Of a stretch of 64,000 nucleotides of DNA, positions 1 to 64,000 are shown in pieces. Location of the stretch: positions 186,001-250,000 of the forward strand of contig WQVD01000001.1 of the NCBI GenBank assembly GCA_009781755.1, written 5' to 3'. Positions within the stretch are counted from its first letter, which is position 1; each line of letters opens with the position of its first letter. This stretch comes from Defluviitaleaceae bacterium (GTDB taxonomy: Bacteria > Bacillota > Clostridia > Lachnospirales > WQUN01). The translations under genes and the position numbers were made by a program. Under the pieces are notes generated by a model. That model saw nothing but the letters and a program-made list of their open reading frames with translations. It was not told the origin of the DNA and ran no database searches.

Positions 1-47
1 ATATTAACTTGGCAAAGGAAATGATTGACAGACATGGAGGACAATAA
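1..47 (+). CDS. parA: ParA/Soj C-terminal end (partial)
   Basis: Only the last 14 codons of a gene that begins outside the window are present. They read INLAKEMIDRHGGQ and end with TAA at 45-47. The LAKE segment followed by a short tail is how Soj/ParA chromosome-partition ATPases usually finish, and the next gene is parB, its normal partner. The GGAGG inside these last codons (36-40) doubles as the ribosome site of parB, so the two genes are probably translationally coupled. The assignment rests on context more than on the short tail. Confidence 0.7.
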   Translation, partial: INLAKEMIDRHGGQ

Positions 48-48
48 A

Positions 49-918
49 ATGCCCAAAAAGGGATTGGGGCGCGGACTGGATGCTCTCTTGGATAACCGCG
101 ACGAAGAAACAAAAGCCAATGAAGAGCGCGCAGGCGTAACCATGTTGGCCATTAATTTATTGGAGCCCAACGACAAACAGCCACGCAGGCATTTTGATGA
201 AGATTCGCTGTTAGAATTGGCCGAATCCATGAAGAATTTTGGCGTAATCCAGCCGTTGTTGGTGAAGGAAGCGGGCGGATTTTACACGATTATCGCGGGC
301 GAACGTCGTTATCGTGCTGCGCGGCTGGCACAACTTACGGAAATCCCTGTCGTGGTGAAGGAATACACGCCCGTAGATGAATTACAAGTCGCACTCATCG
401 AAAATATTCAACGGCAAGACCTAACCCCCATTGAGGAAGCGCAATGCTACGCCCGCTTAATGGATGAATTTTTTTACAGCGCGGACAAAATCGCGCAACA
501 AGTGGGGAAAAGCAAACACGCTGTTTTGGGCATGCTTCAATTATTAAAATTGTCTCCGGCGGCGCAGGCATTTGCCGTTACGGGGGAAATCACCGCCAGC
601 CATGCCAAAGTCTTGCTCGCCATCACCGACCCCCGCAAGCAAGCCAACTTGGCGGAACGTGTAGCAGACGAAGGCTTGAGTGTGCGCGCAACAGAAATTG
701 CCGTGGCCGCCGCGCTGCGCGAAGCAACCACCCGAACGGAAGAAACATTGCCCGAAGCCGTCTTGCAAGCCTACCGCACCGCAGAAATCGACCTCAAGCA
801 CGCATTGGGCGCAAAGGTAAGTATCCGCCCCGGCAAGAAAAAAGGACGCATCGAAATTGAATATTACTCGCCCAATGAATTGGAGCGATTGTTGCATTTG
901 CTTCGTACAGTGCAATAG
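49..918 (+). CDS. parB: Chromosome-partitioning protein ParB/Spo0J
   Basis: A 289-residue ParB. Start ATG at 49 was chosen over the upstream ATG at 25 because GGAGG lies 8 nt before it and the protein then begins MPKKGLGRGLDALL, the usual Spo0J N-terminus with its ParA-contacting segment. Visible motifs are the GERRYRA box of the CTP-binding N domain (about residues 90-96), ENIQRQDLTPIEEA, and a helix-turn-helix region (about 145-170) that binds parS. It loads SMC and directs origin segregation, and in spore formers it links segregation to Soj and Spo0A control. Length and motif order are normal. It starts 1 nt after the parA stop. No parS site was recognised in the window. Confidence 0.96.
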   Translation: MPKKGLGRGLDALLDNRDEETKANEERAGVTMLAINLLEPNDKQPRRHFDEDSLLELAESMKNFGVIQPLLVKEAGGFYTIIAGERRYRAARLAQLTEIPVVVKEYTPVDELQVALIENIQRQDLTPIEEAQCYARLMDEFFYSADKIAQQVGKSKHAVLGMLQLLKLSPAAQAFAVTGEITASHAKVLLAITDPRKQANLAERVADEGLSVRATEIAVAAALREATTRTEETLPEAVLQAYRTAEIDLKHALGAKVSIRPGKKKGRIEIEYYSPNELERLLHLLRTVQ

Positions 919-973
919 AGATTTCAAACCAATGGACAAATATTTAAAAAGAAAGCAACATGAAGGGACGCAT

Positions 974-1963
974 ATGATGAAGAAAACAATTTTTAGCGGC
1001 ATGCAAGCCACCGGCAACTTCCACATTGGCAACTGGTTGGGTGCGGCGCGCAATTGGGCGCATCTTTCGGCGGATTACAATTGCTTGTATTGTGTGGTGG
1101 ATTTACACGCGCTTACCGTTCGGCAAGACCCGAAGGCATTGAGCCAAAGTGCGTATAGCGTGTTGGCATGGTACATCGCGTTGGGTTTGAACCCGGAAGA
1201 TAATATTTTATATTTCCAATCGCACGTACCCGCGCATGCAGAGTTGGCTTGGATTCTTAATTGCTTCACTTACGTGGGCGAATTGTCGCGCATGACGCAA
1301 TTCAAGGACAAATCCGCCAAGAACGAGGACAATATTAATGCGGGGTTATATACCTATCCCGTGTTGATGGCCGCTGATATCTTGTTATTCCAAACGCATT
1401 TGGTACCTGTGGGCGATGACCAACGCCAGCATTTGGAACTTACGCGCGATGTCGCACAACGCTTTAATGCTATTTACGGCGATGTTTTCGTCGTGCCCGA
1501 GCCGTATATCCCCAAAGTGGGCGCACGCATCATGGGCCTGCTCAACCCCGAAGGCAAAATGTCAAAATCCGGCGACAATCCCAACGACTGTATTTTTCTA
1601 TCCGACGAACCGGACGCGATTTTGAAGAAATTTAAACGCGCCGTAACAGATTCGGACAACGCGGTATTTGCGTCACCGGAAAAACCCGGCATCACCAATT
1701 TGCTTTCGATTTATTCATGCGTAACAGGCAAAACGTTGGATGAAAGCGTAGCGGCCTTCGCGGCAAGCGGCTACGGAGATTTCAAAACCCGCGTAGGCGA
1801 AGCCGTAGTGGAAGCCTTAGCACCCTACCGCGCTGAATATGACCGATTGATGGCCGACAGGGCGTATTTGGACAGCGTTTTGCAAAGTGGCGCAGCGAAG
1901 GCACAGGCACTGGCAGCGCCGACGTTGGTTCGTGTGAAGGAAGCTATTGGCTTGCCGGTTTGA
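974..1963 (+). CDS. trpS: Tryptophanyl-tRNA synthetase
   Basis: Class I aminoacyl-tRNA synthetase that charges tRNA-Trp in the cytosol, 329 residues. The open frame extends upstream into parB, but ATG at 974 (followed by a second ATG) has GAAGGGA at 962-968 and gives the normal N-terminus MMKKTIFSGMQATGNFHIGN. The HIGH-like motif is HIGN near residue 17 and the second signature KMSKS is present in GKMSKSGDNP. The family is usually 325-340 residues, so it is complete. The 55 nt between parB and trpS hold no T-box, so no tRNA-sensing control is visible. A repeat and a terminator follow directly. Confidence 0.96.
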   Translation: MMKKTIFSGMQATGNFHIGNWLGAARNWAHLSADYNCLYCVVDLHALTVRQDPKALSQSAYSVLAWYIALGLNPEDNILYFQSHVPAHAELAWILNCFTYVGELSRMTQFKDKSAKNEDNINAGLYTYPVLMAADILLFQTHLVPVGDDQRQHLELTRDVAQRFNAIYGDVFVVPEPYIPKVGARIMGLLNPEGKMSKSGDNPNDCIFLSDEPDAILKKFKRAVTDSDNAVFASPEKPGITNLLSIYSCVTGKTLDESVAAFAASGYGDFKTRVGEAVVEALAPYRAEYDRLMADRAYLDSVLQSGAAKAQALAAPTLVRVKEAIGLPV

Positions 1964-1974
1964 CGGGTGATGGA

Positions 1975-2047
1975 AAGAGAAAAGATTAAAACCCCGGGCG
2001 CTGCCCGGACCCGCGAGCTTTAAAAAGCTCGACCAAACTTTTCAAGT
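1975..2047 (+). repeat. Intergenic repeat, copy A (short form)
   Basis: One of five copies of a dispersed intergenic repeat. It has a GC-rich hairpin core (CCCGGGCGCTGCCCGG) followed by a second hairpin, CGAGCTTT/AAAAGCTCG. Positions 2009-2045 are identical over 37 nt to 47372-47408 (copy E). Like the others it is followed by an AT-rich hairpin that can act as terminator. It sits just behind trpS. Confidence 0.8.
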
Positions 2048-2077
2048 AAAAATCGCGCAAAATCGGCGCGATTTTTT
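2048..2077 (+). terminator. Intrinsic terminator after trpS
   Basis: An 11-bp stem AAAAATCGCGC (2048-2058) pairs with its complement at 2066-2076 and runs into six T. The stem is also A-rich on the left side, so it can serve the oppositely oriented ABC-F gene as well. Confidence 0.85.
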
Positions 2078-2110
2078 GATTTTTTAATGTACGGTCATTG
2101 CATCATGAAA

Positions 2111-2149
2111 AATAATCAGTTGGTGGCAAATTGCCACCTACTGATTATT
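2111..2149. repeat. 27-nt palindrome family, copy P1 (core 2117-2143)
   Basis: Core left arm CAGTTGGTGGC, centre AAATT, right arm the reverse complement with one mismatch. The pairing continues outward through AATAAT/ATTATT to 19 bp. It lies between the convergent trpS and ABC-F genes. Same 11-5-11 layout with CA/TG ends as the six other copies listed here. Confidence 0.8.
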
Positions 2150-2164
2150 TTAAACAACACACTT

Positions 2165-2256
2165 TTTAATTGAACGACGGCGAAGCCCGAAAGGGGTCAA
2201 GGGGATTATTCTCCTTGCGGGGTTTGGGGCGGATGCCCCAAGGTCTTATCTTTTGA
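2165..2256 (-). repeat. Intergenic repeat, copy B (long form, minus strand)
   Basis: Read on the minus strand it runs AAGACCTTGGGG, a hairpin closing with CCCC, then AAGGAG..CCCCTTGACCCC, then GGCTTCGCCGTCG and TTCAATTA. Copies C and D share the same order of segments. It sits directly behind the stop of the ABC-F gene at 2266. Confidence 0.78.
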
Positions 2257-2265
2257 CCTTATCCC

Positions 2266-3831
2266 CTACTCCCCCGCCAACTCCACAACCTGCCCCGCAC
2301 CCATCTCCCACATGCGCGTAGCGAATTTGTCAATAAAATAACGGTCGTGGGAAATCATTAGCAGCGTGCAATCATGATCGATGGCTGATATGGCCTCCTC
2401 GATCCACTCGCGGGACTCAATGTCCAAGTGGTTCGTGGGTTCATCTAGGATTAGAAAATTAATTTTATCTTGCATGAGCAATGCCAGTTTGAGTCGGCTC
2501 CTTTCTCCGCCGGAGAGAGCGCTGACTTTTTTGGTTACGTCGTCCATGCGGAAGTTGAAAGAGGCTAGCATGGCGCGGGCTTTGTCTTCGGGTAGGCCGG
2601 TTTCGTTGCGCACGGTTTCCAGCATGGTGAGGGTGGGGTCGGCGAAGGTGACGATTTGCGGTAGGTAGGCGAATTTTATATTGGATGCGACTTTTACGGT
2701 ACCTGCATCGGGCATTTCTTCGCCGGTAATGAGCTTGATGAAGGTTGATTTGCCGCAGCCGTTGGGGCCAACGAGCGCAATGTTATCGCCGCGCTTGATG
2801 ATTAGTGACGCGTCTTGTAATAATGTTTTATCTCCAAAAGCTTTGCTGACGCCATCAAATTCGACAACGATTTTGCCTGCGTGGCCGCCTACTTTGAAAT
2901 CTTCGTTGACTTTGCGCACGGTGTTGGGTCGGTCTACTTTTTCCATATGATCCAAGCGCGAGAGGATGGCGTGGTGCTTGGTGGTGAATCGGTTGTTTTG
3001 CACGAACCACTTGGCGCGTTCTTCGATGCGTTTGATTTCTTTTTGTTGCCGTTGATATTGTTCGGCTTGTTGGGCATGCCTTAGGGCACGTTCGCCGGCA
3101 TAAAACGTGTACGCGCCGCCGTAGAAATGCACCTTGCCGAAGTCCACTTCGATGATGCGCTTGACTACATTGTCCAAAAATGTACGGTCGTGGGAAATGC
3201 AAACCACGGTGCCTTTAAAATCATTTAAAAATTGTTCCAGCCAATGCAGTGATGGAAAATCCAAGTGGTTGGTGGGTTCGTCCAGCAGCAGGATATCGCA
3301 TTCGCGCAGGAGGATACGCGCTAAGTTGACGCGGGTTTTCTCCCCACCGGACAGAGTGGCGAATAGGCCGTTTTTCATCGCATCGGAAATATTCATGCCG
3401 TTGCAAATTTTATCGATTTTGTAATCCACGTCGTACCCGCCGAGGCGTTCGTAATCCTCCATGAGCTTGCCGTAACGCGTCATGATTTTGTCGTCGTAGT
3501 CGGTGGCGAGCAGTTCTTCGTGGGTTTTCATGTCGCGGTAGATGGCGGTTACTTCGGCAAAGGACGAACGCAAGATGTCTTCCACCGTCGCGCCTTCGTC
3601 AAAGTCGGGGATTTGCGCCAATATTTCCACGCGCTTGCCCGATGCTTTGGACAGAGTGCCGCTTTCGTAGTCTTCATCCTCGGCCAGTACTTTAAACAGC
3701 GTGGTCTTGCCTGCGCCATTGCGTCCCAACAGGCCAATCTTCTCCCCGCTGAATATTTCTAGGGAAATACCTTGCAATACATGGTTGGCACCATAATATT
3801 TGTGCAGTTCGTGTAGTGATATGTCTATCAT
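2266..3831 (-). CDS. ABC-F family ATPase (ribosome-associated)
   Basis: A 521-residue soluble protein with two ABC ATPase domains and no membrane segment. Walker A motifs are GRNGAGKTT (about residues 36-44) and GPNGCGKST (about 355-363). LSGGEKTR and LSGGERSR signatures and two LLLDEPTNHLD/LILDEPTNHLD Walker B sites follow. The charged linker between domains (about 240-300, RQQKEIKRIEERAKWF) is the P-site-tRNA interaction motif region of ABC-F proteins. Such proteins bind the ribosomal E site, either as translation factors or as protection against antibiotics. Which of these applies cannot be decided from sequence. A leader of about 310 nt with a peptide ORF and a terminator precedes it, which favours induction by ribosome stalling. 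SD AAAGGAG precedes the ATG at 3831. Confidence 0.92.
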   Translation of the reverse strand: MIDISLHELHKYYGANHVLQGISLEIFSGEKIGLLGRNGAGKTTLFKVLAEDEDYESGTLSKASGKRVEILAQIPDFDEGATVEDILRSSFAEVTAIYRDMKTHEELLATDYDDKIMTRYGKLMEDYERLGGYDVDYKIDKICNGMNISDAMKNGLFATLSGGEKTRVNLARILLRECDILLLDEPTNHLDFPSLHWLEQFLNDFKGTVVCISHDRTFLDNVVKRIIEVDFGKVHFYGGAYTFYAGERALRHAQQAEQYQRQQKEIKRIEERAKWFVQNNRFTTKHHAILSRLDHMEKVDRPNTVRKVNEDFKVGGHAGKIVVEFDGVSKAFGDKTLLQDASLIIKRGDNIALVGPNGCGKSTFIKLITGEEMPDAGTVKVASNIKFAYLPQIVTFADPTLTMLETVRNETGLPEDKARAMLASFNFRMDDVTKKVSALSGGERSRLKLALLMQDKINFLILDEPTNHLDIESREWIEEAISAIDHDCTLLMISHDRYFIDKFATRMWEMGAGQVVELAGE

Positions 3832-3871
3832 GTGAATCGCTCCTTTTTAATTGAATAATTTTCATGGGCAT

Positions 3872-3905
3872 AAAAAACCCCGAGCGACTGTTGGCCGCAC
3901 GGGGT
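3872..3905 (-). terminator. Attenuator terminator in ABC-F leader
   Basis: On the minus strand ACCCCG-T-GCG pairs with CGC-T-CGGGGT around a 9-nt loop and runs into six T, about 40 nt before the ABC-F start codon. It lies downstream of a leader peptide, so transcription would stop here unless an alternative fold forms. A competing pairing GTTGG (about 3921-3925) with CCAAC (about 3891-3895), which falls inside the terminator loop, is visible. Confidence 0.75.
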
Positions 3906-3932
3906 GGGTTGATGTCATCAAACCAACGCTAT

Positions 3933-4037
3933 CTAGGCACGCAAACAATCGAAAAATGGGTAGACTAACCCCTTGTTTGAATCCGCACCTGCGCAAAGTT
4001 GGTGGTGTAGAACCGCCAAGGTTATTGATTGTTTCAT
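3933..4037 (-). CDS. Leader peptide of the ABC-F attenuator, 34 residues
   Basis: A small ORF too short for most gene callers. It starts at ATG 4037 with a very strong ribosome site, AAGGAGGTGAAGAGGC, and stops with TAG at 3933-3935. The peptide starts MKQSITLAVLHHQLCAG and ends YPFFDCLRA. It is the only well-initiated ORF between the promoter near 4154-4182 and the ABC-F gene, and a terminator follows 27 nt after its stop. That layout matches ribosome-mediated attenuators of antibiotic-inducible ABC-F genes. The inference is that drug-stalled ribosomes on this ORF release the terminator. The peptide sequence itself is not one I recognise. Confidence 0.65.
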   Translation of the reverse strand: MKQSITLAVLHHQLCAGADSNKGLVYPFFDCLRA

Positions 4038-4058
4038 GCCTCTTCACCTCCTTCAAGT

Positions 4059-4123
4059 GAGCAATTTGCAGAACGCTTCACCCGCAATTTGCGAACGGGA
4101 AATTCCGCTTTAGCGGAATTTTT
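4059..4123 (-). promoter_or_regulatory. Two-hairpin leader RNA motif shared with infC
   Basis: Read on the minus strand: a hairpin TTCCGC-TAAA-GCGGAA, a CCCGTTC linker, then a second hairpin CAAATTGC/GCAAATTG whose loop is GGGTGAAGCGTTCT. The CCC of the linker can pair with GGG in the loop, giving a possible pseudoknot. Almost the same sequence occurs at 28253-28318 before infC. It is placed immediately before the leader peptide's ribosome site. Confidence 0.65.
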
Positions 4124-4153
4124 CTCGCCGGTTTTCTGTAATGCTTCAAACTT

Positions 4154-4182
4154 ATTATAACCTATAATAACAAAGTCGTAAA
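4154..4182 (-). promoter_or_regulatory. Promoter of ABC-F leader
   Basis: On the minus strand TTTACG (4182-4177), a 17-nt spacer and TATAAT (4159-4154). The -10 is perfect and the -35 matches four of six positions. Transcription would start near 4147, giving a leader of about 310 nt. Confidence 0.6.
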
Positions 4183-4249
4183 ATCACCGTGGTAACATAA
4201 ATCCGAATACGCCCCTGTTGATGTTAAAACCAGTATGAAAATGCCGTGG

Positions 4250-4660
4250 TTAATTTAATAAACCAACTTCGTCTTGCCGATCAAGATATTTTTTGATTTC
4301 ATCAAGAAATGATTCGGCTGAAATCAATTGGTTTGTTACTTCATCCTTGCTAAGGATATAGAAATCATCATAATCGCTTTCATTTCGGACTTGAAACAGG
4401 GTTTCAATTGTATTCGACATCACTTTTGGAAAAATACCTGTCTTGATAAATTCACGGCGAAAATATCCGATAACTTGCCCATGATTGCCAAAATCAACAC
4501 CCCTAAGTGCCATAACACTGCGCATGGCGTGGAATATACAATAATATGACCGATTGGCAGCGGCAAAATAATCTCCGATATTAATTAGTGCTTTTGCGGC
4601 AACAAGACATTGCTCTGCCTTGTCAAACCTATATTTTGACATGTCCTTAGCGTGCTGCAT
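4250..4660 (-). CDS. HEPN-domain protein (putative toxin of MNT/HEPN pair)
   Basis: A 136-residue helical protein with the HEPN signature R-x6-H (RSYYCIFH, about residues 52-59) within a HEPN fold (AEQCLVAAKALINIGDYFAAANRSYYCIFHAM begins and surrounds it). HEPN proteins of this type are RNases or targets of nucleotidyl transfer and act as toxins with MNT partners. Start ATG 4660 was chosen for its AAGGGG ribosome site inside the end of the MNT gene, with a 14-nt overlap. The longer frame starting at 4687 lacks such a site. Translational coupling with the MNT gene suggests the normal toxin-antitoxin balance. Toxicity is inferred from the family. Confidence 0.85.
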   Translation of the reverse strand: MQHAKDMSKYRFDKAEQCLVAAKALINIGDYFAAANRSYYCIFHAMRSVMALRGVDFGNHGQVIGYFRREFIKTGIFPKVMSNTIETLFQVRNESDYDDFYILSKDEVTNQLISAESFLDEIKKYLDRQDEVGLLN

Positions 4661-4997
4661 ATAGTTCAACCCCTTCAGAAAGAACATTGCGATAAAACGG
4701 TGAAATAGGAAGCCTACTCATAAAAAGATTTTCATCGTTCAATATCATGCTTACAATAATATCATGCTCAAGCCCCAAATCGCTTGTCATGTCGTACATT
4801 CGATGTTGGTATTCCTTTTTTTCTGCCTCGGAAACATCCGCCAACACCATGATGTCCAAGTCGGAAAATTCCCTGAAATCGCCACGAGCGTATGAACCAT
4901 AAAGAATTATTTTACGCAATTTGTCGCCCATAAGGGATTGCGTGTTGCGACGCAATACTTCTGTGACGCTGATTAGGGATGGGGAGAAATTATTCAT
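4647..4997 (-). CDS. MNT nucleotidyltransferase (putative antitoxin)
   Basis: A 116-residue minimal nucleotidyltransferase. It carries the motif GSYARG(x6)DLDIMV (about residues 34-52), the GS and DxD residues that hold the metal and nucleotide. In described MNT/HEPN pairs this enzyme AMPylates or otherwise neutralises the HEPN partner. Start ATG 4997 has GGGAGG 7 nt upstream; the longer frame from 5027 does not. It overlaps the RelB-like gene by 8 nt and the HEPN gene by 14 nt, so all three are probably one transcript. Confidence 0.87.
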   Translation of the reverse strand: MNNFSPSLISVTEVLRRNTQSLMGDKLRKIILYGSYARGDFREFSDLDIMVLADVSEAEKKEYQHRMYDMTSDLGLEHDIIVSMILNDENLFMSRLPISPFYRNVLSEGVELYAAR

Positions 4998-5217
4998 GGA
5001 ATACCTCCCGTTCATCCGATTTTGCAATTACCGCTTGCGTAACCGTATTAGATTGATATCTGACAATTTCAAATGGAAATCCACCGCGCATCAGCGATTG
5101 CCGCAAAAAAACATTAACCGCATCGGTTACAGTCAAGCCAAAGCTAGCAAACAGTTCTTCGGCATTAGTTTTTACTTCGGGTTCGATTCTCAAATTCATT
5201 ACTGCCGTCCTTGCCAT
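4990..5217 (-). CDS. RelB/DinJ-family antitoxin-like DNA-binding protein
   Basis: A 75-residue protein starting MARTAVMNLRIEPEVKTNAEELFASFGLTVTDAVNVFL. This is the ribbon-helix-helix N-terminus of RelB/DinJ antitoxins, which dimerise and repress their own operon. SD GAGGTGAT lies before ATG 5217. Normally a RelE/YafQ-type toxin follows, but here the next genes are MNT and HEPN and no RelE-like frame is seen. The protein may therefore be a borrowed repressor for the MNT/HEPN pair, or the leftover of a RelBE locus. The C-terminal part (after about residue 45) is variable in this family, so no partner can be predicted from it. Confidence 0.82.
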   Translation of the reverse strand: MARTAVMNLRIEPEVKTNAEELFASFGLTVTDAVNVFLRQSLMRGGFPFEIVRYQSNTVTQAVIAKSDEREVFHE

Positions 5218-5269
5218 AAAATCACCTCGAATAAATGGTAGCACATCGGTCATACATATGCAATACAGA

Positions 5270-5329
5270 AATAAAACCGCCCTTTCATGTAAAGATGGAT
5301 AATCCTCATCATGAAAGAGCGGCTTTATT
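5270..5329. terminator. Long hairpin terminator between TA group and 5364-6398 gene
   Basis: Arms 5270-5289 and 5310-5329 pair over about 20 bp with two mismatches (AATAAA, CCGC and CTTTCATG blocks). On the minus strand the stem ends in GGTTTTATTTC, so it most likely ends the transcript of the upstream gene (5364-6398, minus strand). Confidence 0.75.
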
Positions 5330-5363
5330 ACTTAGGAGAGTAGTATAAGGGGGTGAACTTTAT

Positions 5364-6398
5364 TTATTCATCAAAATTGATTCCAAACGAGTTATTCGCA
5401 GTATCTACAAATATAAGCACGCGTTCGCCCCATATTTGGCGGAGTGTTTCGATGGGTACGATGGTGCGGCCTCTGTCCGTGTACGGGGCAAATGCTGCAC
5501 GGTACTCCCTGTCGCCAACGGTAAAATACGGTTGACCTAAGACAAGCGTTGCATCGCCAATGATAATGGTGCGCGCCGCACTTATCCAAATAATTTCATA
5601 ACCGAATAAATCGGCAAATGACCTAAGCGGTACGCCAATAATCGGCACACCGGCTTCTGTGTACACCACCCGATGCCCCACGCCATCCAAAAATGCTACC
5701 GATGCTCCATTGACGTAGGCTGTGTTTGATGCTTCGGGTATTATTGGCAGTATGGGTGCAGGGTCGTATTCCGGGGTAGGAGTGGGTGCGGGGGTGGGTG
5801 CAGGGGTTGGCTCTGGGGTAGGTTCGGGGGTTGGCGCAGGTGCAGGTTCAGGGGTAAGCTCGGGCTCCGGGGTAGATTGCAGGGTATGCGGTGTTCCCCC
5901 TGCGGGAGGTACTCTATCTGTACGTTCCCCGGGAATTACATCCCATGCAAATCCATGGTATGGCCTCGAAGGATAAGGATCACTAAAATTCCCATGGAAT
6001 GTTCTCCTAGTATAGAGAACCCAGGAATAAGGAATCACTAAGTCGTAGCTTTGATCACTGGGTATTCTCCATCCTGCTGGTAAAAAAAGCGAAACGACAA
6101 TGTTTTCGTCAGTGTGAGGTATTATTGATAATTTATCAACAAAAAGAAAAACACCTTCTTGAGGAACATCCCAACTATCAATAGTTATTACATAATGCTG
6201 GTCGCTGTGGCGTACATGAATTAAGGCATAGTCAGGCGCTTCCGTTCGGGTAGTTACGATTACCATGAATCGCAAATCGACTGTATCTGCCTCCTCAGCC
6301 GATACGGTTGTGGCAAATGCGGTTGTCATGCTCGCCATAAGCACAAGTACCAAGGCGATGGAGAAGATTTTCCGCAAGCTGATGTGAAATTTTTTCAT
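5364..6398 (-). CDS. Secreted protein with copper-amine-oxidase N-terminal-like fold
   Basis: A 344-residue exported protein of unknown role. Start ATG 6398 has GGAGGA 9 nt upstream and gives a clear signal peptide (KKFHISLRK, then a hydrophobic run ending ATTVSA, about residue 35). An N-terminal domain of about 110 residues is not recognised. A linker of repeated PTPEP/PAPTP units (about residues 160-195) is typical of a wall-spanning stretch. The last 110 residues (ASVAFLDGVGHRVVYTEAG..VPLRSFADLFGYEIIW..RGRTIVPIETLRQIWG) match the copper-amine-oxidase N1 fold used in many Clostridia surface proteins, probably for carbohydrate or wall binding. Despite the name it needs no copper. Confidence 0.8.
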   Translation of the reverse strand: MKKFHISLRKIFSIALVLVLMASMTTAFATTVSAEEADTVDLRFMVIVTTRTEAPDYALIHVRHSDQHYVITIDSWDVPQEGVFLFVDKLSIIPHTDENIVVSLFLPAGWRIPSDQSYDLVIPYSWVLYTRRTFHGNFSDPYPSRPYHGFAWDVIPGERTDRVPPAGGTPHTLQSTPEPELTPEPAPAPTPEPTPEPTPAPTPAPTPTPEYDPAPILPIIPEASNTAYVNGASVAFLDGVGHRVVYTEAGVPIIGVPLRSFADLFGYEIIWISAARTIIIGDATLVLGQPYFTVGDREYRAAFAPYTDRGRTIVPIETLRQIWGERVLIFVDTANNSFGINFDE

Positions 6399-6486
6399 TT
6401 TCTTGTCCTCCTCAGACATAAAATAGATTGACTGTTACTTACCCCAACGACGGGGAGGGAGCACCAAACCCCGCCGCAGGGCAAGC

Positions 6487-6532
6487 AAAAAAGGTGTGCA
6501 AGGATGGCAATAACTGCCATCACCTACACACC
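6487..6532 (-). terminator. Hairpin with T-run upstream of the 5364-6398 gene
   Basis: On the minus strand GGTGTG pairs with CACACC and GATGGCA with TGCCATC, followed by six T. It lies about 90 nt before the start codon of the exported protein, so it either ends an upstream RNA from the 6540-6900 region or acts as an attenuator. Confidence 0.7.
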
Positions 6533-6641
6533 TTGAAGGCTCAAGAAAACAAGCGCAACCGCGCTGTCACTTACATCAACCAAAATAACACGAACAACGC
6601 CACTTCTTGAATCGGCCTTGATTCGGTGCTACACTATGGTT

Positions 6642-6740
6642 GCGCAGTGGCAGGCTTGGCCTGTGTGTGTTAGGTGATGTTCTGGATCCCTACACTCGCC
6701 GCTCGGTGTTGCAAGCACCTTGCGGTCACTGCATTTTTTG
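6642..6740 (+). ncRNA. Candidate structured small RNA in the 6426-6908 gap
   Basis: The 480-nt gap between two minus-strand genes has no convincing ORF. On the plus strand TTGAAT (6607-6612), 17 nt, TACACT (6630-6635) form a promoter. About 8 nt on, GCAGTG (6644-6649) pairs with CACTGC (6727-6732), which is directly followed by six T. Inside, GCAGG/CCTTGC and CTTG/CAAG continue the helix. A rod-shaped RNA of about 97 nt closed at both ends and ending in a T-run is therefore possible. It lacks the GGAAGGAAGCAGC core of SRP RNA and the motifs of tmRNA or RNase P. The opposite strand also has a promoter-like TTGCAT-N17-TAGGAT near 6750, so the strand is not certain. Confidence 0.4.
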
Positions 6741-6908
6741 TTGCTCGCAAATCCTAACACATGTGTTGTTAACATGCAACATCGCGTACAATCCCGTTTA
6801 ACACCTGCATGCGGATTTTATAATGATATTTTTCACGGCCTGCCCCCCTTTGACGTAATCGCGTTGGAACTTACCCATTGCTTTTGCTTCTTTTTTCTGG
6901 GCGATCCT

Positions 6909-7919
6909 TTACAAGACGAAGTTATTCCGGTTGGTGCGGCTTATTTCTTTTTGTTGGATGCGGTACTGCCGCCAACGAGCAGGCGTTATTGTTCCTTCTG
7001 CCAGCGCGACTTGGATGGCGCAATCGGGTTCACTTTCGTGTTGGCAATCGGAGAAGCGGCACTGCGCCACCAATTCCTCAATTTCTGCGAAATTCGCGCC
7101 GATGACTTCGTCTAGATTGCCTTCATCCAACAAACCCAATTCGCGCATGCCCGGCGTGTCCATCACCAGCGCACCTGACGGCAGCAAGAAAAGATGGCGC
7201 GATGTGGTCGTATGCTGCCCCTTGGCGGCGTCGACTTTGCGCGTTGCCTTGACGGCCATCAGGTCATATTCGGCAAGGGCGTTGAGCAAACTCGACTTCC
7301 CCACCCCCGACATGCCCATGAACACCACGGTCTTGCCGGGTTGCAAATATTGCGCCAAAGCGTCCAACCCTTGCCCCGTGTGCGAAGAAATCGCATGGAC
7401 ATTCACCCCGGGTGCGGCGGCTTCCAATTCATTTAAATATGGCGTGCAGTCATCGATCATGTCTGCTTTGGTCAACAAAATCACAGGCATGCCACCGCTG
7501 GCCCATGTTTGCGTCAAATAGCGCAAAATCCGCCCCACGTTGTAATCGCGGTTCAATGACGTGAGGATGAACACATAATCAAAATTGGCGGCCACCATTT
7601 GCTCGCGGTTGCCCTTCACATGCGCGAAGCTATGCCCCGTGCCGTCATGCCGCGAGAATTTGGTACGGCGCGGCAACACTGCCGTAATCATCGACGGGCC
7701 ACTTTCGTTATATTTAACCGCCACAAAATCGCCCACGCAGGGCAAGTCGCTGCGCACGACAGCGTCGTAGATGAACGAGCCTTTAAGTTGCGCAGTGACT
7801 TCGCCGTGGTTTGTCATGACGGTGTAATCGCCGCGTTGTTGCTCTATCACGCGCCCCGCAATACAGCCATCGGGCAACGCTTCGCTTTCTTTATATCCGT
7901 ATCGTTCAAGGCTGGTCAT
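6909..7919 (-). CDS. rsgA: Ribosome small-subunit GTPase RsgA
   Basis: A 336-residue circularly permuted GTPase that helps mature the 30S subunit. It has an N-terminal OB domain (GRVIEQQRGDYTV onward), then G4 LTKAD (about residue 150), G1 GMSGVGKSS (about 205), G3 DTPGMRE (about 255), and a C-terminal zinc knuckle with CRFSDCQH..C. The motif order is diagnostic. Start ATG 7919 overlaps the stop TGA of the upstream phosphotransferase by 1 nt. The TTG at 7922 is less likely. Coupling of rsgA to a resistance-type kinase is unusual, since it more often sits with prkC, prpC and rpe. Confidence 0.94.
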   Translation of the reverse strand: MTSLERYGYKESEALPDGCIAGRVIEQQRGDYTVMTNHGEVTAQLKGSFIYDAVVRSDLPCVGDFVAVKYNESGPSMITAVLPRRTKFSRHDGTGHSFAHVKGNREQMVAANFDYVFILTSLNRDYNVGRILRYLTQTWASGGMPVILLTKADMIDDCTPYLNELEAAAPGVNVHAISSHTGQGLDALAQYLQPGKTVVFMGMSGVGKSSLLNALAEYDLMAVKATRKVDAAKGQHTTTSRHLFLLPSGALVMDTPGMRELGLLDEGNLDEVIGANFAEIEELVAQCRFSDCQHESEPDCAIQVALAEGTITPARWRQYRIQQKEISRTNRNNFVL

Positions 7920-8923
7920 CAAATCCCGCCTTCCATTTCAAATATTTTTTGCAAGGTATCAATGTGCTGCTTTTTCAATTCGGGTGTGTCGGCATTCAAG
8001 AACCACTCGACCAGCCGATACCCGTAATGCAAAATAATCCGCTCGCGGACATATAAATTGGAAATCATGGAAATATCCGCGTATTCCAAAAATCCCCGTC
8101 GATACGCGGCCGTACATGCGTGGTAATACACCACCATGTTTTCAATATCCGCTTCATCCGCAATCAAAGATGCGATATCTTCGCCCAGATATCCCCATCC
8201 CGCCGTGTCCCAATCAATGAGCCCAATTTCTCCATCGCGGTACAAGATATTCGTCACCCAAAAATCGCGGTGGCAAAATACCAACGGCAATTTTTTTATT
8301 TGACGAAAAACCGATTCCGCGCTTTCATCCGCATCAATAATCATTTGGCACAGGTGTTTTGGGATTTCGCTTGCATCGCTTCGTACAGCATTGTGCACAA
8401 CATCCCATGATTTGTAATGATAATAGAAGTGCTCCATGGCATCGGCTACCCCCACGTTTTGGATCGCTAACAATTCCGGCGGTTGCGTAGCGTACAGTTT
8501 GCCTTGCAAACGCCCCAATTCCTCCGCCGCACGCGCATACATATCCGCCGTCAAGTCCAAACCGGACACACCGTCTATATATTCCAACCAAAGGAAATGC
8601 GCGTCGTCCCTGATTTCCGCATGATAACAAATCGGCCATCGCATAGTAGGCAAGAATAAATTGCCCAAACCGGAATGGTACAAGTCATACTCCCGCCGCC
8701 ATGAGTTGGGGTCGGCGTAGCGCTCCCATTTATTCGTGGTTTTGTGCACGAGTTGGAACGATATCCGGTCGCCTGTCTGCGTTTCTGCCATGCCTGTAAG
8801 ATGAAGTACATTTCCTACGGTACCACCTTGCAAGTCCTTGGCTTCATATTCGGCACGAGCGATGGGTTGGTTCATTTTTTTCGAGAGCACCTGTATCAGT
8901 GTTTCCAAATTAATCGTGTTCAA
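7919..8923 (-). CDS. Phosphotransferase of the APH/choline-kinase fold
   Basis: A 334-residue kinase-fold protein. The catalytic loop HRDFWVTNIL (H-x-D-x4-N) and the metal-binding IDWDTAG are both intact, so it should be active. Substrates in this family include aminoglycosides, macrolides, choline and other small alcohols; the true one cannot be told. The start is set to TTG 8923, because GGAGG lies 8 nt upstream; an ATG 69 nt earlier has no such site and falls in the attenuator hairpin. It is preceded by a 13-codon leader peptide and a hairpin, and by a chloramphenicol-kinase-like gene, which fits a drug-inducible resistance group. Confidence 0.83.
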   Translation of the reverse strand: MNTINLETLIQVLSKKMNQPIARAEYEAKDLQGGTVGNVLHLTGMAETQTGDRISFQLVHKTTNKWERYADPNSWRREYDLYHSGLGNLFLPTMRWPICYHAEIRDDAHFLWLEYIDGVSGLDLTADMYARAAEELGRLQGKLYATQPPELLAIQNVGVADAMEHFYYHYKSWDVVHNAVRSDASEIPKHLCQMIIDADESAESVFRQIKKLPLVFCHRDFWVTNILYRDGEIGLIDWDTAGWGYLGEDIASLIADEADIENMVVYYHACTAAYRRGFLEYADISMISNLYVRERIILHYGYRLVEWFLNADTPELKKQHIDTLQKIFEMEGGI

Positions 8924-8958
8924 ATTTTGTTCCTCCGAATTTTTATTTTTTGAACAAT

Positions 8959-9002
8959 ATAAAACCGCGAACGATTGCCTCGTATAAGGCATCGATTCGC
9001 GG
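8959..9002 (-). terminator. Attenuator-like hairpin before the phosphotransferase
   Basis: On the minus strand CCGCGAATCGATGCCT pairs with AGGCAATCGTTCGCGG across a 6-nt loop, with one small bulge on each side. It runs into TTTTATATTG. It stands between the 13-codon leader peptide and the kinase start, 36 nt before the start codon. Confidence 0.6.
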
Positions 9003-9059
9003 CATCAAAATAACGCGCATGTGAATGCATTTACAAAAGGATACGTTCGATTAAATAAA

Positions 9060-9101
9060 TTAATGGGCTACGGCAGCCACCCTGTCTAAAGTCTTTTTCA
9101 T
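9060..9101 (-). CDS. Leader peptide, 13 residues (MKKTLDRVAAVAH)
   Basis: ATG at 9101 is preceded by AAAAGGAG with 9-nt spacing, an excellent ribosome site. The frame closes with TAA after 13 codons. It starts 20 nt after the cpt-like gene ends and lies before a strong hairpin and the phosphotransferase. This is the layout of translation-sensing leaders of inducible resistance genes. The peptide could also be the leftover start of a decayed gene. Confidence 0.5.
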   Translation of the reverse strand: MKKTLDRVAAVAH

Positions 9102-9121
9102 ACGAACAACTCCTTTTCGAT

Positions 9122-9634
9122 TTAAATTATATTTGCAAACTTCAAAACAGCTTCGGCACACTCGGCTGCGGTTTGCTTGTGCGTATCTACAACCAAGTCA
9201 TATCCATCTTGCGGGTTTAAATCAGTCAATTGTGATTCCGCTTGTCCGATTTTGCGGTCGCCGCGTTCTTTTTCCCTTCGGCGCAATTCATCCAACGGGC
9301 ATGTTACTTGTACCATGGTAAGAGGGTAGCCACGTAATGTGTCTTGTAAATTTTTATATAAATCATATTTATATGAAGTCAAAAATACGGCATCCACCAC
9401 TACATTTTTTCCGCTGTCCGAAAATAATTTTATGTTTTGAATCATCATCATTAATGCTTGGCAGTGCGCCTCATTCCAATCTTCTTTCCAAAAACGCTTT
9501 GAACAAACATCGCAAAAAAGATCGTGCGACAACCACCAAAACCGTTCATGTATATTTTCCAATATTTCATTGGCCAATGTGGTTTTGCCTGCACTGGATA
9601 CGCCGTTAAAGAAAATGATTTTACCTTTTGTCAT
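9122..9634 (-). CDS. Chloramphenicol 3-O-phosphotransferase-like kinase
   Basis: A P-loop kinase of about 170 residues. NGVSSAGKTT is the Walker A. CPLDELRRREKERGDRKIGQAESQ and YDLVVDTHKQTAAECA match the Streptomyces CPT family, where the R-rich lid and the YDL-VDT-ECA block are typical. CPT phosphorylates chloramphenicol, but relatives act on other hydroxyl groups. The start is uncertain: ATGs at 9634, 9646 and 9664 are in frame. 9634 is preferred because it begins right before GKIIFFNG, as in the family, but no option has a strong ribosome site. It precedes the leader peptide and the APH-type gene in the same direction. Confidence 0.75.
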   Translation of the reverse strand: MTKGKIIFFNGVSSAGKTTLANEILENIHERFWWLSHDLFCDVCSKRFWKEDWNEAHCQALMMMIQNIKLFSDSGKNVVVDAVFLTSYKYDLYKNLQDTLRGYPLTMVQVTCPLDELRRREKERGDRKIGQAESQLTDLNPQDGYDLVVDTHKQTAAECAEAVLKFANII

Positions 9635-9719
9635 TATATTGTTCATCCCATCCGTGATAACCATTCCGCTTTATATTAACATTTAACCGTTGTTATTTAT
9701 TGATAAATCTCGTTTTTAA

Positions 9720-10334
9720 TTAATATTTACTGCCACATACACTGCATTCGTTTTGAAAAATAATGTATGCCCCGCAGACACCGCATCGCTGCTTGTGTAT
9801 ATCCTCGATTTTATTATCGGCATCTTGTGGAGCTTCACTTTCGGTACTCACGCTCTCAAAGAAGCCATCCTCCAACATTTTTGTATATAATTTCTGCACT
9901 ATCGCTTCTTCCAGATTTGTGTTGCTTGCTATGATTGCGAAATCGGTTACGTTTTTATTAACGACCCATTCGATTATCTTCCTGTATTTTTCCGCTTTCT
10001 TGCTTAAGTGGGATACATACAATTGCAAAATAAGCCCACCCGATACCCAAAATGCAAACAAAGCAAGCGCAGTATCATTTTGGCCTTGTAAAAATAATGC
10101 CAAGGGTATTAACGTGCCCATCACAATTTTAATAATAGCCACACGACGGAGTTTATCGCACCGGAATATCCCGCATTTTTCCTTGGCAACGCCCGACACT
10201 TTATCATACAACAAATATATTCCCGTCGGCCAAAAAACAAAGAATGAAAATATTATTTTGCCCATCGGATACGGGGCGACTTGGGTTACCATCCCATCCA
10301 TTTTTGCATGAGCTGCCGCAAATCTAAATCGCAT
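9720..10334 (-). CDS. Membrane protein with C-terminal zinc ribbon
   Basis: A 204-residue protein of unknown function. Hydrophobic segments lie at about residues 25-45, 68-85 and 90-108. A helical region of about 60 residues follows. The end holds CGVCGAYIIFQNECSVCGSKY, a CxxC-x10-CxxC zinc ribbon that often serves to bind other proteins or nucleic acid. No close family is recognised. It stands alone between the cpt-like gene and the repeat-rich gap at 10335-10563. Start at ATG 10334 is by length; no strong ribosome site decides it. Confidence 0.6.
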   Translation of the reverse strand: MRFRFAAAHAKMDGMVTQVAPYPMGKIIFSFFVFWPTGIYLLYDKVSGVAKEKCGIFRCDKLRRVAIIKIVMGTLIPLALFLQGQNDTALALFAFWVSGGLILQLYVSHLSKKAEKYRKIIEWVVNKNVTDFAIIASNTNLEEAIVQKLYTKMLEDGFFESVSTESEAPQDADNKIEDIHKQRCGVCGAYIIFQNECSVCGSKY

Positions 10335-10383
10335 GGAATCATCCTTTCATTGATGCGCGCCGAACATAAGCAATGATTAAAGG

Positions 10384-10470
10384 CAAGACCCCGGGGGCGG
10401 CCCCGGACGCCGCAAGGGAGCACAAGCGCTCCCTTGACCCTCTATGTGGCTACCGCCTCTACTCAATTGT
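10384..10470 (+). repeat. Intergenic repeat, copy C (long form)
   Basis: AAGACCCCGGGGGCGG followed by CCCCGG, then AAGGGAG..CTCCCTTGACCC, then TGGCTACCGCC and ACTCAATTG. Same segment order as copies B and D. The TAATTTAAACCGCGC that follows (10480-10494) is also conserved with copy D. It lies behind two minus-strand genes. Confidence 0.78.
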
Positions 10471-10485
10471 ATGAATCGGTAATTT

Positions 10486-10509
10486 AAACCGCGCATATCG
10501 CGCGGTTTT
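10486..10509. terminator. Hairpin behind the PatB-like gene
   Basis: A perfect 9-bp stem AAACCGCGC/GCGCGGTTT around ATATC. The T-runs are short on both strands. It belongs to the repeat module seen again at 37472 and 47411. Confidence 0.6.
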
Positions 10510-10524
10510 GGGTTTGAAATGTTT

Positions 10525-10551
10525 CAGTCGATTAGTGGCACTAATCGATTG
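10525..10551. repeat. 27-nt palindrome family, copy P2
   Basis: Left arm CAGTCGATTAG, centre TGGCA, right arm CTAATCGATTG. All arm positions pair, with one G-T pair at position 3. It differs from P3 (43266-43292) only at positions 9 and 19, which change together, and in the centre. It lies 13 nt behind the PatB-like gene. Confidence 0.8.
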
Positions 10552-10563
10552 ATTTAATTTGCA

Positions 10564-11724
10564 TTAATTTTTGATTGCATTTTCCAACCGTTGAAACGCT
10601 TCTTTTAATGTCGCTCTTGGGCAAGCGATGTTGATACGTATAAAGCCATCGCCTCCCACGCCGAATGCCTGTCCGTCGCTTAGCCATAACTTTGCCTTGT
10701 TGGTGACAAAATCGTCCAACGCGTCCGCTGTCATGGCCAACCCGCTGCAATCCAGCCATGCCAGGTACGTACCTTGTGTGTCAACCGGTTTTACGGCGGG
10801 TACGATTTTATTTAATCCGGTACGCAAATAATCAAGATTAGCCGACAAGTACGCAAGCAGGTCATTTAACCATGGCTCGCCGTGCTTATACGCTGCTTTG
10901 CACGATACCAACCCCAACAAACTCGGTGTGTGCAATCCCGAATCATTGAATGCTTGCTTAAACCGCCGATGCAACACTGCGTTAGATGCAAATATATTGG
11001 CCAATTGCAACCCGGCCAGATTAAACGTCTTGGACGGTGCGGTAGCGGTTACGGTAATATCGGCAATTTGCGGTGACAGGGTAGCGAAGGTTGTATGTTT
11101 GTGCGGTTCATACACCAAGTCCTGCCATATTTCATCGGCAATGACCGTTACACCGTGCCGCAGACAAATTTCACCCATGCGCGCCAATTCATCTTGCGTC
11201 CACACACGCCCCACCGGGTTATGCGGCGAACACAGGATAAACAGTTTCGCGTTCTGCGCCTTTGCTTCAAAGTCTTCGAAGTCAATGGTATATTGCCCGT
11301 TTTCGTACACCAGCGGATTGACCAATAATGTGCGCTTCGTGTCGCGTATTGCCAATTCGAAGGGATAATACACGGGTTGTTGAATCAACACCCCGTCCCC
11401 CACTTCGGTGAATGCACGAATCCCCACGTACAGTGCATTCACCACTCCTGGGGTGATGACCAGCCATTCGCGTTGTACGTGCCAACCAAACCGCCGCACA
11501 AACCAATCTTGCACCACATCAAAATACGCCGCGTCCGGTTCGGCATATCCGTAAACTCCGTATTCGCTGTACGCCGCCATCGCCTGCGCCACGCACGGCG
11601 GCGCGGCAAAGTCCATATCCGCCACCCACATGGGCAACACGTCCTCGGGTTTGCCGCGCGCGGCAGTATCGTACTTCATGCTGTATGTACCCTGCCGATT
11701 TAATACCTTGTCAAAATCGTGCAT
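10564..11724 (-). CDS. patB: Cystathionine beta-lyase / MalY-PatB aminotransferase family
   Basis: A 386-residue fold-type I PLP enzyme. It begins MHDFDKVLNRQGTYSMKYD, the usual PatB start. LPMWVADMDF binds substrate, CSPHNPVGRVW and ADEIWQDLVY hold the cofactor, and the PLP lysine is in APSKTFNLAGLQ (about residue 230). The family cleaves cystathionine or other cysteine conjugates to release thiol, pyruvate and ammonia, in methionine synthesis or sulfur salvage. Start ATG 11724 has GGGAG 9 nt upstream; a TTG three codons earlier is less likely. It is preceded by prmC on the same strand with a 34-nt gap. Confidence 0.9.
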   Translation of the reverse strand: MHDFDKVLNRQGTYSMKYDTAARGKPEDVLPMWVADMDFAAPPCVAQAMAAYSEYGVYGYAEPDAAYFDVVQDWFVRRFGWHVQREWLVITPGVVNALYVGIRAFTEVGDGVLIQQPVYYPFELAIRDTKRTLLVNPLVYENGQYTIDFEDFEAKAQNAKLFILCSPHNPVGRVWTQDELARMGEICLRHGVTVIADEIWQDLVYEPHKHTTFATLSPQIADITVTATAPSKTFNLAGLQLANIFASNAVLHRRFKQAFNDSGLHTPSLLGLVSCKAAYKHGEPWLNDLLAYLSANLDYLRTGLNKIVPAVKPVDTQGTYLAWLDCSGLAMTADALDDFVTNKAKLWLSDGQAFGVGGDGFIRINIACPRATLKEAFQRLENAIKN

Positions 11725-11758
11725 GCTTTTCAACTCCCGTTGATTTTATAAGCAGTAA

Positions 11759-12667
11759 TTATTTTATCGCGGTAATCATTCTGTCCAACCCGGCATAATC
11801 CGGCCACAAGCATACATCACGAAAACCTGCAGCGCTTACCAAATCCATTACCCCACGCGGCCCGATTTCCAAAAACAACCCTCCGCCCGACCGCAGCAAC
11901 TGATACACCTGCGGCAACAACCGCCGATATAAATCCATTCCATCCGCGCCGCCATCCAGCGCCAGCCGCGGTTCATAATCACGCACTTCGGTTTGCAATG
12001 CGTCCAATTCAATAATGGGGATATACGGTGGGTTGGACACGATTAGATCGAATTGCGCTTCATTTACAAATAAATCATTTACAGGCAGACAACTTTCGGA
12101 TACTCCATCAACAAACAAACCATCCTCATTCAAATCATGCGCGAATAGCAACGCATTTGCCAAATCACTTCTAACAAATCGCACATGCTCCCGCACACTG
12201 TGCAGCGTCGCATTTTCACGCGCCAATGACAATGCCGCTTCGCTGATATCAATGGCAACAATTTCCACGTTTGTACAATTTTCCGCAGTTTTCTTCTCCA
12301 ACAGCTGTTTCGCCAAGGTGATGGCAATGCACCCCGTACCCGTGCACATATCCAATATCCGCAATTTGCGCGAGCCAATATTTTCAAAATTATTTTTACA
12401 AAACGCAAGTACCTTTTCCACCAGCAATTCTGTTTCTGCACGCGGTATCAAAGCACGCGCATCGGTTTTGAATGTCAACCCATAAAAATCCCACTCACCC
12501 AAAATATATTGCAACGGCTCCCCCGCGCGTCGCCGTTCGCAGGCATCAAAAAAAGCCCGACGTGTTTCATCGGGCATTTCTGTTTCTTCCATTAATAATA
12601 ATTCCGCTCGGCTGCGACCGGTCAAGTGCGCCAACAGCAACAGCTCCTCATGCCGTTCGAGCCTCAT
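11759..12667 (-). CDS. prmC: Release-factor glutamine methyltransferase PrmC
   Basis: A 302-residue SAM-dependent methyltransferase. The helical N domain (residues 1-75) is followed by motif I ILDMCTGTGCIAI (about 105-117), an acidic strand VEIVAIDIS, and the catalytic NPPYIP (about 213). It methylates the glutamine of the GGQ loop in RF1 and RF2. The N-terminus MRLERHEELLLLAHLTG is a little shorter than usual and the region between strands 4 and 5 has an insert of about 15 residues (EDGLFVDGVSESCLPVNDLF). It follows bactofilin with a 3-nt gap, so they share a transcript. Confidence 0.93.
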   Translation of the reverse strand: MRLERHEELLLLAHLTGRSRAELLLMEETEMPDETRRAFFDACERRRAGEPLQYILGEWDFYGLTFKTDARALIPRAETELLVEKVLAFCKNNFENIGSRKLRILDMCTGTGCIAITLAKQLLEKKTAENCTNVEIVAIDISEAALSLARENATLHSVREHVRFVRSDLANALLFAHDLNEDGLFVDGVSESCLPVNDLFVNEAQFDLIVSNPPYIPIIELDALQTEVRDYEPRLALDGGADGMDLYRRLLPQVYQLLRSGGGLFLEIGPRGVMDLVSAAGFRDVCLWPDYAGLDRMITAIK

Positions 12668-12670
12668 GGG

Positions 12671-13117
12671 TTATACCCCTTCCAAGAACCTGAGCCTGTC
12701 TTCCAGGATATCATCTTCGGGCGGTGTTTCCAAATATGGAGTGCCGGGTGCGTTGGTCACTTCGCCTACATTGTAACGCCCTGTTACTTGCGACCCTTCA
12801 TCAAGCACCAAATTGGACGTGTATACATCACCCACCACACGCGCGCTGGATGCAAAGTGCAATTGTGTATCGCAATAAATGTTACCGTTCACTTCACCCG
12901 CAACCAAGAAATACCCGGCGCGGACTTCTCCGGTGATGCTACCCGTTTCACCCAACACGAGCGAACCTTCCAATTCTATGTTGCCTTTAAATTCGCCATC
13001 GATACGTACCGAGTCGGTGCCTGTAAGTAGTGCAGCTTCAATGCAAACGCCTTGCCCGATAACGGTTCCCGGTGCATCAATTTCAGCCGGCATCGCCTTT
13101 TTACCAAATATCGCCAT
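12671..13117 (-). CDS. Bactofilin-family polymerising protein
   Basis: A 148-residue protein with the bactofilin beta-helix: a run of short hydrophobic repeats (IDGEFKGNIELEGSLVLGETGSITGEVRAGYFLVAGEVNG in part) from about residue 35 to 110. Unstructured tails flank it on both sides, as is normal. Bactofilins form nucleotide-free filaments on the membrane that position wall enzymes or stages of cell shape change. Start ATG 13117 has GGAGG 7 nt upstream. It is divergent from the sigma-F operon with a 160-nt gap, and is followed by prmC. Confidence 0.88.
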   Translation of the reverse strand: MAIFGKKAMPAEIDAPGTVIGQGVCIEAALLTGTDSVRIDGEFKGNIELEGSLVLGETGSITGEVRAGYFLVAGEVNGNIYCDTQLHFASSARVVGDVYTSNLVLDEGSQVTGRYNVGEVTNAPGTPYLETPPEDDILEDRLRFLEGV

Positions 13118-13211
13118 AATCTTACCTCCGGTTAATAATGAATAAACCATGGAATTTCTCTGCCAACCTTCACTTTCGGCATTAATATACCACATCTTTC
13201 AAAAAAAGCTA

Positions 13212-13240
13212 TTGCATGTCCTACGTTTTTTAATTATGAT
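13212..13240 (+). promoter_or_regulatory. Sigma-A-like promoter of the spoIIA operon
   Basis: TTGCAT (13212-13217), a 17-nt spacer and TATGAT (13235-13240). The -35 matches five of six and the -10 five of six positions. In Bacillus this operon uses sigma-H, whose AGGA(AT)T..GAAT boxes are not seen here. Confidence 0.5.
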
Positions 13241-13277
13241 ACGCGCAACTGTTAATAAATGGAAATGGAGCGTTGTC

Positions 13278-13625
13278 ATGTTACATCAAGAAATCCGCAA
13301 AAAAGTCCTCATCCTATCCCCGTCGGCAGAAATTGATGCCCACAGCACCGAGCGTCTGCGTAGCACCATCGACCACGCGTTTGAAAAATCCCCCTGTACG
13401 CATATGGTGTTTGACTTTGCCAATGTGGGTTTTATGGATTCATCAGGGATTGGACTACTCATTGGCCGGTACAAACAAGCGGAAAAACGCGGTGGTTCGG
13501 TAGCACTGGTTAACCTCAGTGCAGAAATGAAGCGTTTATACACTTTATCGGGTTTGGCCAAAATTATCGCAACCTTCCCCACCATGGACGAAGCACTGGC
13601 CCATGTGAAAGGCGGTGCACAATGA
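13278..13625 (+). CDS. spoIIAA: Anti-sigma-F factor antagonist SpoIIAA
   Basis: A 115-residue STAS-domain protein. The key site FMDSSGIGLLIG (about residues 54-65) contains the serine that SpoIIAB phosphorylates. The unphosphorylated form releases sigma-F in the forespore. Start ATG 13278 has GGAG 8 nt upstream; the frame is open further up but lacks a site. It overlaps spoIIAB by 4 nt (ATGA), so translation is coupled. Length is normal (117 in Bacillus). The usual upstream dacF is absent; the operon starts here. Confidence 0.96.
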   Translation: MLHQEIRKKVLILSPSAEIDAHSTERLRSTIDHAFEKSPCTHMVFDFANVGFMDSSGIGLLIGRYKQAEKRGGSVALVNLSAEMKRLYTLSGLAKIIATFPTMDEALAHVKGGAQ

Positions 13626-14056
13626 ACAACCGCGTCGTGTTGGAATTGGCCGGCCACACGGTCAATGTATCGTTGGCACGTGTCTTGGTGGCGGCATTTA
13701 TCGCGCCCCTTGACCCCGACATTACCGAATTAACCGACATCAAAACCGCCGTGTCCGAAGCCGTAACCAACGCCATCATCCACGGCTACGGTGAAGACGC
13801 ACGCAAAACCGTGCGCATGACATTAACATTAAACGACCGCACCCTTACCGTAGAAGTGACCGACAACGGCATCGGTATATCCGATATCCCCACCGCGCGC
13901 GAGCCGCTTTTTACCACTTTATCCGACATGGAGCGTTCGGGGCTGGGCTTTACCGTGATGGAATCATTCATGGATACGGTAGATGTCATTTCTACCCCCG
14001 GCATGGGCACAACGGTTACGCTCACCAAATCCATACACGAAGCCACCGAGGCATAG
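13622..14056 (+). CDS. spoIIAB: Anti-sigma-F factor / serine kinase SpoIIAB
   Basis: A 144-residue GHKL ATPase. The N box is EAVTNAIIHGYG (about 45-56), the G1 box DNGIGI (about 84), and RSGLGFTVMESFMD (about 108) forms the lid. SpoIIAB holds sigma-F inactive with ATP and phosphorylates SpoIIAA. Gene order spoIIAA-spoIIAB-sigF is that of all known spore formers. It ends 1 nt before the sigF start. Confidence 0.96.
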   Translation: MNNRVVLELAGHTVNVSLARVLVAAFIAPLDPDITELTDIKTAVSEAVTNAIIHGYGEDARKTVRMTLTLNDRTLTVEVTDNGIGISDIPTAREPLFTTLSDMERSGLGFTVMESFMDTVDVISTPGMGTTVTLTKSIHEATEA

Positions 14057-14057
14057 C

Positions 14058-14777
14058 ATGGTAGAAAAAAAAGCCCTCATCGCCCGCGCCCAAGACGGTG
14101 ATGAAACCGCCGTCGAGCAACTCATCCGCGAGAATAACGGATTGGTTTGGTCGGTTGTAAAAAAATTCGCCAAACGCGGATACGAACCCGATGATTTATA
14201 TCAAATCGGGTCCATCGGCTTGCTCAAATGCATCCGCAAGTTTGACTTGACCATGGACGTGCAATTTTCCACCTACGCCATCCCCATGATTATTGGCGAA
14301 ATCAAACGATTCTTGCGTGACGACGGCATCATCAAAGTCTCCCGCCCCATGAAGGAACTAGCCACCAAAGCACGTTACGCCACCGAGGCACTCACCTCAA
14401 AATTAAATCGTGCCCCCACCCTGATCGAATTGGCACAAGAACTTCACGTAGAAACAGAAGACCTCGTAGTAGCCATGGAAGCCGGCCACGAGGTCGAATC
14501 CTTATACGCCACCATCTACCAAGGTGACGGCAGCCCCATATACTTAATTGACAAAATTGCCCAAAACCGCGACAACAGCGATACCACCATTAATATACTG
14601 GCACTTAAACAGCTCATCGGCCGCCTAAAACCCAAGGAACGGCAAGTAATCTTCCTGCGTTATTTCCGCGATAAAACGCAAATGGAGGTAGCCAAAGCCA
14701 TCGGCGTATCGCAAGTGCAAGTGTCAAGGATTGAAAAACGCGTGCTGGGAATTTTAAAAGACGGGCTGAGCGATTAA
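14058..14777 (+). CDS. sigF: Sporulation sigma factor SigF
   Basis: A 239-residue group 3 sigma-70 factor for early forespore genes. Region 2 is seen in YEPDDLYQIGSIGLLKCIRKFD and FSTYAIPMIIGEIKRFLRDDG (about 40-95), region 3 in the APTLIELAQELHV stretch, and region 4 in LKPKERQVIFLRYFRDKTQMEVAKAIGVSQVQVSRIEKR (quoted in part by its ends; about 195-235). ATG 14058 was chosen over the in-frame upstream ATG because it follows the spoIIAB stop with GAGG nearby and gives the usual N-terminus. The two tRNA genes follow. Confidence 0.95.
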   Translation: MVEKKALIARAQDGDETAVEQLIRENNGLVWSVVKKFAKRGYEPDDLYQIGSIGLLKCIRKFDLTMDVQFSTYAIPMIIGEIKRFLRDDGIIKVSRPMKELATKARYATEALTSKLNRAPTLIELAQELHVETEDLVVAMEAGHEVESLYATIYQGDGSPIYLIDKIAQNRDNSDTTINILALKQLIGRLKPKERQVIFLRYFRDKTQMEVAKAIGVSQVQVSRIEKRVLGILKDGLSD

Positions 14778-14794
14778 ATATTTTCTCAAAACAG

Positions 14795-14823
14795 TTGACA
14801 CCCCACCCCCTCTTGCATATAAT
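14795..14823 (+). promoter_or_regulatory. Consensus sigma-A promoter of tRNA genes
   Basis: TTGACA (14795-14800), exactly 17 nt, TATAAT (14818-14823). Both hexamers are perfect. Transcription should start near 14830, 12 nt before tRNA-Glu. Confidence 0.9.
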
Positions 14824-14841
14824 ACGCCGTGCGCAACAAAT

Positions 14842-14913
14842 GGCCCGTTGGTCAAGGGGTTAAGACACGGCCCTTTCACGGCTGAGACAAGGGTTCGATT
14901 CCCTTACGGGTCA
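14842..14913 (+). tRNA. tRNA-Glu (anticodon TTC)
   Basis: Acceptor GGCCCGT pairs with ACGGGTC, discriminator A at 14913. The anticodon loop CTTTCAC carries TTC. The T arm AGGGTTCGATTCCCT is regular. The CCA end is not encoded. A short genome-wide normal sequence for Firmicute tRNA-Glu. Confidence 0.95.
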
Positions 14914-14927
14914 GCAAATACGCAAAA

Positions 14928-14954
14928 TAAAACCCGCAGGTTATGCGGGTTTTA
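14928..14954 (+). terminator. Terminator between tRNA-Glu and tRNA-Cys
   Basis: AAAACCCGCA (14929-14938) pairs with TGCGGGTTTT (14944-14953) across GGTTA, then TATTTTAA. It stands 15 nt behind tRNA-Glu and 10 nt before tRNA-Cys. Confidence 0.7.
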
Positions 14955-14963
14955 TTTTAACAA

Positions 14964-15035
14964 GGCGCCATAGCCAAGCGGTAAGGCAGTGGTTTGCAAA
15001 ACCATTATTCCCCGGTTCAAATCCGGGTGGTGCCT
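14964..15035 (+). tRNA. tRNA-Cys (anticodon GCA)
   Basis: Acceptor GGCGCCA pairs with TGGTGCC, discriminator T at 15035 as required for tRNA-Cys. The anticodon loop TTGCAAA carries GCA. T arm CCCGGTTCAAATCCGGG. CCA not encoded. No separate promoter is visible in the 10 nt after the preceding terminator. Confidence 0.95.
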
Positions 15036-15039
15036 GCAA

Positions 15040-15076
15040 CCCTCGCAATCATTACGATTGCGGGGGTATTTTTTTT
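15040..15076 (+). terminator. Terminator after tRNA-Cys
   Basis: CCCTCGCAATC (15040-15050) pairs with GATTGCGGGGG (15056-15066) over ATTAC and is followed by TATTTTTTTT. It overlaps the last codons of the oppositely oriented gene at 15052. Confidence 0.88.
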
Positions 15077-16176
15077 GTTCCCGATCTTTCGATTTCTGAC
15101 ACAGCGGGTTCGGGAGCGAGCTCGCGTTCGCCTTCCCATCCGGCGACGATGAGCATCACCAGCGTGGGGCCGATGATTAACCCCAGTAAGCCGAATAAAC
15201 GGAAGCCAATGAAGATTGACATGAGCGATAACAACGGATGCACGCCAATTTGGTCACCCAAAATTTTGGGTTGCAATACTTGCCTAGTTACGGTGATGAC
15301 ACCATAAATAATGAGCAAGCTTATTCCTTGCTGCGGATTACCTACAAAAAACGAACCGATTGCCCACGGCACCAATACCGACCCCGCCCCAACAATTGGC
15401 AAGAAATCTAATATAGCCAACAAAATACCTAAAAACAGTGCGAAGGGCGAGCGGATAATCAATAAACCGATGATGCTGATGATACCCACCATGGTCATCA
15501 AGATATACTGCGCGCGCAAATATCCGCGTATCGCATTGGAGAAACTCTTTCGCGTTTGGCGGAAGTGTTTTTTTAATGCTTCGGGGCAAGTGCGTTGTAT
15601 TGCGGCAAAAATGCGGTCTCGGTCTGCCATGAAGAAGTACGCGCTTACCAGCGACAGAATAATATTTATTAAAATATCAGGAACGGCGGTGAATACGCGT
15701 GCGCCATGGTCTTGTAAAAATCCGCCGAACAAAGTTGTAACTGCTGTTTGCAAAACTTCTTGCATATCCGGTACGGAAATATTATCGGGCAAATTTTCAG
15801 TAATGCGAATCAACCATGCGTCTGCACTATTTACAATGCCTTCAATATGACCGGGGGCATCTTCACTTCCAAGGGCCGCAGTCATAAATTCGCCACCTTG
15901 GTTCCACAAGGTACTAATCAGCCATACACCTAAACTGGCCGTTGCGGCCATGAATAGCAATAAGCACAACAAAGCCGCCATCCAACGTTTAAATTGCAAA
16001 CGATTTTGCATCAGACGTATCAGCGGCTCCATGACCAGCGCGATGATTAATCCAAAAAAGAACGGCGCCAAGTACACCCAAAGAAAGGAAAACAACGCGT
16101 ACACCATAAATGTAATAAACGCGAAAAAAGCAATGCGATCGACAATTGTTTTGTTGCGCATGTATAAATCGTACAT
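15052..16176 (-). CDS. AI-2E/PerM-family membrane transporter
   Basis: A 374-residue integral membrane protein. Two helices at about residues 12-55, one at 65-90, a large outside or inside loop (about 95-150), and four to five helices from about 155 to 355 follow the AI-2E exporter family (YtvI, YdbI, PerM) pattern. The conserved PIVGAGSVLVPWAIGSF and LGDQIGVHPLLSLMSIFIG are present. The family exports small molecules or acts in sodium-proton exchange; in spore formers the relative YtvI is linked to sporulation but with no known substrate. ATG 16176 has GGAGG 7 nt upstream. It sits between the tRNAs and the divergent MPN-LysM gene. Confidence 0.88.
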   Translation of the reverse strand: MYDLYMRNKTIVDRIAFFAFITFMVYALFSFLWVYLAPFFFGLIIALVMEPLIRLMQNRLQFKRWMAALLCLLLFMAATASLGVWLISTLWNQGGEFMTAALGSEDAPGHIEGIVNSADAWLIRITENLPDNISVPDMQEVLQTAVTTLFGGFLQDHGARVFTAVPDILINIILSLVSAYFFMADRDRIFAAIQRTCPEALKKHFRQTRKSFSNAIRGYLRAQYILMTMVGIISIIGLLIIRSPFALFLGILLAILDFLPIVGAGSVLVPWAIGSFFVGNPQQGISLLIIYGVITVTRQVLQPKILGDQIGVHPLLSLMSIFIGFRLFGLLGLIIGPTLVMLIVAGWEGERELAPEPAVSEIERSGTKKIPPQS

Positions 16177-16252
16177 TTACGTCCTCCATTTCTATCAATG
16201 CGAATGGCTCGCGAAATTTGCGATGGAATTACTTCTTTTAGCTCCTAAAATT

Positions 16253-16280
16253 TACCAATTCTCGCACGGTGCAATTGGTA
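16253..16280. repeat. Inverted repeat in the divergent 16177-16322 gap
   Basis: TACCAATT (16253-16260) and AATTGGTA (16273-16280) flank an inner CAC-GG-GTG. A second pair, CTTGCC/GGCAAG, lies at 16283-16304. Both stand upstream of the LysM gene. They could be an operator or a hairpin in its leader; no clear promoter was found beside them. Confidence 0.45.
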
Positions 16281-16322
16281 GGCTTGCCACAAAAATAAGG
16301 CAAGCAAAGGAGCGTGGGGGGT

Positions 16323-17690
16323 ATGAGCGATTTTACATTGCCTACCAACATAAAGCAAATCGGCAGTATCAATGACGGACTGCGCGTGTATGTCGAAGAT
16401 TATGTCTGTACCTTTTTACAACAATATGCAGAAGCGGGGGGATATAGCGAGCGGCTGGCGTTTTTGGTGGGGCGCCACTTGGTGATTGACGGCGTACCCA
16501 TCGTATTCGTTAACGGAGCTATCCACGGCAAACATACCGAGGAAAGTGAAGGTTTCTTGCGTTTTTCAGAAAAATCCATTGAATATGCCGCGCAAATGTT
16601 AGATGAGCATTTTAACGGACTGGAAATCGTCGGCTGGATGCAATCACAGCCCGGATATTCTACGTTTTTAAATCAGCATTATGCGGCGTACCATTTACGG
16701 CAGTTCCGCAAGCCGTATCAAGTGATGCTGGTGAGTGATCCGTTGGAGCGGGCCAACACCTTCTTTACCATGAATCCGCACGCCCTTACCCCTACTGAAC
16801 GTCTAATGCCGTTAAACGGTTACTTTATTTATTATGACAAAAACACCGCCATGCATGAATACATGCTGGCCAATAAAGCCATGGACTATACTGCTAAGGT
16901 GCCCAATTTTATCGACATCGAACCCAATATATATGTAGACGACGAAAAAGACGCTGCATTAACGCTGCCGTTTGACAAAGACGACGATGTCTATACCGAG
17001 AGCACCCCCAGCAACGATGATGAATTGGTGGACGAAATTCTGCGCCGACCAGAGCGGTATTCTCAACAGCGTATGCAAAAAAAACCTGCCTCGTTACCCC
17101 GGCGTCCTATGCAATTATTGGGCAGCTTGGCGGCGGTGCTTTTAGTAATCGTGTTTGTCATGGGCTTCGAGTTAATGCGCAATGCCGACCGCATTGAACG
17201 CATGGAAACAGAAATCCACTATCTGACAATGGGCTACCGTAATTTGCTTTCGCAATTTCACATGGGCGCGTTGGCTCCGGCGTTTGCCGAGCAGGATTTT
17301 GTTGTTGAACCACACGCCGATGAATTGGATGACACAAACACCACGGCTTCCGACGGCGTGCATGCAGGTCAGTTGGTAACAGACAGTTACCAACTGCCAT
17401 CACCCACCGAAGCATTACCAACCGATGCCCCCCCCGCTGAAGTCTTGCCGCCCCCCACCCTGCCCCCTCCGCAAGAAACACAAGCCCCACCTCCGACCAC
17501 TGAAGCCACCCACACCGCGCTCATTGAAGTACCCCTATTACACGTCATCCAGCCGGGCGAGAGCCTTATTTCCATCAGTATCGCGTTCTTTGGTCATGGC
17601 GGGCGCGTGGCGGATATCATCGCGCTCAATGACATTATTAACCCGGATTTGATTGTAGCCGGGCAGACGATTCTTATCCCACGCAGTTAA
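16323..17690 (+). CDS. MPN-like domain, membrane helix and C-terminal LysM
   Basis: A 455-residue membrane-anchored protein. Residues 1-175 resemble the JAB/MPN (Mov34) fold: LEIVGWMQSQPGYSTFL and PYQVMLVSDPLE align with GW-HSHP and the VxDP strand of JAMM peptidases. The zinc ligands are lost (HxH is Q107-S-Q109, and the later S and D are N and Y), so it should not be a protease. An acidic region (200-240) leads to a single membrane helix at about 264-284. A Pro/Thr-rich linker (325-400) and a LysM wall-binding domain (405-455) follow. The likely arrangement is MPN inside, LysM outside. Start ATG 16323 has AAAGGAG 10 nt upstream. Palindrome P5 encodes residues 350-358 in the linker. It is next to a histidine kinase. 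Confidence 0.8.
   Translation: MSDFTLPTNIKQIGSINDGLRVYVEDYVCTFLQQYAEAGGYSERLAFLVGRHLVIDGVPIVFVNGAIHGKHTEESEGFLRFSEKSIEYAAQMLDEHFNGLEIVGWMQSQPGYSTFLNQHYAAYHLRQFRKPYQVMLVSDPLERANTFFTMNPHALTPTERLMPLNGYFIYYDKNTAMHEYMLANKAMDYTAKVPNFIDIEPNIYVDDEKDAALTLPFDKDDDVYTESTPSNDDELVDEILRRPERYSQQRMQKKPASLPRRPMQLLGSLAAVLLVIVFVMGFELMRNADRIERMETEIHYLTMGYRNLLSQFHMGALAPAFAEQDFVVEPHADELDDTNTTASDGVHAGQLVTDSYQLPSPTEALPTDAPPAEVLPPPTLPPPQETQAPPPTTEATHTALIEVPLLHVIQPGESLISISIAFFGHGGRVADIIALNDIINPDLIVAGQTILIPRS
17370..17396. repeat. 27-nt palindrome family, copy P5 (inside coding sequence)
   Basis: Left arm CAGTTGGTAAC, centre AGACA, right arm the exact reverse complement. It encodes QLVTDSYQL in the linker of the MPN-LysM protein and keeps the frame. 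It differs from P4 (43317-43343) in the centre and by a paired change at positions 9 and 19. Confidence 0.8.
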
Positions 17691-17692
17691 CC

Positions 17693-18328
17693 ATGGTGAC
17701 CGAAACCGCATTCACTAACATGACCGTAGCCCTGGCACACGAAATCAAGAATCCCGTATCGCTGGCACTGGCACATGTAGCTTTGCTGCGCACCGCAGAC
17801 AACGCAAACGAAACCGAAAACAGCCTATACCACATCGAGCGCGCCATGGAAAGCATCATTAACCTGTCACAAGAAATGTTGAGTGTAACCCGCGGCGCAC
17901 CGCTGGCATTTAATTTCGATTTATTTGATGTCTTGACCGATGTGGTGGATATGTATCGAGCCGCACGCCCCAATGCCGCGTTTCACTTGACGCCGCCGCC
18001 AACCCCATTGACCCTGCGCGCACCCGAGGTGTACCTACGTATCGTCCTGTCCAATTTAATTAAAAACGCCGTGGAAACTAATTGCCGCGATGTTTCAGTT
18101 GTGTTGGAAAAAAAAGAAGGCTGTGCATTCGTCGTCATCCGCGACAACGGACCAGGTTTTGATAACGAGTACGGCCAAATACAAAACCCCAAACCCTATG
18201 GGAACGGTTTGGGGCTGTCGATTGCGCGGTGGTTATTGGAGCGAATGGAGGGCAACTTAACACTTCGCCCGGCGCCATTGGGTGGGTGCGAAGCGGTCGT
18301 GCGCCTACCCTACACAAACATCACGTAG
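17693..18328 (+). CDS. Soluble sensor histidine kinase (HisKA-HATPase only)
   Basis: A 211-residue kinase with no sensor or membrane segment. The H box is ALAHEIKNPVSLALAHV (His at about residue 16). The ATPase part has NLIKNAVE (N box, about 117), DNGPGF (G1, about 148) and GNGLGLSIARWLLE (G2, about 166). Kinases of this minimal kind feed the Spo0 phosphorelay or sense through a partner. The gene starts 2 nt after the MPN-LysM gene, so that membrane protein could be its sensor; this is an inference. No response regulator is adjacent. The last 24 nt overlap ispH on the other strand. No strong ribosome site is seen before ATG 17693, so translation may depend on coupling. Confidence 0.85.
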   Translation: MVTETAFTNMTVALAHEIKNPVSLALAHVALLRTADNANETENSLYHIERAMESIINLSQEMLSVTRGAPLAFNFDLFDVLTDVVDMYRAARPNAAFHLTPPPTPLTLRAPEVYLRIVLSNLIKNAVETNCRDVSVVLEKKEGCAFVVIRDNGPGFDNEYGQIQNPKPYGNGLGLSIARWLLERMEGNLTLRPAPLGGCEAVVRLPYTNIT

Positions 18329-19180
18329 CATCGCTTCGACTTTTGCTACATCTTCGGCAGGGGTAGATGCCCCCCCGGCAATCACAATGTTTTGCGCATC
18401 AGAAAACGCCGCCGCGTCCAGTGAAGCGGCGTTTTCAATGTGTACTGTGTGGGGGCATAACGCACGGGCGATGTCATATAATTTTGTTACATTGGAGCTG
18501 TTTTTGCCGCCGATGATGATGCAGGCGTCCGCTTGGGTAGCCATGCCGCGCAATTCATTTTGCCGCGCAAACGTTGCGCCGCAAATGGTGGCATGTGCGG
18601 TTAATGCCGTTATGCTGGGGCATTCGCCGGCCAGATAATCGTGCACAGCTTCATAGTCCGCTTGATTGTGCGTAGTTTGCGCCACCAAGCACACCCCCGC
18701 CTGCGCGAATGTACGCGAGGGGATAATTACACGCGCTTCGTCCAAGTCTTGCACAATAACCGCCTGCGTCGTGACACGGCTGACCGTGCCCAGCGTTTCG
18801 GGGTGGCCGGGCGTACCGCATACGATCACATCCATTCCGCTCGCGGCGGCTTTGGCCACTAATACGTGAATTTTTTTTACGTGGGGGCAGGTCATGTCGA
18901 TAGCGACCATGCCTAGTGCGGTAATTTCCGTGGTAACGGATTCGGGTACGCCGTGTGCGCGGATGAGGATTTTTGCGTTGTGTTGATGTTCAAGTGGGAT
19001 TTCGGATAAGTCATGAATCAAGTGCAATCCACTTTGCACCAAGGCTTCTACGACTTGCGGGTTGTGCACAACCTCGCCGTACATATAAGCATTCCCTTCC
19101 CGCGCCAGTTGAAACGCCGCTTCAACAGAACGTCGCACGCCATAACAAAAACCGGAGCTCTTTGGAACACGGATGTTCAT
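18305..19180 (-). CDS. ispH: 4-hydroxy-3-methylbut-2-enyl diphosphate reductase IspH
   Basis: A 291-residue iron-sulfur enzyme for the last step of the MEP isoprenoid pathway. The three cluster cysteines are seen in GFCYGV (about 12), DMTCPHV (about 96) and ATICGAT (about 189). AHGVPESV and GGKNSSNVTKLYDIA are typical. It makes IPP and DMAPP from HMBPP. The start overlaps the GH95 stop by 4 nt (ATGA on the minus strand), so the two are translated together although unrelated in function. Its 3' end overlaps the histidine kinase. Confidence 0.95.
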   Translation of the reverse strand: MNIRVPKSSGFCYGVRRSVEAAFQLAREGNAYMYGEVVHNPQVVEALVQSGLHLIHDLSEIPLEHQHNAKILIRAHGVPESVTTEITALGMVAIDMTCPHVKKIHVLVAKAAASGMDVIVCGTPGHPETLGTVSRVTTQAVIVQDLDEARVIIPSRTFAQAGVCLVAQTTHNQADYEAVHDYLAGECPSITALTAHATICGATFARQNELRGMATQADACIIIGGKNSSNVTKLYDIARALCPHTVHIENAASLDAAAFSDAQNIVIAGGASTPAEDVAKVEAMLRDVCVG

Positions 19181-21444
19181 GAGGAATACCCCGTGCCGTC
19201 TTTAACTTGCATCGGTGGGTTGAATTGTGCGTGGGGTATGATTCGGCTGTGCGTGACCTTGCCGTCGGCAAATTCGATATCCACCGTTTGCCCGCTCATC
19301 ACGCGCAGCCCTTTTACGTATCCCGTGCCCAGCGCTCGCGGCAATGCGGGCAGCAAATGCACCGTGCCGCCGGGGTCGCTTTGCACCAACATTTCAATCA
19401 TGCCTGCCACCGCACCGAAGTTGGAATCAATTTGAAACGGTGGATGCGCGCCGAATAAATTGGGATAACAGCCCCCTTGCCACCCCTCGCATGGGCGCAA
19501 TTGCTTTTTCAAAAACGAAAACGCACGTTCACCGTCACGCAACCGCGCGAATAAATTAATGCGCCATGCCAACGCCCACCCCGTGCTTTCGTCGCCGCGC
19601 AAGTCCAGCGTGGTGCGGCATGCGTCGGCCAAGAGCGTGCCGTGTTGGATTTCGCGCCCCGGATACAGCGGGTAAAGGTGCGAGGTGTGGCGATGCGATG
19701 GCTCGTGTTCTGGAAATGCCTCGCTCCATTCAAGCAACTCCCCGCGTGAACCTATTTGGTATGCAGGCAAACGCGATAATGCGATTTTTACGGCTTCCAG
19801 CGTGGGGATATCGGTCGCACCCAATGTAGCGTCGCAATCCATATAATTCACAAACGTCTCGCGGATGATGGCGGTGGTCATGGTGGCAGTTTTTGCCACA
19901 GACAAAGGTTCATTGTTGTACGTGAAGTCATTCTCCGGCGATGTAGACGGCGCGAAAATCAAACCGCCGTTTTCGTCTTCGGTTAGCACATCCAAGAAAA
20001 ACAGCGCCGCATCACGCACCGCCGGCCACACTTCATCGCGCAGGAATTTTTCATCGCGGCTGTACAGGTATTGATTGAATAACTGCGCAGCCAACCACCC
20101 GCCCGCCAGCGGCCAGAACGCCCAACGTGCCGCACCAAAACCGTCGTTCGGTGCAACTGGCGTACTCATGCCCCATATGTCCGAATTATGGTGCACTGCA
20201 AAACCCCGTGCATGGTACAGATTCCGCGCTGTGATCGCACCGGTTTGGCGCAGGGTACGCACAAATGCCGTCAATGGCTCATGGCATTCGGCCAAATTGG
20301 CGGCGGCAGCGGGCCAATAATTCATTTCCGTGTTTATGTTAAGCGTGTAGTTGCCGCTCCACGGCGGCCAAAAATGGTGGCTCCATATACCTTGCAAATT
20401 CATGGGCATAGAACCGGGGCGCGACGCAGAGATCATCAAATAACGCCCGTACTGGAACAACAGTGCGAACAGCGAAGGATCATCCTCCGTTGTCTCCCAC
20501 CGTGCCAAGCGTGCGGGGGTGGGATCGGCAGCCAAACGTACAGCGACGATTTTATCGGCGGCTTCAAAATGAATATCCACACGGTTGTACAACGCTTGAT
20601 AATCCGCCATATGCTGCGCTTTTAATTCATCATAAGACATGGACATTGCCTTGTTCATATCCATATAGCATATGTCATGATAAGGCACAGCACCCATTTT
20701 TGGTGGAGTAAGCGCATCACAAAAATTGGTGCGCCAAGTCATACGGATCACAACGGCATTTGCATTTTCTACATAAAACACATCGCCATTCGCGCGGGTG
20801 TTCCCCCCATCCACGTCAAACTCGACCAACGCCATGAAGTGCATACCGCGTTGCGCGAGGTCGTCATTATCAGTGGGGTCGGCTTGGCCTTCCAGCATTA
20901 GGCCGCTTCCATACACAGATATTTGGGATTTTAATTGACATGCCAATCGTGCAGCAAAGGACAACGCACCAGGGGTATCGGCTTGCAAACGTATGACCAA
21001 TGCCTGCGCAGGGTAGCTGATAAACGCTTCGCGCGTGTAAGTTACGCCATTTGCTTTATATTTCAATTTGCTCAATGCATCGTTAATGTCCAAGCTGCGC
21101 CGATAATCGGTGTAATCCGCGTGCGACGACGGCATTTCTAACAACAAATCACCCAAGGGCAAGTATCGTTGTGTGTTTTTTCCTAAACATTCGCGCTCGA
21201 TGATATCCTGCGCTTCTTTATAATTACCCGCCAGCGACAAATCCCGTGCGCGGGTATAAGCTTCGTATGCACCGGGGATTTCGTGTGCCTGCCCGTAACC
21301 CGACCACAGCGTGTCGTCATTCAAGGCCAGCTGTTCGTGTACCGAGCCGGAGAAAACCATCGCCCCCATGCGTCCATTGCCCAGCGGCAAGGCTTCATCC
21401 CAATTTGCGGCCTCGCAGTTGTACCATAATTCCATTTTCTTCAT
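19177..21444 (-). CDS. Glycoside hydrolase family 95 (alpha-L-fucosidase/galactosidase type)
   Basis: A 755-residue enzyme. MELWYNCEAANWDEALPLGNGRMGAMVFSG is the GH95 N-terminus (start and end of that stretch are the recognised parts). ALNDDTLWSG, NTEMNYWPA, DSNFGAVAGMIEMLVQS and HTSHLYPLYPG are the catalytic-core blocks of the (alpha/alpha)6 barrel. GH95 enzymes remove alpha-1,2-fucose or L-galactose from plant wall or mucin glycans. There is no signal peptide, so it works on imported sugars in the cytosol. Start ATG 21444 has AGAGGAAG upstream; an earlier in-frame start would run into the upstream gene. It overlaps that gene by 4 nt. No transporter is adjacent. Confidence 0.92.
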   Translation of the reverse strand: MKKMELWYNCEAANWDEALPLGNGRMGAMVFSGSVHEQLALNDDTLWSGYGQAHEIPGAYEAYTRARDLSLAGNYKEAQDIIERECLGKNTQRYLPLGDLLLEMPSSHADYTDYRRSLDINDALSKLKYKANGVTYTREAFISYPAQALVIRLQADTPGALSFAARLACQLKSQISVYGSGLMLEGQADPTDNDDLAQRGMHFMALVEFDVDGGNTRANGDVFYVENANAVVIRMTWRTNFCDALTPPKMGAVPYHDICYMDMNKAMSMSYDELKAQHMADYQALYNRVDIHFEAADKIVAVRLAADPTPARLARWETTEDDPSLFALLFQYGRYLMISASRPGSMPMNLQGIWSHHFWPPWSGNYTLNINTEMNYWPAAAANLAECHEPLTAFVRTLRQTGAITARNLYHARGFAVHHNSDIWGMSTPVAPNDGFGAARWAFWPLAGGWLAAQLFNQYLYSRDEKFLRDEVWPAVRDAALFFLDVLTEDENGGLIFAPSTSPENDFTYNNEPLSVAKTATMTTAIIRETFVNYMDCDATLGATDIPTLEAVKIALSRLPAYQIGSRGELLEWSEAFPEHEPSHRHTSHLYPLYPGREIQHGTLLADACRTTLDLRGDESTGWALAWRINLFARLRDGERAFSFLKKQLRPCEGWQGGCYPNLFGAHPPFQIDSNFGAVAGMIEMLVQSDPGGTVHLLPALPRALGTGYVKGLRVMSGQTVDIEFADGKVTHSRIIPHAQFNPPMQVKDGTGYSS

Positions 21445-22040
21445 CGCGATCTTCCTCTCTCTGCAACAGCGCAATATCCTTCTACCAACAACAACAATCC
21501 CAGCGGTACAACAATCCACCAATATCCGCGTCGCAATTCCAACCCAATAATTTCCGATGTATCTATAAACAGCGCGATAATTCGCAACACAATGCTATTT
21601 TGGATCGTGTCATTTAACGCTTGATTAACCAATGGCGCAATGCTTAAAACCACTCGCCCCATTGCCAGCATCAACCCAAACGACAATGCCATAATCACCC
21701 GCGCTCCCCATCGAAAACGCCCGAAAAATGTAAAAAAAAGCACCGCCGTCATACCCAACAGCGTTGCAAAATAAACCAGCACACTAAACAACACGCGCAT
21801 ACCCACACGCGCCATTACATCACTTTCTTCGAAAAGCAACGCAAAGTCCGTATCCGCTAAATTCAAGTTAATCCAACCCTCGCCGCGCTCAAAAAAAGTT
21901 GCCAAACTCAAGTTAACACCGCGTTCAATGTTTATAATTGAAAAATTCAATCGTACCGCCGGTTGAAAAAAACTTACCAAGACCACCACGCAAAGAAATA
22001 GTATCGTTGCACGATGTGGTGAAATATTTATATTTTTCAA
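21441..22040 (-). CDS. Hypothetical membrane protein upstream of GH95
   Basis: A 199-residue protein with about four hydrophobic helices (about 14-33, 85-110, 115-140, 170-190) and a loop of about 50 residues after the first, rich in N, E and L. No family is recognised. The start is set at TTG 22040, because GGGGGAG lies 5 nt before it; the ATG at 22085 has no site. It overlaps the GH95 start by 4 nt, so it belongs to the GH95-ispH transcript and may take part in sugar uptake or sensing, but nothing in the sequence proves this. Confidence 0.6.
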   Translation of the reverse strand: MKNINISPHRATILFLCVVVLVSFFQPAVRLNFSIINIERGVNLSLATFFERGEGWINLNLADTDFALLFEESDVMARVGMRVLFSVLVYFATLLGMTAVLFFTFFGRFRWGARVIMALSFGLMLAMGRVVLSIAPLVNQALNDTIQNSIVLRIIALFIDTSEIIGLELRRGYWWIVVPLGLLLLVEGYCAVAERGRSR

Positions 22041-22078
22041 GCACACTCCCCCTACCCAGGGATTTGTATAAATAATTA

Positions 22079-22107
22079 TATACAAAAAAACGCACGGTGC
22101 ATATAAT
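22079..22107 (+). promoter_or_regulatory. Promoter of the FAD oxidoreductase operon
   Basis: TATACA, 17 nt, then TATAAT (22102-22107). The -10 is perfect and the -35 matches four of six. The start of transcription would be about 22114, 33 nt before the gene. Confidence 0.55.
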
Positions 22108-22146
22108 GGCCGTGTTGTTCATCATTATTTAAGCGGAGATGATTTT

Positions 22147-23415
22147 ATGCAATTGGCCATCATCGGCGGTGGACCCGCAGGATTATCCGCAGCCATCCGC
22201 GCGCGCGAAAAAGGCATTAAAGACGTATGGGTCATTGAGCGCAATGCCACATTGGGCGGTATTTTGAACCAGTGCATTCACCATGGGTTTGGCATACATA
22301 TTTACAAAGAAGAATTGACCGGGCCGGAATACGCCCAACGACTCATTGACCGAGCCGTGGAATTGGGCGTGCATTTTGCGTTGGGCACAATGGTCACAGG
22401 GTTATCGCGCGAACGTATCGTCACTTATGTATCGCCCAAAGGAACGGTGCAGGCACAAGCCGGCGCGGTTATTTTGGCGATGGGGTGCCGCGAACGTGCA
22501 CGAGGTGCGGTAGGCATCCCTGGCGGGCGTGGCGTGGGCGTATACACGGCAGGCACGGCACAAGCATTGGTAAACATGAAGGGCATTCTACCCGGCAAAC
22601 GTGTGGTTATTTTGGGTTCGGGCGATATCGGTTTAATCATGGCGCGGCGTATGACGCTTGAGGGTGCCAAGGTATTGGGCGTGTATGAAATCATGCCCCA
22701 TTCCGGCGGGCTCAAGCGCAATATTGCGCAGTGCCTGAATGACTACGGCATCCCCTTGCACCTGTCGCACACGGTAACGCGCACAGTGGGCTGCGCACGG
22801 TTGGAAGGCGTATATGTTGCCCCCGTGGACGAAACATTCACGCCTGACCTCACCCAAGAACGCTTCATCGAATGCGATACCCTGCTGTTATCGGTGGGAT
22901 TAATTCCCGAAAATGAGCTAGCGCGTTCCATCGGTGTGTTGATGTCGCCCGCTACAGGGGGTGCGCTAGTTAACAATCGGTTGGAAACGAACATCCCCGG
23001 TGTATTTGCGTGTGGCAATGCGCTGCACGTGCATGACTTGGTGGATTACGTGACGATGGAAGCTTACGAAGCGGCTGAAAATGCGGTGGCATTTATCGCG
23101 GCGCAAACATCCATAGTATCATCGACCGATTTATCCGACGCACCTCAACCCATCCCCGTGACCCCCCTGCGTGGCGTGCGCTATGTTGTACCAGCTTCTA
23201 TCATCCCCGATGGGTCGCGCACCACTTATACGCTTTCTTTCCGCAGCGACGGCGTTTATTCGCCCGCTACGGTCGAGGTGCTGGCCGACGGCAAAGTCAT
23301 CCGCAGCACCGTCCAGCGCCGCGTCATCGTACCCAGCGAAATGGAACGCGTGCGCATCGTCCTGCCCGAAGCGACTAAGGAAATCGGCGTCACCATACGA
23401 GGTGTACTATGTTAG
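22147..23415 (+). CDS. FAD-dependent oxidoreductase, GlpA/NAD(FAD)-dehydrogenase type
   Basis: A 422-residue flavoprotein. IIGGGPAGLSAA (residues 5-16) binds FAD, CIHHGFG follows NQ as in the Clostridia glycerol-3-phosphate dehydrogenase small chain, and VVILGSGDIGLIMARR (about 155-170) binds NAD(P)H. GVFACGNALHVHDLVDYV closes the FAD site. In most relatives the operon is glpK or glpA-like dehydrogenase, this protein, and DUF1667; only the last two are found here. The role is probably transfer of electrons from a polyol-phosphate dehydrogenase to NAD or another carrier. SD GCGGAG precedes ATG 22147. It overlaps the next gene by 7 nt. Confidence 0.87.
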   Translation: MQLAIIGGGPAGLSAAIRAREKGIKDVWVIERNATLGGILNQCIHHGFGIHIYKEELTGPEYAQRLIDRAVELGVHFALGTMVTGLSRERIVTYVSPKGTVQAQAGAVILAMGCRERARGAVGIPGGRGVGVYTAGTAQALVNMKGILPGKRVVILGSGDIGLIMARRMTLEGAKVLGVYEIMPHSGGLKRNIAQCLNDYGIPLHLSHTVTRTVGCARLEGVYVAPVDETFTPDLTQERFIECDTLLLSVGLIPENELARSIGVLMSPATGGALVNNRLETNIPGVFACGNALHVHDLVDYVTMEAYEAAENAVAFIAAQTSIVSSTDLSDAPQPIPVTPLRGVRYVVPASIIPDGSRTTYTLSFRSDGVYSPATVEVLADGKVIRSTVQRRVIVPSEMERVRIVLPEATKEIGVTIRGVLC

Positions 23416-24383
23416 AAATTATTTGCATCAATTGCCCCGCCGGTTGCTTGATGACCGTCACCCCGGACGGAGAAGTTAGCGGCCATTTGTGCGACCGCGG
23501 TATCGACTACGCGCATGAGGAGCAAACCAACCCCACACGCAACATCACCACATCGGTACGGGTACGCGGCGGTATGTTGCCTACCCTGTCGGTTAAATCC
23601 GCCCGCCCCATCCCCAAGGGAAAGATTTTTGATGTGATGCGCGCAATAAAGAAAATTAACCCCGCCGCACCTGTCCACATGGGTGATGTGATTTTGTCCA
23701 ATGCAGCCGATACGGGCGTGGACATCATCGCTACGCGGCATGTGCCCGAACGTGCGTACATCTTCGATTTGGACGGCACGCTGCTGGACAGTGCAGGTAT
23801 TTGGAACATTATTAATCGTGCATTCTTCGCCAAACGCAACATCCCCTTTCCTGAGGATTATCAGCAATCAATTGGCGCGATGCCCTTCCCGGAAGTGGCG
23901 CGCTATACAAAAACACGCTTCAACTTACCCGAAACGCCCGAAGCATTGATGGAGGAATTTTTGACCGACAGCATCAACGCCTACGCCAACGACGTGCGCC
24001 TCAAGCCTGGTGCGAAAGAATATTTGCAACGTTTGCGCGCCAATGGACACAAAATGGCCGTCGCCACCGCCGCCCCACGCGAGTTGCTTACCCCCGCGTT
24101 GCAAAACCACGGTATTTACGACTTGTTCAACGCCATTTGCACCACCCAAGACGTGAGCAAGGGCAAAACCCATCCCGACATTTTCCTGCTGGCCGCTAGA
24201 AGCATCAACGCCCCTGTTGAGGCTTGCTTAGTATTTGACGATATCTTGCCTGCGATACAGACGGCCCATGCATTGGGCATGGCTACCTGTGGCCTGCGCG
24301 ACGACCAGCCCGACCATGTATGGGCGCAAATACAAGCATTGGCCGATTACACACTGGTTGATTTTAAAGACGCGATGCTGTAA
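23409..24383 (+). CDS. DUF1667 domain fused to HAD phosphatase
   Basis: A 324-residue two-domain protein. Residues 1-112 are DUF1667, with the four cysteines C6, C9, C13 and C28 (CINCPAGC and GHLCDRG) that probably hold a metal or cluster. From residue 116 a HAD hydrolase begins: motif I FDLDGTLLDSAG (nucleophile D120, acid D122), motif II TAAPRE, motif IV VFDDILPAIQ. The cap is of the phosphoglycolate phosphatase or beta-phosphoglucomutase type. DUF1667 is normally a separate protein of about 120 residues beside this oxidoreductase; the fusion suggests the HAD acts on the same substrate, perhaps a polyol phosphate. It ends inside the oppositely oriented ATPase gene (20-nt overlap). Confidence 0.85.
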   Translation: MLEIICINCPAGCLMTVTPDGEVSGHLCDRGIDYAHEEQTNPTRNITTSVRVRGGMLPTLSVKSARPIPKGKIFDVMRAIKKINPAAPVHMGDVILSNAADTGVDIIATRHVPERAYIFDLDGTLLDSAGIWNIINRAFFAKRNIPFPEDYQQSIGAMPFPEVARYTKTRFNLPETPEALMEEFLTDSINAYANDVRLKPGAKEYLQRLRANGHKMAVATAAPRELLTPALQNHGIYDLFNAICTTQDVSKGKTHPDIFLLAARSINAPVEACLVFDDILPAIQTAHALGMATCGLRDDQPDHVWAQIQALADYTLVDFKDAML

Positions 24384-24891
24384 TGCGCTTGAGCCGCGCG
24401 ATGGTTTCGTGTTCGCGTTCATCCAGTTTGCTTTCTATGTATTTAATGCGTGCTTGGCTCCGTGGGATGCGAATATTCTGCAAGGCAGATGCACGCTTGC
24501 TTGTTTTACGCAAGTCTTGCTGCAACACCAGCCATTCATTTTCTGCGTCGATGTAAGCGATTAAATTTTTGACGGCAGCTTGCCAAGTTATTGTCGCTTC
24601 GTCCAATGAAACCGTCGTGCCTGCCAACGGCAAATGTGTCATTCGCCCTTTATCTGCCAAACATCCCCTTCTAATTTTTTCCACGTTATTGATGCCAATG
24701 TCTTGATGCGCGGCTTCCAATGCATCGTAGGCGCGGTTTACGGCTGCGGCGGCTTCAGCGCGGATTACGTCAATGCGCTTCTTTACCGCGCGCAGGGTGA
24801 TTTGCAACGCTTGCCGCTTTAACTCAAGCAGATCGTATCCGCGTTGCGCCATTTTTAATTCTTGCTTCAATCGCATTAATTCAGTCTTCAT
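24364..24891 (-). CDS. V/A-type ATPase subunit D-like protein (orphan)
   Basis: A 175-residue coiled-coil protein. KTELMRLKQELKMAQRGYDLLELKRQAL is the N-terminal signature of V/A-ATPase subunit D (ends quoted: TELMRLK and LLELKRQAL), and the C-terminal IPRSQARIKYIESKLDEREHETIARLKRI matches the second long helix (in part). Subunit D is the central rotor shaft of the sodium or proton ATPase. None of the other subunits lie within the 64 kb, while they are normally encoded beside it. It is shorter than the usual 200-220. Start ATG 24891 has GGCGG upstream; a longer start at 24918 is possible. Divergent from the next gene. Confidence 0.8.
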   Translation of the reverse strand: MKTELMRLKQELKMAQRGYDLLELKRQALQITLRAVKKRIDVIRAEAAAAVNRAYDALEAAHQDIGINNVEKIRRGCLADKGRMTHLPLAGTTVSLDEATITWQAAVKNLIAYIDAENEWLVLQQDLRKTSKRASALQNIRIPRSQARIKYIESKLDEREHETIARLKRITASRL

Positions 24892-24995
24892 TTTAACACC
24901 GCCTTCACGCATATCCATATTTTGCCGCGCATATTATTTATACGGTGACGAAAATTAAACCCGAATAAAAACATATGCACACGGGAGGGATAGAT

Positions 24996-25466
24996 ATGCC
25001 ATCAGTTGGTATGGTTTCTAACGACGGGCACAGGATGACGCGTGCTTTTTTGCATTTGTGCGGGGGCGCGGCTAGTTGCTACCATATTACCGAACAGCAA
25101 CCCAACGGCCCCAAGATAAACGTATTGGTAGCCGACGCGCCTACGCCGGTGTTGGCAACCGTAGCACCGCGCCTTACACCCAACGACTACCTCATCGTCA
25201 ACGCCGACGATACAAACATATTTAACGCGCTGGGGCACACCCGCGCCAAGATTATCACCTACGGATTTAATTCACGCGCGTGTATTACGGCCAGCAGCGT
25301 CAGCGAGGACGGTTTGCAAGTGTGCATACAACGCGCTTTTGTGGACATGGAAGGACAAACCCGCACCCCGCAGGAATTTACCTCTCCTGTAACGTCTTTG
25401 GGCGCGGCAGCGGCATGGGCAGTTATCGGTTCGCAATCTGCCGGTTCTAATCTTTCAAATGCTTGA
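24996..25466 (+). CDS. Small protein with a Mur-ligase-like segment
   Basis: A 156-residue protein. PNDYLIVNADDTNIF and AKIITYGFNSRACITASSV resemble the end of the central domain of Mur ligases, where NADDP and ITYG precede the ligand-binding strand. The ATP-binding GTNGK loop and the C-terminal domain are absent, so it is not a ligase. It may be a spore- or wall-related relative with a binding role. Start ATG 24996 has GGGAGG 8 nt upstream (24983-24988); an earlier ATG at 24975 lies before that site. It is followed after 42 nt by the OB-fold gene in the same direction. Function unknown. Confidence 0.6.
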   Translation: MPSVGMVSNDGHRMTRAFLHLCGGAASCYHITEQQPNGPKINVLVADAPTPVLATVAPRLTPNDYLIVNADDTNIFNALGHTRAKIITYGFNSRACITASSVSEDGLQVCIQRAFVDMEGQTRTPQEFTSPVTSLGAAAAWAVIGSQSAGSNLSNA

Positions 25467-25508
25467 ATAAATTTTACAAGCACTGATGAACCGAAGGGAT
25501 GGATTTAC

Positions 25509-26165
25509 ATGGAACACGGCAACAATTTTATTGACATTGGCGGGTGTATTTGCTCCGACCTTACCTTTAGCCACGAGATTTATTCCGAAGGATTTTACCG
25601 CTTTGACGTAGAAGTTGCGCGGCTTAGCGGCAGTGCTGATGTACTGCCCGTAACCGTCAGCGAACGCATCATTGACCGCGTAGCCATGGTTCCGGGTGCA
25701 TACTTGCGCTTGTCGGGGCAGATCCGCTCTTACAATAATTATGTCGAAGCGGACCGCCGCAACAAACTCGTTCTCACCATTTTCGCCCGCGATGTAGAAA
25801 TCTTGGCCGCGCCCGACAGTAAGGCCAATGATGTATACCTCAACGGTTATATTTGCAAACCGCCGGTGTACCGCACCACCCCCTTTGGCCGCGAAATTGC
25901 TGATTTATTGGTGGCCGTTAACCGCTCGTACAAAAAATCCGACTACATACCCTGCATCGCTTGGGGTCGCAACGCGCGCTTTGCGGGTAAACTGACAGTG
26001 GGGGATAACATTGGCATTTGGGGGCGCATGCAAAGCCGCATCTACCAAAAAAAGCAACCCGATGATACCGTATTGGAAAAAACCGCTTACGAAGTGAGCG
26101 TCGCCAAAGTCGAAGTGGCCCTGCCGGCGGATACCGAGGAAATGCCGGCGGATGATAATTTTTGA
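25509..26165 (+). CDS. Tandem OB-fold SSB-like protein
   Basis: A 218-residue protein with two OB-fold-like halves. The first (about 5-105, FIDIGGCICSDLTFSHEIYSEGFYRFDVEVARLSG in part) and the second (about 110-205, VYLNGYICKPPVYRTTPFGREIADLLVAVNR in part) are both SSB-related; the second matches the SSB start and its IPCIAWGRNARFAGKL strand. The end EEMPADDNF is acidic with a final phenylalanine, like the DDDIPF tail by which SSB recruits repair proteins. It is likely a second, specialised single-strand DNA binding protein. Start ATG 25509 follows GAAGGGATGG. Confidence 0.72.
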   Translation: MEHGNNFIDIGGCICSDLTFSHEIYSEGFYRFDVEVARLSGSADVLPVTVSERIIDRVAMVPGAYLRLSGQIRSYNNYVEADRRNKLVLTIFARDVEILAAPDSKANDVYLNGYICKPPVYRTTPFGREIADLLVAVNRSYKKSDYIPCIAWGRNARFAGKLTVGDNIGIWGRMQSRIYQKKQPDDTVLEKTAYEVSVAKVEVALPADTEEMPADDNF

Positions 26166-26172
26166 TTATATT

Positions 26173-26202
26173 TTGACATTCACAATACATGTATGCTATT
26201 TT
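26173..26202 (+). promoter_or_regulatory. Promoter of the second ABC-F leader
   Basis: TTGACA (26173-26178), 18 nt, TATTTT (26197-26202). Transcription would start near 26209, about 260 nt before the ABC-F start. Confidence 0.65.
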
Positions 26203-26203
26203 G

Positions 26204-26402
26204 CCCCCATCTAATAACGACGGGGGCTAAAGCATGTCAGACACTTCTTGCTAACCAATCGGCATGATTGAACAGTAATGCGAATCGTTGAAGATTCGCC
26301 GCGGGCAACCGCCTGTTTTGTCGTGCCAACGCAAGAATGTGTTGATTTCAGCTTGTATCACGCGTCGCATTACTCCGTTGGGGCTTGCCGTGTGTTTTTA
26401 TG
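26204..26402 (+). promoter_or_regulatory. Attenuator leader of the ABC-F resistance gene
   Basis: The leader begins with GCCCCC/GGGGGC (26204-26227), whose right arm is also the ribosome site of a six-residue peptide ORF. Further on, GCGAATC/GATTCGC forms a hairpin near 26280-26299, and AGTAATGCG (26274-26282) can pair with CGCATTACT (26366-26374), enclosing most of the leader. A terminator follows. Alternative folds of this kind are the basis of ribosome-controlled attenuation in lsa, vga and vmlR-type genes. No T-box or known metabolite aptamer was recognised. Confidence 0.6.
26234..26254 (+). CDS. Leader peptide MSDTSC
   Basis: ATG 26234 stands 7 nt behind GGGGG and the frame stops at TAA after six codons. 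It is the first ORF of the leader of the ABC-F gene. The site would be hidden when the GCCCCC/GGGGGC hairpin forms. Function is inferred from position only. Confidence 0.45.
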   Translation: MSDTSC

Positions 26403-26440
26403 AGCCGCGAGAATTCACTTCTTGCGGCTTATTTTTTATT
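26403..26440 (+). terminator. Attenuator terminator before ABC-F resistance gene
   Basis: AGCCGCGAGAA (26403-26413) pairs with TTCTTGCGGCT (26419-26429) with one G-T, followed by TTATTTTTTATTT. It lies 27 nt before the ABC-F start codon, so the gene is transcribed only on readthrough. Confidence 0.85.
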
Positions 26441-26466
26441 TAGCGATACCACAGGAGGAAAGTATA

Positions 26467-27965
26467 ATGGCATTGATTAACGTATCCAACCTAACTTTCG
26501 CCTACGAAGGCAGTTATGACAATATATTTGAAGATGTAAGCTTCCAAATAAACACGGATTGGAAACTGGGTTTCACAGGGCGTAATGGACGCGGCAAGAC
26601 GACATTTCTCAACTTATTGCGAGAGATATACGAACACAACGGCTCCATCACCGCGCCCGTACAATTTGAATATTTCCCCTACAATGTGCACGATACGGCG
26701 CAGATGACGGAAAATATGATTGGCGAAATTTGCACCGATTACGAGGATTGGCAATTGCAACGCGAACTGTCCTTGCTGGAAGTGAACGATGACATACTAC
26801 GCCGCCCTTTCCGCACCCTGTCCAACGGCGAGCAAACGAAAGTCCTGCTCGCTGCGCTATTCTTAAACGAAAACCGCTTCCTGCTCATTGACGAGCCCAC
26901 CAACCACTTGGATCAACACGGGCGCGGCATCGTTAGCCGTTATTTGAATGGCAAGAAGGGCTTTATTTTAGTATCGCATTACCGCGCGTTTTTGGATGGT
27001 TGCATCGACCATGTCCTGTCCATCAACCGCGCCAACATTGAAATCCAGCGCGGCAATTTCTCCTCTTGGTGGGCAAACAAAGAAATGCGTGACCATTTCG
27101 AGTTGGCTGAAAATGCGAAGTTAAAAAAAGACATCAAACGCATGGAAGCCGCCGCCCGCCAAAGCACCCAATGGGCAGACAAAGCTGAATCATCAAAGAT
27201 GGGTAAAGGTGCCGCTGCAGCCCGCAAGAAAGGCCACGTAGGCGCAGGCACCAAGGAATACAAGGCCGAAAACCCCGCAAGATGCAGCAACGTCGCAAAA
27301 ATCTGGAACGCCGCCAAGACGCCGCAATCGAAGAAAAATCCACCCTGCTCAAAAACCTGGACCGCACCGACGATTTGAAAATTGTTCAACCTATTAGCCA
27401 CACTAATAGGTTGGTTACGCTTGACGACGTGTCCATCCGGTACGGAGACAAAATCGCCTGCCGTGATGTAAACTTCTCCATTGAACGCGGTGACCGCATC
27501 GCTCTACAGGGCAAAAACGGCTCCGGCAAGTCTAGCGTCATCAAGTTAATCATGGGCGAGAACATCCAACACACGGGCAGCGTCACCCGCGCCAGCCAAC
27601 TGCGGATATCCTACGTATCGCAAGACACCTCGTTTCTGCGCGGCAACCTTACCGACTACGCGCATGAATATGGTATCGATGAAAGTTTGTTCAAAGCGAT
27701 ACTACGCAAGCTGGATTTTTCGCGCACGCAATTTGACAAAGACATGCAAACCTTCAGCGGCGGCCAAAAAAAGAAAACGCTCATCGCCAAGAGCCTATGC
27801 GAAAAAGCACACCTGCTTATATGGGACGAGCCATTAAACTTCATAGATGTCCTGTCGCGCATGCAAATTGAGGAATTGCTGCTGACGCACAAACCCACGA
27901 TTTTGTTCGTGGAACACGACCATATCTTTTGCGGAAAGATTGCTAATAAAACGATGTGTTTGTAA
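26467..27965 (+). pseudogene. ABC-F ribosomal protection protein, frameshifted
   Basis: Two overlapping frames together make a normal ABC-F protein of about 499 residues. The first (from ATG 26467, GGAGG 9 nt upstream) has GRNGRGKTT, LSNGEQTK and LLIDEPTNHLD and loses its frame near 27278-27290. There GCAAG-ATG appears where GCAAAG-ATG would continue KPAKMQQRRKNLERR. The second frame (from about 27282) carries GKNGSGKSS, FSGGQKKK, LLIWDEPLNFID and ends FVEHDHIFCGKIA. The short C-terminus and NFIDVLSRMQIEELL are typical of Lsa/Vga-type proteins against lincosamides, pleuromutilins and streptogramins A. One missing A explains the break: it may be a real inactivation, a sequencing error, or rarely a recoding site. 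Palindrome P6 lies in the second half. Confidence 0.85.
27387..27413. repeat. 27-nt palindrome family, copy P6 (inside coding sequence)
   Basis: Left arm CAACCTATTAG, centre CCACA, right arm the exact reverse complement. In the second frame of the ABC-F gene it encodes QPISHTNRL, just before the second ATPase domain, where the linker tolerates insertions. Confidence 0.8.
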
Positions 27966-28052
27966 CAATGCCTTGATAATCTTTTACTTCTTGAGTATTA
28001 TGGGATGAAATATCATATTCAATCATTTGAAAGAAATTACCCGCCAAACTAT

Positions 28053-28082
28053 TTGACAATCAACAAACCCATATGCTACACT
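28053..28082 (+). promoter_or_regulatory. Promoter of the infC operon
   Basis: TTGACA (28053-28058), 18 nt, TACACT (28077-28082). The leader would be about 275 nt long and holds a terminator and the shared two-hairpin motif. The gap 27966-28363 has no ORF. Confidence 0.7.
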
Positions 28083-28189
28083 CCGTGCCAAGCAGAAGAG
28101 CCTCTTCTCACCCCGCGCCGCTTTGCGTGCTACAGGGTCGTTAGCGCAAGAACCTTTCTATATTATTTAGGAAGCCGTGCGTTATTTTG

Positions 28190-28219
28190 AAGTGGGCGAT
28201 GATGCCCACTTATTTTTTT
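28190..28219 (+). terminator. Attenuator terminator in infC leader
   Basis: AGTGGGC (28191-28197) pairs with GCCCACT (28204-28210) over GATGAT, followed by TATTTTTTTG. It lies inside the leader, 145 nt before infC, consistent with feedback control of infC-rpmI-rplT by L20 as known in Bacillus. Confidence 0.8.
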
Positions 28220-28252
28220 GGCTTTAATAAAGCTTGAAAAGATATAGTTGAT

Positions 28253-28318
28253 AAAAATTCCGTTAAAGCGGAATTACCCCGTTCTTAATTGCGGGTGAAG
28301 CGTTTCGCAATTGTGAAC
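28253..28318 (+). promoter_or_regulatory. Two-hairpin leader RNA motif before infC
   Basis: Hairpin TTCCG-TTAAAG-CGGAA, linker ACCCCGTTC, then AATTGCG paired with CGCAATT around the loop GGTGAAGCGTTT. Linker CCC can pair with GGG at the start of the loop. The same order and the loop sequence GGGTGAAGCGTT recur at 4059-4123 in front of an ABC-F gene. Confidence 0.65.
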
Positions 28319-28363
28319 TAGTAACAATTGTTCATTGGTAACAACGAAAGGAGTTGAGTCAGC

Positions 28364-28900
28364 ATCACCGATTTAATGATTAACGAGCAAATCAGGGACA
28401 AAGAAGTGCGCCTTATCGACTCGGACGGCACCCAAATGGGCATCGTCGCGGGCAAAGATGCCCAACGCATGGCCGATGAAAAGCGTATGGACCTGGTTAA
28501 GATTTCGCCTACGGCGGTACCGCCGGTGTGCAAGATCATGGACTATTCAAAGTTCCGTTTCGAGCAGTCCAAAAAAGAAAAAGAAGCCCGCAAAAAACAA
28601 CGGACGATAGACATCAAGGAAGTGCGCCTATCCCCCAACATCGACACGCACGACGTGCAAGTCAAGATGAAAAAAGCCATTGAATTCCTCAAAGGCGGGG
28701 ACAAGGTCAAAGTCACCATACGCTTCCGCGGCCGCGAACTGGGCCGTACCGAAGGTGGATTCGTCATCATGAACGACTTCGCCGCCAAACTGGCGGAGTT
28801 GGGCAACATCGAAAAAGCCCCCAAAATGGAAGGCCGCTCGATGGCGATGTTTATCGCACCCAAACCCATTCAGAAAGACCAAAAAGAACAAAAGGAGTAG
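28364..28900 (+). CDS. infC: Translation initiation factor IF-3
   Basis: A 178-residue factor that checks start codon pairing on the 30S subunit. The start is taken as ATC 28364, not the ATG at 28376. AAAGGAG (28347-28353) is 10 nt before ATC, and the resulting N-terminus ITDLMINEQIRDKEVRLI matches the family, which begins ISKD(L)..NEQI. Rare ATT/ATC starts are a known feature of infC and let IF-3 lower its own translation. The N domain runs to about residue 85, then a linker (KKEKEARKKQ) and the C domain with DTHDVQVKMKKAIEFL and VTIRFRGRELGR. rpmI follows after 6 nt. Confidence 0.95.
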   Translation: MTDLMINEQIRDKEVRLIDSDGTQMGIVAGKDAQRMADEKRMDLVKISPTAVPPVCKIMDYSKFRFEQSKKEKEARKKQRTIDIKEVRLSPNIDTHDVQVKMKKAIEFLKGGDKVKVTIRFRGRELGRTEGGFVIMNDFAAKLAELGNIEKAPKMEGRSMAMFIAPKPIQKDQKEQKE

Positions 28901-28906
28901 GTTACG

Positions 28907-29104
28907 ATGCCAAAATTAAAAACCAAAAAAGCCGCCGCCAAACGCTTCAAAGCCACCGGCACCGGCAAATTCAAGCACCCCAAAGCAGGCAAGCAGCATA
29001 TCCTTGGTAAAAAAAGTCCCAAACGTAAAATGACCCTGCGCAAAATGGGCATGGTGGACAAAACCAACGAGGCCGCCGTGCGCGCAATGATGCCGTATGC
29101 CTAA
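28907..29104 (+). CDS. rpmI: 50S ribosomal protein L35
   Basis: A 65-residue basic protein starting [20 protein letters not shown], the L35 signature, with [16 protein letters not shown] in the second half. It binds 23S rRNA in the large subunit. SD AGGAG is before ATG 28907. It stands between infC and rplT as in nearly all bacteria and shares their control. Confidence 0.97.
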
Positions 29105-29145
29105 GCAAAACGCGCAGCAAATCTAATTTTTAGGAGGACTTTATC

Positions 29146-29496
29146 ATGGCAAGGATAAAAGGCGCCCTGGGCGCAAAAAAGAAGCACAAACGCACGCTTA
29201 AATTAGCCAAAGGCTACGTAGGAGCCCGCAGCAGACAATATAGAGTCGCAAAACAAGCTGTCATGCGCGCCATGGCATCGCAATTCGTAGGCCGCAAACA
29301 AACCAAACGCGAATTCCGCCGCCTGTGGATTACCCGTATTAATGCGGCAGCCCGCCTGCACGACCTCAGCTACAGCCAATTTATGTTTGGCCTCAAACAA
29401 GCCGGCATCAACATCAACCGCAAAATGCTGGCTGAAATGGCCGTCAACGACGCAGCCGCGTTCGGCCAACTGGCCAAAGTAGCATCCGGGCAATAA
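29146..29496 (+). CDS. rplT: 50S ribosomal protein L20
   Basis: A 116-residue rRNA-binding protein. KLAKGYVGARSRQYRVAKQAV and LWITRINAAARLHDLSYSQFM (each in part) are family blocks. L20 is needed for early 50S assembly and represses its own operon by binding the leader. The start MARIKGALGAKKKHKRTLK differs slightly from the usual MARVKRGV but is the only start with AGGAGG in front. A terminator follows after 37 nt. Confidence 0.97.
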   Translation: MARIKGALGAKKKHKRTLKLAKGYVGARSRQYRVAKQAVMRAMASQFVGRKQTKREFRRLWITRINAAARLHDLSYSQFMFGLKQAGININRKMLAEMAVNDAAAFGQLAKVASGQ

Positions 29497-29532
29497 ATCC
29501 CACACACCCCCCACAATTAACCAAGACAAAAT

Positions 29533-29576
29533 AAAACGCAAAATTTAGGGACTTCCCTCAAATTTTGCGTTTTTTG
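29533..29576 (+). terminator. Terminator of the infC-rpmI-rplT operon
   Basis: AACGCAAAATTT and AAATTTTGCGTT pair, with GGG/CCC inside, and six T follow. Confidence 0.9.
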
Positions 29577-29611
29577 TATAAATTCTGAAAATTTTACAGA
29601 TAATATAAATT

Positions 29612-29642
29612 ATTACTCCGAGCAGCCAAATATCGGAGTAAT
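29612..29642. repeat. Inverted repeat upstream of spoVT
   Basis: ATTACTCCGA (29612-29621) and its complement TCGGAGTAAT (29633-29642) are 11 nt apart, 50 nt before the spoVT start. It may be an operator, or a hairpin in the leader. The T-run needed for a terminator is missing. Confidence 0.5.
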
Positions 29643-29691
29643 TTAAACCATGACAATTTATAGCTGTGGCTATATTTAAGGAGGCAACATC

Positions 29692-30237
29692 GTGAAAGCA
29701 ACAGGCATTGTGAGAAGAATAGACGATTTGGGGCGGGTAGTCATCCCCAAAGAAATACGCCGCACCCTACGCATACGCGAAGGCGACCCACTGGAAATCT
29801 TCACCGACCGGGAAGGCGAAATTATCCTGAAAAAATATTCCCCCATCGGCGAATTGGGTAACTTCGCCAAAGAATATGCAGAAAGCTTATCCCAATCGTC
29901 AGGTCATATCACCTGCATTGTAGACAAAGACCAAATAATCGCCGTATCAGGCGGCGCACGCAAGGAATTTCTCGAAAAAAACATCTCTCCCGCGCTAGAA
30001 AAAATGATTAACCAACGCTCCACCCTATCTGCCAGCCGCAACGACCCCTCTTTCATCCCCATCATCGAAGACGACGACCCCTCCACCTATTCCAATGAAT
30101 TCATCGCCCCCATCATCGCCGAAGGTGATGTACTAGGAGCCATCGTATTCCTCTCGCCCGATAAAAAAATGGGTGAAGTCGAAGGCAAACTTGCACTAAC
30201 CGCCGCAGGTTTCCTAGGACGGCAGATGGAACAGTAA
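29692..30237 (+). CDS. spoVT: Stage V sporulation regulator SpoVT
   Basis: A 181-residue transcription factor. Start GTG 29692 with AAGGAGG 7 nt upstream. Residues 1-52 are the swapped-hairpin AbrB domain (MKATGIVRRIDDLGRVVIPK, EIRRTLRIREGDPLEIF), which binds DNA as a dimer. Residues 56-180 form a GAF-like ligand domain. In Bacillus SpoVT adjusts sigma-G genes in the forespore and is 178 residues. The two-domain length separates it from AbrB and Abh. Confidence 0.94.
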   Translation: MKATGIVRRIDDLGRVVIPKEIRRTLRIREGDPLEIFTDREGEIILKKYSPIGELGNFAKEYAESLSQSSGHITCIVDKDQIIAVSGGARKEFLEKNISPALEKMINQRSTLSASRNDPSFIPIIEDDDPSTYSNEFIAPIIAEGDVLGAIVFLSPDKKMGEVEGKLALTAAGFLGRQMEQ

Positions 30238-30255
30238 ACAGCAATACACCCGTTG

Positions 30256-30287
30256 AAAGTGTACCGACAAAATGGTACACTTTTTTT
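30256..30287. terminator. Terminator after spoVT
   Basis: AAAGTGTACC and GGTACACTTT pair over GACAAAAT, followed by TTTT. The same stem sequence is used at 49208-49246. Confidence 0.9.
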
Positions 30288-30327
30288 GTAGAAAATTATT
30301 AAACAACAATAAAGGAAGAAGGGCATC

Positions 30328-30675
30328 ATGTACGAATTAAATCACATCTTAGAAACTCTCTTATCCCCCGAAGGCTGCCCGTGGGATCGCGAACAGACCC
30401 ATGAAAGTCTCATCCCATGCATGTTGGAAGAAGCGCAAGAAGCCATAGATGCTATAAAATCGAAAAATATGGTTAACCTACAAGAGGAACTGGGCGATGT
30501 GCTGTTGCAAGTAGTTTTTCACGCAAAATTAGCGGAAATGGCGGGGATTTTCACCTTGAAAGACGTGGTCCGGGGTTTGTGCGACAAGTTGATACGACGG
30601 CACACGCACGTATTCGGTGACGAAAAAGCGTCCAATGCGGAAGAAGCCCTGCGAATTTGGCAGAAAAACAAGTAA
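30328..30675 (+). CDS. mazG: MazG-type nucleoside triphosphate pyrophosphohydrolase
   Basis: A 115-residue single-domain MazG. CPWDREQTHESLIPCMLEEAQEA and EELGDVLLQVVFHAKLAE contain the E-x2-E and E-x2-D metal ligands (about residues 34-37 and 57-60). Full MazG has two such domains (about 260 residues), so this is the one-domain form that starts like the C-terminal catalytic domain (CPWDREQTH). It hydrolyses NTPs or dNTPs to monophosphates to clean the pool. In Bacillus the two-domain mazG follows spoVT and spoVB and precedes an RNA-binding protein and hup; here the order spoVT-mazG-hup is the same in short. Confidence 0.9.
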   Translation: MYELNHILETLLSPEGCPWDREQTHESLIPCMLEEAQEAIDAIKSKNMVNLQEELGDVLLQVVFHAKLAEMAGIFTLKDVVRGLCDKLIRRHTHVFGDEKASNAEEALRIWQKNK

Positions 30676-30680
30676 ATTCC

Positions 30681-30709
30681 TTGACAAACGTAAAAGAAGC
30701 GTTTATAAA
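30681..30709 (+). promoter_or_regulatory. Promoter of hup
   Basis: TTGACA (30681-30686), 17 nt, TATAAA (30704-30709). The leader contains a small GC-rich hairpin (GCGGA/TCCGC) near 30728-30742. Confidence 0.8.
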
Positions 30710-30766
30710 TAGCCCCAGCGGAGCCGCGGAGGCCTTCCGCAGGCATAATTATAAGGAGGAAACACA

Positions 30767-31051
30767 ATGAACAAAACGGAACTCATCGCGGCGATCGCTG
30801 CAAAGTCCGAACTGACCAAGAAAGACGCAGAAAAGGCGCTGGCCGCCTTCGAAGCAACCGTAACCGAAGTATTGGTAGCAAATGGCCGCGTACAACTCGT
30901 AGGCTTTGGCACATTTGACGTAGCCGAGCGCGCCGCACGTGATGGCCGCAACCCCCAAACCGGTGCAAAAATGAAGATTAAAGCTTCCAAATCTCCCCGT
31001 TTCAAAGTCGGCAAAAAACTGCGTGACGCCGTAAACGCAAAAAAGAAATAA
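30767..31051 (+). CDS. hup: DNA-binding protein HU
   Basis: A 94-residue histone-like protein. MNKTELIAAIAAKSELTKKDAEKAL is the helical dimer part (start quoted), GFGTFDVAERAARDGRNPQTG is the start of the DNA arm, with the intercalating proline in RNPQTG. It bends and packs DNA. SD AAGGAGG precedes ATG 30767. It has its own consensus promoter and terminator, as an abundant protein should. Two alanine-rich helices differ slightly from Bacillus HBsu. Confidence 0.96.
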   Translation: MNKTELIAAIAAKSELTKKDAEKALAAFEATVTEVLVANGRVQLVGFGTFDVAERAARDGRNPQTGAKMKIKASKSPRFKVGKKLRDAVNAKKK

Positions 31052-31077
31052 TTTAATTCTACAAAAATAAATGTTAC

Positions 31078-31112
31078 AAATCCGTTGCAAACCCTTGCAA
31101 CGGATTTTTTTT
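31078..31112 (+). terminator. Terminator after hup
   Basis: AAATCCGTTGCAA (31078-31090) pairs with TTGCAACGGATTT (31095-31107), followed by T to 31112. A TATAAT at 31117 may be part of a promoter for the next gene. Confidence 0.92.
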
Positions 31113-31192
31113 GTTATATAATGCCAATATCCGACATTTTACGTCATATATAAATAGAACAGACGAAAATGCAAAATACTTGGAGGTTTGTT

Positions 31193-33394
31193 GTGAAGAA
31201 ACGTACATATCAGATTTTGGCGGCACTTGTGCTGCTAGCGGCGCTATTTGTCGCATCGGCGTTGACGGTAGCGGCCGCACGTCCGGTTAACCTTAACGTA
31301 AATGGAAACATGATGGCTTGGCAATACCAAGAACCCATACGCGTAGACGGTCGTGTTTTTGTACCGTTCCGCGAATTTACTGAATCATTGGGTGGATATG
31401 TGGGCTGGCATTCGGGCCATCGCCAGGCATCGCTTTTTTATGGCAACCATGTGTTAGTATTGACCATTGGCAGTAATATCGCACGTTTAAATGGATACAA
31501 TATCCCCCTTGATTATCCGCCATTCCTATTAAACGGGCGCACAATGATTCCGCTGCGCTTTGTCTCCGAAGCATTTGGTTATAATGTAGGATGGGAAACA
31601 TCCAGCAATACCGCATTCGTTATGTTTCCGGGTGCCGGTCATACAACAGCACCGCCAGCAAGTAACACCGGCGATTTACCTTTTATACCCCTACCCCCAA
31701 ATCCTCCTGCGCAAACAACTCCACCGGCAACAACGACGGCCGCAACAACAGCACCCGTAACACCAGCGCCTACACTACCCCTTGCAACAACTGCTGCTAC
31801 CGCACCAAACAACAATTCAGATACGGCTTTTATCAGAAATATTTCACGTGCTCCCATCCCATTCGAAAATCATCCCGAAACAACGATTGTAGCACTGCGG
31901 ACTCCCGCAGATACAAATTCGTTATCATATATAGTTGAAGCGCGTTCTGCGATTACATCGGTGACGTACTTTGTGTTGGACAATCGATTAATCGTGGATA
32001 TTCACCGTTCGATTTCTACCTTGGTGGGGCCGTTTTATGTACCCAATGGGTTATTCGTATCAGAATTGAGATATTCGCAATTTTCACGAGATCCAAATGT
32101 TACGCGGTTAGTTTTCCATGTAACCGATGCGTTGGATTTTTCTTTGTCATTGTCCAATGACCGCCGCTTTTTAACCATCGAATTTCATCAAAAATTTATC
32201 ACCAACCTTGCGCTGCATACGAATATGGGCGTCGATGCACTGATTATCGGCGGCAATCAATCCCCTACACTGAGCTATACAATGGATGCAGCAAATCGCC
32301 GCTTGATTGTAGATAGCGATAGTGCTTTGTTGTTATATTCCGGTGTGACGATTAACGACGCGACATTTGTATCACGTGTTACAACTGGCACTCGCGCAAA
32401 TGGCTTGGCTTTTATGCATGTTTATTTTGCGTGCGGCATTAGCTTGCCCCGTGTTGGTTCATTTACCAACCGCGACAATAGCACGATGTTAATGTTTTAT
32501 CATGCCATAAACGGCATAACCTATGTACCGGAAAGACGCGCTCTGCGAATTTGCCGCGCCAATGGATTTACAATGAATACCGCACAAGTCCAACACCGCG
32601 ATGAATATTTATTAAATCGTTACACGTTAACATTGCCGTCATTATCAGTACCATTGGCACAAGGAATTGCCCCTGCCGGTGACGGATTTGTGAATTCATT
32701 TATCATAACGCGGGATGCACAAGGCGTTACGCATATCGTTTTTGACACCGCACGCGTTGTGCGATTTGTTGTAGAAGAAACACCCACTGCTTATTACATC
32801 ATTGCAAGATTGCCACGCGAAATGTATTCGATGGTCGTTGTTATCGACCCGGGGCATGGCGGCAACGACCCTGGTGTGACGCGTAACGGAGTACACGAAG
32901 CCAACTTGGTATTAACTGTCGCACAAAAATTAACATCGCTACTGAACCAGCACGATAACATTGCTGTATACCAAACACGCCATGGCAACACGAACTCCAG
33001 CATGTTATGGCGTGCGCAATTTGCCGAATGTGTCGGCGATATTTTTATCAGCATCCACGCGAACGGATTTTCAAACCCTGCCGTCCATGGCATTGAAACA
33101 CATTACACCATCAGCGACGGTGAAGCGGGATTGGCTTTTAATAGCCGTAACTTGGCGCAGATTGTACAGCGTAACATGATTGTTACCACCAGTGCACACA
33201 ACCGAGGGTTATTTCGATCGCCGCAATTCCCGGTGATACGTGAGGCGAACACAACTCCTGCAGTTATTGCAGAAATTGGATTTTTTACCAACACGGCCGA
33301 ATTTACACGTCTAACGACAGCAAATTACCAATGGCAAATTGCACGGGGCTTGTACAACGCGATATTGGAAGCGCACGGCATTATCGGGCGATAA
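31193..33394 (+). CDS. N-acetylmuramoyl-L-alanine amidase with surface-binding domains
   Basis: A 733-residue exported wall hydrolase. Start GTG 31193 with GGAGG 8 nt upstream (the ATG at 31169 has none). A signal peptide covers residues 1-30. Residues 31-145 are a copper-amine-oxidase N1 fold (GRVFVPFREFTESLGG, GRTMIPLRFVSEAFG). A Pro/Thr/Ala linker (about 150-215) is followed by AMIN-type beta domains (about 225-540). The Amidase_3 domain from about 550 has zinc and catalytic residues in DPGHGGNDPG, HEANL, SIHANG and AEIGFFTN. It cleaves the bond between MurNAc and L-Ala. The four-part build suggests targeting to wall sites in division or spore release. Confidence 0.93.
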   Translation: MKKRTYQILAALVLLAALFVASALTVAAARPVNLNVNGNMMAWQYQEPIRVDGRVFVPFREFTESLGGYVGWHSGHRQASLFYGNHVLVLTIGSNIARLNGYNIPLDYPPFLLNGRTMIPLRFVSEAFGYNVGWETSSNTAFVMFPGAGHTTAPPASNTGDLPFIPLPPNPPAQTTPPATTTAATTAPVTPAPTLPLATTAATAPNNNSDTAFIRNISRAPIPFENHPETTIVALRTPADTNSLSYIVEARSAITSVTYFVLDNRLIVDIHRSISTLVGPFYVPNGLFVSELRYSQFSRDPNVTRLVFHVTDALDFSLSLSNDRRFLTIEFHQKFITNLALHTNMGVDALIIGGNQSPTLSYTMDAANRRLIVDSDSALLLYSGVTINDATFVSRVTTGTRANGLAFMHVYFACGISLPRVGSFTNRDNSTMLMFYHAINGITYVPERRALRICRANGFTMNTAQVQHRDEYLLNRYTLTLPSLSVPLAQGIAPAGDGFVNSFIITRDAQGVTHIVFDTARVVRFVVEETPTAYYIIARLPREMYSMVVVIDPGHGGNDPGVTRNGVHEANLVLTVAQKLTSLLNQHDNIAVYQTRHGNTNSSMLWRAQFAECVGDIFISIHANGFSNPAVHGIETHYTISDGEAGLAFNSRNLAQIVQRNMIVTTSAHNRGLFRSPQFPVIREANTTPAVIAEIGFFTNTAEFTRLTTANYQWQIARGLYNAILEAHGIIGR

Positions 33395-33401
33395 ACACAG
33401 C

Positions 33402-33551
33402 TTATTTGATTGGCGGCGTATATGTTTCGGAATAATACGGGCAATCTACGTCATGTACGGTGAAGGTGTGGGATGTCATAGCCGGCAATTCACGTAGATT
33501 GCATTTGCCGTCTTGCTGATAAAAACACATATGTGTACAATTGATGTCCAT
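33402..33551 (-). CDS. Small cysteine-rich protein, 49 residues
   Basis: A short gene missed by length filters. ATG 33551 has GGAGG 6 nt upstream and the frame stops at TAA 33402-33404. The peptide begins MDINCTHMCFYQQDGKCNL and has a further cysteine near its end in DVDCPYY, giving a C-x3-C-x7-C..C pattern. Very similar short proteins (C-x3-C-x7-C-x(20-25)-C-P/A-Y/F) are common in Clostridia and are often wrongly named hydroxymyristoyl-ACP dehydratase; their role is unknown, perhaps zinc binding. It is convergent with the amidase gene, 7 nt apart, and a terminator for that gene lies upstream of its promoter region. Confidence 0.75.
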   Translation of the reverse strand: MDINCTHMCFYQQDGKCNLRELPAMTSHTFTVHDVDCPYYSETYTPPIK

Positions 33552-33588
33552 TAAGTACCTCCGCTCATTTTTTAATTTTAATCACTTG

Positions 33589-33619
33589 AACCCTTGGGGC
33601 GTTGTTCCGAGGGTTTTTT
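33589..33619 (+). terminator. Terminator before the UMF1 transporter
   Basis: AACCCTTGG (33589-33597) pairs with CCGAGGGTT (33607-33615) with one wobble, followed by six T in all. It lies on the plus strand, beyond the small minus-strand gene, and would stop amidase readthrough. Confidence 0.8.
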
Positions 33620-33739
33620 ATGTTTTCGCTTTGTAGTTTGCGTGATAAAAAATTATCTATGCACGGCGTTGTCTTTCTGCAAAATCCGTGTTATTTTGTC
33701 ATTAAAATACAACGCTTAATTCCGAAAGGAGCATTTTCG

Positions 33740-35071
33740 ATGCAAAATGAAAATCCCGCACCGGTCAAGTTCGCATGGATACCATTCAAAAAAAGTTTGA
33801 GTAAAGAGGAATTTAGTTGGGTGTTGTACGATTGGGCCAGCCAGTCGTATGTCATGATTGTCATGACGGTGATCATGTCTATGTTTTTTGTGGAGGCGAC
33901 CAACCGCGCCGGGGTGGATAATGCCAGCGTGTATTGGTCGTTTACTACATCGGCCAGCATGATTGTGATTGGTATACTGGCGCCCATTATCGGCACGCTG
34001 TCTGGATACAAGGGCAAGAAGAAGATGTTATTTACCTTGTTTATGGTGCTGGGTTTGGTGGGCACCTTTGGCAAGGCGTTTATCCCTGAGGCGTGGTGGC
34101 CGGTGATGTTGGCGGTTTACTTTGTGTCCAGTGTGGGGTATGCGGGCAATACAAAGGTTTACGACACTTTCCTGGTGGACGTAACGGATAACAAACGCAT
34201 GAATTGGGTATCGAGCCTAGGGTTTGCCTTCGGGTACATAGGCGGAGCGATACCCTTTATTATTAGCTTGCCACTGGTGGTATTGGTGCTGTTGGGCGTC
34301 ATTGACATGGATATCATGATTGCTTACCGAGTGGCTTTTGGTATTGCTACGGTGTGGTGGCTCATTTTCATGCGCCCGTTTATGAAAAATGTACAGCAAA
34401 AAATCGGCACCGATGTGGAACCGCAATATGTACGCAAGAGTTTTATCCGTATTTGGACGACGGCCAAGGAAATCGCCCAGCAGAAGTCAATTTTAATTTT
34501 CTTGATCGCGTTTTTCTTGTATTCAGATGGTGTGGGTACGATTATCCGCATGGCGGTTATCTTTGGCGCGGAAATTGGCATCGATGAAATGACATTGCTG
34601 ATTGTGCTGTTGGTGACGCAATTTGTGGCCATGCCGTTTGCGGTCCTGTATGGGAAGCTGTCACAAAAGTACGGCGCTAAGTTTATGATTTATGTAGCCA
34701 TTGGTACGTATTGCGTAGTTTGCGGTATTGCGTTGTTTATGAGCCCCACGCGGTCGGATGCGCAACTGCGTGCATTGTTCTGGGGATTGGCGATGCTGAT
34801 TGGTACGGCGCAGGGAGGTATACAGGCGTTGTCACGCTCGTACTTTGCGCGGATTATCCCCAAAGAAAAATCAAATGAGTATTTTGGATTTTATAATGTT
34901 TGTTCTCGTTTTGCGTCCATGATTGGCACGGCGATGTTTGGTGTGATTGCCATGATTACGGGTTATTCGCATTATGGCATTGCGGGCGTGGCAGTGCTGT
35001 TTATTGTGTCGGCAATGATTTTCAAGTTTGTGCCAAATGACAGGACGCTGTTGACAGAGGAATCGTCATGA
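33740..35071 (+). CDS. UMF1-type MFS transporter (Atg22-like)
   Basis: A 443-residue membrane protein with about 12 helices. Start ATG 33740 follows GAAAGGAG with 8-nt spacing; the frame is open 46 codons further up without a site. WVLYDWASQSYVMIVMT is the hallmark of the UMF1/Atg22 group, and GTAQGGIQALSRSYFARIIPKEKSNEYFGFYNVCSRFASMIG (start quoted in part, GTAQGGIQALSRS) matches the second half. Substrates of bacterial members are unknown; yeast Atg22 exports amino acids from the vacuole. It overlaps the GH9 gene by 4 nt, which suggests that it carries sugars for or from that enzyme. Confidence 0.85.
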   Translation: MQNENPAPVKFAWIPFKKSLSKEEFSWVLYDWASQSYVMIVMTVIMSMFFVEATNRAGVDNASVYWSFTTSASMIVIGILAPIIGTLSGYKGKKKMLFTLFMVLGLVGTFGKAFIPEAWWPVMLAVYFVSSVGYAGNTKVYDTFLVDVTDNKRMNWVSSLGFAFGYIGGAIPFIISLPLVVLVLLGVIDMDIMIAYRVAFGIATVWWLIFMRPFMKNVQQKIGTDVEPQYVRKSFIRIWTTAKEIAQQKSILIFLIAFFLYSDGVGTIIRMAVIFGAEIGIDEMTLLIVLLVTQFVAMPFAVLYGKLSQKYGAKFMIYVAIGTYCVVCGIALFMSPTRSDAQLRALFWGLAMLIGTAQGGIQALSRSYFARIIPKEKSNEYFGFYNVCSRFASMIGTAMFGVIAMITGYSHYGIAGVAVLFIVSAMIFKFVPNDRTLLTEESS

Positions 35072-37362
35072 GCTTCGCGATGAACGCCGAACGGACTTAT
35101 TTACAAAACGGCGGCGTGGATGTGATGGGGTTTGATGATTTTTATCCCGGCGGGCACCAATCGGGCGTGAGTATTATCATGCATGGCAACCGCGTGGCTA
35201 CTTGTGGCGAGTTGAAATTTACCGACCGCGCCGATGGCTGGGGTTGGGAAGCAGAGCAAGGCGAACGCGAAATGGGCGCGGACTACATCAAAACGCCACT
35301 GCATTACCAAAACACCCGCACCGGCGATCGTTTCGATTTCACCGTTACCATCAAGGCCGACGGAGCAGCGGTGCGCATCGTGTCTGAATGGGAAGCGCCC
35401 GTGCCTGCGGGTTGCGGATTGCAACTTCGGCTCGAGCTATTCCCCGGTACGTTGTTCGGCAAGCCTTGGCTGATGGACGGCAAGGAGGGTATTTTCCCGG
35501 ATGCGGCCAACGGGCCTGTCGATGCCCCTTATGCCACAGGCCGCAAGCTGGTGGTACGCCCCGATTGCGATTACAACCGCTTGACCATCGAAACAATGGG
35601 CGCGGATTTGTGCTTGATTGACGAACGGATGGTGAACAACCAAGGATGGTTTTATATCAGCGCGTTGGCGGAACCGGGTGTGAATAAAATCGAATGGCGC
35701 ATCACGCCCAACGTCGTGGAAGGTTGGCTGCACACGCCCGTGGTGCAAACATCGCAAGTGGGCTACCACACCAACCAGCCCAAAATTGCCATCATTGAAC
35801 TCGACAAACGCGATACGAAACGTGAAAAACTCGCGCTTTATCGCATTGATGAAAACGGTACGAAGGAATGTTTCACGGCTGTGGGCAGCGAGTGGGGGCA
35901 ATTTCTTCGTTACAATTATATAAAATTCGACTTTACGCACGTGCGCGAGGCGGGTTTGTACAAGGTTATTTACGGCACGCAGGCTTCTTCGATTTTCCGA
36001 ATTACTGCGGATGTGTATGACCGTGGCGTGTGGCAGCCGGTGTTGGAGTATTTCTTGCCGGTGCAGATGTGCCATATGCGCGTGGTGGAAAACGCCCGCA
36101 TTTGGCACGGATATTGCCACCACGACGATGCGTTGATGGCACCGATTAATCACGTACACTTTGACGGATATGAACAAGGCCCTTCTACATTATGTAAATA
36201 CCAACCCGGCGAGCATGTGCCCGGACTCAACGTGGGCGGTTGGCACGACGCGGGCGATGACGACTTGCGCATAGATTCGCAAGCGCCGGAGTGTTACATT
36301 TTGGCGCTCGCTTACGAAAGCTTCGGCATCGACTACGATATGACCACCATCAACCAAGAAACCCGCATTACCGAAATCCATAAACCCGACGGTAAAAACG
36401 ACATCCTCCAACAAGTGGAGCATGGGATGCTTTCTGTTATTGGCGCGTACCGTGCGCTGGGGCGTTTGTACCGCGGCATCATCACAAATAAAATGGCGCA
36501 ATACGTCCTCATGGGTGACCCCGCCATGCAAACCGATAATATCCCCGGCAATGAAGACGACCGCTGGGTATTCACTGAAGATAACCCCACACGCGAATTA
36601 ACCGCCGCTGCCTGTATCGCCGCATCAGCCCGTGTACTGCAGGGTTTCAACGACGTGTTGGCCGCGCAAGCATTAGAAGCCGCTCGCGAATTATTCACCA
36701 TTACCCGCGTGGAGGATGACCACGCCAAAGCCGCCAAAGTCCACGCCGCCGTCGAACTTTTCCTGACCACCGGCGAGCCGCAATACAAGGATTTTGTATT
36801 AAGCGAAACGGATTTTGTGGCGAGCAGGTTATGGCAATTGGGCTGGATTATTGGCCGCTTTGATAAAACCATCGCCAACCCCACCTTCTCCGCTGCCATC
36901 CGCGCCGCGCTGCCGGCATTAAAAAGGCACCTCGATGAACGAAGTGCCGAAACACCTTACGGCATCCCTTACCGCCCGCATATTTGGGGCGCGGGTTGGG
37001 ATATCCAACGGCTGGGGTACGAATACTACTTCCTGCACCGCGCATGGCCGGATATTTTCCCGCCTGACATGGTGTACAACGCGCTCAACTTTGTGCTGGG
37101 TTGCCATCCCGGATCCAACAGCATGTCCTTTGCATCGGGTGTGGGTGCTAAGTCCGCGTTGGTCGCTTACGGCTGGAACCGCGCCGATTGGTCATGGGTG
37201 CCCGGCGGGGTCATTTCCGGCACGGCGTTGATACGGCCGGACTTCCCCGAATTGTTGGTGTGGCCGTTCCTTTGGCAGCAGACAGAATATGTCATGGGCG
37301 GCGGGTCGTCGCATTATATGTTTTTGGTGTTGGCAGCGCAGCAGATTGCGGGTGGGGTGTAA
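35068..37362 (+). CDS. Cytosolic glycoside hydrolase family 9
   Basis: A 764-residue enzyme without a signal peptide. About 230 N-terminal residues of beta type are not recognised. An Ig-like CelD_N domain (about 225-310, TPVVQTSQVGYHTNQPKIAIIE) and the GH9 (alpha/alpha)6 barrel follow. GGWHDAGDDDLR (about 392) carries the catalytic-base aspartates, NFVLGCHPGSNSMSFASGVGAKS the substrate loop, and the acid glutamate is in QQTEYVMGGGSS near the end. Cytosolic GH9 proteins are known as exo-glucosaminidases or beta-glucosidases acting on imported oligosaccharides, unlike the secreted cellulases. ATGA overlap with the transporter supports this use. Confidence 0.85.
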   Translation: MSFAMNAERTYLQNGGVDVMGFDDFYPGGHQSGVSIIMHGNRVATCGELKFTDRADGWGWEAEQGEREMGADYIKTPLHYQNTRTGDRFDFTVTIKADGAAVRIVSEWEAPVPAGCGLQLRLELFPGTLFGKPWLMDGKEGIFPDAANGPVDAPYATGRKLVVRPDCDYNRLTIETMGADLCLIDERMVNNQGWFYISALAEPGVNKIEWRITPNVVEGWLHTPVVQTSQVGYHTNQPKIAIIELDKRDTKREKLALYRIDENGTKECFTAVGSEWGQFLRYNYIKFDFTHVREAGLYKVIYGTQASSIFRITADVYDRGVWQPVLEYFLPVQMCHMRVVENARIWHGYCHHDDALMAPINHVHFDGYEQGPSTLCKYQPGEHVPGLNVGGWHDAGDDDLRIDSQAPECYILALAYESFGIDYDMTTINQETRITEIHKPDGKNDILQQVEHGMLSVIGAYRALGRLYRGIITNKMAQYVLMGDPAMQTDNIPGNEDDRWVFTEDNPTRELTAAACIAASARVLQGFNDVLAAQALEAARELFTITRVEDDHAKAAKVHAAVELFLTTGEPQYKDFVLSETDFVASRLWQLGWIIGRFDKTIANPTFSAAIRAALPALKRHLDERSAETPYGIPYRPHIWGAGWDIQRLGYEYYFLHRAWPDIFPPDMVYNALNFVLGCHPGSNSMSFASGVGAKSALVAYGWNRADWSWVPGGVISGTALIRPDFPELLVWPFLWQQTEYVMGGGSSHYMFLVLAAQQIAGGV

Positions 37363-37455
37363 GAGAAAAGACAAGACCTCGGGGCGCTGCCCCGAACCCT
37401 GCAAGGGGCGACTCGCCCCTTGACCCCTGTTCTGGCTTCGCCGTCACTCGATAAT
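37363..37455 (+). repeat. Intergenic repeat, copy D (long form)
   Basis: AAGACCTCGGGGCGCTGCCCCG, cut here as AAGACCTC and GGGGCGCTGCCCC, then AAGGGGCGACTCGCCCCTT and TGGCTTCGCCGTCACTCG. It starts right at the GH9 stop and is followed by the AAACCGCGC hairpin. Confidence 0.8.
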
Positions 37456-37471
37456 GGATCGTGCTAATTTA

Positions 37472-37500
37472 AAACCGCGCAACTTTCGGCGCGGTTTATT
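37472..37500. terminator. Bidirectional terminator between GH9 and asnA
   Basis: AAACCGCGC (37472-37480) pairs with GCGCGGTTT (37489-37497) and is followed by ATTTATA. A-rich and T-rich on both sides, it can serve both converging genes. Confidence 0.75.
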
Positions 37501-37514
37501 TATATTTTTGTGAG

Positions 37515-38498
37515 TTATAACAATTTAATTCCTGCTGCTGCGCACGCTTTTCGCATTTGTTCCGGCCATACGGATGCTTGTACTTCACCTACATGGGCTT
37601 TGCTTAGCAGCCATTGGCAAATTCTTGATTGGCCTAGGCCGCCGCCTACGGTTTGGGGTAGTTTGTTTTGCAAGACGGCTTGGTGATATGGCAGGGTTAG
37701 GCGGTCGGTTGCGTCGCGTTTTTCGCATTGGCGTTGCAGAGTGGCTGCGTCTACGCGCACGCCCATGGAGCTGATTTCCAACACCGCATCCAGCGTGGGG
37801 AAGTGTAACAAGATGTCGCCGTTCATGGTCCAATCGTCATAGTCGGGGGCGCGGTCGCCGTTATTGCCAATTTTGGAAAGGAATACCGCACCATGCTTGC
37901 GGGTGATTTCATTTTCGCGGCCTTTGTCATCCAACTGGTCGCAAGTTGCCACCAGTTGATCATACGAAATCACAAATAATTTTTCGGGCAATGCGGGCAC
38001 TTCGATGTTAAAGCGGGTACGTACTTCTTCGGCTAGCTTACGGATTAGCGTGTAAAGCTCGTTTGCGTAGTGGATGCAAGTGTCCAAGTTTCGTTCGTTG
38101 GGCGTGATGACGCGTTCCCAATCCCATTGGTCCACGTAGATGGAGTGCGTGTTGTCCAGCACTTCATCGCGGCGGATGGCGTTCATTTCGGTAAAAATCC
38201 CCTGCCCCACGCCGAAGCCGTACCGCTGCAATGCTACGCGCTTCCACTTGGCCAGCGAATGCACGATTTCGATTTCGCACCCCATGTCGGGCACTTCGAA
38301 GGCGACGGGTCGCTCCTTGCCGCTTAGGTTGTCATTCTCGCCGCTGGCGGGAAGTACGAACAAAGGCGCAGACACGCGCGTCAAGCCAAAATCTTTTTCC
38401 AACGCCTTGTGAAACCACGAACGGATGAAGCGGATGGCGCGTTGTGTGTCCATGACATCCAGCGACGGACGGTAGTTGGGCGGGATTTGCAATTGCAT
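37515..38498 (-). CDS. asnA: Aspartate-ammonia ligase (asparagine synthetase A)
   Basis: A 327-residue class II synthetase-like enzyme that makes asparagine from aspartate and free ammonia with ATP. FGLTRVSAPLFV, LSGKERPVAFEV, HSIYVDQWDWE, RAPDYDDW, SSMGVRVD and GGGLGQSRICQWLL are conserved blocks. The family length is 330. It overlaps the stop of the kinase gene by 1 nt (TAATG). Palindrome P7 falls in the DQLVATCDQL stretch. Why it is coupled to a kinase and GH2 enzyme is not clear. Confidence 0.95.
   Translation of the reverse strand: MQLQIPPNYRPSLDVMDTQRAIRFIRSWFHKALEKDFGLTRVSAPLFVLPASGENDNLSGKERPVAFEVPDMGCEIEIVHSLAKWKRVALQRYGFGVGQGIFTEMNAIRRDEVLDNTHSIYVDQWDWERVITPNERNLDTCIHYANELYTLIRKLAEEVRTRFNIEVPALPEKLFVISYDQLVATCDQLDDKGRENEITRKHGAVFLSKIGNNGDRAPDYDDWTMNGDILLHFPTLDAVLEISSMGVRVDAATLQRQCEKRDATDRLTLPYHQAVLQNKLPQTVGGGLGQSRICQWLLSKAHVGEVQASVWPEQMRKACAAAGIKLL
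37932..37958. repeat. 27-nt palindrome family, copy P7 (inside asnA)
   Basis: Left arm CAACTGGTCGC, centre AAGTT, right arm GCCACCAGTTG. Ten of eleven pairs form; position 9 against 19 does not. In the asnA frame it reads QLVATCDQL. Twenty of 27 positions agree with P1 when read on the minus strand. AsnA relatives have a segment of equal length here, so it need not be an insertion. Confidence 0.6.
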
Positions 38499-39010
38499 TA
38501 CGACAGCTCCTCAATAATTTTGGTCGCTACGGCGTCGGGCGGTAAGTTTTGTGTGTTGATGCGGGTTTCGTGGGGTAGCAATGGGCGTGTGGTGAGCAAG
38601 CGATTGGTTTGAATCGCTTCTTGCCAATCGTCAAAGGAATTTCCGTTGTCGCGCGTTAGAATCCGCTGCTTGATCGTTTCATCCTCGGCAAACAGCGTAA
38701 ACAAACGATAATCCAGCCCGCGAAAAACTTCAGGCAGTTGTAAAATTTGGCTGTCAAAATTGATGTCCGTGATGAGGATGTTTTTGAAACCGTGACGTGC
38801 GTAGTTTTTGACCACGAGGACGAGGTTCTCGAAGCTGATTTCGGTTTCTTGTTCCCATGTGATGGATGTGTGTGGGTTCAATTTTTGAAATTCGGGAATC
38901 CACCCGAACTCAAACCACGGCGTTTGTAATTTTTCGTGCAACAGCTTGGCCGTGGTGGACTTGCCACTGCCGGGTGCGCCGTGAACGACGATGATTTGAG
39001 GATACACCAT
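38498..39010 (-). CDS. P-loop nucleotide kinase-like protein
   Basis: A 170-residue AAA-type P-loop protein with HGAPGSGKSTTAKLL (about residues 9-23) as Walker A. ILITDINFDS is a likely Walker B and RLFTLFAEDETIKQRILTRDNG has the lid arginines (R and K residues near 115-125). Such proteins phosphorylate small molecules such as nucleosides, sugars or antibiotics; the substrate is not visible. It is 3 nt behind the GH2 gene and overlaps asnA by 1 nt, so it is made from the same messenger and could phosphorylate the sugar freed by GH2. That is an inference. Confidence 0.75.
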   Translation of the reverse strand: MVYPQIIVVHGAPGSGKSTTAKLLHEKLQTPWFEFGWIPEFQKLNPHTSITWEQETEISFENLVLVVKNYARHGFKNILITDINFDSQILQLPEVFRGLDYRLFTLFAEDETIKQRILTRDNGNSFDDWQEAIQTNRLLTTRPLLPHETRINTQNLPPDAVATKIIEELS

Positions 39011-39013
39011 GCG

Positions 39014-42000
39014 TTATGCTTCCAAGTGGAAACTCGCAAGATCAATTTCCGTACCCGGCAAGAAGATGAAGATGAGCGTGCCGCGCCCGCGCAGGGGCGT
39101 TTCCAGCGACAATGTGGCAGGCGCATAATCGGCTTGCGCGGGTACGGTTAGGAGGTTAACCACATCGGTGCCGTCGTCCGGCGAAAATACCATACGGATG
39201 TCGTTACCGCGGTTGGAGCGCCACGCCAACGTTATGCGCCGCGCTTCATCTGCGCCGAAGTCCAACCCGGTGAAGGTTATGGTCACGTTGTTGCCGATTT
39301 TTTCTACAGAATCGGTCTTCACTTCAAAAGAATCGCCGTAAATGCCGTCATTTTGGGCGAAGCAAATCTGCGCAAACGCACGTTGCGGCGCGGCGAACAG
39401 GAAACCCTTGATATGCACCTTTCGGCGGAAAATCAAGCACAATGTGCGCACGCCCGTGAGTTTTTGCGGTAGGGTATAGGTGACTTCCTTGTACGTATTC
39501 CACTGCGAGCCTTTGTCGTAATGGGCGGTATATAGATGTGTGCCGCCGTCTTTGGGCATTCCGTCAAAGATTTCAAAATCAAACGGACTGCCATCGAGCG
39601 GGAACAGCCAAAACGTGACCGTGTCCGACCCATACGCGCCAAAGTCCACATCGGCGAAACCCACATGGCTGTCGCCGTCGCGCAGGGTGGCCACGCCGCG
39701 GTCGTTGCCGTTGCCCATCAAGGCATTACTGCGGTTGTGCAGCCCGCCGGAGAGGAATTCATACGGGTTTAAAAACGGCTTGCCGTACCCTGCCAGCGTA
39801 ATGGGTAGCAAGGAAATTAAATCCGCGTGAGGTTTGCCGTTGGTCACGCTGCACCGCACGAACAATTCGCCGTCGCCTTTGGGAGCGAATTGCACGGACA
39901 CGCCGGTGTTGTCGCCGATCCATGCCGCCAACGGGGAATCGATGCCGCCCGCGTCGGTGATGCGCCAGGATAACGCATCGGTACAAGTGGCATCGGCGGG
40001 GTGGATTTTCGCCGTGATGACAAAATCCTCGCTCTGCATTAATTCAATCTTGCGCACGGGAATATCGGTGGAGTCGATTTCAAAATGGATGACAGGTTCT
40101 GCGTCGCTGTGGCGTTTAATAATCGCCAGCAACTTGCCGCTGAACATACGGCGGCTGTGCATGTTCACGCCCTGCGCGGGTTGGTATAGGTCGTAGTCGG
40201 AGCTGTCGCCGTTGTCCAATGCCAGCAGCGTACCGCCTTCCACGCGCACGATTACACGATTATTGGCGTTTTCTACGGGGTGGTCGTCGGCATCCACGGC
40301 ATAAATTTCTACGAAGGTTAATTCGCCGTAGTGTGTGCGTTTTCCGTACACTTCCACTGCATCGCCGAAGCTGCGCCGCGTAGTTTCCATTACGATATTG
40401 CCGTCATGGTCGTATGCCACGGCCTTAATTTCGCCCGGTACATAGGGCACGTGGTAGTCAGTGGTCAAGTCGGGGGTGCGCTTGCCTTGCGACACGCCGT
40501 TGACAAACAGCTCCACGCTCGGTGCATTGGACGCGATACGCACATCAATCGGCTGGCCGGGGTTCCAATCCCAATGGGGAAAGAGGTGCAGCGTGGGGCG
40601 GTCCTCGAACTTCACCCACCCCGCTTGGTAGATATAAAACGAATCTTTTGGGAAACCCGCCGTGTCAATTTGACCGAAATAAGAATTTTTCGTGTGGTAG
40701 GGCGTAGGCTCGCCGATGTAATCAAAGCCCGTCCAAATAAATTGCCCCAGCGCGAACGGTGCATTGCGGTGGTCGATGATGCAGGCCTCTGGGCGCTTTG
40801 CTCCCCAACTGGTGGTGGAGTTACCCAACGATGAGCATTGTAAGTCGTCATCACTCAAAATCGACTTCGCTAGCGGGAAGTGGTAGATGCCACGGCTTTG
40901 CACGGTGCTGGCCGTTTCGCCGCCGTAGATAATCCAGTCGGGATGCTTGGCGTGGTGGTCGTGGTACAAGTATTCCGCATAGTTGTAACCAATCAACTTG
41001 ATGATGTCGGCGCATTTTTGCGTATTTTCCCACGGCATGTAGTTGGAGCAAAGCGTGGGCAAGGCGTTACGGCGCGGGTCATGCTTGGCCACTTCGTTCA
41101 TGAGGAATTGCATCGTGGCGGAGCCGTCCTCGAAGCTGGCGTGCGTATCGTAAATTTCGTTGCCTACGCTCCACATGACCAGCGACGGGCAGTTGCGGTC
41201 GCGCCGCACCCACGCAGCCACATCACGCACCGCCCAATCGTCGAAGAACCGCGCGTAGTCGTAAGTTGTTTTGCTGCGCCGCCACATGTCAGTGATTTCC
41301 GATTGCACTAAGAAACCCATTTCGTCCGCCAGTTCCATGAAAACGGCGGCAGGCGGGTTGTGCGCGGTGCGAATGGCGTTGACACCCATGTCGCGTAAAA
41401 TATCGAGTTGACGTCGCAAGGCATCTTTGCTCACCGCCGCGCCCAGCCCCCCCAAGTCGTGGTGCTGGCACACGCCGAATAATTCCACACGACGGCCATT
41501 CAAAACAAAGCCGTCATCCGGCGACACAGAAAACGCGCGGAAGCCAATACGGGTGCGCGCGGTGTCCACAATGACACCATCCACGCACAACTCCGACACC
41601 AACGTATAACAACGCGGATGATTGATATCCCACAAATTGGGCGCATCGGCGCATTTTAATAATGATGAAACCACAAAACATTCCGGTGCCACCTCAACAT
41701 GCGCTTCGGAATCATCTTCCAAAAGCGACATTCCTTCTATTTGATGACGCACCTCTACACTCAATTCATCATCCACTTCTGCAGAAGCAAGCAAGCACAC
41801 TTCTGCATCTACGTTCACTTGCCACACGCCATTGACTTTCGCCGCCGCTGCATATACGCCATCCTGCATAAAGTACGCCGCGCCCTTCGTCACCAGCCAA
41901 CAATCGCGATAAACCCCCGCGCCGCTGTACCACCGCGAGTTGGGCGATTGGTAATTAACCGTTAGCAAAATTTCATTTGCGCCATCATGTAAAAACGGCG

Positions 42001-42280
42001 TTATTTCATGCGAAAACACCGTATATCCATGCTTCCATTCGCCCACCAAAGCGCCGTTTACATACAACGCTGAGTCCTGATACACGCCGTCAAAGCGCAG
42101 CCAAACATGCGCGTCGGGCAAGCCACCCGTGCAGTCTAATGTCTTACGATATTTGCCCACGCTTGTTTTGTATAAATTTTTCGTGTCGGAAATGAGCCAG
42201 TCGTGGGGCAATTCCACGCTGCGCCAAACCGCATCCCCTTCTAATTGAAACTCCCAGCCGTCGTTGAACAATTTTTCCAT
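39014..42280 (-). CDS. Glycoside hydrolase family 2 (beta-galactosidase type)
   Basis: A 1088-residue cytosolic enzyme. The jelly-roll sugar-binding domain (about 1-155, DGVYQDSALYVNGALVGEWKHGYTVF in part), an Ig-like domain (about 160-255) and a TIM barrel (about 260-560) are in GH2 order. The acid-base glutamate is in MWSVGNEIYDTH (about 378) and the nucleophile in IIYGGETAS (about 458). DUF4982-like and further beta domains (about 600-1088) extend the C-terminus. GH2 covers beta-galactosidase, beta-glucuronidase and others; the GGETAS nucleophile motif is that of the compact Bacteroides-like galactosidases. SD GAGGG precedes ATG 42280. The promoter is probably in the 15-nt gap or upstream with the patatin gene. 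Confidence 0.92.
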   Translation of the reverse strand: MEKLFNDGWEFQLEGDAVWRSVELPHDWLISDTKNLYKTSVGKYRKTLDCTGGLPDAHVWLRFDGVYQDSALYVNGALVGEWKHGYTVFSHEITPFLHDGANEILLTVNYQSPNSRWYSGAGVYRDCWLVTKGAAYFMQDGVYAAAAKVNGVWQVNVDAEVCLLASAEVDDELSVEVRHQIEGMSLLEDDSEAHVEVAPECFVVSSLLKCADAPNLWDINHPRCYTLVSELCVDGVIVDTARTRIGFRAFSVSPDDGFVLNGRRVELFGVCQHHDLGGLGAAVSKDALRRQLDILRDMGVNAIRTAHNPPAAVFMELADEMGFLVQSEITDMWRRSKTTYDYARFFDDWAVRDVAAWVRRDRNCPSLVMWSVGNEIYDTHASFEDGSATMQFLMNEVAKHDPRRNALPTLCSNYMPWENTQKCADIIKLIGYNYAEYLYHDHHAKHPDWIIYGGETASTVQSRGIYHFPLAKSILSDDDLQCSSLGNSTTSWGAKRPEACIIDHRNAPFALGQFIWTGFDYIGEPTPYHTKNSYFGQIDTAGFPKDSFYIYQAGWVKFEDRPTLHLFPHWDWNPGQPIDVRIASNAPSVELFVNGVSQGKRTPDLTTDYHVPYVPGEIKAVAYDHDGNIVMETTRRSFGDAVEVYGKRTHYGELTFVEIYAVDADDHPVENANNRVIVRVEGGTLLALDNGDSSDYDLYQPAQGVNMHSRRMFSGKLLAIIKRHSDAEPVIHFEIDSTDIPVRKIELMQSEDFVITAKIHPADATCTDALSWRITDAGGIDSPLAAWIGDNTGVSVQFAPKGDGELFVRCSVTNGKPHADLISLLPITLAGYGKPFLNPYEFLSGGLHNRSNALMGNGNDRGVATLRDGDSHVGFADVDFGAYGSDTVTFWLFPLDGSPFDFEIFDGMPKDGGTHLYTAHYDKGSQWNTYKEVTYTLPQKLTGVRTLCLIFRRKVHIKGFLFAAPQRAFAQICFAQNDGIYGDSFEVKTDSVEKIGNNVTITFTGLDFGADEARRITLAWRSNRGNDIRMVFSPDDGTDVVNLLTVPAQADYAPATLSLETPLRGRGTLIFIFLPGTEIDLASFHLEA

Positions 42281-42295
42281 AACCAGCCCTCCAAA

Positions 42296-43165
42296 TCAAT
42301 TTTTATTCATATCAGGGTCGTTACACGATATTAATTTTTTCATCAATTTATTAATGTTGCCCACCACAACATCGCCCGTGAAGCGACTTTTCCGTGTGCC
42401 TTGGCGAGCGTTCAACTGTTCCGCCTTTTTGTATATATAGGGCAAGTCATCGGTACCGTGCGCAAACACCTTGTCCAATAACCGCTTGCCCCGGTCATAT
42501 CCCGATTGCAACATATAAGCAATCGACTGCTTGTCAAACGAAAATGAATTCTTGATAAAACGATCATCAATAAAATTAATTTTTATCAGCTTCTTGTCAA
42601 ATTCTTCGTTGTCAAACATTACGTTGCCGTTATCAAAATGCACCACGATGGCGTAATCGATCGGATGCTTGACCATCGGCTTGACGGGAATGTTGTCAAT
42701 CAATCCGCCATCGGCATACCGCTGTCCGTTCACCTTGACCGCCCGCACAAACATAGGCATCGCCACGCCCGCACGCAAAAAATCGCGTACCTGCGCTGGT
42801 TCCGCGTTCTTCAAATCAATATAGTCCAGCACCAGCTTGGAATAATTAAAGCATGTTATGTAAAAGCTATGATTTGGATGCACCGCATCCTTCACCAAAT
42901 CATCAATCACACCGGTGATAAACCGCCCCGACAAATATTGCGTCGTAAACGCTTTAAACCCCTTAAAATCTGACGCGCCCCACATACGCGTTGCCACGTC
43001 CAGCTTGTCCTGTATAAATCCATACGCATTCAACGCTCCAATCGACGACGCACTCATACAGACAACATCATCCGGGGAAAAATATTCGCGCATCGCCTTC
43101 AACACGCCCACTTGGTAAGCGCCCTTGGCGAAACCACCCGCCAGCACAATGCCTATCTTAGCCAT
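42296..43165 (-). CDS. Patatin-like phospholipase
   Basis: A 289-residue serine lipase-like protein. GIVLAGGFAKGAYQVGVL forms the oxyanion loop (residues 6-23), SASSIGALN (about 38-46) has the nucleophile serine of the G-x-S-x-G motif with its first glycine replaced, and YADGGLIDNIP (about 170) has the catalytic aspartate. Patatins cleave fatty acids from membrane lipids. Start ATG 43165 has GAGGGGG upstream. It is upstream of the GH2 gene with a 15-nt gap, so it probably heads that transcript. The altered glycine is seen in other active patatins, so activity cannot be excluded. Confidence 0.88.
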   Translation of the reverse strand: MAKIGIVLAGGFAKGAYQVGVLKAMREYFSPDDVVCMSASSIGALNAYGFIQDKLDVATRMWGASDFKGFKAFTTQYLSGRFITGVIDDLVKDAVHPNHSFYITCFNYSKLVLDYIDLKNAEPAQVRDFLRAGVAMPMFVRAVKVNGQRYADGGLIDNIPVKPMVKHPIDYAIVVHFDNGNVMFDNEEFDKKLIKINFIDDRFIKNSFSFDKQSIAYMLQSGYDRGKRLLDKVFAHGTDDLPYIYKKAEQLNARQGTRKSRFTGDVVVGNINKLMKKLISCNDPDMNKN

Positions 43166-43265
43166 TTAATCCCCCTCGAAAATTCGACAATTACATATAT
43201 CATAGGACATAGTCAAATGCAACCAAGCCCATGATATATACGGCCTTTTCCGCACAACCGCACTT

Positions 43266-43292
43266 CAGTCGATGAGTGCCACTCATCGATTG
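43266..43292. repeat. 27-nt palindrome family, copy P3
   Basis: Left arm CAGTCGATGAG, centre TGCCA, right arm CTCATCGATTG. Same as P2 apart from the G-C pair in place of T-A at positions 9 and 19 and one centre base. It lies 24 nt from P4, in front of rpsO. Confidence 0.82.
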
Positions 43293-43316
43293 AATCACAC
43301 ATGCAAGCATAATTTT

Positions 43317-43343
43317 CAGTTGGTTACTGTGCGTAACCAACTG
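43317..43343. repeat. 27-nt palindrome family, copy P4
   Basis: Left arm CAGTTGGTTAC, centre TGTGC, right arm the exact reverse complement. The stem extends by TTT/AAA to 14 bp (43314-43346). It lies just upstream of the rpsO promoter. Confidence 0.82.
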
Positions 43344-43355
43344 AAACCCGCGCTA

Positions 43356-43385
43356 TTGTTAATTTCAGTCAAAGTATGCTATACT
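43356..43385 (+). promoter_or_regulatory. Promoter of rpsO-pnp
   Basis: TTGTTA (43356-43361), 18 nt, TATACT (43380-43385). The leader then runs about 80 nt to rpsO. Confidence 0.65.
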
Positions 43386-43388
43386 CCG

Positions 43389-43471
43389 CGCCGAATATCC
43401 CACGCGATGACGATGGAATCTCCGTCCCCGTCATCAGCGTGCGGGGATTACATTTAAAGGAGGCTAGTCAA
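43389..43471 (+). promoter_or_regulatory. S15 leader and rpsO ribosome site
   Basis: CACGC (43401-43405) pairs with GCGTG (43437-43441), and TGACG with CGTCA inside, forming a long hairpin 30 nt before AAAGGAGG. This matches the place and shape of leaders by which S15 represses its own translation. Confidence 0.6.
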
Positions 43472-43729
43472 ATGATTAGCAAACAAGAAATTATCGCAAA
43501 ACACGGCCGTGCAGAAAACGACACCGGCTCCCCCGAGGTACAAGTGGCACTTCTTACCGCCCGCATCAATCACCTCACCGACCATCTGCGTACACACAAG
43601 AAGGATTTCCACTCTCGCCGCGGGCTGCTTAAATTAGTAGGTCAACGCCGCGGGCTGTTGGATTATATCCGCAAGCAAGACGTAGTAAAATATCGCGCCC
43701 TGATTGGCGAACTCGGACTAAGAAAGTAG
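43472..43729 (+). CDS. rpsO: 30S ribosomal protein S15
   Basis: An 85-residue protein. ATG 43472 with AAAGGAGG 9 nt upstream. [24 protein letters not shown] (start quoted) and [20 protein letters not shown] are the S15 signature that binds the 16S rRNA three-way junction. The family is 88-89 residues. pnp follows after 7 nt, the typical pair. Confidence 0.97.
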
Positions 43730-43736
43730 GACACAA

Positions 43737-45989
43737 ATGATAAAATCGTATGAAATGCAACTGGGCGGACGCACGCTCAAATGCGAAATCGGCAAGGTAG
43801 CCGAGCTCGCAGGCGGCGCGGCCATGATGACCTACGGCGAAACTGTCGTACTCGTCACCGCCACCACGTCCGACAAACCACGTGCGGGTATCGATTGGTT
43901 CCCCTTGTCTTGCGACTTTGAAGAACGGTTGTATGCCGTGGGCAAAATCCCCGGCAGCTTCTTCCGCCGCGAGGGCAGACCTACAGAGAAGGCCATCTTG
44001 GCCAGCCGCTTGATTGACCGCCCTATTCGCCCGTTATTCCCGGACGATTACCGCAACGATGTGGGCGTTGTGGCCACCGTAATGAGCGTTGACCAAGATG
44101 CATCGGCAGAAGTCGCCGCCATGATTGGCTCCAGCATTGCACTGTGCATCAGCGACATCCCCTTCGACGGCCCCACCGCAGCAGTCAACGTCGGCTTGTG
44201 CGATGGTCAACTCGTGGTTAACCCCGATGCTGCCCAACGCGAAACCAGCAAGCTGGCACTCACCGTTTCCTCCACCCGCGACAAGGTTATGATGATCGAA
44301 GCCGGTGCCGACGAAGTGGACGAGCAAACCATGTACGACGCCATCATGCTGGCACACGAAGAAAATAAAAAAATCATCGCCTTCATCGATACCATCGTAG
44401 CTGCGCACGGAAAACCCAAGCGCGAATACGAACGCCACGTCATCCCCGAAGGCTTGTACGAAGCTGTGCGCAACTTCATCAGCGATGCGCGCATGGAAGA
44501 AGCCGTTTTCCAAGACCAAAAGCAAGTCCGCGACGAAAAAGTACGTGCGCTAACTGATGAATGTATCGCCGCACTCGTGCCCACTTTCGCCGAAGACGTA
44601 GCCGAAGAATACACCGCCAAATTAAGCGGTGCGATTTACAAATTCGAAAAAGACACCGTTCGTCGCATGATTTATGTCAACCACAAACGCCCCGACGGAC
44701 GCGGCCTAGGCGACATCCGCAAGCTGGAAGCGCACGTTGATATCCTGCCGCGCACACACGGCTCTGCAATTTTTAGCCGCGGCCAAACGCAAGTGCTTAC
44801 CGTTACAACCCTAGGCTCCAGCGGCGACACACAACGCTTGGACGGCCTAGATGAGGACGAAGTAGACAAGCGTTACATGCACCATTACAACTTCCCCAGT
44901 TATAGCGTGGGCGAAACGCGCCCCAGCCGAGGCCCCGGTCGCCGCGAAATCGGCCACGGTGCATTGGCAGAACGCGCACTCGTGCCCGTACTTCCCACCG
45001 AAGATGACTTCCCCTATGTCATCCGCTTGGTATCCGAAGTGGTGTCGTCCAACGGCTCCACATCGCAAGCAGCAGTATGTGGCTCGACCTTGTCGCTCAT
45101 GGCAGCCGGCGTACCCATCAAACGCCCCGTTGCGGGTATTTCCGTGGGTATGGTCACGGGTGAAAGCATCGACGACTTCGTCCTGCTCACCGATATTCAA
45201 GGCTTGGAAGATTTCTTCGGCGACATGGACTTCAAAGTTGCCGGTACCACCGAGGGCATCACCGCTATCCAAATGGATATCAAGGTAGACGGCCTTACCC
45301 CCGAAATCATCAAAGCATCCTTGGAACGCACAAAAATCGATAGACTGACCATCCTCAATGATTCCATGTTGCCCGCCATCAGCGAGCCACGCCCAGAAAT
45401 CAGCCCCCACGCACCCAAAATCGCCATCATCCGCATCAACGTGGAGCAAATTGGCGAGGTTATTGGGCCCCGTGGCAAGGTCATTCATGCAATCATTGAC
45501 GAAACCGGCGTAGACAAAATCGACACCGAGGACGACGGCCGCATCTTCATCGTCAGCAAAGATCAAGACAAAATCGATAAAGCCGTGGATATGATTAAAG
45601 CCATCGTCAACCCGCCCGAAGTGGGCAAGCATTACACCGGCAAAGTTACCCGCCTGATGACTTTCGGCGCATTTATTGAAATTGCACCGGGAAAAGAAGG
45701 CTTGTGCCACATTTCCCAACTCGCCGTCGAACGCGTGGAGAAAGTAGAAGACGTTGTTAAAGTCGGCGACGAATTGACCGTCAAAGTCACCGAAATCGAC
45801 GACCAAGGCCGCGTTAACCTGTCACGCAAGGCCGTACTGGCACCTGAACTGGGCGACGGCATCGTCAAGCGCCCCCCACCCCGCCCGCGTGAAGGCGGAG
45901 GTTTCCGTGGCGGCGACCGCGGTGGAAATCGTAGTGGTGGCGGCGGAGACCGCAACCGCAGCAACGGTGACCGCGGAGGCAACCGATGA
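43737..45989 (+). CDS. pnp: Polynucleotide phosphorylase with arginine-glycine-rich tail
   Basis: A 750-residue phosphorolytic 3'-5' exoribonuclease. The first RNase PH domain (about 10-140, [25 protein letters not shown] in part), the helical domain, the second RNase PH domain (about 320-540, with [16 protein letters not shown] and the catalytic [13 protein letters not shown]), KH (about 555-610, [12 protein letters not shown]) and S1 (about 620-690) are in normal order. The last 38 residues are [14 protein letters not shown] followed by RGG, GNR and GDR repeats, an RGG-like RNA-binding tail uncommon in Firmicutes. PNPase degrades mRNA with RNase Y and J. It ends in ATGA with the next gene. 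Confidence 0.96.
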
Positions 45990-47278
45990 ACAATCAAATA
46001 AAAGGGGGGGGCGGCAATGCCCCCTCTTCTTTTAATCTTCACCACTTACCCGGCGGGTTGCGCGTGGTGACGGAACCAATTCCGTTCGTGCGCTCGGTCA
46101 GCTTTGGCATATGGGTACGCACAGGCTCGCGCAATGAAAGCCCAACACAACGCGGCATGTCGCACTTCCTCGAACACATGCTTTTTAAAGGAACGGACAA
46201 GCGCTCCGCCGCACAAATCGCCGAGGAAATGGACGCCGTAGGCGGCCAACTCAACGCGTTTACGTCCAAAGAAAGCACCTGCTATTTCGCACGAGTACTG
46301 GACACGCACTTTGATACGGCGTTTGATGTGCTTACCGATATGTTCTTCAATTCAAAATTGGACGCCGACGAAATCGATAAAGAGCGCAATGTCATCATCG
46401 AAGAAATCGCCATGAATGAAGACAGCCCTTCCGATTTGGTCGTGGATTTATTACTCAACCAAATTTACAAAGGCAATCCGTTGGGGCACTCCATTCTGGG
46501 CACAGAAGAAACCGTCGGGCAATTCACGCGCCAAGATTTCGCGCAATTTATGCAAAAAAATTATTGCCCGAGCAATACGGTAATCGCCATCGCAGGCAAC
46601 ATCAACGAAGATGAAGTGCTGGAAAAAATCCGCACCGCCTTCGCACAATATACCGATACAAACGCACCCGAAAAAGCACCTACCGCACTTTATGTGCCCG
46701 CCCTATCCCTGCGTGACAAAGATATCGAGCAAGTGCATTTGGCCATGGGCTTCCCCGGAGTCAAGTGGTCAAAGAGCGAAGAATTCTACGCCATGATGGC
46801 AGCCAATACGATTTTCGGCGGCGGTATGAGTTCGCGGCTTTTCCAAAAAGTGCGCGAGGAACGCGGGTTAGTATATTCCATCTATTCTTACAATATTGGC
46901 TACGACGACACGGGCGTGTTCCTCATCTACGCCGCACTCAACCCGGCGCATTTGGACGACGCGTTAGGGCTCATCACCGAAGAAACGCGCCGCCTCTTCA
47001 CCGACCGCGTGACAGCAGAGCAGTTGGCCAAGACGAAAGAACAAATCAAAAGCAACATTTACTTGAGCTTGGAAAGCTCCGGCAGTCGCATGAATTCCAT
47101 CGGCTCGACTGTCCTCATGGGCGAAATGATTACCCCCGACGAGGCTGTGGCTAAGGTCGATGCGATTACACTGGATAGCCTGTACGCAGTAAGCGAGAAA
47201 ATATTCTTACCGGAGTCGGTGAGTTTGTCGTTGGTGGGCAAGAGTGTGGAAGGCCGCGCGGGGATGTTAAGCAAATAA
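45986..47278 (+). CDS. M16 zinc peptidase (processing-peptidase type)
   Basis: A 430-residue member of the pitrilysin family. The inverted zinc motif HFLEH (about residue 59) with the downstream glutamate in RNVIIEEI (about 136) is complete. GGGMSSRLFQKVREERGLVYSIYSY marks the second half (in part). In Bacillus the relative MlpA follows pnp and influences protease expression. The start overlaps pnp by 4 nt. A run of eight G near 46004-46011 in the first codons (KGGGG) is a likely slippage or sequencing weak spot. Confidence 0.92.
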   Translation: MNNQIKGGGGNAPSSFNLHHLPGGLRVVTEPIPFVRSVSFGIWVRTGSRNESPTQRGMSHFLEHMLFKGTDKRSAAQIAEEMDAVGGQLNAFTSKESTCYFARVLDTHFDTAFDVLTDMFFNSKLDADEIDKERNVIIEEIAMNEDSPSDLVVDLLLNQIYKGNPLGHSILGTEETVGQFTRQDFAQFMQKNYCPSNTVIAIAGNINEDEVLEKIRTAFAQYTDTNAPEKAPTALYVPALSLRDKDIEQVHLAMGFPGVKWSKSEEFYAMMAANTIFGGGMSSRLFQKVREERGLVYSIYSYNIGYDDTGVFLIYAALNPAHLDDALGLITEETRRLFTDRVTAEQLAKTKEQIKSNIYLSLESSGSRMNSIGSTVLMGEMITPDEAVAKVDAITLDSLYAVSEKIFLPESVSLSLVGKSVEGRAGMLSK

Positions 47279-47349
47279 GATATTAAACCCCGGTTGCAGT
47301 TAAGCAAAGTTTTAATCGACTTTAAACCCGCGAAAAATAACAAGCACAT

Positions 47350-47408
47350 TAAGACCTTGAGCGCTGCCCAAACCCGCGAGCTTTAAAAAGCTCGACCAAA
47401 CTTTTCAA
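47350..47408 (+). repeat. Intergenic repeat, copy E (short form)
   Basis: AAGACCTTGAGCGCTGCCCAA, given here as AAGACCTTGAG and CGCTGCCCAA, then CGAGCTTT/AAAAGCTCG. Positions 47372-47408 equal 2009-2045. It lies between the M16 gene and dut. Confidence 0.8.
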
Positions 47409-47410
47409 TA

Positions 47411-47434
47411 AAAACCGCGACTAGCGCGGTTTTT
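47411..47434 (+). terminator. Terminator before dut
   Basis: AAAACCGCG (47411-47419) pairs with CGCGGTTTT over ACTAG, followed by T. Third use of the ACCGCG stem after a repeat copy. Confidence 0.8.
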
Positions 47435-47445
47435 GGATTATTGGG

Positions 47446-47895
47446 ATGTGTATTTTTATGTTTTTGTGTAAACGTACTGATGATGCGTTAGATTTGCCCC
47501 TACCCTCGCGGCAATCGTCGCAAGCTGCCGGGATGGATTTGCATGCCAATGTCCACGAGGAGCTCACCTTGCAACCGGGCGCACGTGAAAAAATCTCTAC
47601 TGGGATTTGTCTAGCGTTGCCCGAGGGGTATGAGGCGCAAGTCAGACCGCGCAGTGGATTGGCCTTTAAATTTGGCGTGACAATGTTGAACGGACCGGGC
47701 ACGATAGATGCGGATTATCGCGGCGAAGTGGGTGTGTTGCTCATTAACTTGGGGCAGGAGCCATTCACAGTGCGCCGCGGCGACCGTATTGCGCAATTGG
47801 TGATTGCTCGCGTTCAAATGGTTGACTTGATCGAAACAAAAGAATTACCTGATAGCAATCGAGCCGCAGGCGGTTACGGCAGCACGGGGATATAA
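47446..47895 (+). CDS. dut: dUTP diphosphatase
   Basis: A trimeric dUTPase of up to 149 residues. All five motifs are seen: [42 protein letters not shown] and [10 protein letters not shown]. It removes dUTP and supplies dUMP for thymidylate. The start is uncertain: ATG 47446 and 47458 are in frame and neither has a good ribosome site; the conserved fold begins at about residue 9. The gene starts only 12 nt behind the preceding terminator, so its promoter must overlap the repeat. Confidence 0.93.
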
Positions 47896-47896
47896 T

Positions 47897-49189
47897 ATGA
47901 GAAATTTTTTTCGTAAAAATAAAGAACGCGTCGCAGGATCTTCATCGCGGACGCGTCAATCGATATCAAACAGTTACACACGCTTTACGGATTGGACGCA
48001 TCACGTACTAACTAAACGCCGCGCAATATTTTTATATGGGCTTGCGATTGGTGTTTTTTTATTTGGCGTAGTGCCGTTGGTGATCGTGGCATCGGTGTCA
48101 CACATACGCAACACAACGCACGAAGAAGGAAGCCACAAATGCGAAGTCATCATGGCTGCATTATTTCCGCCAGAACCCGAACCAAAGCCGGAACCCTTCT
48201 ACGAACCCATCGAAATATACGAACCTTACGAACCCGAAGAGCCGGAAGAACCGCCCTTTTTAGGGCCATTTGCTTTGCTCACCGGCATCCCTATTTATGA
48301 AGAATATGAACACCGCCGCCCCATGGCAGTCGTAATAAATAATATTTTCGCCGCGTTGCCCCAATACGGCATTTCCTACGCCGATGTGGTGTACGAAGTG
48401 TTGGCCGAGGGTAATATCACGCGGTTGGTAGCCATTTTCCATTCGCAAATGCCCGACATGGTAGGGCCTGTACGCTCCACACGCAATTATTTTGCAGGCA
48501 TGGCAATGAACCATGATGCATTTTTTATGCATTACGGCGGGTCAATAGAGGGGTACGCACGCATACGCGAATTACGTTTAGATGCGATGGACGGTGGGCC
48601 TGCATTTTGGCGTGACCGCACCTTCCCTGCTTGGTCGGGGCTTACAGGTCAACGCGCATGGGAACACAGCGCTTTCACCGGCTGGCAACGCGTCACCGCA
48701 CAAGTTGAAGCGCGCGGCTTTCGCGATACCATAGGTGAAGATGCAGCCTTTGGCTTCCAATTCGGCATCATCCCCGAAGAAATCGAGCGCATCGGCTACG
48801 CCACGCACATCGCCGTACCCTTCTCGGTTGAATACACACGTCGTTTCGACTTTGATGAAGAATACGGAAGCTACATGGTCAGCCATGGGCGTGGCCCTCA
48901 TTTGGACGCGCTCACCGACGGCGGCTCGGTTGTGGTGCACAATATATTGGTGCAAACCGTCAACATGCGCATCCTACACGCACACAACGGCGCACGCAAC
49001 GTAGACACCGTCGGCAGTGGCACAGGTTACCTCTTCACCCAAGGCGAACGCTTTGCCGTAACTTGGGAAAAACCCTCCCACGCCGCACCCATGCGTTGGT
49101 ACTTTGCCTGCGGCACACCGCTGGTGCTATCCCCTGGCCGCACATGGATAAACGTGCTACAAGCCACCGCTACCGTCCACTGGGAATAA
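47897..49189 (+). CDS. DUF3048 (YerB-like) membrane-anchored protein
   Basis: A 430-residue protein of unknown role. One membrane helix near residues 43-68, an outside stalk rich in PEPEPKPEP and YEPEEPEE (about 90-120), then two DUF3048 halves (about 130-280, RRPMAVVINNIFAALPQYGISYADVVYE in part, VGPVRSTRNYF, and about 310-425, NMRILHAH..GTGYLFTQGERFAVTW). The family is widely found in Gram-positives, usually as a lipoprotein next to PcrA in Bacillus; here a helix replaces the lipobox. It starts 1 nt after dut. GGGG at 47886-47889 serves as a weak ribosome site. Confidence 0.88.
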   Translation: MRNFFRKNKERVAGSSSRTRQSISNSYTRFTDWTHHVLTKRRAIFLYGLAIGVFLFGVVPLVIVASVSHIRNTTHEEGSHKCEVIMAALFPPEPEPKPEPFYEPIEIYEPYEPEEPEEPPFLGPFALLTGIPIYEEYEHRRPMAVVINNIFAALPQYGISYADVVYEVLAEGNITRLVAIFHSQMPDMVGPVRSTRNYFAGMAMNHDAFFMHYGGSIEGYARIRELRLDAMDGGPAFWRDRTFPAWSGLTGQRAWEHSAFTGWQRVTAQVEARGFRDTIGEDAAFGFQFGIIPEEIERIGYATHIAVPFSVEYTRRFDFDEEYGSYMVSHGRGPHLDALTDGGSVVVHNILVQTVNMRILHAHNGARNVDTVGSGTGYLFTQGERFAVTWEKPSHAAPMRWYFACGTPLVLSPGRTWINVLQATATVHWE

Positions 49190-49207
49190 TCGTTAATTTT
49201 TGCACGC

Positions 49208-49246
49208 AAAAAAGTGTACCGTTTTCATCCCGTGGTACACTTTTTA
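49208..49246. terminator. Bidirectional terminator after DUF3048 gene
   Basis: AAAAAAGTGTACC and GGTACACTTTTT pair across 13 nt. It serves the converging gene at 49262 too. The stem equals that at 30256-30287. Confidence 0.88.
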
Positions 49247-49261
49247 TTTATATGAAATTAT

Positions 49262-49633
49262 TTATTCGTTAACTGCTTCCGATTCAGTTTCAAAATCCGC
49301 ATCAAAGTCATCATCGAAAAAGTCATCTTCTTCTTCAGGAATATTCGCGCTACTGGTGACTACACCCACAAAGAATAAAGCCGACAACGCCAAGAATACG
49401 CGTGACTTGCATACTTTGCCTTCGGCTTTCGCTTTGCCGCGCAATGCAAGGAACAAAATTCCCAAGAACAGGCTAATACCTTTGACCACGATGGTCGCAA
49501 TCATGGATTTTTGGTTTTTGGGGCAAAAGCCGAAGCTAGCGGCGGTTTGTTGCACTTTTTCTAAAATTGCCTTTCCATTAACACGCACATCTACGTCTAC
49601 ATCCATTTCAGGCACAACATTTAATTCATTCAT
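49262..49633 (-). CDS. Hypothetical two-helix membrane protein with acidic tail
   Basis: A 123-residue protein. Hydrophobic helices at about residues 46-65 and 78-98; the end is EEEDDFFDDDFDADFETESEAVNE, strongly acidic. The first 40 residues contain MDVDVDVRVNG. No family is recognised. SD GGGAGGAAA precedes ATG 49633. It follows the rhomboid gene in the same direction after 50 nt and may be a partner or substrate, but nothing proves this. Confidence 0.6.
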   Translation of the reverse strand: MNELNVVPEMDVDVDVRVNGKAILEKVQQTAASFGFCPKNQKSMIATIVVKGISLFLGILFLALRGKAKAEGKVCKSRVFLALSALFFVGVVTSSANIPEEEDDFFDDDFDADFETESEAVNE

Positions 49634-49683
49634 GGTATTTCCTCCCGCAGATTTTTTTTCATTCTAACGCAGTTGCAAATATT

Positions 49684-50910
49684 TTACAACTTTTGTTTGC
49701 GCATCATGTACAACAATGTCAAAAATCCTGCAATCACCCCACCAATCATACCACCGATATGTCCCGCATTGTCAATCCCCGTCATGGAAAAGCCCATGAT
49801 TATTCCGATAACCACAAATATGAGCATGACGCGCCAATGCAACGTTTCAATATATCGGTCTGTCACACGGGATACTACAAAGACCATGCCCACCAACCCA
49901 TACACAGCACCTGATGCCCCACCCGACACCGCAAACGAATCAAAGAAACGCAAATTCGCCAAGCTAACCAGCGAAGCCATCAGCCCCGTACCAAAATAAA
50001 TAAACACAAAAACCGTTCGTCCAAAGTAACGCTCAATCCTCGTACCAAAAACAATGATACCAAACGAGTTAGCTAGTAAATGAAACACATCAAAATGCAT
50101 GAACATGGCAGTGACCAAACGCCACCATTCCCCACCCTCAATCACCACCGGCGGGAAAATACCCAAATACCTAAGCGCGAAATACCCCGTACTACCTGCA
50201 TCAGATAATGTCATCGCCAAAAAAATAGCCAAATTAATCGCCAGCAACCCATAACAAATAACCGCATGTGTATACCGGGGATAATTGCTGATTTGTACAT
50301 AACGCATACGCGTGCGCAAACCGTGTTTTGATTTTTGCCTTTGGGATGGAGGGAGCGTGCGGCGCATGGGCACGGTATTAGAGGGTTTTGCTTTGCTCAA
50401 CATCGATTCTGCCGTGGTCACGGCGTCGAAGGTTGTTTCAGGTTCGGGAGCGGCGGCTTGTTGATACGCTTCCTTTATAATACCGCGCAAACCAAAAAGG
50501 TCGGAAGGCTGCTCGGGCAATGTAGTATGTTGACCCGTATCCAATGCCATCCGCCAAAACACGCTGTATACCGATTGCCCTTCATAGCGCTCCATTACGG
50601 ATGCGGGTACGCTTGCCGCGTCTATTTGTACGGTGGGCTCCACCAATAAATACACCAGCGCCACGCTTTGCATTTGTTTCAATAAATTTACTGCTTGTTG
50701 GCGGGTTTGCTCATTTTTTTGTAGTTGTGCTTGCCAATCGGCGCGGGCGGTATCCACGACAGTGACATATATAAAGGTAGAAATACCTTCAATTTTTTGC
50801 ATATGGAAGTAAGTTGCTTCGGATGGGCTGGATGCATCCGCACCCATTAATTGATAACCGTTCTGTTGCCCACTGCGGAATAAAAACGATGCAAAACGTG
50901 AATACAGCAT
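49684..50910 (-). CDS. Rhomboid-family intramembrane serine protease
   Basis: A 408-residue membrane protease. An N-terminal cytosolic part of about 205 residues (as in Bacillus GluP) precedes six or seven helices. The catalytic serine is in GGASGAVYGL (about 327) and the histidine in NAGHIGGMIGG (about 378). EWWRLVTAMFMHFDVFHLLANS gives the WR and HxxxN motifs of the first loop and second helix. SD AAAGGAG precedes ATG 50910. It is divergent from the membrane-protein operon at 50983. Confidence 0.92.
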   Translation of the reverse strand: MLYSRFASFLFRSGQQNGYQLMGADASSPSEATYFHMQKIEGISTFIYVTVVDTARADWQAQLQKNEQTRQQAVNLLKQMQSVALVYLLVEPTVQIDAASVPASVMERYEGQSVYSVFWRMALDTGQHTTLPEQPSDLFGLRGIIKEAYQQAAAPEPETTFDAVTTAESMLSKAKPSNTVPMRRTLPPSQRQKSKHGLRTRMRYVQISNYPRYTHAVICYGLLAINLAIFLAMTLSDAGSTGYFALRYLGIFPPVVIEGGEWWRLVTAMFMHFDVFHLLANSFGIIVFGTRIERYFGRTVFVFIYFGTGLMASLVSLANLRFFDSFAVSGGASGAVYGLVGMVFVVSRVTDRYIETLHWRVMLIFVVIGIIMGFSMTGIDNAGHIGGMIGGVIAGFLTLLYMMRKQKL

Positions 50911-50982
50911 GGATTTTCTCCTTTTTTGGTGTACATTGTGCTATACTGTTGTTATTATAACAAAAATTACCGGGAGTGTTGC

Positions 50983-51897
50983 ATGAACGCCGCAGAATTA
51001 ATGGATCGCGTTTTTGATGTATACAAACGCTCCTTTTGGAAGCAGCTGGCTTATGCTGCTATTGTCGCAACGGCTTCCACTTTTGCATTGGGTTTGATTA
51101 TCGGCGTCCTGGGCATTGGGGCTATTTTTATTGCATCCGTGGGCGAAGTATCGGCATTAGGCGTTACTTCGCTTATTTTTATTTTTCTTGCGATCATTGT
51201 GTTTGCCCTGTTAATGCAAGCCGCACTAACCGCCGGCGCAATCCTTTTATCGCGCGAAACGTTTATGGGGCGTATTATTCGCTTGCCTATGAAGCAATTG
51301 ATGGGCGCTATTTTGCGCGCATTTACGGCTTTATTGGCGCAGTTGATTTTGTTAACGCCTTTCACTGCGGTTGTCGTGGGCTTGGTTTACGGGTATATCC
51401 GTTTTTCATTTTACGTAGATATTCTAGCTAATTCGCGTTTGTATTATGTTTTATTGATTATTTTACTGGTTGCTGTGGTAGCCGGTTTTTTATTGTTTAT
51501 GCATCTTTTTTCATTGTCTGTTGCAGTAGCGGTTACCGAACGGTCGTATTTCTTCAACGCGTTGGTGCGCGGGGTTAATTTGCTGCGCGGTGATTTTTGG
51601 CGTTTGTTTGGCGTGCGGATGATTTGGTTTGTTATTATTTTTGTGTTTGTGGGTACTGCGCAGGGGTTGTTGATGCTGGTTCCTTCGTTATTGGGCATTC
51701 TCTTCGCGGGGACGCCGGCGATTTTAATCATCGCATTTGTACTTAACATGTTTTTCATGGTGGGTAGCATGGCGGTATCGTTTGCTATGTATCCACTAGA
51801 CGGCATCCTTACGGCCGTGATTTTTTTCAACCAACGTATTAAAAAAGAAGGCTTGGATATGGAAATAAGCATCGAGGAGTTGTACCGTGCGCTTTGA
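50983..51897 (+). CDS. Hypothetical multi-pass membrane protein, first gene of MoxR operon
   Basis: A 304-residue protein with about six helices (about 20-60, 65-95, 110-140, 155-185, 215-245, 255-285). Start ATG 50983 with GGGAG 8 nt upstream; an upstream frame extension lacks a site. The N-terminal AAELMDRVFDVYKRSFWKQL and the helix pattern match the glycerophosphodiesterase membrane-domain/DUF975-type proteins found next to DUF4129 genes. Function unknown. It overlaps the next gene by 11 nt, so it belongs to the operon that runs to 56237. Confidence 0.7.
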   Translation: MNAAELMDRVFDVYKRSFWKQLAYAAIVATASTFALGLIIGVLGIGAIFIASVGEVSALGVTSLIFIFLAIIVFALLMQAALTAGAILLSRETFMGRIIRLPMKQLMGAILRAFTALLAQLILLTPFTAVVVGLVYGYIRFSFYVDILANSRLYYVLLIILLVAVVAGFLLFMHLFSLSVAVAVTERSYFFNALVRGVNLLRGDFWRLFGVRMIWFVIIFVFVGTAQGLLMLVPSLLGILFAGTPAILIIAFVLNMFFMVGSMAVSFAMYPLDGILTAVIFFNQRIKKEGLDMEISIEELYRAL

Positions 51898-52504
51898 AGA
51901 TGCGATGTACGAAGTATTGCAAACCCGCCGTTATGACCGACTCATGGGGCGCTCACGCGATATTTGGGGTGCAATTCTTGATTTGATTGAGCGATTCATC
52001 GATTGGTTGCTGGGGCGGGTGAATTTATCCTTTCCGGAGGGTACAGGTGATTCGCGCTTGGTACCGATCATTTTTGCTATTGTGGGCGGTATATTGCTGG
52101 CGGTAGGGTTATTTGTGTTGGCGCGGGTGCTTTGGCGCGCGCACCAACGCAAGACATATAATTTGTCGGATATTTTTGAAGAGTTGACGGCCAACAACTA
52201 CACCGTCGCCGACTTGATGAAATTGAGCGACGACGCAACCGACCAACGTGTGGCGATACGTTATCGTTATATTGCTGCGCTGCTGGCACTTGATGGGGCA
52301 CGCGTGATTCGTATCAACCCGTCCATGACCAACGCGTTGATTTTGCGCGGTTTAAAGCAGGACTACACCACGTTGGCCGAACCGTTTTATATACTGGCAC
52401 ACACCTACCACTTGGCGTGGTTTGGGTACCGCAGCATCGACGAAACGGAATTTGCGCAATTTTGTACGGCATGCAACGCGTTGACGGAGGCAAAAGATGC
52501 CTAG
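51887..52504 (+). CDS. DUF4129-type membrane protein
   Basis: A 205-residue protein starting at GTG 51887 with GAGGAG 7 nt upstream. One or two helices (about 25-45 and 58-82) are followed by a cytosolic helical part with RVAIRYRYIAALLALDGARVIRINPSMTNALIL (in part), the DUF4129 block. YHLAWFGYRSIDETEFAQFCTACNAL closes it. It occurs next to MoxR and DUF58 genes in many bacteria. Possibly part of a membrane complex for assembly or wall stress; no biochemical role is established. Confidence 0.75.
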   Translation: MRFEDAMYEVLQTRRYDRLMGRSRDIWGAILDLIERFIDWLLGRVNLSFPEGTGDSRLVPIIFAIVGGILLAVGLFVLARVLWRAHQRKTYNLSDIFEELTANNYTVADLMKLSDDATDQRVAIRYRYIAALLALDGARVIRINPSMTNALILRGLKQDYTTLAEPFYILAHTYHLAWFGYRSIDETEFAQFCTACNALTEAKDA

Positions 52505-53252
52505 GTGGGGGAAAACGCTGATATTAATTGCCATCGTGTTGGGCGCGGCGGTTTTCCTTGTGATGCGAGCTGATAATGGCGATGGCCCGCCCTATTCGCC
52601 CTTTCTCACAGATGAACCGGGCACAAGCTTGTTATTTGACACCTTGCAACACATGGGTTATCCGGTACGCATGAGTTACGCACCCTTGACACGCACGCGC
52701 AATAACGACCACGTACACGTCATTATCCAACCATTCAATCCACCCGTAACTACAGAAATGGCGGAAGAAATGCTGGAATGGGTGTACAGCGGCGGGCGGT
52801 TAATTTTTCTTCATAATAATTTGCAAAATGAAATGAACCGCTTGTTGCCCAATGATCCCGGACGCATGGTTTATGGATTGGCGTATTTTTACCATGGCGC
52901 AGGGTCGGTCGTCACTGGGCGGGCGAATCCTATTGTTAACCGATCGTTATTGGACGATGCTGCAGGCGGTGCTGCTGTACATTCGGTTTTATCTGAATGG
53001 GGTGCCGACCGCATTTATTTTGTGGTGTATTACCATGGTTTCCACCCGCCGGAAACGATGTTTTCGTCGTTGCCGTTGGTGGTTCGGCTGGTCTTGATCC
53101 AATTGGGTATAACGGTGCTTATGCTGTTATGGCATGTGGGGAAGCGATTTGGCCGCGCCATCCCCGCATTTGAAGAAACAGAACGCGAAGAAAATGAACA
53201 AGTGCGCGCTGTAGCGCGGTTGTATATGAAAACGAACGCGAAGGAGAAATAA
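52497..53252 (+). CDS. DUF4350-type membrane protein
   Basis: A 251-residue protein with one helix at each end (about 7-23 and 188-208). The part between has DEPGTSLLFDTLQHMGYPVRM, then HVIIQPFNPPVTTEMAEEMLEWVYSGGRLIFLHN (in part), as in DUF4350, a fold like the GATase/ThuA sensor domain. It overlaps the DUF4129 gene by 8 nt and precedes moxR by 1 nt. In this conserved cluster DUF4350 is thought to receive or sense a ligand outside; this is not proven. Confidence 0.75.
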   Translation: MPRWGKTLILIAIVLGAAVFLVMRADNGDGPPYSPFLTDEPGTSLLFDTLQHMGYPVRMSYAPLTRTRNNDHVHVIIQPFNPPVTTEMAEEMLEWVYSGGRLIFLHNNLQNEMNRLLPNDPGRMVYGLAYFYHGAGSVVTGRANPIVNRSLLDDAAGGAAVHSVLSEWGADRIYFVVYYHGFHPPETMFSSLPLVVRLVLIQLGITVLMLLWHVGKRFGRAIPAFEETEREENEQVRAVARLYMKTNAKEK

Positions 53253-53253
53253 C

Positions 53254-54198
53254 ATGTTAAAAATGATTACGGACAATATTAAAGGACAAATTAATGCCGT
53301 GGTGTTAAACCAAGAAGCCATGACCGAATTGGCGTTGGTGGCGTTGTTCTCTGGCGGGCACGTATTGCTGGAGGGTGTGCCCGGCTTGGCAAAGACATTG
53401 TGGACGCGTTCTTTGGCGCAGGTGCTAGATTGCGAATGCAAGCGCATCCAATTTACGGCGGACTTGATGCCATCGGATATCTTGGGTACAAAGGTATACA
53501 ACCCGCAAAATTCGATTTTTGAATTAAAGCGCGGACCGTTGTTTACGCAATTATTACTGGCGGATGAAATTAACCGCACACCGCCCAAGACGCAATCCGC
53601 GTTGTTGGAAGTCATGGAGGAGCGTGCTATCACCATCGACGGCGAAACGCATCGTTTGACAGAACCATTCTTCGTCATGGCTACGCAAAACCCCGTGGAA
53701 TACGAAGGCACCTATCCCCTGCCCGAAGCATTAACCGACCGCTTCATGATGAAAATCCTGCTCACCTACCCTGGCGTAGCTGCCGAAAAACAATTATTAC
53801 AAATGTATCATCACGGTTTTGACGCGGCGAAATTGACGCAAACCCATTTACAACCCGCCGCTAATGCGGAAGCCATCGCCGCTGCCAAACGCGAAATCCA
53901 AGCTGTGACCGTAGAAGACGGCTTATTCAACTATATCGTAAGCGTGGTAGAAACAACTCGCCGCATGGGTGCAGTGCAATACGGCGCCAGCCCGCGCGGT
54001 TCCGTTGCTTTGCTGTTGGCGGCTAAAACTTATGCCGCAATGAGCGGTCGCGACTTTGTCATCCCCGATGATGTGCGTTATTTGGCTGCACCCATACTGC
54101 GCCACCGCATCATCCTCAAACCCGAAGCAGAAATTGATGGTATTACCACCGACGGTGTTATCGAAACCATCTTAGGACAAGTGAAAGCACCACGATGA
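53254..54198 (+). CDS. MoxR-family AAA+ ATPase
   Basis: A 314-residue ATPase. Walker A is EGVPGLAKT (about 41-49), Walker B LLLADEINR (about 108), then EVMEERAITIDGETHRL, ATQNPVEYEGTYPLPEALTDRF (sensor 1 and the family block), and the C-terminal lid. MoxR proteins act as chaperones, loading metals or activating partners with von Willebrand-like domains such as DUF58. SD AAGGAG precedes ATG 53254. It overlaps the DUF58 gene by 4 nt. Confidence 0.93.
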   Translation: MLKMITDNIKGQINAVVLNQEAMTELALVALFSGGHVLLEGVPGLAKTLWTRSLAQVLDCECKRIQFTADLMPSDILGTKVYNPQNSIFELKRGPLFTQLLLADEINRTPPKTQSALLEVMEERAITIDGETHRLTEPFFVMATQNPVEYEGTYPLPEALTDRFMMKILLTYPGVAAEKQLLQMYHHGFDAAKLTQTHLQPAANAEAIAAAKREIQAVTVEDGLFNYIVSVVETTRRMGAVQYGASPRGSVALLLAAKTYAAMSGRDFVIPDDVRYLAAPILRHRIILKPEAEIDGITTDGVIETILGQVKAPR

Positions 54199-55514
54199 GT
54201 GTAACCCGCCGCGTACCCGCGTTATTTGCGCTGGCTACTGTGTTAACCTTGGTGGCGTACCCAACGGGTTGGCATGTGCATGTCTTTTTATTGGCAAATT
54301 TATTGTTTGCGGGGTTGGTTGGGCTGGATGTATTACTTACGCCGCGCGGCAAGATATTTCATTTGCAATGGGCATTTAAACGCAGCGATAATTTGTATTT
54401 CAAAGCCGAAAACGATGTAGGCTTGTATGTACACAATATTTCCAAACACCGCTTGTATACCGAGGTGCTAATCGGCATGGGGGATGCAGGGCGTTTTTTT
54501 CGCACGGTGTCTTCGGATATGGTGCATTACTTGGATTCGGGCGAGGAGAAATTATTCACTTACACCACTGTACCTGCCAAGCGTGGGCAATTCACGTTTA
54601 ACGAGGTATTCGTGCGGTATCGCGGCGTGTTGGGTTTTTGCGTAAAACACATTACGCTGCCGTACCACGCGTCATTTAAGGTCTACCCCAATGTGCGCGA
54701 CCTTTCAAAATTCCGATTGATGATGCAAAAATCGCGCTTGCTGCCGCAGGGAGATAAAGCCATTAAAACCTTCGGTGTAGGTACCGAATTCGAAAGCCTG
54801 CGCACCTACGTGGAAGGCGACGACTACCGCAAAATCAACTGGCCCGCCACCGCGCGTGAAGGCAAGCTCATTGTCAACCAGTACCGCGTCGAGCGCAACC
54901 AGCCCGTGTATATTTTGCTGGACTGCGCACGCCCCATGAGTTATTCCGTGGGCGGGTACAAAAAATTGGACTACGCCATCAATGCGGCATTGATACTGAG
55001 CGATATCGTTAACCAACAGGGCGATCAAGCAGGTTTGTTAGCCTTTGACGAAACTGTGACAGCCCATGTTAAACCCGGCAAGGGCGCCGGCCACCGCAAC
55101 CTGTTAATGGAAACACTCTACGCAATCGAAGGCAACCGCCAGACCGCCGACTACGCAGGCGCATTTAAAACCTTGTGCGATAAACAAAAGCGCCGCTCGC
55201 TGGTGTTCATCTTCACCGATTTTGAAATATTGGAAGAAGCGGAAGAATTGATTGCCAACATGGCAATATTAAAGCGGCGGCACATGCCGTTTGTTGTGTT
55301 CATGGAAAACGAAGCATTGAGTGCCATGGCCGCTCCTACCTCCCGCCGCGAAAATCGCAAAGAATACTACCTACGCGAAACCGCCGAAGAATTCGTAAGC
55401 GAACGCAAAAAAATCTTCCGCAAGTTAAACGCCATGCGCATCCCCAACGTGGAAAGCACTGCGGAAAATTTTGCTGTGGCAGCAGTAAATCGCTACATTC
55501 AGTTAAGTCGATAA
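54195..55514 (+). CDS. DUF58 / von Willebrand-type protein
   Basis: A 439-residue protein with two helices at the N-terminus (about 8-45), a beta domain (about 60-170) and the DUF58 part (about 205-290, GTEFESLRTYVEGDDYRKINWPATAREGKLIVNQY in part). The vWA-like region has LLDCARPMSY (about 252-261) in place of DxSxS. It is the usual partner of MoxR. The ATGA overlap with moxR shows coupled translation. Function is unknown, but in several bacteria the pair is needed for stress tolerance. Confidence 0.88.
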   Translation: MSVTRRVPALFALATVLTLVAYPTGWHVHVFLLANLLFAGLVGLDVLLTPRGKIFHLQWAFKRSDNLYFKAENDVGLYVHNISKHRLYTEVLIGMGDAGRFFRTVSSDMVHYLDSGEEKLFTYTTVPAKRGQFTFNEVFVRYRGVLGFCVKHITLPYHASFKVYPNVRDLSKFRLMMQKSRLLPQGDKAIKTFGVGTEFESLRTYVEGDDYRKINWPATAREGKLIVNQYRVERNQPVYILLDCARPMSYSVGGYKKLDYAINAALILSDIVNQQGDQAGLLAFDETVTAHVKPGKGAGHRNLLMETLYAIEGNRQTADYAGAFKTLCDKQKRRSLVFIFTDFEILEEAEELIANMAILKRRHMPFVVFMENEALSAMAAPTSRRENRKEYYLRETAEEFVSERKKIFRKLNAMRIPNVESTAENFAVAAVNRYIQLSR

Positions 55515-55535
55515 AATTCCGCTTGGAGGAATTGC

Positions 55536-56237
55536 ATGAAAACGATCACCATCATCACGCCAGCCAATATTGAATTGGAATACCGCCTTGCGGGCGCGGG
55601 GTCACGGTTAGCGGCTTTTCTGATTGACTTTGCTATACAGCTGCTGGTTATGGGTTTAATTATTACCAGCATTTTGGTGTTGCACAACCGCGTAACGTAC
55701 ACGCTAACCGCGCCTGACGGCGCTGCATTGGCGGCGATATTGGTGGTTATTTTTGTTGTACACTTCGGGTATTTTACGCTACTGGAAATGGTTATGAATG
55801 GGCAATCCGTGGGCAAGCGTATTTTTGGCTTGCGCGCAATACGGGAAAATGGTCAGCCGTTGGTGTTTTCAAATATTTTAATGCGTTCATTGTTCCGCGC
55901 CTCCATTGATATGATTTATGTGGGGCTTTTTGTGATTTTATTTTCCAAGCAGCATAAACGGCTGGGCGATATGGCGGCGGGCACGATAGTGGTGAGTGAA
56001 CATTATCTAGCCAAAGATGAGCCGGGGTTGTTTGCCCCGACGACCACGCTGCCCGACTTTTTGCTGCCGCACGAACAAGCCATGACCAAAAAAGAACGCG
56101 GCATTGTGGACGAATGGCTGCGCCGCAAAGATACCCTGCCGGATTACGGTGCAGATATTGAACGGCGGCTACAGGGCTACTTCACGCACAAAGCCATGAA
56201 ATTTTATCCGCATGTTTTGCAACCCAAAGCGGAATAA
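55536..56237 (+). CDS. RDD-family membrane protein
   Basis: A 233-residue protein. RLAAFLIDFAIQLLV (about 26-40) and the last helix pair with GQSVGKRIFGLRAIRENG are the RDD signature; QHKRLGDMAAGTIVV ends the domain (about 155). A cytosolic tail of about 75 residues follows. RDD proteins are small membrane units of unknown role, sometimes in sodium transport, and often end MoxR-DUF58 operons. SD TGGAGG is before ATG 55536. Confidence 0.87.
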   Translation: MKTITIITPANIELEYRLAGAGSRLAAFLIDFAIQLLVMGLIITSILVLHNRVTYTLTAPDGAALAAILVVIFVVHFGYFTLLEMVMNGQSVGKRIFGLRAIRENGQPLVFSNILMRSLFRASIDMIYVGLFVILFSKQHKRLGDMAAGTIVVSEHYLAKDEPGLFAPTTTLPDFLLPHEQAMTKKERGIVDEWLRRKDTLPDYGADIERRLQGYFTHKAMKFYPHVLQPKAE

Positions 56238-56269
56238 ACTCGCTGCTGCGCAATTATAACGAGGTGAAC

Positions 56270-56953
56270 ATGACTAAAAATGAATTTTCGCATTTCGAGA
56301 CATTTATGCTATCGCATATGACCGACGCGGCGCATGACCCACACCATGTGTATCGTGTATTACATGCCAGCATGGACATTGCGCAGCACGAAAGAGGCGC
56401 AGGAACGACAGTGGATACCGACGTGTTGATAACTGCGGCATTGCTGCACGACATCGGGCGTGAACGGCAATTTGCCGACCCATCGCTGTGCCATGCTGTC
56501 GTTGGCGGCGAAATGGCGTTGGCTTTTTTGCTTGAAAACGAATGGACGGCGGATAAAGCTGCACATGTACGTGATTGCATCACCACGCACCGTTACCGGA
56601 GCAACAATCCACCTGCCACCATCGAGGCGAAAATTCTCTTTGACGCGGACAAGCTGGACGCCACCGGTGCTATGGGCATCGCACGGACATTGATTTACAA
56701 AGGCCAAGTGAACGATCCGCTGTACGCGCTGGATGACGCGGGCAAAGTCGTGACCGGCGGCAACAACAGCGACTACAATTCATTTTTCCAAGAATATAAC
56801 TTCAAGTTGGTGAAAGTATACGACGGCTTCCACACCCAACGCGGGCGGACATTGGCCGCCGAACGCAAGAAGACTGCCGAAGTTTTTTACAATGGCCTAT
56901 TGTCGGAAATAAAAGAAACCTACGAAAATAGCCACTCTTATTGGAAGGGATGA
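56270..56953 (+). CDS. HD-domain phosphohydrolase
   Basis: A 227-residue metal-dependent hydrolase. The first histidine lies in DAAHDPHHVYRVLHAS (about 18-33), HD in LLHDIGRE (about 56), and a later ligand in LFDADKLDATGAMGIAR (about 125). These match the YpgQ/YedJ group of HD proteins, which cleave nucleoside triphosphates or pyrophosphate bonds. Start ATG 56270 follows GAGG by 5 nt; a GTG two codons earlier is inside that site. It overlaps folD by ATGA. Confidence 0.87.
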   Translation: MTKNEFSHFETFMLSHMTDAAHDPHHVYRVLHASMDIAQHERGAGTTVDTDVLITAALLHDIGRERQFADPSLCHAVVGGEMALAFLLENEWTADKAAHVRDCITTHRYRSNNPPATIEAKILFDADKLDATGAMGIARTLIYKGQVNDPLYALDDAGKVVTGGNNSDYNSFFQEYNFKLVKVYDGFHTQRGRTLAAERKKTAEVFYNGLLSEIKETYENSHSYWKG

Positions 56954-57885
56954 TTCCTATCGCAATCATCTTAGATGGCAACGCGGTTGCCAAGCGCGTG
57001 CGCATCGCAGTTAAAAAAGAAGCCACCAAATTGGCGACACCGCCGGGGCTGGCGGTCATCCAAGTGGGCGATGATCCCGCATCGGCAGTGTATGTGGCCA
57101 ACAAACGAAAGGATTGCGTCAAGTGTGGCATCATGAGTCACGCCTATCACCTAGAGGCAGGCGCGGGCGAATCGCGGCTGCTGGAACTCATCCACTGGCT
57201 CAACGACCAACCCTACATCCACGGCATTTTGGTGCAACTTCCCCTACCCGACGGCTACAACACACAAAACGTCATCGCCTCCATCGCGCCGGAGAAGGAT
57301 GTTGATGCATTCCATACTTTGACCGTGGGGCGGTTTTACTTGGAAGGCGGCTTGGCGGCGGGCATACAGCCGACCCCCGCGGAAACTACCCCCCTGTACG
57401 GCGGCGGCAGCTTCGCGCCGGGGGCAACGTATTTGCCGTGTACGCCCGCAGGCATCATGGCGTTGCTAGACGCGTATGAAATCGACCCGCTGGGCAAACA
57501 TGCCGTGGTGGTGGGTTTCTCCAATATCGTGGGCAAGCCCATGTCGTTGATGTTGCTGCAACGCGGCGCAACGGTTACGTCTTGCCACATCCATACAAAC
57601 GATTTGGCGGCGCACACACGCTTGGCAGATATTTTGGTGTGCGCTGTGGGCAAACCCAACCTCATCACCGCCGACATGGTCAAACCAGGCGCGGTGGTAG
57701 TGGATGTGGGCATTAACCGTATCATCGACCCGGCGAGCGAGCGTATCTGCGGCGACGTGGACTTTGACGCGGTAGAGGAAATAGCGTCGTATATTTCCCC
57801 CGTACCCGGCGGCGTGGGGCCGATGACACGCGCTATGCTGATGAAAAATACACTGCTGGCCGCTCAATTATCGCAATCTGATTAA
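56950..57885 (+). CDS. folD: Methylene-THF dehydrogenase / cyclohydrolase FolD
   Basis: A 311-residue bifunctional enzyme of one-carbon metabolism, interconverting 5,10-methylene-THF and 10-formyl-THF with NADP. YVANKRKDC has the catalytic lysine (about 54), VQLPLPDG and PEKDVDAFH are conserved, and VVVGFSNIVGKPM binds the nucleotide. Between DVDAFH..GRFYLEGG and YLPCTPAGI there is an insert of about 25 residues (from AAGIQPTPAETT to SFAPGA) missing in most relatives (about 285 long). Start ATG 56950 overlaps the HD gene stop. A TTG at 56941 is in frame but unlikely. glyA follows after 107 nt. Confidence 0.93.
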   Translation: MIPIAIILDGNAVAKRVRIAVKKEATKLATPPGLAVIQVGDDPASAVYVANKRKDCVKCGIMSHAYHLEAGAGESRLLELIHWLNDQPYIHGILVQLPLPDGYNTQNVIASIAPEKDVDAFHTLTVGRFYLEGGLAAGIQPTPAETTPLYGGGSFAPGATYLPCTPAGIMALLDAYEIDPLGKHAVVVGFSNIVGKPMSLMLLQRGATVTSCHIHTNDLAAHTRLADILVCAVGKPNLITADMVKPGAVVVDVGINRIIDPASERICGDVDFDAVEEIASYISPVPGGVGPMTRAMLMKNTLLAAQLSQSD

Positions 57886-57992
57886 TGCCATCGCAAATCA
57901 ATTTCTGCAATTTAAATAACGCCAACTCGAATCAGTTCGCAAATTCCAATTAACACTCAGACAAATCAATTCTACACGAGAGGAAAATACAC

Positions 57993-59498
57993 ATGAACAT
58001 TCTCAAGGAATACATGACACAAATATGCGACGCGGGGCGCTGCGAAAAGGGCATCAACGCCGAAATGATGGCTTACGCCGCCAACTTGGACGTTGTGGCG
58101 CGCGCACATCCGCAAATCGCACAAGGCATCATCCGCGAATTATTGGATCAGCGCAGCTACCTCAAACTCATCGCCAGCGAGAACTATTCATCGCTGGCGG
58201 TACAAGCCGCTATGGGCAATCTGCTGACCGACAAATACGCCGAAGGTTACGTGGGTAAACGCTTTTATGCCGGGTGCGACAACATCGACGCCATCGAGCA
58301 ATTGGCCTGCGATGAAGCCAAGGCACTCTTTGGCGCGGAACACGCCTATGTGCAGCCCCACTCTGGCGCGGATGCCAACCTAGTGGCGTTTTGGGCAATT
58401 TTGCGCGCACGCGTGCAAACCCCCGCATTGGAAGCCCTCGGCAACGCCAACCTCCTGCATATTTCTGACGACGAATGGAACAAAATCCGCCATGCACTGG
58501 GCAACCAACGCATCATGGGCATGGATTTATACAGCGGTGGGCATTTGACGCACGGCTACCGCCACAATATTTCCGGCCAATTATTCGACGTGCATTTCTA
58601 CCATGTGAATCAAGAAACCGGGCTGTTAGAATACGAATCACTACGCAAACAATTACACGAGGTGCGGCCGCTTATTTTCCTCGTCGGCTTCAGCGCTTAC
58701 ACGCGCAATCTCGACTTCGCTCAACTGCGCGCGATGGCGGATGAAGTGGGTGCCGTTCTCATGGTGGACATGGCGCACTTTGCCGGATTGGTGGCGGGTA
58801 AGGCGCTCACAGGTGTGTACAACCCCGTTCCCTACGCTCACATGGTCACCTCCACCACGCACAAAACCCTGCGCGGCCCCCGCGGCGGGCTCGTCCTATG
58901 CACCGCCGAATTTGCAGAATATGTGGACAAAGGGTGCCCCCACGTATTGGGCGGCCCTCTACCCCACGTCATGGCCGCCAAGGCCATCGCGTTCAAAGAA
59001 GCCGCCATGCCCGCTTTCGCCGACTACGCCGCCCGCGTCATCGCCAACGCCCAAGCCCTGGCCGCCGCCCTCGTAAAACGCGGCATCCGTGTACAAACCG
59101 GCGGCACCGACAACCACATCGTCCTCGTAGAGGTCATGGGCATCACCGGCACCCAAGCCGAAAACGCCATGCGCGAATGCGGCCTAACGCTCAACCGCAA
59201 CACGATACCCGGCGACAAAAACGGCCCATGGATCACCAGCGGCTTGCGCCTCGGCACCCCTGCTCTCACTTCATTGGGCATGGGTACAACAGAAATGGCA
59301 CAAATCGCCGAAATTATCGCCGACGTACTAGCCGCCATCCGCCCCAAAAGAGGCAAAGACGGCAAACCCACCAAAACCGCCTACCACTTAGACGCGGCGG
59401 TCAAAGCCGATGCATTAAAAAAAGTACGCACCCTGCTGGACGCGTACACCCTATACCCCGAACTGGATGGGGAATTTTTAAAGCAATATGTGCAATAA
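57993..59498 (+). CDS. glyA: Serine hydroxymethyltransferase, long type
   Basis: A 501-residue PLP enzyme that moves the serine hydroxymethyl group to THF, giving glycine. LIASENYSSLAVQAAMGN, YAEGYVGKRFYAGC, the PLP lysine in TSTTHKTLRGPRGG and TSGLRLGTPALTSLGMG are all intact. It is longer than the usual 410-420 residues. Extra parts are an N-terminal extension of about 35 residues and an insert after QPHSGADANLVAFWAILRAR (in part; about 125-165, TPALEALGNANLLHISDDEWNKI). This long form is known in Treponema and Chlamydia. SD GAGAGG precedes ATG 57993. folD is directly upstream, so the two serve the same pathway. The 57886-57992 gap shows no riboswitch I recognise. Confidence 0.94.
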   Translation: MNILKEYMTQICDAGRCEKGINAEMMAYAANLDVVARAHPQIAQGIIRELLDQRSYLKLIASENYSSLAVQAAMGNLLTDKYAEGYVGKRFYAGCDNIDAIEQLACDEAKALFGAEHAYVQPHSGADANLVAFWAILRARVQTPALEALGNANLLHISDDEWNKIRHALGNQRIMGMDLYSGGHLTHGYRHNISGQLFDVHFYHVNQETGLLEYESLRKQLHEVRPLIFLVGFSAYTRNLDFAQLRAMADEVGAVLMVDMAHFAGLVAGKALTGVYNPVPYAHMVTSTTHKTLRGPRGGLVLCTAEFAEYVDKGCPHVLGGPLPHVMAAKAIAFKEAAMPAFADYAARVIANAQALAAALVKRGIRVQTGGTDNHIVLVEVMGITGTQAENAMRECGLTLNRNTIPGDKNGPWITSGLRLGTPALTSLGMGTTEMAQIAEIIADVLAAIRPKRGKDGKPTKTAYHLDAAVKADALKKVRTLLDAYTLYPELDGEFLKQYVQ

Positions 59499-59531
59499 AG
59501 GCATTAAATTAAAGCGAGGTGTTCACACCCC

Positions 59532-60566
59532 ATGTATAAAAAACATTTTGCCTCTTTGGCATTGTTTTTGTTATTGGCATTGACCGCTTGTAACAACAGC
59601 GATGAATACCAAAGCACAACCGCCGCAACGCCACACGAAACGACTACGCCACCGCCGTCCGTTACCCCCACCACAATCCCTACAATTAATAACGCTCCCA
59701 CAACTGCCCCCACTACACAAATTGAGGAGTACAACGTAGAACCCCCCACAAGCCCCGAACCGCCAGCAGACAACATTGCGTATACCAACGAATCCGCCTG
59801 TCAAGCGGCGATCGATTTCCTCAGTGGCTTCACAACAATCTTCCAGCCACACATGGGTATGCGGGATAAACGAACGGGTAATTTTTATGCGTGGCAGGAG
59901 GACTTGGGGTGGACGAACATTGACGACGTACCCCCTTCCGAATGGCCGCTAGTTTTTCAAGGTGGATGGTTCGAATCTGTGCCCGATGCGCACAGCGGAT
60001 TTTCGGATACAGGCGATGTGTTTTTCGGTAACGGATTTTATCGCGCCGATGGCAGCAGCATCACCGACGTGCCATTTATTCGAGGTTTACGCGATGGAAT
60101 TTTTCACCCGGCGGATTTTTACTTCGGTGCAATGATTGCATCGCGTTTCGCCCTTTACGATTTTGACGACAACGGGATGCCTGTGATTATCGTCGGATTC
60201 AGACAAATCGGAACACGCATTGACAACGGCGTTGCATGGGGATTTTCGCTCGTTGGTTCTTATGTAATGTATCGATTCATAGACGGTGCGTATAGGGAGG
60301 CCGGCATTGTTCCCAGTCAACCGCGCGGGCATTTTATTTCACTCTTCCCTGCATTCTACATGAACGATGCGGGTGAAAAATTGATTATCATCTATGAAGA
60401 TGGACATTATGAAGGGCGTATTTACACCTTCCAACTAACCGAATCCGGCATGGAACTGGCGCACCTTTTTGCCGACCCCATCGAGGATGAAGATTTTTTC
60501 ATTCCATGGTTGTGGTGGGATGCAAATCGTTCATACTTCCGCCAAATTTACCCGATCGATATGTAA
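59532..60566 (+). CDS. Hypothetical lipoprotein
   Basis: A 344-residue lipoprotein. The signal ends LLALTAC with the lipid cysteine at about residue 20. A Thr/Pro-rich spacer (about 30-80) is followed by a globular part of about 260 residues not assigned to a family; FALYDFDDNGMPVIIVGF has an EF-hand-like DxDxNG, suggesting calcium. AWQEDLGWTN and FQGGWFESVPDAH are other marked stretches. SD GCGAGGTG is before ATG 59532. It ends at a strong terminator. Confidence 0.75.
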   Translation: MYKKHFASLALFLLLALTACNNSDEYQSTTAATPHETTTPPPSVTPTTIPTINNAPTTAPTTQIEEYNVEPPTSPEPPADNIAYTNESACQAAIDFLSGFTTIFQPHMGMRDKRTGNFYAWQEDLGWTNIDDVPPSEWPLVFQGGWFESVPDAHSGFSDTGDVFFGNGFYRADGSSITDVPFIRGLRDGIFHPADFYFGAMIASRFALYDFDDNGMPVIIVGFRQIGTRIDNGVAWGFSLVGSYVMYRFIDGAYREAGIVPSQPRGHFISLFPAFYMNDAGEKLIIIYEDGHYEGRIYTFQLTESGMELAHLFADPIEDEDFFIPWLWWDANRSYFRQIYPIDM

Positions 60567-60604
60567 CATTATGCCTTTTGAAAAATGATCCATGCAGCAC
60601 CCCA

Positions 60605-60653
60605 AAAAAAACGGATTTACCTTCTCGCACATAGCAAAAGGTAAATCCGTTTT
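60605..60653. terminator. Bidirectional terminator between lipoprotein and natB-like genes
   Basis: AAAACGGATTTACCTT and AAGGTAAATCCGTTTT form a 16-bp stem around about 14 nt, with A and T runs on both sides. Confidence 0.92.
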
Positions 60654-60676
60654 CATTTTATGGAGCGATTGCGTTT

Positions 60677-61888
60677 TTAATCAAACACGATTTTTTCACT
60701 GCTAAACATCGCAGCCACAATGGCCGTTAATATCCCGGCGAATAAAAGATTCGAGCCGATGGTGATGAGGTTGTTGATCATCGTCGCCTCGGAATTGATG
60801 AGTGCGGTGATGGCCAGCGAACTGTTGAAAATCGGAATCATGTGGAAGATGGCGCTATCAAAGCCCGATACCAAACCGCCTCCCATAGCACCCACCATGA
60901 TGAAGAGCGTCAACGGCGTGGTGATGGCGTTGGCTTCTTTCACGGACTTTGAGTACGTGGACAAAACCGACAACAACGCTACAAAGAATAGCGACAGCGA
61001 TATGGCAATCAAGAAAATAATAACCAAATCGGCTACGCTAAAGATATCCATAATGCTCGCGCTGCCCATGACATCGTCCATACCCGGCACCATATTTTCC
61101 ATCGAGAACATCAGTCCCACAAAGCTACCCAGCGCACCCAACAGCGCGAAGAACGACAGCCCCAAAATTTTACCAAGTGCCATTTGTTGGCGGCTGGCGG
61201 TGGTGACTAGCAACGTACCCAATGTGCCGCGTTCTTTTTCGCCGGCCACGGATTCGGGCACCAGAGATTGGCAACCGGTGAAGATAAACAAGATGAACAT
61301 CATTGGCAACAGCATACCCAATAGCATAGCCATGATGTCGGCGGCGCTGGCTAAGTCAAAGTTGCCGTCCGGAGCCGCATCAGAAGGCAAATTGATGCTA
61401 AAGCGATGCGTTAGCGAATGGTGGTACATGGTGATGACGCCCATGACCAAATTGCGCGCTTCTGCCGATGAATTGCGTGCGGAGTTGCTCCATACTTCTA
61501 CGTTGGGCGCAAGTACAGTAGCCGTTAACGGATCAAAATCCGCCACCACAGCATCAAAATCTGCTGGGAAAACCACCAGCAAGTCCGTGTTTTGGTCGGC
61601 AATGTCTTCGCGAATGCGTTCCGTGTCCGCCATGTTGGCAGGAACAATGTTAATCCGCATTCCGTCCTGCGCCAACATCGTGCCAATACTTTCGGGCATG
61701 TTAACGGCGTGTACTTCATAAATATGGTCCTCGTCCACACCCAACAACATCTCGTTCATCATACCCGTGGCACTCATTACCGCGAAAATCAAGATACCCG
61801 GCAAAATAACCGCCGCAAACAACAACTTGCGGTCGTTAAAAATCCGCACGATTTCTTTTTTCATGACTGCTAACGTTACATTACGCAT
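60677..61888 (-). CDS. natB: ABC exporter permease, NatB type
   Basis: A 403-residue ABC-2 permease. Helix 1 at about 22-42, a long outside domain (about 45-180), then five or six helices from 185 to 395. ESVAGEKERGTLGTLLVTTASRQQMALGKI (in part) is the conserved ABC-2 core motif. It pairs with the ATPase just upstream (2-nt gap). In Bacillus NatAB expels sodium in an ATP-driven way; similar pairs export peptides or drugs. The start MRNVTLAVMKKEIVRIFNDRK is the usual one. Confidence 0.85.
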   Translation of the reverse strand: MRNVTLAVMKKEIVRIFNDRKLLFAAVILPGILIFAVMSATGMMNEMLLGVDEDHIYEVHAVNMPESIGTMLAQDGMRINIVPANMADTERIREDIADQNTDLLVVFPADFDAVVADFDPLTATVLAPNVEVWSNSARNSSAEARNLVMGVITMYHHSLTHRFSINLPSDAAPDGNFDLASAADIMAMLLGMLLPMMFILFIFTGCQSLVPESVAGEKERGTLGTLLVTTASRQQMALGKILGLSFFALLGALGSFVGLMFSMENMVPGMDDVMGSASIMDIFSVADLVIIFLIAISLSLFFVALLSVLSTYSKSVKEANAITTPLTLFIMVGAMGGGLVSGFDSAIFHMIPIFNSSLAITALINSEATMINNLITIGSNLLFAGILTAIVAAMFSSEKIVFD

Positions 61889-61890
61889 GG

Positions 61891-62667
61891 TTATACAGCC
61901 TCCTTCGTGGTTTCGCGGTAAATATCGAAGAACATTTGCTCAAGGCTTTTTTCGCCGGCCAGGTTGGGTACGGTATCACACGCCACCATTTTGCCGTTGA
62001 TGATGATACCTACACGGTCGCAAAGGTTTTCCAACAACCCGAATATGTGCGTGGACAGGATGACGCTCTTGCCGCGCTCTTTTAAATCCACCAAGAAGTC
62101 CATAACCACTTTGGCGGTGACAACGTCCAAACCGTTGGTCGGCTCGTCGAAGATCACAATCGCCGGGTCATGCACGATAGAAATCGCCAGCGACGCTTTT
62201 TGCTTATTCCCCTGCGATAACTTGCCAATCTTGACATCGGCATACGGCCCCAAGCCAAATTTGTCAAACAACGCCTTCTTGCGGCTTGCCGCCACATCCT
62301 TGGGAATGCCCCGCAAATCCGCAAAAAAATCAAAATGGAAGTTGGGGGTGAAGAATTCGTCCAGCTTCAATTCATTGGTTAAGAAGCCGATGTTGCGACG
62401 AACCTCCAGCGGTTTTTTGACAATGCTGTGTCCGTTGACGATTGCGTCGCCCTCGCTTGCATTGATGAGCGTGGCAATCATGCGCATGGTAGTAGTTTTG
62501 CCCGCGCCGTTGGGACCCAACAAACCAAATACCTCGCCTTCATACGACTTAAAACTGACATCATCAACCGCTTTGAAATACGGCGTAGAAATGCTCTTTG
62601 ATGCCTGTTGCTTTTTGTTGAGCTTGAATTTCTTGGTCAAGCCTCTTACATCCAAGATTTCCTTCAT
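61891..62667 (-). CDS. natA: ABC exporter ATPase, NatA type
   Basis: A 258-residue ATPase. GLLGPNGAGKTTTMRMI (about 48-64) is Walker A, LSQGNKQKASLA the signature, IVIFDEPTNGLDV Walker B, followed by the STHIFGLLENLCDRVGII switch region. Start ATG 62667 has AGGAGG 4-9 nt upstream; a 40-codon upstream extension is without site. A TATAAT (minus strand, 62716-62711) 45 nt upstream is the probable -10 box. It is followed by the permease with 2 nt. Confidence 0.9.
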   Translation of the reverse strand: MKEILDVRGLTKKFKLNKKQQASKSISTPYFKAVDDVSFKSYEGEVFGLLGPNGAGKTTTMRMIATLINASEGDAIVNGHSIVKKPLEVRRNIGFLTNELKLDEFFTPNFHFDFFADLRGIPKDVAASRKKALFDKFGLGPYADVKIGKLSQGNKQKASLAISIVHDPAIVIFDEPTNGLDVVTAKVVMDFLVDLKERGKSVILSTHIFGLLENLCDRVGIIINGKMVACDTVPNLAGEKSLEQMFFDIYRETTKEAV

Positions 62668-62819
62668 CGTTACCTCCTGTTTAAATTTATGTTTTTCTGC
62701 ACAAGCGCACATTATACCCCAAATGTTACAATTTTGTGTCATTACATAAAAAATATTATTTTCCAGGCAATTATGACCCGCGGGCAATCATTGCGCCACG
62801 TCATGATTCGACATGGTTT

Positions 62820-63227
62820 TTACGGCGTTTTAGCCGCGTTTTGTCCGGTTGATTTGCGTAGCCCATTTTTATCAAATTCGCGCCGCAGTGCGATTTCGGT
62901 TGAAAACAACGGCAATAATATCGATATAACTTGCCCCGCGATAATCACTCCGATAACCCACGAATAAGCCTCTTTGTCCACTTGCATGATCCGCTCAACC
63001 GACAATAAAATATACACCAAGCCAAAAATAATCGCTTGCTTGCCAAAGTGCTTGTGCGCATATACCCACGTATCTTGGTTTTTGCAAGCCATTGGCGTTC
63101 TGTAGCCCATGATCGCATTGGGCTTCCTAGGCAACACTAACACCGCGAAAATACCAAACACAATGTAAATAAGGGGCGTCAACAAATTTATTACAAAATC
63201 TGCTCTCAACAATTCCCACAATTCCAT
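62820..63227 (-). CDS. SdpI-like membrane protein
   Basis: A 135-residue protein with four helices (about 12-32, 52-70, 78-95, 100-118 by hydrophobicity). The SdpI-family core is seen: IMGYRTPMACKNQDTWVYAHKHFGK, here in part (GYRTPMACKNQDTW). In Bacillus SdpI gives immunity to the SdpC killing peptide and binds its own repressor. Start ATG 63227 has GAGGAGG upstream; the longer frame from 63350 is not supported. It is upstream of natAB in the same direction and divergent from the LytTR regulator. Confidence 0.8.
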   Translation of the reverse strand: MELWELLRADFVINLLTPLIYIVFGIFAVLVLPRKPNAIMGYRTPMACKNQDTWVYAHKHFGKQAIIFGLVYILLSVERIMQVDKEAYSWVIGVIIAGQVISILLPLFSTEIALRREFDKNGLRKSTGQNAAKTP

Positions 63228-63432
63228 TCGTTTCCTCCTCGTATATCCCCGCCGTCTGCGCAAGGTTTTAAGCCGAACAAGGATACTTGCTTGCGCCTTG
63301 CGTGCAGCATACTGTCGTAACTGGTCAGAATTTTGCACTAACAGGCACAACTTGTCTTATGCAATTGAAATCTCCGGGATAAAGTGTTACAACCTATTTA
63401 CCAAGGGTTGAAACGAAGGAGCGAAGGCATTC

Positions 63433-64000
63433 ATGATCAAAGTTGCAATTTGTGATGACGAAACAAATATAGGCGCTGCATTGGAAAACGACTTGCTGGA
63501 TATTTTCGGCAAGTTAAACGTCAAGTTTGAAATCGGCGTGTTTTTTACCGGGGAAGCGTTGTACAAAAAAATGGACGGCGGCGCGCATTACGATTTAATT
63601 TTCCTCGATATCGAATTCGCCCGAAGCGATATAAACGGCATCGAAGTGGGGCGGCGCATCCGCGAAGTGCATCAAAACCACCTAACTGCCATCGTTTATA
63701 TTTCATGGGAGAAGAAATACGCCTTGCAATTATTTGACATACAACCGTTCAATTTTCTTGTGAAACCTTTAAATCACGATAAAATTGAAAACGTAGTGCG
63801 CAAATATTTACAAATTTCCGGCCAATGGTCGGGCACATTTACTTACAAAGTCGGCCATGACACACAAAAAGTACAAATCAAAGACATCGTCTACATAGAA
63901 AGCCACGGCAGAAAACTGTCCCTGCATTTTGCAAACGGCAAGCATGAAGAAATTTACGGATCAATAAAAACCGCATACGAAGAGCAATTAAAGAAATTCG
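63433..64000 (+). CDS. LytTR response regulator (NatR/AgrA type), partial
   Basis: The first 189 residues of a gene that continues beyond the window. MIKVAICDDETNIG begins a receiver domain; acid pair D8-D9, phosphorylation site D59 in LIFLDIEF, and the lysine in FLVKPL (about residue 113). From about residue 130 a LytTR DNA-binding domain starts (FTYKVGHDTQKVQIKDIVYIESHGRKLSLH in part). In Bacillus natAB is controlled by NatK-NatR of this class, so this gene probably regulates the exporter beside it. A histidine kinase should follow outside the window. AAGGAG lies at 63416-63421 upstream of ATG 63433. Confidence 0.88.
   Translation, partial: MIKVAICDDETNIGAALENDLLDIFGKLNVKFEIGVFFTGEALYKKMDGGAHYDLIFLDIEFARSDINGIEVGRRIREVHQNHLTAIVYISWEKKYALQLFDIQPFNFLVKPLNHDKIENVVRKYLQISGQWSGTFTYKVGHDTQKVQIKDIVYIESHGRKLSLHFANGKHEEIYGSIKTAYEEQLKKF

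Follow-up and report, generated by a model that had tools for sequence, protein, structure and literature searches.

Results

A predicted wall-anchored MPN protein is encoded beside a sensor-less histidine kinase

We analyzed a 64,000-nucleotide stretch of DNA from a Defluviitaleaceae bacterium (the window), in which a gene for a protein with an MPN domain, a transmembrane helix (TM) and a LysM domain (hereafter MPN-LysM) is followed, two bases past its stop codon, by the start of a histidine kinase gene at 17693. The features of the locus, in window coordinates, are as follows.

13149..14777, + strand: spoIIAA-spoIIAB-sigF operon (NCBIfam; SpoIIAB and SigF above the cut-off, SpoIIAA just under)
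15052..16176, - strand: divergent neighbor YtvI, sporulation integral membrane protein (TIGR02872, 251 bits, cut-off 198)
16209..16215, + strand: weak Spo0A-box-like site TCGCGAA, two mismatches, at -114
16323..17690, + strand: MPN-TM-LysM protein, 455 aa, a predicted wall-anchored pseudo-JAMM (CDS, Pfam, structure models)
16374..16871, + strand: MPN domain, residues 18-183 (phmmer, AlphaFold2 model, structural match, family alignment)
17103..17264, + strand: single membrane helix (about 261-286), continuing as an external helix to 314 (full-length model)
17265..17525, + strand: disordered Pro/Thr-rich stalk, residues 315-401 (pLDDT <50, full-length model)
17541..17681, + strand: LysM domain, residues 407-453 (PF01476, full-length model)
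17693..18328, + strand: sensor-less histidine kinase, 211 aa (HisKA + HATPase_c; intact H, N, G1 and G2 boxes)

A short inverted repeat, GGCTTGCC ... GGCAAGC, was also observed at 16281-16305, just 5' of the MPN-LysM ribosome-binding site.

Pfam matched LysM (PF01476) to residues 407-453 with an E value of 2e-8 (34.5 bits versus a cut-off of 20.9) and JAB (PF01398) to residues 86-124 below threshold (E 0.008). A phmmer search against the PDB aligned the QSQPG loop, weakly (E 0.02-0.1), with the HSHPG of archaeal Rpn11 and CSN5; the GW-x-S-x-PG-Y strand and loop is common to the MPN domain and the Rpn11/CSN5 JAMM. When residues 1-186 were modeled with AlphaFold2 on an alignment from 16 relatives, the model reached a pLDDT of 90.2 and a pTM of 0.88, and its top structural matches in the PDB were all MPN domains (Foldseek E 4.9e-10). 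The archaeal Rpn11 6fju matched with a Z score of 18.3 and an rmsd of 2.1 over 152 residues, and BRCC36, Rpn11 and CSN5 were among the matches around it. Because the model is of high confidence and its top matches are MPN domains, we regard the modeled MPN fold of residues 18-183 as firm and a chance likeness as ruled out. A preliminary description of this DNA had recognized an MPN pattern in the N-terminal ~175 residues, and the structure prediction bears this out.

In the full-length model, the TM (about 261-286) lies within a long helix (261-314), followed by the stalk (315-401) and a LysM fold (405-453). Since positive residues precede the TM, the MPN domain is predicted to lie inside the cell, and the single TM places LysM across the membrane from it. 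A TM span follows the MPN domain in the full-length relatives examined as well. The kinase passed the Pfam cut-off for HATPase_c and fell just under it for HisKA (25.9 bits; cut-off 26.9), and no response regulator was found beside it within the window. The proposed order of a membrane helix, a Pro-rich stalk and an external LysM thus agrees with both Pfam and the full-length model, and the kinase 2 nt away does consist of HisKA and HATPase_c only. No specific NCBIfam name was found for either protein, and the MPN-LysM protein had no match in a plasmid collection.

The MPN domain has lost the JAMM zinc site

The canonical JAMM motif, E ... H-x-H-x7-S-x2-D, reads E43 ... Q107-S108-Q109 ... N117 ... 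Y120 in the window protein. The replacement of HxH by Q-S-Q, and of the Ser and Asp, had been noted before; to this we add that the JAMM Glu, E43, is retained, a point that had gone unremarked. The window protein therefore has the fold of the JAMM/MPN+ metallo-isopeptidases and lacks their zinc site (E...HxHx7Sx2D), and a fold with its ligands lost is what defines the MPN- (inactive scaffold) class. Judged by its residues, the window MPN domain is a catalytically dead JAMM relative. In a 147-member alignment, the 60 kinase-linked members kept the first His in one case, and the second His and the Asp in none; several kinase-unlinked clades retain H-x-Q and D.

Some distant homologs outside the sampled order keep the motif. 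L115 (genome G108) has an intact HTH...S...D together with LysM in the same architecture, L121 (also G108) has an intact JAMM motif without LysM, and L114 has an almost intact motif in the same architecture. The G108 pair belongs to an operon with a YukD-like ubiquitin-like protein (Ubl), a ThiF-type E1, a UQ_con-FHA E2 and a Prok-RING_1 protein:

L122 (genome G108, C22), 4244-11347: Ubl-conjugation operon including two intact JAMM-TM proteins, one with LysM

Based on these intact relatives of like architecture, one pair of them within a Ubl/E1/E2/RING operon, the dead MPN domain probably descends from an active JAMM-TM-LysM bacterial deconjugase whose chemistry was lost in the order; the MPN tree does not firmly root this active-to-dead history. 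Among the conserved neighbors of the MPN-LysM loci examined, none was recognized as a Ubl, E1 or E2 gene, and no MPN+ neighbor was seen at the window locus. Elsewhere, L116 and L117 (genomes G185 and G100) encode degenerate MPN-TM-LysM proteins whose five JAMM positions read RGRTD and KGRSD, and both genes adjoin apparent flagellar genes.

MPN-LysM co-occurs with sporulation genes

MPN-LysM homologs were found in 36/41 near relatives and in 276/392 sampled genomes of the order (probably GTDB Lachnospirales). In a class-wide sample only 10/196 genomes had one; six of these lay outside the order, with weak matches. The relatives include termite-gut Defluviitaleaceae MAGs, Anaerotignum, Tyzzerella and Clostridium sp. 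ASF356, among others. We then used SpoIVA (spoIVA) as the sporulation marker in the 392-genome profile: 258 genomes had both proteins, 101 had neither and 33 were discordant (18 + 15), giving a Fisher p value of 1.5e-57 that ignores shared ancestry. In at least three families, f84, f8 and f5 (apparently Lachnospiraceae; f17, mentioned below, is apparently Anaerotignaceae), certain genera lack both proteins together, and other genera there keep both. Judging from the genomes, the family turns out to be confined almost only to spore-forming gut bacteria, and the profile strongly suggests that it is tied to sporulation. One f5 genome, G571, carries three matches to the MPN family (C32:11009-13430 and C1:82642), of which two are near each other on the same contig; these are possibly paralogs with another role.

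Neighboring genes fit this distribution at several loci. Besides ytvI and the spoIIA operon in the window, a divergent yyaC was found at 66/143 MPN-LysM loci in several families; yyaC belongs to the sigma-F regulon and is one of the core sporulation genes (PMC3416734). Seven loci of the f11 group have the order MPN-LysM, kinase, CYTH-like gene, spo0A, which puts spo0A two genes downstream of the MPN-kinase pair.

Spo0A-box-like sites are enriched upstream of MPN-LysM

TGTCGAA-like sites in the gene direction, with at most one mismatch, occurred at -85 to -130 in 32/143 loci from several families. Scrambled motifs at the same positions gave a mean of 6.5 and a maximum of 26, and 0/288 reached 32. 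An exact box stood at -85 to -130 in only 14/143 loci, and exact boxes were about five times denser upstream of MPN-LysM (16 in 35.8 kb) than in control intergenic DNA (5 in 61 kb). In the window, TCGCGAA stands where relatives have TGTCGAA; with its two mismatches it is not significant alone, and it is the relatives that suggest possible direct Spo0A control of the window promoter. A reverse-orientation peak of 0A boxes at -60 to -90 was left out of the Spo0A-box count, since a good share of it consists of TTGACA-like -35 elements. Consensus scans for sigma E, F, G, H and K upstream found nothing above shuffles except a loose sigma-E-like pattern (31 versus 14.4 in shuffles), and sigma A sites upstream of MPN-LysM were not above chance.

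The kinase is a frequent but not obligatory neighbor

We counted kinase linkage at 139 MPN-LysM loci with readable flanks. The kinase adjoins MPN-LysM on the same strand in 60 of them, mostly with a gap of <100 bases; this adjacency spans several families with the same gene order and falls in two main clades, the linkage label changing seven times on the MPN tree as opposed to 45 times for shuffled labels. The other 79/139 loci have no adjacent kinase, so we consider MPN-LysM to be the broader unit and the kinase its frequent partner. Among f5 loci (L198-L224), the gene downstream of MPN-LysM on the same strand often encodes a basic protein of about 180-330 aa that apparently spans the membrane; standing in the kinase's place, this protein may serve as another partner.

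When whole genomes were searched with the linked kinases as query (threshold E 1e-35), 96/392 gave matches, and 93 of these also have MPN-LysM; the three others are MAGs of 78-89% completeness. The strong matches adjoin MPN-LysM in the searched genomes. About 20 of the kinases from the 96 genomes do not, and these are also small and sensor-less; most of them lie at one conserved locus by murG and a HIT-family gene. This murG/HIT-family/small-kinase arrangement (L225-L244) recurs across several families, and its kinase is itself a candidate for a role in sporulation. It is likely that the linked and murG-linked kinases represent a single orthologous gene that moved. With a profile that included unlinked kinases, 13 of the 25 f5 MPN-LysM genomes tested were found to have a small kinase (238-283 aa, 160-214 bits). 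Hence the earlier expectation that the pair would be neighbors in relatives holds in the two main clades and fails elsewhere as a strict rule: many genomes lacking the pair carry a similar small kinase at another place, and some have none above threshold. The latter is the case for f2, f86 and most of f17, though MPN-LysM is kept there.

Among the matches listed, f84 has the small kinase in 9/9 sporulation-positive genomes and in none of nine negative ones. Likewise, 33 genomes searched that lack MPN-LysM and SpoIVA have no small kinase among the matches listed bar one, a 296-aa protein from a 68% complete MAG. That the kinase and MPN-LysM occur together is mostly accounted for by the fact that each of them tracks sporulation. 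The specificity residues of unlinked kinases, such as SLSTQL and TLSFQL, are close to those of known sporulation kinases (NISAQL, SVGLQL and TAGFQL; PMC6136694), which supports Spo0A as their putative target. Those of the linked kinases have drifted from known Spo0A kinases, and the window kinase reads SLAHAL.

Discussion

Our tentative preference, held at somewhat less than even confidence, is for a wall-anchored pseudo-JAMM scaffold or receptor that controls an orphan kinase, with the kinase in turn feeding Spo0A. The stalked LysM would hold the protein to peptidoglycan outside the cell, either anchoring it to the wall or reading the wall, and the membrane helix would link it to the MPN domain inside. 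The dead MPN domain would act as a protein-docking module, most likely recruiting or gating the sensor-less cytosolic kinase, which in turn most likely passes phosphate to Spo0A. Spo0A may raise the MPN-kinase operon, closing a positive loop at sporulation entry. The sequences establish the architecture, the lost active site, the conservation, the co-occurrence with sporulation, the kinase linkage, the nearness of spo0A in relatives and the box enrichment across the family; the MPN-kinase contact, the sensing by LysM, the transfer from kinase to Spo0A and direct Spo0A control of the window promoter are inferred. A narrower form, in which the deconjugase-derived dead domain makes up the inside portion of a wall receptor, switching the kinase directly and so gating Spo0A order-wide, seems to us rather doubtful.

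The far wider spread of MPN-LysM than of the kinase makes a structural role the strongest rival. MPN-LysM might be a wall-tethered sporulation scaffold, at the septum, in engulfment or in envelope assembly, whose MPN domain docks another sporulation protein while the kinase is merely co-operonic. It would account for MPN-LysM tracking SpoIVA much more broadly than it tracks the kinase, for the 79/139 loci with no kinase alongside and for neighbors such as yyaC and ytvI, which are post-initiation sporulation genes; the kinase linkage, the seven spo0A-linked loci and the upstream Spo0A-box-like sites point instead to early regulation, and we hold the structural role possible but doubtful. Chance adjacency of MPN-LysM and the kinase, with no functional link, could explain why the pair is missing from many loci, yet it is scarcely credible given the short gaps, the same order in 60 loci of several families and the strong kinase matches that adjoin MPN-LysM in the searched genomes.

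The kinase could also be a Spo0A phosphatase or act on another regulator, so that the pair restrains sporulation or answers general wall stress. We think this unlikely, even though the linked kinases depart from verified Spo0A kinases in their specificity residues (PMC6136694) and some clostridial orphan kinase-like proteins are sporulation-reducing phosphatases (PMC11210211). The position of spo0A two genes downstream in seven loci speaks against it, as does the absence of the small kinase, among the matches listed, where sporulation is lost, but both are compatible with a phosphatase too. Finally, the retained E43 and the distant intact-JAMM relatives in a YukD/E1/E2/RING operon might suggest a remaining, zinc-independent ability of the MPN domain to bind or cleave a ubiquitin-like protein; with all zinc ligands and the Ser replaced and freely variable, and no Ubl, E1 or E2 recognized beside the loci examined, we consider this very improbable.

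Returning to the preferred scaffold or receptor that feeds Spo0A, its interest lies in the organisms concerned. Lachnospiraceae and their relatives are major gut spore formers whose sporulation trigger is little known, and a review counts dozens of clostridial families in which Spo0A control is uncharacterized (PMC11210211). Here, an undescribed family tracks sporulation in a sample spanning the order and, depending on the genome, lies near spo0A, yyaC, ytvI or spoIIA. It could provide a bare kinase with its membrane input, and may help decide the timing of spore formation. The sporulation phenotype that the preliminary description proposed to seek in a deletion is therefore well motivated. 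The family further hints at a route by which a bacterial Ubl-system enzyme could give up catalysis and turn into a signaling scaffold, like the eukaryotic MPN- subunits.

Comparison with known systems

In line with the preliminary description, which knew of no system with this gene order, our searches (LysM with JAMM/MPN and kinase; JAB with LysM; inactive bacterial MPN), which lay mostly outside subscription papers, returned no description of the MPN-LysM protein or the pair. Each component has precedent, in inactive MPN scaffolds, in LysM proteins and in orphan sporulation kinases; as far as this search shows, a family that combines them and tracks sporulation is new.

The window protein shares the MPN fold and the JAMM Glu with the archaeal Rpn11 homolog (6fju, Caldiarchaeum) and the CSN5/Rpn11 isopeptidases; unlike them, it is bacterial, lacks the zinc ligands, Ser and Asp, is fused to a TM and LysM, and has no visible Ubl partner beside its gene. 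It resembles the inactive subunits Rpn8, CSN6, eIF3f/h and KIAA0157 in its non-catalytic MPN fold, presumably a docking module, and differs from them in being membrane- and wall-anchored and kinase-linked, with no MPN+ partner seen at the locus. The L122 JAMM-TM-LysM protein has the same MPN-TM-stalk-LysM order and falls into one family with the window protein by profile search, but keeps an intact E-HxH-S-D and has YukD-like Ubl, E1, E2-FHA and Prok-RING genes alongside.

On the kinase side, the orphan Spo0A kinases CA_C0903 and CA_C3319 and B. subtilis KinA-E likewise combine HisKA and HATPase_c with no adjacent response regulator; their sporulation-linked distribution is also alike, and the unlinked small kinases have similar specificity residues. 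The window kinase, in contrast, has 211 aa and no PAS, TM or sensor, and is encoded with a separate wall-anchored partner. In KinB with its lipoprotein KapB, and in similar kinase/accessory-receptor pairs, the kinase input is likewise a separate envelope protein. The likeness to the window pair lies in that separate envelope input; the KinB/KapB proteins have no sequence relation to it and contain neither MPN nor LysM.
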